Below are positions 1 to 13,500 of a stretch of 13,500 nucleotides of DNA, one piece after another. A program made the position numbers and the translations under genes. Origin of the DNA: Candidatus Aerophobota bacterium (lineage in GTDB: Bacteria; Aerophobota; Aerophobia; Aerophobales; JAGGXI01); the NCBI GenBank assembly GCA_021163155.1, contig JAGGXI010000023.1, positions 1 through 13,500 on the forward strand. The letters are read 5' to 3'. Within the stretch, counting starts at the first letter, position 1. Each line of letters starts with the position of its first letter. The notes under the pieces were generated by a model, which made no database searches, was not told the DNA's origin, and saw only the letters and a program-made list of their open reading frames with translations.

Positions 1-157
1 GGAAACTCATCTTATTAGATTTTTATAATATCTTACAATCCGTAATATTTGCATTAATAACGATCTATGTAAGAAGAGAAAGATTAATTTCAAAATCACA
101 AATATCACATTTAAGCTGTAGTTATCCTTACACTATTAAGATTGATCGGTAAAGTAA
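1..157. other. Left-edge stretch without a supported gene
   Basis: This AT-rich stretch holds no RNA gene or promoter that I can support. The + frame starting at base 3 stays open from the window edge to a TAA at 150-152, about 49 codons with a hydrophobic N-terminal half. It could be the tail of a gene lying to the left, but it has no recognisable motif, and an open run of this length is not rare in AT-rich DNA. Confidence 0.4.
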
Positions 158-215
158 GGTAGCCGCAACCTTCAGGTTGCGCTGTTTTACGCAGGCTCTG
201 AGCCTCGCGGCTACC
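158..215. repeat. Cloverleaf-like repeat with GGTAGCCGC terminal inverted repeats, copy 1
   Basis: The element is bounded by a perfect 9-bp inverted repeat, GGTAGCCGC at 158-166 and GCGGCTACC at 207-215. It encloses two hairpins: CGCAACC/GGTTGCG with a TTCA loop (164-181) and AGGCT/AGCCT with a CTG loop (193-205). Together they could fold as a three-way junction. It is clearly richer in G+C than its surroundings. A degenerate inverted copy lies at 11134-11187 and a short single-hairpin form at 13358-13382. It looks like a non-autonomous dispersed repeat (REP or MITE-like); no coding capacity is present. The rightward promoter of the next gene starts 22 bases after its end. Confidence 0.7.
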
Positions 216-237
216 ATTTTTTTCGTGCAAAAGTTGG

Positions 238-265
238 TTGACAGCTATTTTTATTAAGGTAATAT
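238..265 (+). promoter_or_regulatory. Sigma-70-type promoter for the homocysteine methyltransferase gene
   Basis: A consensus -35 box TTGACA (238-243) is followed after 16 bases by a -10 box TAATAT (260-265). Transcription would start near 272, giving a leader of about 90 bases before the start codon. The -35 box sits about 20 bases downstream of the cloverleaf repeat and inside a flank shared with the repeat copy in front of dapB. Confidence 0.6.
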
Positions 266-360
266 TAAACCTAAATCCAGTAGTTGGGAGCAGGATAAAG
301 AATATTGTTCAAATTGTCGAATCCAGGTTAAGCTAATTTTAGTAAAAAGAAAGGATAATG

Positions 361-1245
361 ATGAGTTTAAGCTTTAGAGAACTTCTTAAAGAAGATAATC
401 CTATTATCTTTGATGGGGCAATGGGAACTAACCTTCAAAAAAGAGGTTTATCAGGAAATTTTCCTCCGGAAAAGTTGAATTTGGACCATCCCGAAATAGT
501 TAAGGAAGTTCATACTTCTTTTGCGAGATTGGGAATTGATGTGATTGAAACTAACACTTTTGGAGCAAACAGGATTAAGTTGCAGATGTATGGGATGGGT
601 AATTTGGCAGAAACTATGAATAGAGAAGGAGTGAGGATTGCCAAAGAAGCAGCTTCTTCGTCCTGCTTAGTGGGAGCTTCTGTAGGACCTTTAGGGGTGC
701 TTCTTAAGCCTTTGGGAACCGTTACTCAAGAAGAGGCTTCTTTAGCATTTGAAGAACAGATAAGAAGAGTAGCCATAGAGGGAGCTGATCTTATTGTAAT
801 AGAGACAATGATGGATGTAGAAGAGGCAAAATTAGCTGTATCTGCGGCAAAGAGAGTATGTGAGCTTCCTATAGTCTGTCAGTTCACTTTTGGAAAAGAA
901 GGGAAGACATTAATGGGACTTGATCCTTCTGCTATAGTAGAGACTATGAAAGATACAGAGATAGATGCTTTGGGAGCAAATTGTAGTAATGGTCCGGAGA
1001 CTTTATTCCCTGTGGCACAAAAGATGCATTCTATCTCCCCTTTTCCTTTGATTTTCCAGCCTAACGCAGGAGAGCCTATATTAAAAGGGAGAAAGACAAT
1101 TTATCCTATATCTCCTAAAGATATGGCTGATTGGATGGAAAAATATGTAAACATAGGAGTCAAGATAGTGGGAGGATGTTGTGGGAATACTCCATCTCAT
1201 ATAAGAGCTATAGTGGAGAGGATTAGAGGGAAAAAGCAGGATTAG
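361..1245 (+). CDS. Homocysteine S-methyltransferase domain protein (stand-alone MetH N-terminal module)
   Basis: The protein is a single (beta/alpha)8-barrel homocysteine S-methyltransferase of about 294 residues, which would transfer a methyl group to zinc-bound homocysteine to make methionine. Numbering from the ATG at 358, it shows the family signature DGAMGTNLQ (19-27), ETNTFGAN (64-71) and the three zinc-ligand cysteines: C209 in GANCSNGP and the pair C274-C275 in GGCCGNTP. Spacing and length match the first domain of cobalamin-dependent MetH; the pterin, cobalamin and reactivation domains are absent here. It probably works with separate corrinoid and methyl-donor proteins, but an MmuM-like use of S-methylmethionine cannot be excluded. 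Two ATGs are adjacent (358 and 361). The Shine-Dalgarno AAAGGA ends at 355, so 361 has the better spacing. The last eight codons and the stop lie inside the octamer repeat that follows. Confidence 0.85.
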   Translation: MSLSFRELLKEDNPIIFDGAMGTNLQKRGLSGNFPPEKLNLDHPEIVKEVHTSFARLGIDVIETNTFGANRIKLQMYGMGNLAETMNREGVRIAKEAASSSCLVGASVGPLGVLLKPLGTVTQEEASLAFEEQIRRVAIEGADLIVIETMMDVEEAKLAVSAAKRVCELPIVCQFTFGKEGKTLMGLDPSAIVETMKDTEIDALGANCSNGPETLFPVAQKMHSISPFPLIFQPNAGEPILKGRKTIYPISPKDMADWMEKYVNIGVKIVGGCCGNTPSHIRAIVERIRGKKQD

Positions 1246-1410
1246 AGGATTAGAGGATTAGAGGATTAGAGGATTAAAGGGAAAATCAAAAAATAAAGAG
1301 AAAACAAAGAGGAAAAAGCAGAATTAGAGGATTGAGGGGAAAAAACAGGATTAGAGGATTAGAGGATTAGAGGGAAAATCAAGAAAAAAGCAAAAAAGCA
1401 AAAAGGATTA
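1217..1410. repeat. GGATTAGA octamer repeat array, left copy
   Basis: The 8-bp unit GGATTAGA repeats five times without interruption at 1239-1276 and three times at 1348-1369, with diverged units between. The blocks are joined by A-rich spacers that begin GGGAAAA and end AGCAGGATTAG or ACAGGATTAG. The + strand is almost free of C. A related array starts at 13196. The first units lie inside the 3' end of the methyltransferase gene and provide its stop codon. Because 8 is not a multiple of 3 and the unit contains TAG, the array closes every + frame. No gene is hidden in it. Confidence 0.85.
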
Positions 1411-1416
1411 AAAATA

Positions 1417-1493
1417 CTACCGAATTTATTCGAAGGTAGCTTATGATTATCGGCGAAGCGGTGAATTTAACCACCGTAGAATTTCTCAATTCT
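1417..1493. promoter_or_regulatory. Three consecutive hairpins in the leader of the LeuC-like gene
   Basis: Three stem-loops stand in a row: CTAC plus CGAAT/ATTCG closing with GGTAG (1417-1439), CGGTG/CACCG (1459-1476), and a perfect AGAATT/AATTCT with a TCTC loop (1478-1493). The last ends 11 bases before the Shine-Dalgarno AAGGAG at 1505-1510. The first resembles the dispersed GGTAGC repeats and may be another repeat relic. None is followed by a T-run, so they are not typical terminators. A regulatory role is only a guess, and I found no convincing promoter here. Confidence 0.35.
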
Positions 1494-1516
1494 GAATTAT
1501 TTATAAGGAGTTTAAG

Positions 1517-2779
<1,263 letters not shown>

Positions 2780-2899
2780 AATATATACTTATTCGTCTTA
2801 TTGACATTTAATAAGATGTATATAAAATAGGATAAATACACAATTTGAAGACTAAAAGCTATTAATAATTTGTTATTGTTGATATAAAAAATATAATCA
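2780..2899. other. AT-rich spacer with a weak stem-loop after the LeuC-like gene
   Basis: A stem-loop TCTTATT/AATAAGA (2796-2802 and 2810-2816), extended outside by TATATAC/GTATATA, begins 17 bases after the stop codon. It is AT-rich and has no clear T-run, so termination here is uncertain and may depend on Rho. Confidence 0.3.
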
Positions 2900-2929
2900 T
2901 TGACCTCAAAGAAACTAATTTAGTATAAT
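2900..2929 (+). promoter_or_regulatory. Sigma-70-type promoter for the coiled-coil/LysM operon
   Basis: The -35 box TTGACC (2900-2905) and a perfect -10 box TATAAT (2924-2929) are 18 bases apart. Transcription would start near 2936 and leave a leader of about 75 bases. Promoter and strong ribosome binding sites together suggest well-expressed products. Confidence 0.7.
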
Positions 2930-3010
2930 ATTTTTGGTAATATTAAAAAGTAAAGGAGGGGAGTAAAGAAATAAAAATTAGAAAAATATTTTAAAAAGGA
3001 GGAGATCTTA

Positions 3011-4003
3011 ATGCTAATGAAAGGAAGAAGGGGAGTATTGATACGTAGGGGAATAATAGTAAGTTTAGTGCTTTCTTGCATATTATGGGTTCAAATTCCG
3101 GCAAGAGCACAAGAAAATTCATTGGAGGAGCAATTAAAAAAAGCTAAAGTGGCAATTGCTGACCAGAAATGGATAATAGAAAAACTCAAAGATAACTTTT
3201 TCGAAACAGTAGCTGTATTAAATAAGAAAATAGACTCTTTAAAGGCTACCAATGATGAACAGGCAAAAACTATAAAGCGACTTGTCAGTAATTACCTTGC
3301 AATAACAAAGGAACTAAATGGGAAAATAGACTCTCTCGAAGCTACCAATGCTGATCAGACAAAAACTATAGAGTTAAAGGAAAAAGAGATAAAACAGCTC
3401 ACCAGTAATTACCTTGCAATAACAGAAGAGCTAAAGGGGAAAATAGTATCTTTAAAGTCCACAACAGAAGATTTAAATAAGAAAATAGCCTCTTTAAAGG
3501 CTACCAATGATGAGCAGGCAAAAACTATAAAGCGACTTGTCAGTAATTACTTTGCAGTAACAAAGGAACTAAATGGGAAAATAGACTCTTTAAAAGCTAC
3601 CAATGCTGATCAGACAAAAACTATAGAGTTAAAGGAAAAAGAGATAAAACAGCTCACCAGTAATTACCTTGCAGTAACAAAGGAACTAAATGGGAAAATA
3701 GCCTCTCTCGAAGCTACCAATGCTGATCAGACAAAAACTATAGATAGCTTAAATAAAACAATGGTAAGCTTGAATGAAAAAGTAAATTTTCTCAAGGAAA
3801 AAGCAGCCAATCAAGCAAAAGTAATTGCAGAGATAAGAGAAAAATGGTCCCAGGAGATAAGCGCAAAGGAAGAAGAATTAACCTCTCTTAAGAAAATTAA
3901 CGAAAAGCAGGCAAAAATAATTAAAAAAGATAAAACAACAAAGTGGTTATTGGGATTAGGGGTAATAGCTGCGTATTTTGTTGGTCAATGCTCTGGTCAA
4001 TGA
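3011..4003 (+). CDS. Exported coiled-coil repeat protein with C-terminal hydrophobic segment
   Basis: I do not recognise a named family. The 330-residue product starts with a basic n-region and a hydrophobic stretch that fit a Sec signal peptide, with likely cleavage after ARA at residue 33. Residues 35-305 are predicted coiled coil, with I/L at heptad spacing and many K, E, N, T and Q. Inside are two tandem units of 85 residues (71-155 and 156-240), each built of modules of the type KIDSLKATN...QTKTI and SNYLAITKELN. Residues 311-326 (WLLGLGVIAAYFVGQC) form a short hydrophobic tail that may span or enter a membrane. AAGGAGGAG lies six bases before the start. The LysM gene follows after 34 bases. 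A structural role spanning or lining the envelope is my inference; a lipobox reading at C23 (VLSC) is weak. Confidence 0.75.
   Translation: MLMKGRRGVLIRRGIIVSLVLSCILWVQIPARAQENSLEEQLKKAKVAIADQKWIIEKLKDNFFETVAVLNKKIDSLKATNDEQAKTIKRLVSNYLAITKELNGKIDSLEATNADQTKTIELKEKEIKQLTSNYLAITEELKGKIVSLKSTTEDLNKKIASLKATNDEQAKTIKRLVSNYFAVTKELNGKIDSLKATNADQTKTIELKEKEIKQLTSNYLAVTKELNGKIASLEATNADQTKTIDSLNKTMVSLNEKVNFLKEKAANQAKVIAEIREKWSQEISAKEEELTSLKKINEKQAKIIKKDKTTKWLLGLGVIAAYFVGQCSGQ
3226..3735 (+). repeat. Direct 255-bp tandem duplication inside the coiled-coil gene
   Basis: The second unit repeats the first at a period of exactly 255 bases (for example 3241 against 3496), with long identical stretches and only scattered substitutions. 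The period is 85 codons, so the frame is kept. Within each unit a shorter repeat is visible as KIDSLKATN or KIASLEATN about every 32-39 residues. Such identity at the DNA level, including third positions, points to a recent duplication or to gene conversion between the units. Confidence 0.85.
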
Positions 4004-4037
4004 GATTTAAAAGTAAAGGAATAAGGGAGGTGAAAAG

Positions 4038-4745
4038 ATGTTAAAGAAAATAAGAGTAATATTAATAGTAATGATAGGGCTGTTTTTATTAGTAGGTAAT
4101 GTGGGTGTTGCTGAAGAAGTTCCCACTACTATAGAGAATCTTTTAAGAGAATTTAAGGATTTAAAGACAGATATTAGCCAAATAGAAAAGATGTCTAATA
4201 GAGCAGAGGAGTTTTCCTTAGATACATTTAAAGATACAGCTAAATTTAAGGAAACAGCGTTGGTTAAGTTGGGGCTATGGCGAACAGAGATGGCAGAGGA
4301 ATCGTTGGCAGCAATGGAAGCAATGCAAGCGATAGAGGAAAAAATCGCTAATATGCAGGCAGATATTTCTTTAGCTAAGGAGATGGCTGCAACAGCTAAG
4401 ATGCAGAGTGAACAAACGGGAAAAGAGCTTAGAGAGTTAGCAAAAAAGAGTGAAGAAAAGACCGATTTGCTAATGGCTAAAATAGACAATCTTTTAGAAA
4501 GAGTGAGGAAGTTAGAAAAAGGTATAGGAAAGAAGAAAGAAACTAAATTGAAATCTCCAAAAATTGGGCTAACTAATAATTTTTATTTAGTTAAAAAGAA
4601 CGACACTCTTTCTCGTATTGCTGGCACTAAGAATGTTTACGGGGACCCTTTAAAATGGGAAAAAATTTACAAGGTTAATAAAGATAGGATTAAGAATCCT
4701 AATTTAATTTATCCTGGGCAAAGATTGATAATTCCCAAGGAATAA
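4038..4745 (+). CDS. Exported coiled-coil protein with C-terminal LysM domain
   Basis: The 235-residue protein has a signal peptide (residues 1-25, KK followed by a long hydrophobic core, cleavage near GVA|EE), a mostly helical region at about 30-165 rich in A, E, K and M, and one LysM domain at about 181-235. The LysM is plain: YLVKKNDTLSRIAG, a tryptophan and KVNKDRI in the middle, and LIYPGQRLIIP at the end. LysM domains bind the N-acetylglucosamine part of peptidoglycan, so the protein should be held at the cell wall after export. No catalytic domain is present, so it is more likely a tether or scaffold than a hydrolase. A strong GGGAGGTG precedes the start, and it shares the promoter of the coiled-coil gene 34 bases upstream. 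A joint function of the two is an inference from operon and design. Confidence 0.85.
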   Translation: MLKKIRVILIVMIGLFLLVGNVGVAEEVPTTIENLLREFKDLKTDISQIEKMSNRAEEFSLDTFKDTAKFKETALVKLGLWRTEMAEESLAAMEAMQAIEEKIANMQADISLAKEMAATAKMQSEQTGKELRELAKKSEEKTDLLMAKIDNLLERVRKLEKGIGKKKETKLKSPKIGLTNNFYLVKKNDTLSRIAGTKNVYGDPLKWEKIYKVNKDRIKNPNLIYPGQRLIIPKE

Positions 4746-4780
4746 TAAATAAAAATAAAAGAGTAAAGCCGATTAAGTAA

Positions 4781-4812
4781 ACAGGACCTGTCTGCGTATC
4801 CGCACAGGCAGA
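4781..4812. repeat. REP-like GC-rich hairpin
   Basis: CCTG (4787-4790) and TGCG (4793-4796) pair with CGCA (4801-4804) and CAGG (4805-4808) around a TATC loop; an alternative pairing is TCTGC (4791-4795) with GCAGA (4808-4812). It is GC-rich in an AT-rich gap and resembles an intergenic palindromic repeat. No second copy was found in this window. Confidence 0.4.
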
Positions 4813-4813
4813 T

Positions 4814-4931
4814 ATGAGTAAATGGGGAAAATGAGATAATAGAATAAAACTTTTTAGTACTATCTCTTGTAGCTCCTTTACTTATGTTTTCTCATTCACC
4901 CATTTACTCATCTATTTATTCATTTTTTTTT
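4814..4931 (+). terminator. Long inverted repeat followed by a T-run between convergent operons
   Basis: ATGAGTAAATGGG plus AATGAGA (4814-4836) is mirrored by TCTCATT plus CCCATTTACTCAT (4890-4911), with two or three mismatched bases between the two parts. The loop of about 53 bases is long for a classical terminator. On the + strand the repeat is followed by a T-run at 4923-4931, which also encodes the lysine-rich tail of L31 on the other strand. It could end the LysM operon and act on the opposing transcript as well; it might instead be an old repeat. Confidence 0.4.
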
Positions 4932-5129
4932 ATTCTTTTCATATTTTTTTATAAATTTTTCTACTCTACCCTGACTATCTATAAATTTACGTTTACCTGT
5001 GAAAAAGGGATGACAGTGCGAACAGATTTCTACGCGAAGGTTTTCTCGAGTAGATCTTGTTTTATATTCTGCTCCGCAAGCACATCTAATAATTGTCTCT
5101 TTATAAGGGGGATGTATTCCTTTTTTCAT
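4920..5129 (-). CDS. rpmE: 50S ribosomal protein L31, zinc-binding type
   Basis: A component of the large ribosomal subunit at the intersubunit bridge. The 69-residue sequence matches type-A L31 throughout: MKKGIHPPY at the start, [18 protein letters not shown] and FTGKRK, then GRVEKF. All four zinc ligands are present (C16, C18, C36, C39), so this is the zinc-containing form and not the zinc-independent paralogue used in zinc starvation. The C-terminus ends in a lysine-rich tail. The ribosome binding site AAAAGGAG (minus strand, 5137-5144) lies inside the end of the true rho frame, only a few bases before the ATG; translation is therefore probably coupled to rho. rho-rpmE adjacency is common in bacteria. 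It is the last gene of the leftward cluster. Confidence 0.95.
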
Positions 5130-5133
5130 TATT

Positions 5134-5286
5134 TTACTCCTTTTTCCTTTGTTGTTTTTTTTCTAAATGAGAAATTATATCTAAAAATTGTTGATTATTT
5201 TCTGTTTTTTCCATTACCTCTATAATTGCCTCAACAGGTTCCTTGAGATTTTGACGATTGAGATAGTTTCTGAGAGCCCATACATC
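5134..5286 (-). pseudogene. rho: Out-of-frame C-terminal part of Rho
   Basis: In the -1 frame relative to the rho open reading frame, this stretch reads D-V-W-A-L-R-N-Y-L, goes on through [20 protein letters not shown], and ends in a short lysine-rich tail at a TAA (5136-5134). This is the expected end of Rho (compare ELQKMWILRK in E. coli). Joined to residue 372 of the main frame it gives about 422 residues against 419 in E. coli. The shift must lie at about 5281-5288, where one base seems to be missing. The restored gene would stop four bases before rpmE. A sequencing or assembly error, a real mutation and recoding are all possible; the site is not a good slippery heptamer. Confidence 0.85.
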
Positions 5287-6401
5287 TTAAGCTCTCTTTC
5301 GTTTAATAGTAGTTCTTCTTTTCTTGTGCCTGATCTATTTACATCAATAGCAGGAAAGATTCGTCGTTCAGCTAAGACCCTACTTAAACGTAATTCCATA
5401 TTTCCTGTCCCTTTGAATTCTTCAAAGATAACCTCATCCATCTTGCTTCCTGTTTCTATCAAAGCAGTAGCTAAAATTGTTAAACTTCCTCCTTCCTCCA
5501 CTTTTCTAGCAGCGCCGAAGAATTTTTTAGGATAATGCAATGTGTTAGCATCTATACCTCCAGAGAGAACTTTTCCACTGGAGGGAAGTACAAGATTATA
5601 AGCACGGGCTAATCTTGTAATGCTATCCAAAAGAATTACTACATCATGTCCTTGTTCTACTAATCTTTTAGCTTTTTCAATAACTAACTCTGCTACTCGA
5701 ATGTGATGTTTTGGGGGCTCATCAAAGGTAGAGAAGGCTACTTCTCCTTTTACTGAACGCTGCATATCGGTAACCTCTTCTGGCCGCTCATCAATGAGTA
5801 AAACTATAAGATCTATCTTCGGGTAATTAGTAGATATAGCATTGGCTATCTTCTGCAAAAGGATGGTTTTTCCTGTTTTTGGGGGAGCAACAATAAGACC
5901 TCTTTGTCCCTTTCCTAAAGGAGAGATGAGGTCAATCAAACGTGTTGAAATATCCTTAGAAATAGTTTCAAGGGTAATTCTTTCTCGGGGGTGAAGGGCG
6001 GTTAGATTCCCAAAGACAGTCCTTTCTCTTGCTTTTTCAGGGTCCTCTCCGTTTACATTCTCCACTTTTAATAGAGCAAAGTAATTTTCATTGTCTTTAG
6101 GAGGTCTTATTTGTCCACTTACTGTGTCTCCTTCTCTTAAATTAAAGCGTTTGATTTGGGATGGAGAAACATATATATCGTCCGGGCCTGAGAGATAATT
6201 AGAGCGGAGAAATCCATATCCTTCAGCTAAAATATCTATTATCCCTGAACCATAAACTATTTTTTCTTTATCAATTTCATCTTGAATGATTTTAAATATA
6301 AGGTCTTGTTTATTTAAATATTTATAGTTATCTATTTTCTTTTCGTTAGCTATTTTATGTAAACTAATAATTTCCTTTTTTTGTAATTCAGCAACATTCA
6401 C
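5220..6401 (-). CDS. rho: Transcription termination factor Rho, C-terminus cut by a frameshift
   Basis: Rho is the hexameric RNA helicase that ends transcription of untranslated RNA. Visible in order: the N-terminal helical domain (1-45), the OB-fold RNA-binding domain (about 50-118, with GYGFLRS and [13 protein letters not shown]), and the RecA-type motor with Walker A APPKTGKT (172-179), Walker B VVILLDS (254-260), the Q-loop region ([17 protein letters not shown]) and the arginine-finger segment SGTRKEELL (357-365). After K372 the frame leaves the family and stops at residue 393. The start is GTG at 6401 behind AAGGAGG, overlapping nnr by 14 bases. As read, the end of the motor domain is missing, so this product alone may not form an active hexamer. 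Confidence 0.9.
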
Positions 6402-7950
6402 TTTTTATCCTCCTTATTGTTTTTGGGATATTATTCAATATATCTCCTGCTATTAAACTTACCTCTCCCTTTGTTTGAACAGCTAAATCCGCTGCTGCTC
6501 CATGTAAATATGCTCCCAACTTTGCTGCTGTTAACGCGGAGAATCCCTGTACTAACAATCCGCCAATTATTCCTGTAAGGACATCTCCGCTTCCTCCAGT
6601 AGCCATTCCTGGGTTTCCCGTAGAGTTAATCCAGATATTACCTTCTTTATCTGCAATTACAGTTCTTGCTCCTTTTAACAAAACAATTCCTCCTGTATTT
6701 TTAGCTAAATTAAGAGCGTAATTTATTCTCTTCTTTTGGATATCTTTTATAGAAATATGCAGGAGTCTACTCAACTCTCCCGGATGAGGGGTGAGAATTA
6801 AGGGAGCCTTATATTCAGTGAGCAAAGTAATTTCACCGCTAAGTGCATTTATTCCATCCGCATCTATAATTAAAGGAACAGTTAATTGTTTTAGCATCAT
6901 TCTTACCAGCTCCATGGTTTCTTGATGAGTAGAAATCCCCGGTCCCAACGCTATAGCTTTGCATTTCTTACTAAACTCTTCTATTTTTTTTAGTGCTTTA
7001 CAAGATAAACTTCCTTCTTCAGTTTGAGGTAAGGGAAGAGTCATAGTTTCGGTTAATTTAACCTCTAAGATTGTATTTAAACTTTCAGGAATTCCTAAGG
7101 TTACCAGTCCTGCTCCTGCCCTTAAAGCAGCAAGAGAGGTCAAAGTAGCTGCTCCTGTCATTCCTCTGGAGCCAGCTATAACTAATAGATGGCCAAAATC
7201 ACCTTTATGAGAAGACAATTTTCTCTTAAATATATCTTTTGGTATATCGGCTAATGTAAAAAGATTACATTTAGTTTTAACTTTTAGAGTATGAGGAATG
7301 CCTATATCTGCTACTTTTATTTTGCCTGCATAATCCATACATGGGTATAAATATAAACCTTGTTTGGGGTAAGCGAAAGTTACCGTGCAATCTGCCTTAA
7401 TAGCCTCCCCTTCTACTTCTCCTGTATCGGCATTTACTCCTGTGGGAATATCTACAGCTACTATATTTCTACTGTATCTATTAATTAAAGAGACTATTTC
7501 TTTCATTATACCTCGGGGAGCTCCCTTTGCTCCTGTGCCTAAAATTGCATCTACTACTATATCTGTTACTTTAAGTACTTTAAGCTCTTCTTCTAATTTT
7601 TTTATCTCTTCGGGAGAGGTAATCTCTTTTATTGACATTCCTAAATTAAGGGCAATGTTTAAGTTTATATCTGCCTCACCCTTTATTTTCTCTTTTTTCC
7701 CCAAAAGAAATAATTTTACTTTTATTCCTTCATTAAAAAGAAGTCTTGCTACTACCATTCCGTCCCCTCCATTATTACCAGGGCCAGAAAATATGTAAAT
7801 AGATTTTTCCTTTAAAGGAAAATATTCTTCTTTTAGTGTTTTTACTACTGCTTGACCAGCATTTTCCATAAGTAATATTGCCGGAATGCCTATAGAATTT
7901 ATTGCTTCTTTATCAATTTCTCGCATTTTTTCAGCAGTTACTAATTTCAT
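6388..7950 (-). CDS. nnr: Bifunctional NAD(P)H-hydrate epimerase / ADP-dependent dehydratase
   Basis: This metabolite-repair enzyme restores damaged NADH and NADPH. The N-terminal half (YjeF_N, about 1-230) epimerises R- and S-hydrates and shows MENAG (28-32), GPGNNGGDG (56-64), DAILGTG (134-140) and VDIPTG (166-171). The C-terminal half (about 240-515) is the ribokinase-like dehydratase, with [14 protein letters not shown] (248-261), [22 protein letters not shown] (387-392) and [11 protein letters not shown] (448-458), where D456 is the expected catalytic base. The 520 residues are the usual length of the fused bacterial form, and no key residue is missing. The ATG follows AGGAG and overlaps acpS by 20 bases; the end overlaps rho by 14. 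The acpS-nnr pairing is seen in many bacteria. Confidence 0.95.
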
Positions 7951-8323
7951 TGCCTTCTCCTATGGCTACCGCCTCAGCTATAGCATAACTCATATCATGA
8001 GAGATGGTAACCAAAACTGATTTTATTTTTTTTTCTTCAGCGATTTTTTTAATTTTTCCTTTAAGATTAATATAAGGTTTTCCTTCTTTTGTTGATAATA
8101 TTTGTACATCTTGCCAGGATGTATTAACTCCTAAAGATTTGAATACAGCTTCTTTAGCGGCAAATCTTCCTCCAAGGTGGATTGACTTTGTTTCCCCTTT
8201 TCTTTTTTGGCAATTTATTTCCTGGGAGGTAAGGATTCTCTTTTCAAATTTTTCTCCCCATTTTAAAATACTCTTTCTTAATCTATCTATATTAACTATA
8301 TCTATTCCAATTCCCTTAATCAT
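7931..8323 (-). CDS. acpS: Holo-[acyl-carrier-protein] synthase
   Basis: AcpS transfers the 4'-phosphopantetheine arm of coenzyme A to a serine of acyl carrier protein, which activates fatty acid synthesis in the cytoplasm. The 130-residue protein has the family's usual size and motifs: GIGIDIVNI (4-12, with the magnesium ligand D8), GRFAAKEAVFKSLG (52-65, with the second ligand E58) and VTISHDMSYAIA (105-116). It starts with ATG four bases after the stop of the pdxJ-like gene, behind an AGAGGATAG site, and overlaps nnr by 20 bases. In many bacteria pdxJ and acpS are neighbours, so this is ordinary synteny even though this pdxJ is unusual. Confidence 0.95.
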   Translation of the reverse strand: MIKGIGIDIVNIDRLRKSILKWGEKFEKRILTSQEINCQKRKGETKSIHLGGRFAAKEAVFKSLGVNTSWQDVQILSTKEGKPYINLKGKIKKIAEEKKIKSVLVTISHDMSYAIAEAVAIGEGNEISNC

Positions 8324-8327
8324 AAAC

Positions 8328-9038
8328 CTATCCTCTAATTAAATTTACCATCTCCCTTACAGCCTCTTTCATTCCCACTAAACAAGCTCGAGAGATAACA
8401 GAATGACCTATATTAAATTCTTCAATGTCTTCTATTAAACATATTTTTTTTATGTTATGATAATTCAATCCACATCCAATACTTACTCCTAAATCAAATT
8501 TTTTTGCTAAGGCAGCTGCTCCAGCAATTTTTTCTAATTGTGTAGCAGCTTCTAAATAGTTTTTAGCTGACGTATATAATCCTGCATGCAACTCTACTAT
8601 ATCTGCTCCCCATCTATGAGCTTTTTTTATACTCTCTGAATTTGGATTAACTAATAAGGAGATTAAAATACCTCTTTCGTGAAGAAGAGAGATTACCTCT
8701 TTTAATCGAAGATTGTTTTTTGAAAAATTTAAACCACCTTCCCCACTTATCTCTCTCTTTTTTTCTGGAATTATAGTTACCATGTCCGGTTTTATATTAA
8801 GAGCGATTTTTACTACTTTTTCATTTATTCCTATCTCTAAATTTAGGCTGGTTTTTATTATTGCTCGCAGAAGATTTAAATCTCTTTCTTTAATATATTT
8901 CTCGTCTTCTCTTAAATATATGCTGATTCCTTTTGCTCCTCCAAGTTCTGCTAAGATAGCAATAGGTACGAAGTCAGGTTCTTCAAAATTTTGACGAAGA
9001 ATAGCTATATCATTAATATCTATATTTAGTTCTGGCAT
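8328..9038 (-). CDS. pdxJ: PdxJ-like barrel protein lacking the catalytic histidines
   Basis: By overall sequence and length (236 residues) this is a homologue of pyridoxine 5'-phosphate synthase, which joins 1-deoxy-xylulose 5-phosphate and 3-amino-2-oxopropyl phosphate in the last ring-forming step of vitamin B6 synthesis. Fold motifs are kept: YLRED (41-45), NLEIG (66-70), PEKKRE (91-96), GEGGL (99-103), VELHAG (148-153) and GLNYHN, then FNIGH (208-212). Against E. coli PdxJ, aligned by eye, the active site has changed: H45 is Y41, H193 is C189, H52 is Y48, N9 is D7, D11-H12 are N9-D10, and R20 is probably F18. R47 (R43), E72 (E68) and the G-H pair near the end remain. Standard PdxJ activity is therefore doubtful, and the symbol marks homology only. 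It overlaps dapL by 13 bases and has no clear ribosome binding site, so it is probably translationally coupled. Confidence 0.8.
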   Translation of the reverse strand: MPELNIDINDIAILRQNFEEPDFVPIAILAELGGAKGISIYLREDEKYIKERDLNLLRAIIKTSLNLEIGINEKVVKIALNIKPDMVTIIPEKKREISGEGGLNFSKNNLRLKEVISLLHERGILISLLVNPNSESIKKAHRWGADIVELHAGLYTSAKNYLEAATQLEKIAGAAALAKKFDLGVSIGCGLNYHNIKKICLIEDIEEFNIGHSVISRACLVGMKEAVREMVNLIRG

Positions 9039-10222
9039 TTTAAAATTTCTTTATATATGGTTTTATCTTCTTTAATCCTTTTTACTGCTTCCTTTATCTT
9101 TTTTTCATCTACAGTTAAGGATATTCTAATGTAACCCTCTCCATAAGAGCCAAATCCAATCCCTGGAGTGACTGCTACTCCACATCGTTTCATTAGTTTT
9201 GCTGTAAATTCCATTGAAGAGAAGCCTCTTGGTATTTTTATCCATAAATAAAAAGTTGCTTTAGGGATTCTTATCTTCCAGCCTATCTCTCTTAAACTTT
9301 CTATCATAATATCTCTTCTTTTTTGATAAATCCCTCGTATTTTCTCGTTCAATTCTTCCTCTTTTTTAAGAGCCTCTATTCCTGCTTTCTGGATAGCCTG
9401 AAAAACACCAGAATCTATATTTGTCTTTACTTCACTTAAGACTTTAATTAATTCCTCATTTCCTACGGCAAAACCTATACGCCATCCAGTCATATTAAAG
9501 GTTTTTGAAAAAGAATGAAATTCTATTCCTACCTCTTTCCCTCCTTTTACTTCTAAAAAACTAAGAGGCCTGTGCCCATTAAAGAAGGTTTCTGAATAGG
9601 CTGCATCATGACATACTACAATATTAAACTTTTTAGCAAACTCTACCACTTCTTCAAAGAAATTTTTGCTGGCTACTGCTCCTGTAGGATTATGAGGATA
9701 GTTTAAAAATAGAATTTTTGCTTTTCGGGCTACTTTCTCTTCTATATCCTCCAAACAGGGAAGAAAGTCTTTTTCTTCAAGAAGAGGAACAGTAAAGGGT
9801 CTTCCTCCAGCAAAGATAACCCCTGCTTTATAGACAGGATAAGCTGGGTCAGGGACTAATGCTAAATCTCCGGGATTAATTAAACATAAAGAAAAATGAG
9901 CTATTCCCTCTTTAGAGCCAATTAAGGCAATAATTTCGTTTTGCGGGTCAAGTTTTACTCCGAATCTTCTTTTATACCATTGAGAAATAGCTTGACGAAA
10001 AGAGAGAAGACCTTCATATGAAGGATAGCGGTGGTTTTCTGGATTATAAGCTGCCTGCGATAATTTTTCAATAATAGGAGAAGGGGTAGGAAGATCAGGG
10101 TCTCCTATTCCTAAATCAATTAAATTTTCCCCTTTTTCTTCCGTCTTCTTTTTTAATTTATCCAAATCAGCAAATAGATAAGGAGGAATTTGAGTAAGTC
10201 TTTCTGCTTTTTTTATTTTCAT
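9026..10222 (-). CDS. dapL: LL-diaminopimelate aminotransferase
   Basis: This PLP enzyme converts tetrahydrodipicolinate directly to LL-diaminopimelate with glutamate as amino donor, bypassing the succinylase, acetylase and dehydrogenase routes. The 398 residues are a fold-type I aminotransferase. The N-terminus IDLGIGDPDLPTP (35-47) is typical of DapL. Other motifs are GSKEGIAH (102-109), NYPHNPTGA (174-182), DAAYSE (206-211), the PLP lysine K240 in SFSKTFNMTGWRIG, and the carboxylate-binding arginine R366 in YIRISL. The position downstream of dapB supports DapL rather than another aspartate-type aminotransferase. The ATG has no good Shine-Dalgarno; the nearest purine-rich GAGGT is about 20 bases away, and a stem-loop lies just upstream of that. 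Confidence 0.88.
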   Translation of the reverse strand: MKIKKAERLTQIPPYLFADLDKLKKKTEEKGENLIDLGIGDPDLPTPSPIIEKLSQAAYNPENHRYPSYEGLLSFRQAISQWYKRRFGVKLDPQNEIIALIGSKEGIAHFSLCLINPGDLALVPDPAYPVYKAGVIFAGGRPFTVPLLEEKDFLPCLEDIEEKVARKAKILFLNYPHNPTGAVASKNFFEEVVEFAKKFNIVVCHDAAYSETFFNGHRPLSFLEVKGGKEVGIEFHSFSKTFNMTGWRIGFAVGNEELIKVLSEVKTNIDSGVFQAIQKAGIEALKKEEELNEKIRGIYQKRRDIMIESLREIGWKIRIPKATFYLWIKIPRGFSSMEFTAKLMKRCGVAVTPGIGFGSYGEGYIRISLTVDEKKIKEAVKRIKEDKTIYKEILKCQN

Positions 10223-10248
10223 TTTATAATTTTTTATTTAGAGACCTC

Positions 10249-10279
10249 TGACGGTGATAGTTTTTGGAATATACCGTCA
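10249..10279. promoter_or_regulatory. Stem-loop between dapB and dapL
   Basis: TGACGGT followed by ATA (10249-10259, one G bulged) pairs with TATACCGTCA (10270-10279) around a loop of about 10 bases. It lies in the 94-base gap between the two dap genes, about 27 bases before the dapL start on the minus strand. No T-run follows on either strand, so it is not a typical terminator. It may affect RNA stability or dapL translation, or be a repeat relic. Confidence 0.4.
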
Positions 10280-10316
10280 TTTAGTAGTAAAGCTATTTAT
10301 TTCTTAAACCTCTTTC

Positions 10317-11105
10317 TTACTTCTCACGTCTCACTTTCAAGGCATCCCTGAGAGTGTAGAACCCATTTTTCTGTTTTGCAATAAATTTAGCTCCAAAAAG
10401 AGCTCCTTGAGCAAAAATGTAGCGGGATTCTGCTCGATGCGTAATCTCTAACTCTTCTTCATTACCAGCAAAAATTATTTTATGCTCTCCTACAATGGTT
10501 CCCCCTCTTACAGCATGAATCCCTATCTCTTCCTTACTTCTCTCGCCAATTTTTCCTTTTCTCCCATATACTCCAACCTCAGATAATCTTTTCCCTTCAG
10601 CCTCAGCTATAATTTGAGCAAATTTTTTTGCTGTTCCACTGGGAGCATCTTTTTTATGTCTATGGTGGAATTCTATGATTTCTTTATCAAAATCTTTTCC
10701 TAAGAGATAAGTTATCTCTCCTATTAGATTAAAGAGAAGATTAATTCCTATGCTCATATTAGGAGAAAGAAGTATGGGGATATTTAAAGAACTCTCTTTT
10801 ATTTTAGCCTCTTCTTCCTCTGTAAATCCTGTTGTTCCAATTACTATAGGAGTCCCCCTTTTTTCCGCAATATTGAGATGATTTATGCTTGCCTTTGGTG
10901 TAGTAAATTCAATGATAACTGCATCCTTTTGGATAATTCTTTCTAAATTAGAAGTAAGCTCAATTCCTTTTATTACCTTCCCTATAGAGGGATGATTCGG
11001 AGCTTCTATTGCTCCTATTAGTTTTGTCTCTTTCTCCTGGAAAACTGCATCTATTACCTTTTTACCCATTCTTCCACAAGCACCGCAAACAATTATTTGA
11101 AGCAT
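10317..11105 (-). CDS. dapB: 4-hydroxy-tetrahydrodipicolinate reductase
   Basis: DapB reduces hydroxy-tetrahydrodipicolinate with NAD(P)H to tetrahydrodipicolinate, the substrate of DapL next in the operon. The 262-residue protein has the dinucleotide-binding loop VCGACGRMG (6-14), EFTTP (66-70), GTTGF (90-94) and the diagnostic catalytic segment FHHRHKKDAPSGTA (146-159), followed by HAVRGG and GEHKIIF. I place the start at the ATG at 11105 because GGAG lies six bases before it; the frame could extend to a TTG at 11117, but that codon has no ribosome binding site. It is the first gene of the leftward cluster that ends in rpmE. The other DAP genes (dapA, dapF) are not in this window. Confidence 0.95.
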   Translation of the reverse strand: MLQIIVCGACGRMGKKVIDAVFQEKETKLIGAIEAPNHPSIGKVIKGIELTSNLERIIQKDAVIIEFTTPKASINHLNIAEKRGTPIVIGTTGFTEEEEAKIKESSLNIPILLSPNMSIGINLLFNLIGEITYLLGKDFDKEIIEFHHRHKKDAPSGTAKKFAQIIAEAEGKRLSEVGVYGRKGKIGERSKEEIGIHAVRGGTIVGEHKIIFAGNEEELEITHRAESRYIFAQGALFGAKFIAKQKNGFYTLRDALKVRREK

Positions 11106-11133
11106 TTTTTTCTCCAATCTTTTTATAATTATT

Positions 11134-11187
11134 AGCTAACTTTTGCACGAAAAAATGGTAGCCACGAGGATCAGAGCCTACGTTGTT
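11134..11187 (-). repeat. Cloverleaf-type repeat, degenerate copy 2, upstream of dapB
   Basis: Read on the minus strand, this matches the right half and flank of the element at 158-215: an AGCT and CAAAAGTT flank, a run of T with CGTGC, then GGCTACC and the AGGCT/AGCCT hairpin region, with single-base changes. The other half is not recognisable. It sits about 30 bases upstream of the dapB start, in the same orientation towards the gene as copy 1 has towards the methyltransferase gene. I could not find a convincing -35/-10 pair for dapB next to it. Confidence 0.6.
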
Positions 11188-11610
11188 GTGTAATGGTCTT
11201 TCTTTGTGCAATAAACCCCATTAGATGTTACTACTATTTAGCGGGGTAAAGGTTGTGACCGTCCCTCCTCTTCCCGTATTTTTAACCCAATTCAACCCAC
11301 CAGAATTTTAGACAACCCACTTGTGGGTAGGGGCAAGGCTAATCGCCCTTTGTAAATTAAGGGTTAGAAATCAATTGGGAGGCTGGGTTACAATCACCCC
11401 TCAAGAGAGAGGAAGAATGAAAGAGGTTATTGGCCTCCCCTCCCCAGATGGAGAACTTTGATGAGCTCTTTATCTTTTATATAACTAATGTTTTACCCCT
11501 AAAGATTGAATAGAAACAGACTATCTTTGAGTCTCACATCGCTCTTCCAGGAAGGTTTTTCATTTCCATTGATCCAAATTATTAGATTCCTTGATTTAAG
11601 GAAGGAATTA
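11188..11610. other. Intergenic stretch with a G+C-richer patch, no gene seen
   Basis: There is no open reading frame, tRNA or recognisable RNA here. Bases from about 11240 to 11450 are visibly richer in G+C than the neighbourhood and hold a palindrome ACCCAC-TT-GTGGGT (11324-11337), runs of CCCC and GGGG, and AAGGC/GCCCTT pairing. This looks like a repeat or mobile-element remnant or an unrecognised structured RNA. Close to the tmRNA 3' end, TTCCTT/AAGGAA (11587-11603) forms a small stem-loop that could help termination, but no T-run follows it on the minus strand. Confidence 0.4.
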
Positions 11611-11974
11611 TGGTGGAGGCGGAGGGAATCGAACCCTCGTCCAAAAATAAAAATATCAAAATTCCTACATAGTTAGTCTACATTTTTATTCTTTCTCTTT
11701 CAATTCTATAGACGAAATCTGAAAGAGATTAATAGGGATTTTAGAATTTGCCTTTCCCTTCCCCTATTTAAAGAGAATAGGCTATCTCTACTTTCTTGCA
11801 CCTTTCTTACTCCGTAGAGAAAAGAGCAAGAAGATGTAGCTACCTAATTGTAGCTAAAAGCCAACATTTGTGGATTGGCGCTTAAGTTTAACCCCGGATG
11901 GATTTACAAGGTATCCGAGTATCCTTGCTATGCAATTCTGATCTTTTTATTTCTGTCGAAACCGAATCGCCCCC
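11611..11974 (-). ncRNA. ssrA: Transfer-messenger RNA (tmRNA)
   Basis: This 364-base RNA rescues stalled ribosomes together with SmpB. The acceptor stem pairs GGGGGCG at the 5' end with CGCCTCC before ACCA, including the G3-U pair that marks alanine charging. The T-arm is GAGGG-TTCGATT-CCCTC and the D-like loop TTTCGACAGA. All four pseudoknots are traceable: PK1 (CAAGG/CCTTG, CGGAT/ATCCG), PK2 (TTCTTGC/GCAAGAA, TCTCTAC/GTAGAGA), PK3 (AATAGGG/CCCTATT) and PK4 (CTCTTTCA/TGAAAGAG, GTCTA/TAGAC). The long helix 2 is almost perfect. It is the one-piece form. From a GCC resume codon (about 11880) the tag reads ANPQMLAFSYN and stops at a TAG in the helix 5 loop; this lacks the usual ALAA-like end. 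It lies 29 bases after smpB. Confidence 0.95.
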
Positions 11975-12003
11975 TCCTTTTCTTACTACTTTAATTTCCC
12001 AAT

Positions 12004-12462
12004 TTAATAAAATTTTCTCTTTTCTTTTAAAGTATGCCTTACTTCCCTATCTATCGCCTTTCTTTTTAGCTTTTCCCTTTTATCGTATAATTTTTTTCCT
12101 TTGGCTAAGCCGATTTCCACTTTTACTTTCCCTTTTTTAAAGTATACACTTAAAGGAACTAATGTCAACCCCTTCTGGGATAATATCCCAATTAATCTAC
12201 GTATTTCGCTCTTATGCAAAAGAAGTTTTCTTTCTCTTTTGGTGTCATAATCGGCTCGACCAATTGAGGTATAAGGAGCAATATCTAAATTATAAAGAAA
12301 TATCTCTCCCTTTTTATTTATTTGGGCAAAAGAATTAGCGAAGTTTACTCTTCTCTCCCTGGTAGATTTAACTTCCCATCCCTTAAGTACGATGCCTGTT
12401 TCCCATTTATCAAGAATCTCATATTCATGTTTTGCTTTTTTATTAATAATTGCTTTCTTCAA
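12004..12462 (-). CDS. smpB: SsrA-binding protein SmpB
   Basis: SmpB binds tmRNA and carries it into stalled ribosomes. The 152 residues fit the family in length and motifs: NKKAKHEYEILDKWETGIVL (7-26), EVKSTR (30-35), FLYNLDIAPY (55-64), RKLLLHKSEIRRLIG (78-92), KGLTLVPLSVYFKKGKVKVE (97-116) and GKKLYDKRE (122-130), followed by a basic tail that becomes helical in the ribosome. The start appears to be TTG at 12462. No in-frame ATG or GTG lies between the upstream stop and the conserved core, and the ribosome binding site is weak. A four-codon ATG frame just upstream ends across this TTG, so translation could be coupled. ssrA follows directly, as expected for its partner. Confidence 0.95.
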   Translation of the reverse strand: MKKAIINKKAKHEYEILDKWETGIVLKGWEVKSTRERRVNFANSFAQINKKGEIFLYNLDIAPYTSIGRADYDTKRERKLLLHKSEIRRLIGILSQKGLTLVPLSVYFKKGKVKVEIGLAKGKKLYDKREKLKRKAIDREVRHTLKEKRKFY

Positions 12463-12510
12463 GGCGATCTCATGGTTTTCTTTTGGGTAAATCTAATTAA
12501 GGAATAGCTA

Positions 12511-13122
12511 TTAAACTCCCAGCTTTTCTTTTTTGAAAAAAGTATTTATTAATCCTATCATTATTCCTAAGGTAAGAAAAGCACCGGGAGGAAGAATCAT
12601 AATTACCCAAGGACGGAATGAACTTCCTAAAATTTGATAGTTAAATACAGAGCCAGAACCGAGAATTTCTCTAATAATCCCAAGCATTGTTAAGGCACCG
12701 GTAAATCCTATTCCCATACCTAAGGTATCAGCTAAAGAAGGAAGAACAGAGTTTTTAGAGGTAAAAGCCTCAATTCTTCCTAAAATAATGCAATTAACTA
12801 CAATGAGAGGCACATAAGGCCCTAAAGCTTTACTTATGGAAGGAAATTTTGCTTTTAAAAAATAATCAATTACTGTAACAAAAGTAGCAATAACTATAGT
12901 AAAAGTTGCTATTCTTACTTCTCGAGGAATAAGTTTTCTAATTATAGAAATTGTTACTCCTGATAACACTAAAACAAAGGTAGCTGCAATACCCATAGAG
13001 AATCCGTTTATAGCAGAGTTGGTCACTGCTAAAGTAGGGCACATTCCCAATAATTGAACAAAAGTTGGACTTTGCCTCCATAAACCTTTAGTAAATTCAG
13101 CATAAAGTCGATAAGATTTCAT
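12511..13122 (-). CDS. rnfE: Rnf electron transport complex subunit RnfE (RsxE)
   Basis: RnfE is an integral membrane subunit of the Rnf complex, which couples electron flow between ferredoxin and NAD to sodium or proton transport (RsxE in the SoxR-reducing version). The 203-residue protein has about six hydrophobic segments and the family signatures FTKGLWRQSPTFVQLLGMCP (10-29) and VPLIVVNCIILGRIEAF (104-120). C28 and C111 are the cysteines expected to help hold the membrane iron-sulfur cluster between RnfA and RnfE. SPTFVQLLG and the GLCP-like motif distinguish it from RnfA. The ATG follows AGAGGAG. Unlike the usual rnfCDGEAB operon, no rnfG lies upstream (repeats do) and no rnfA follows (smpB does). 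It has its own promoter and may be transcribed with smpB, 48 bases downstream. Confidence 0.93.
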   Translation of the reverse strand: MKSYRLYAEFTKGLWRQSPTFVQLLGMCPTLAVTNSAINGFSMGIAATFVLVLSGVTISIIRKLIPREVRIATFTIVIATFVTVIDYFLKAKFPSISKALGPYVPLIVVNCIILGRIEAFTSKNSVLPSLADTLGMGIGFTGALTMLGIIREILGSGSVFNYQILGSSFRPWVIMILPPGAFLTLGIMIGLINTFFKKEKLGV

Positions 13123-13161
13123 TTATCTATCTCCTCTTTTTGCTTTGCTATTTTGATTTTT

Positions 13162-13189
13162 ATTTTATCTTTTTTTATTTAATAGTCAA
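13162..13189 (-). promoter_or_regulatory. Sigma-70-type promoter for rnfE
   Basis: On the minus strand TTGACT (13189-13184) and TAAAAT (13167-13162) are 16 bases apart, placing the start of transcription near 13155, about 33 bases before the rnfE ATG. The -35 box lies only about 7 bases from the end of the octamer array. It would serve rnfE, and by read-through smpB and ssrA. Confidence 0.55.
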
Positions 13190-13195
13190 GTGAAA

Positions 13196-13500
13196 AGAGG
13201 ATTAGAGGATTAAAAAAGCAGGATTAAAGGATTAGAGGATTAGAGGATTAAAGGGAAAACAAAGAAAAACCAAGAAAAAAGCAGGACTAAAAAAACAGGA
13301 TTAAAGGATTAGAGGATTAGAGGATTAAAGGGAAAACAAAACAGTGAGAAGTAAACTGGTAGCCGCAGGCTTTAGCCTGCGTAAAAACAGGACTAAAAAA
13401 ACAGGATTAAAGGATTAAAGGATTAGAGGATTAGAGGGAAAACCGAGAAAAAAAGAGAAAAAAACCGAGAAAAAAGCAGGATTAAAGGATTAGAGGATTA
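13196..13500. repeat. GGATTAGA octamer repeat array, right copy, running off the window
   Basis: Blocks of GGATTAGA or GGATTAAA units alternate with A-rich spacers (GGGAAAAC, AAGAAAAA) and reopen with AGCAGGATTA or ACAGGATTA, as in the array at 1217-1410. At least four blocks are visible, and the pattern continues past the right edge. The strand is again nearly all A, G and T. A single palindromic element (13358-13382) is embedded in it. There is no coding frame. Confidence 0.85.
13358..13382. repeat. GGTAGCCGC-type palindromic element, short copy inside the octamer array
   Basis: GGTAGCC is followed by the hairpin CGCAGGCT/AGCCTGCG closed by a TT loop. It shares the GGTAGCCGC edge of the element at 158-215 but has only one hairpin and no closing GCGGCTACC arm. 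Its position inside the octamer array shows that the two repeat families can be nested. Confidence 0.65.

Follow-up and report, generated by a model that had tools for sequence, protein, structure and literature searches.

What keeps a pdxJ gene intact when most of the active site of its product has been replaced? The question is posed by an open reading frame of 236 amino acids on the minus strand of a 13,500-nucleotide stretch of Candidatus Aerophobota DNA, hereafter the window, which runs uninterrupted from an ATG start at position 9038 to position 8328. The window belongs to a MAG of 1.83 Mb, 93% complete, which is the sole representative of its family among the 17 genomes of the phylum in our collection.

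An orthologue of pdxJ in a conserved operon

By homology, the encoded protein is a member of the PdxJ family. It matches the Pfam PdxJ profile (PF03740) over its full length with 249.9 bits (cut-off 24.5) and TIGR00559 with 217.9 bits, above the cut-off of 192.75, and a sequence search of the PDB returns E. coli PdxJ (1m5w) as the nearest solved structure (E = 9e-53). The AF2 model (pLDDT 87, pTM 0.87) has the PdxJ-type TIM barrel: in Foldseek comparisons it aligns with most PdxJ structures at TM-scores of 0.91–0.95, as opposed to 0.6–0.7 for other families. Only residues 17–19, in a loop discussed below, fall below a pLDDT of 50. The profile matches and the predicted barrel thus bear out the original prediction that the motifs of the fold are kept.

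The gene is packed into an operon whose order, dapB-dapL-pdxJ-acpS-nnrDE-rho, is conserved in relatives with small variations, all genes lying on the minus strand of the window. Upstream, dapB (10317..11117) is followed by dapL (9026..10222), which encodes the PLP-dependent LL-diaminopimelate aminotransferase (TIGR03540, 622 bits) and overlaps the start of pdxJ by 13 nt. Downstream, acpS (7931..8323, family match) starts 4 nt after the pdxJ stop, with its Shine-Dalgarno-like AGAGGA inside the last pdxJ codons, followed by nnrDE (6388..7950, family match and gene order), for NAD(P)H-hydrate repair, and rho (5220..6401), an open reading frame 73–84% identical to those of relatives; dapB and rho are placed by conserved order and named by sequence recognition. 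The frame is intact in a tight operon, as noted earlier from the sequence, and the pdxJ-acpS order noted with it is also that of the phylum relatives. Elsewhere in the window, positions 3011-4003 encode a coiled-coil protein with internal repeats of KEIKQLTSNYLAITKELNGKI-like units, and the next protein, from 4038-4745, has a C-terminus that is LysM-like; each of the two has matches beside rho in genome G016 (L047).

PdxJ proteins of phylum relatives are 46–62% identical to the window protein, and in a tree of all collected sequences one clade (support 0.999) unites the window protein with its 14 full-length relatives from the phylum. The window gene is thus both the positional and the phylogenetic orthologue of an ordinary pdxJ. 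No second PdxJ was found in the window genome, and when named genomes were searched by pattern for close relatives, only four canonical PdxJ proteins turned up, 43–47% identical. One phylum genome, G006, is without PdxJ; its nnrDE lies in a different context and is therefore uninformative on deletion of pdxJ from the operon.

Replacement of the active site

To compare residues, we used MAFFT to align the window protein with PdxJ of E. coli and some 45 further PdxJ proteins, scoring 14 positions in E. coli numbering: N9, D11, H12, R20, H45, R47, H52, E72, T102, E153, H193, G194, G215 and H216. In the E. coli enzyme we take the acid/base residues to be H45, E72 and H193 (roles as in curated annotation), the ligands of DXP to be D11, H12, R47, H52 and T102, and those of 3-amino-2-oxopropyl phosphate to be N9, R20, G194 and G215-H216. 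In the window protein the first set reads Y/E/C, the second N/D/R/Y/S and the third D/deleted/G/G-H, and none of the three is what an active PNP synthase would carry. Seven positions are substituted (N9D, D11N, H12D, H45Y, H52Y, T102S and H193C) and R20 falls in a two-residue deletion that shortens its loop from ARGTAYPDP to --NFEEPDF, so that 8 of the 14 are lost and R47, E72, E153, G194, G215 and H216 are kept.

On the minus strand of the window, the catalytic histidines H45 and H193 correspond to the codons of Y41 (8916..8918) and C189 (8472..8474), as originally proposed from an alignment by eye; no histidine stands at either position. The alignment likewise reproduces the replacement of the substrate ligands in E. 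coli N9-I10-D11-H12 by D7-I8-N9-D10 (9009..9020), and of H52 by Y48 (8895..8897). Two earlier details needed correction: R20 is indeed lost, by deletion rather than by substitution to F, and R47, E72 and the terminal phosphate-site pair G211-H212 (8403..8408; E. coli G215-H216) are not the only residues kept, E153 and G194 being kept as well. Changes that the earlier list lacked are those of T102 (now S98), T103 (G), R50 (E) and T156 (A).

The same positions are stable elsewhere. Y41 and C189 are not shared by relatives: all phylum members were searched, and their PdxJ proteins retain H45 and H193. All 14 positions are intact in 11 of the 14 relatives, the exceptions being G003 (G194D), G005 (E72Q, G194A) and G014 (N9K, G194D); since an improved E. 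coli PdxJ has G194C among its substitutions (PMC10471632), changes at G194 need not inactivate. Because about 97 PdxJ proteins were aligned and 68 of them have the canonical residue at every position, and the most altered other PdxJ of the phylum is changed at 2 of 14, the pattern in the window protein is not chance. Whether change is concentrated at catalytic positions is a separate matter, on which the counts are suggestive (8 of 14 lost, against 12 of 41 other conserved columns; Fisher p = 0.11, not significant). Judged from these residues and from the genomic context, the PNP synthase activity of the protein has very probably been lost.

Deletion of pdxA and the state of the B6 pathway

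PdxA, which supplies the substrate and would be expected in a genome with an active PNP synthase, gave no PF04166 match in profile searches of the window genome. PdxS, whose route the original prediction proposed to look for, gave no match either (PF01680), and PdxS and PNPOx_N (PdxH) are absent from all 17 phylum genomes. Matches to pyridoxal kinase (PF08543) are weak and partial, as sugar kinases would give; the best one of the window genome scores 27.6 bits, and none of the 17 genomes shows a clear pyridoxal kinase. Dxs is present in the window genome (404 bits). Across the phylum, a strong Dxs match occurs in only 5 of 17 genomes, the rest giving transketolase-like partial matches; nearly all 17 have PdxJ, whose reaction needs DXP.

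The site of the loss can be located. In five relatives pdxA directly follows ftsA, and in four of these ahcY comes next (gene names that we assign by sequence recognition). Only about 100 bases, with no pdxA among them, lie between ftsA and ahcY in the window genome (G000; L137:1863-1985); ftsA-pdxA-ahcY is the ancestral arrangement, and pdxA has been deleted. Such junctions, with pdxA cleanly absent, occur in G001 (L138:1865-1888) and G012 (L143:226-306) as well, and G014 has a degraded pdxA remnant between ftsA and ahcY (L145:3340-3640). G012 does have a pdxA-family gene at another site; the gene next to it resembles four-carbon sugar-acid kinases, the neighbour that a PdxA2-type gene would be expected to have. 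Since pdxA is absent or broken in several lineages, the DXP-dependent pathway is being dismantled in the phylum.

Because pdxA and pdxJ are about 8 kb apart in two relatives, we also considered that pdxA might have been lost at the contig edge; the ftsA-ahcY junction argues against this. An unlinked PdxA-like or PdxS gene could lie in the missing part of the MAG. Loss of pdxA alone is insufficient to explain the change in PdxJ, because G001 lacks pdxA between ftsA and ahcY and keeps a canonical PdxJ; another source of substrate in G001, or a recent loss of pdxA there, is possible.

Probable selection on the protein

The window branch accounts for 0.20 of total tree length in PdxJ, about twice the 0.08–0.10 of DapL, AcpS and NnrDE, neighbours that are not accelerated in this lineage. 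The acceleration is concentrated in family-conserved columns: in 62 of these the window branch makes up 0.518 of a total of 0.73, and in 180 variable columns it is near normal (0.485, against 0.41 in two other deep lineages). A rise in conserved columns only argues against uniform drift, which would raise both classes. Hydrophobic columns remain hydrophobic in 88 of 89 cases, and the window protein agrees with its relatives at 65 of the 89 columns in which they do not vary. When neutral drift was simulated on the AT-rich window gene, 20 amino-acid changes left 12% of runs with a frame free of stop codons, and 45 changes left 0.2%. As read from one genome of the family rather than from within-family rates, the fold of the protein is probably still under selection.

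The main rival to this interpretation is that pdxJ became useless once pdxA was lost and is a young pseudogene, drifting, that has not yet met a stop codon. The deletion or degradation of pdxA in several lineages (ftsA adjacent to ahcY in G000, G001 and G012; the remnant in G014), the single losses in relatives (N9K and G194D in G014, E72Q in G005) and the doubled overall branch length are what such a history would leave. We nevertheless consider it unlikely, given the confinement of the acceleration to conserved columns, the 88 of 89 hydrophobic columns, and a neutral span that, if sufficient for the excess changes, would nearly always have produced a stop, even with indels uncounted.

The frame, rather than the protein, could instead be selected, with the reading frame kept for translational coupling only. 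The overlap with dapL, the 4-nt spacer to acpS and the ribosome-binding motif within the last codons all fit. For this purpose an open frame suffices, however, and neither a hydrophobic core, nor a phosphate site, nor normal rates in variable columns would be required; moreover, the surroundings of pdxJ differ in some relatives, with, for example, dapB immediately before it or some 400 bases separating it from acpS. Coupling as the whole explanation is improbable.

A PNP synthase with a changed mechanism, in which Y41 and C189 serve as acid/base residues and 3-amino-2-oxopropyl phosphate comes from another source, would account for the retention of R47, E72, E153, G194 and the G-H pair, and Dxs in the genome and the canonical PdxJ of G001 without PdxA would be in keeping with it. 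It is very improbable, as the ligands of both substrates are replaced (N9, D11, H12, H52 and T102) or lost (R20), and the genome has no PdxA-family gene and no PNPOx. An artefact of assembly or binning is scarcely credible: the MAG contig is only 13.5 kb long, but the identities and order of the flanking genes fit the phylum, and seven coherent substitutions in an intact frame are not sequencing errors.

A folded protein probably retained after loss of PNP synthase activity

With the active site replaced, pdxA gone and the columns of the fold constrained, the activity is very probably lost and the fold probably selected. The account that we favour, and hold to be fairly probable, is that this pdxJ orthologue lost PNP synthase activity in the window lineage, where pdxA was deleted as well, and that its product persists as a folded protein that is not a PNP synthase. 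The change in PdxJ would then belong to the dismantling of the pathway rather than to an altered mechanism for one and the same reaction, which the original prediction, made without knowledge of the pdxA deletion, also allowed for. Of its wider claim, the loss of the site and the selection on frame and fold are supported, and another reaction or a regulatory role would be a candidate for the new function. That the phosphate-site glycines and R47 survive points to a protein that binds a phosphorylated ligand: the barrel may still bind a small phosphorylated ligand through the phosphate site (G190 and G211-H212) and R43, and the protein may act in binding, buffering or regulation. An enzyme of another reaction using Y41, C189 and E68 seems less likely. 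PLP would be supplied by uptake, which we assume.

A separate clade of altered PdxJ-like proteins

In a wider sample of genomes, G060 encodes a PdxJ-like protein in which almost every functional residue has been replaced. A search of the relatives of G060 gave twenty proteins of this kind that form one separate clade (support 0.96; loci L037 and L101-L119, the order of L106 and L107 being without meaning); the observation takes in genomes G060-G083, G087, G092, G093, G123, G125, G127, G129, G131, G133, G135 and G137. In a residue count that took the window protein as a 21st member, H193 is kept in none of the 20 and H45 and H12 in one each, and G215 is kept in all, G194 and R47 in most. PdxS is present in 21 of 22 tested genomes with a low-scoring PdxJ and in none of 10 with a canonical one, a grouping of the 32 genomes made partly by score, some of them without alignment. 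The operon often holds YibQ-like polysaccharide-deacetylase-like, HD-domain and HAD genes (names by sequence recognition). Of all the findings, this clade with its PdxS most strongly indicates that a PdxJ fold can persist without PNP synthase activity. Two PdxJ copies occur in G108 (second copy L120, G108:C72), G103, G111 and G121; the second copy of G108 has N11, K12 and D194.

Tentatively, the PdxJ barrel may have been repurposed at least twice, in the window lineage after loss of pdxA and in this clade after the switch to PdxS, as a phosphorylated-ligand binder, such as a carrier or sensor of B6 phosphates, or as an enzyme of another reaction.

Implications and comparison with known systems

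PdxJ pseudoenzymes are not described in the open-licence papers searched. One survey of B6 pathways across genomes treats the presence of pdxJ as the signature of the DXP-dependent route and notes ten genomes with both pathways, the DXP-dependent one apparently incomplete (PMC9997740), some of which a clade like that of G060 could explain. Because the window gene and two of three tested G060-type proteins pass the NCBIfam PdxJ equivalog cut-off without the catalytic residues, the presence of pdxJ is not a safe marker of the DXP-dependent pathway, and such calls can be wrong. The phylum also offers, within one operon context, orthologues that form a natural pair, one apparently active and the other apparently inactive, and a cofactor pathway dismantled stepwise with one enzyme left standing.

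Compared with E. coli PdxJ (1m5w/1ho1; TIGR00559, PF03740), the window protein shares fold, length, family scores, an operon position adjacent to acpS and orthology, with R47, E72, E153, G194, G215 and H216 in common, but it lacks the two acid/base histidines and most of the residues that bind the two substrates, its R20 loop is shorter, and its genome is without PdxA. With the G060-type clade it shares the loss of H193 and, with one exception among the 20, of H45, as well as the phosphate-site glycines and R47, usual there. It is not a member of that clade: in the tree it groups with its own phylum, and it lies in another operon, in a genome with no PdxS. A parallel outside the family is Arabidopsis PDX1.2, which belongs to the PdxS family, has no catalytic activity and supports active paralogues. 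The family is different, and in the window genome there is no active paralogue that the protein could assist; what the two proteins would have in common is a B6-synthase fold kept after the loss of catalysis.
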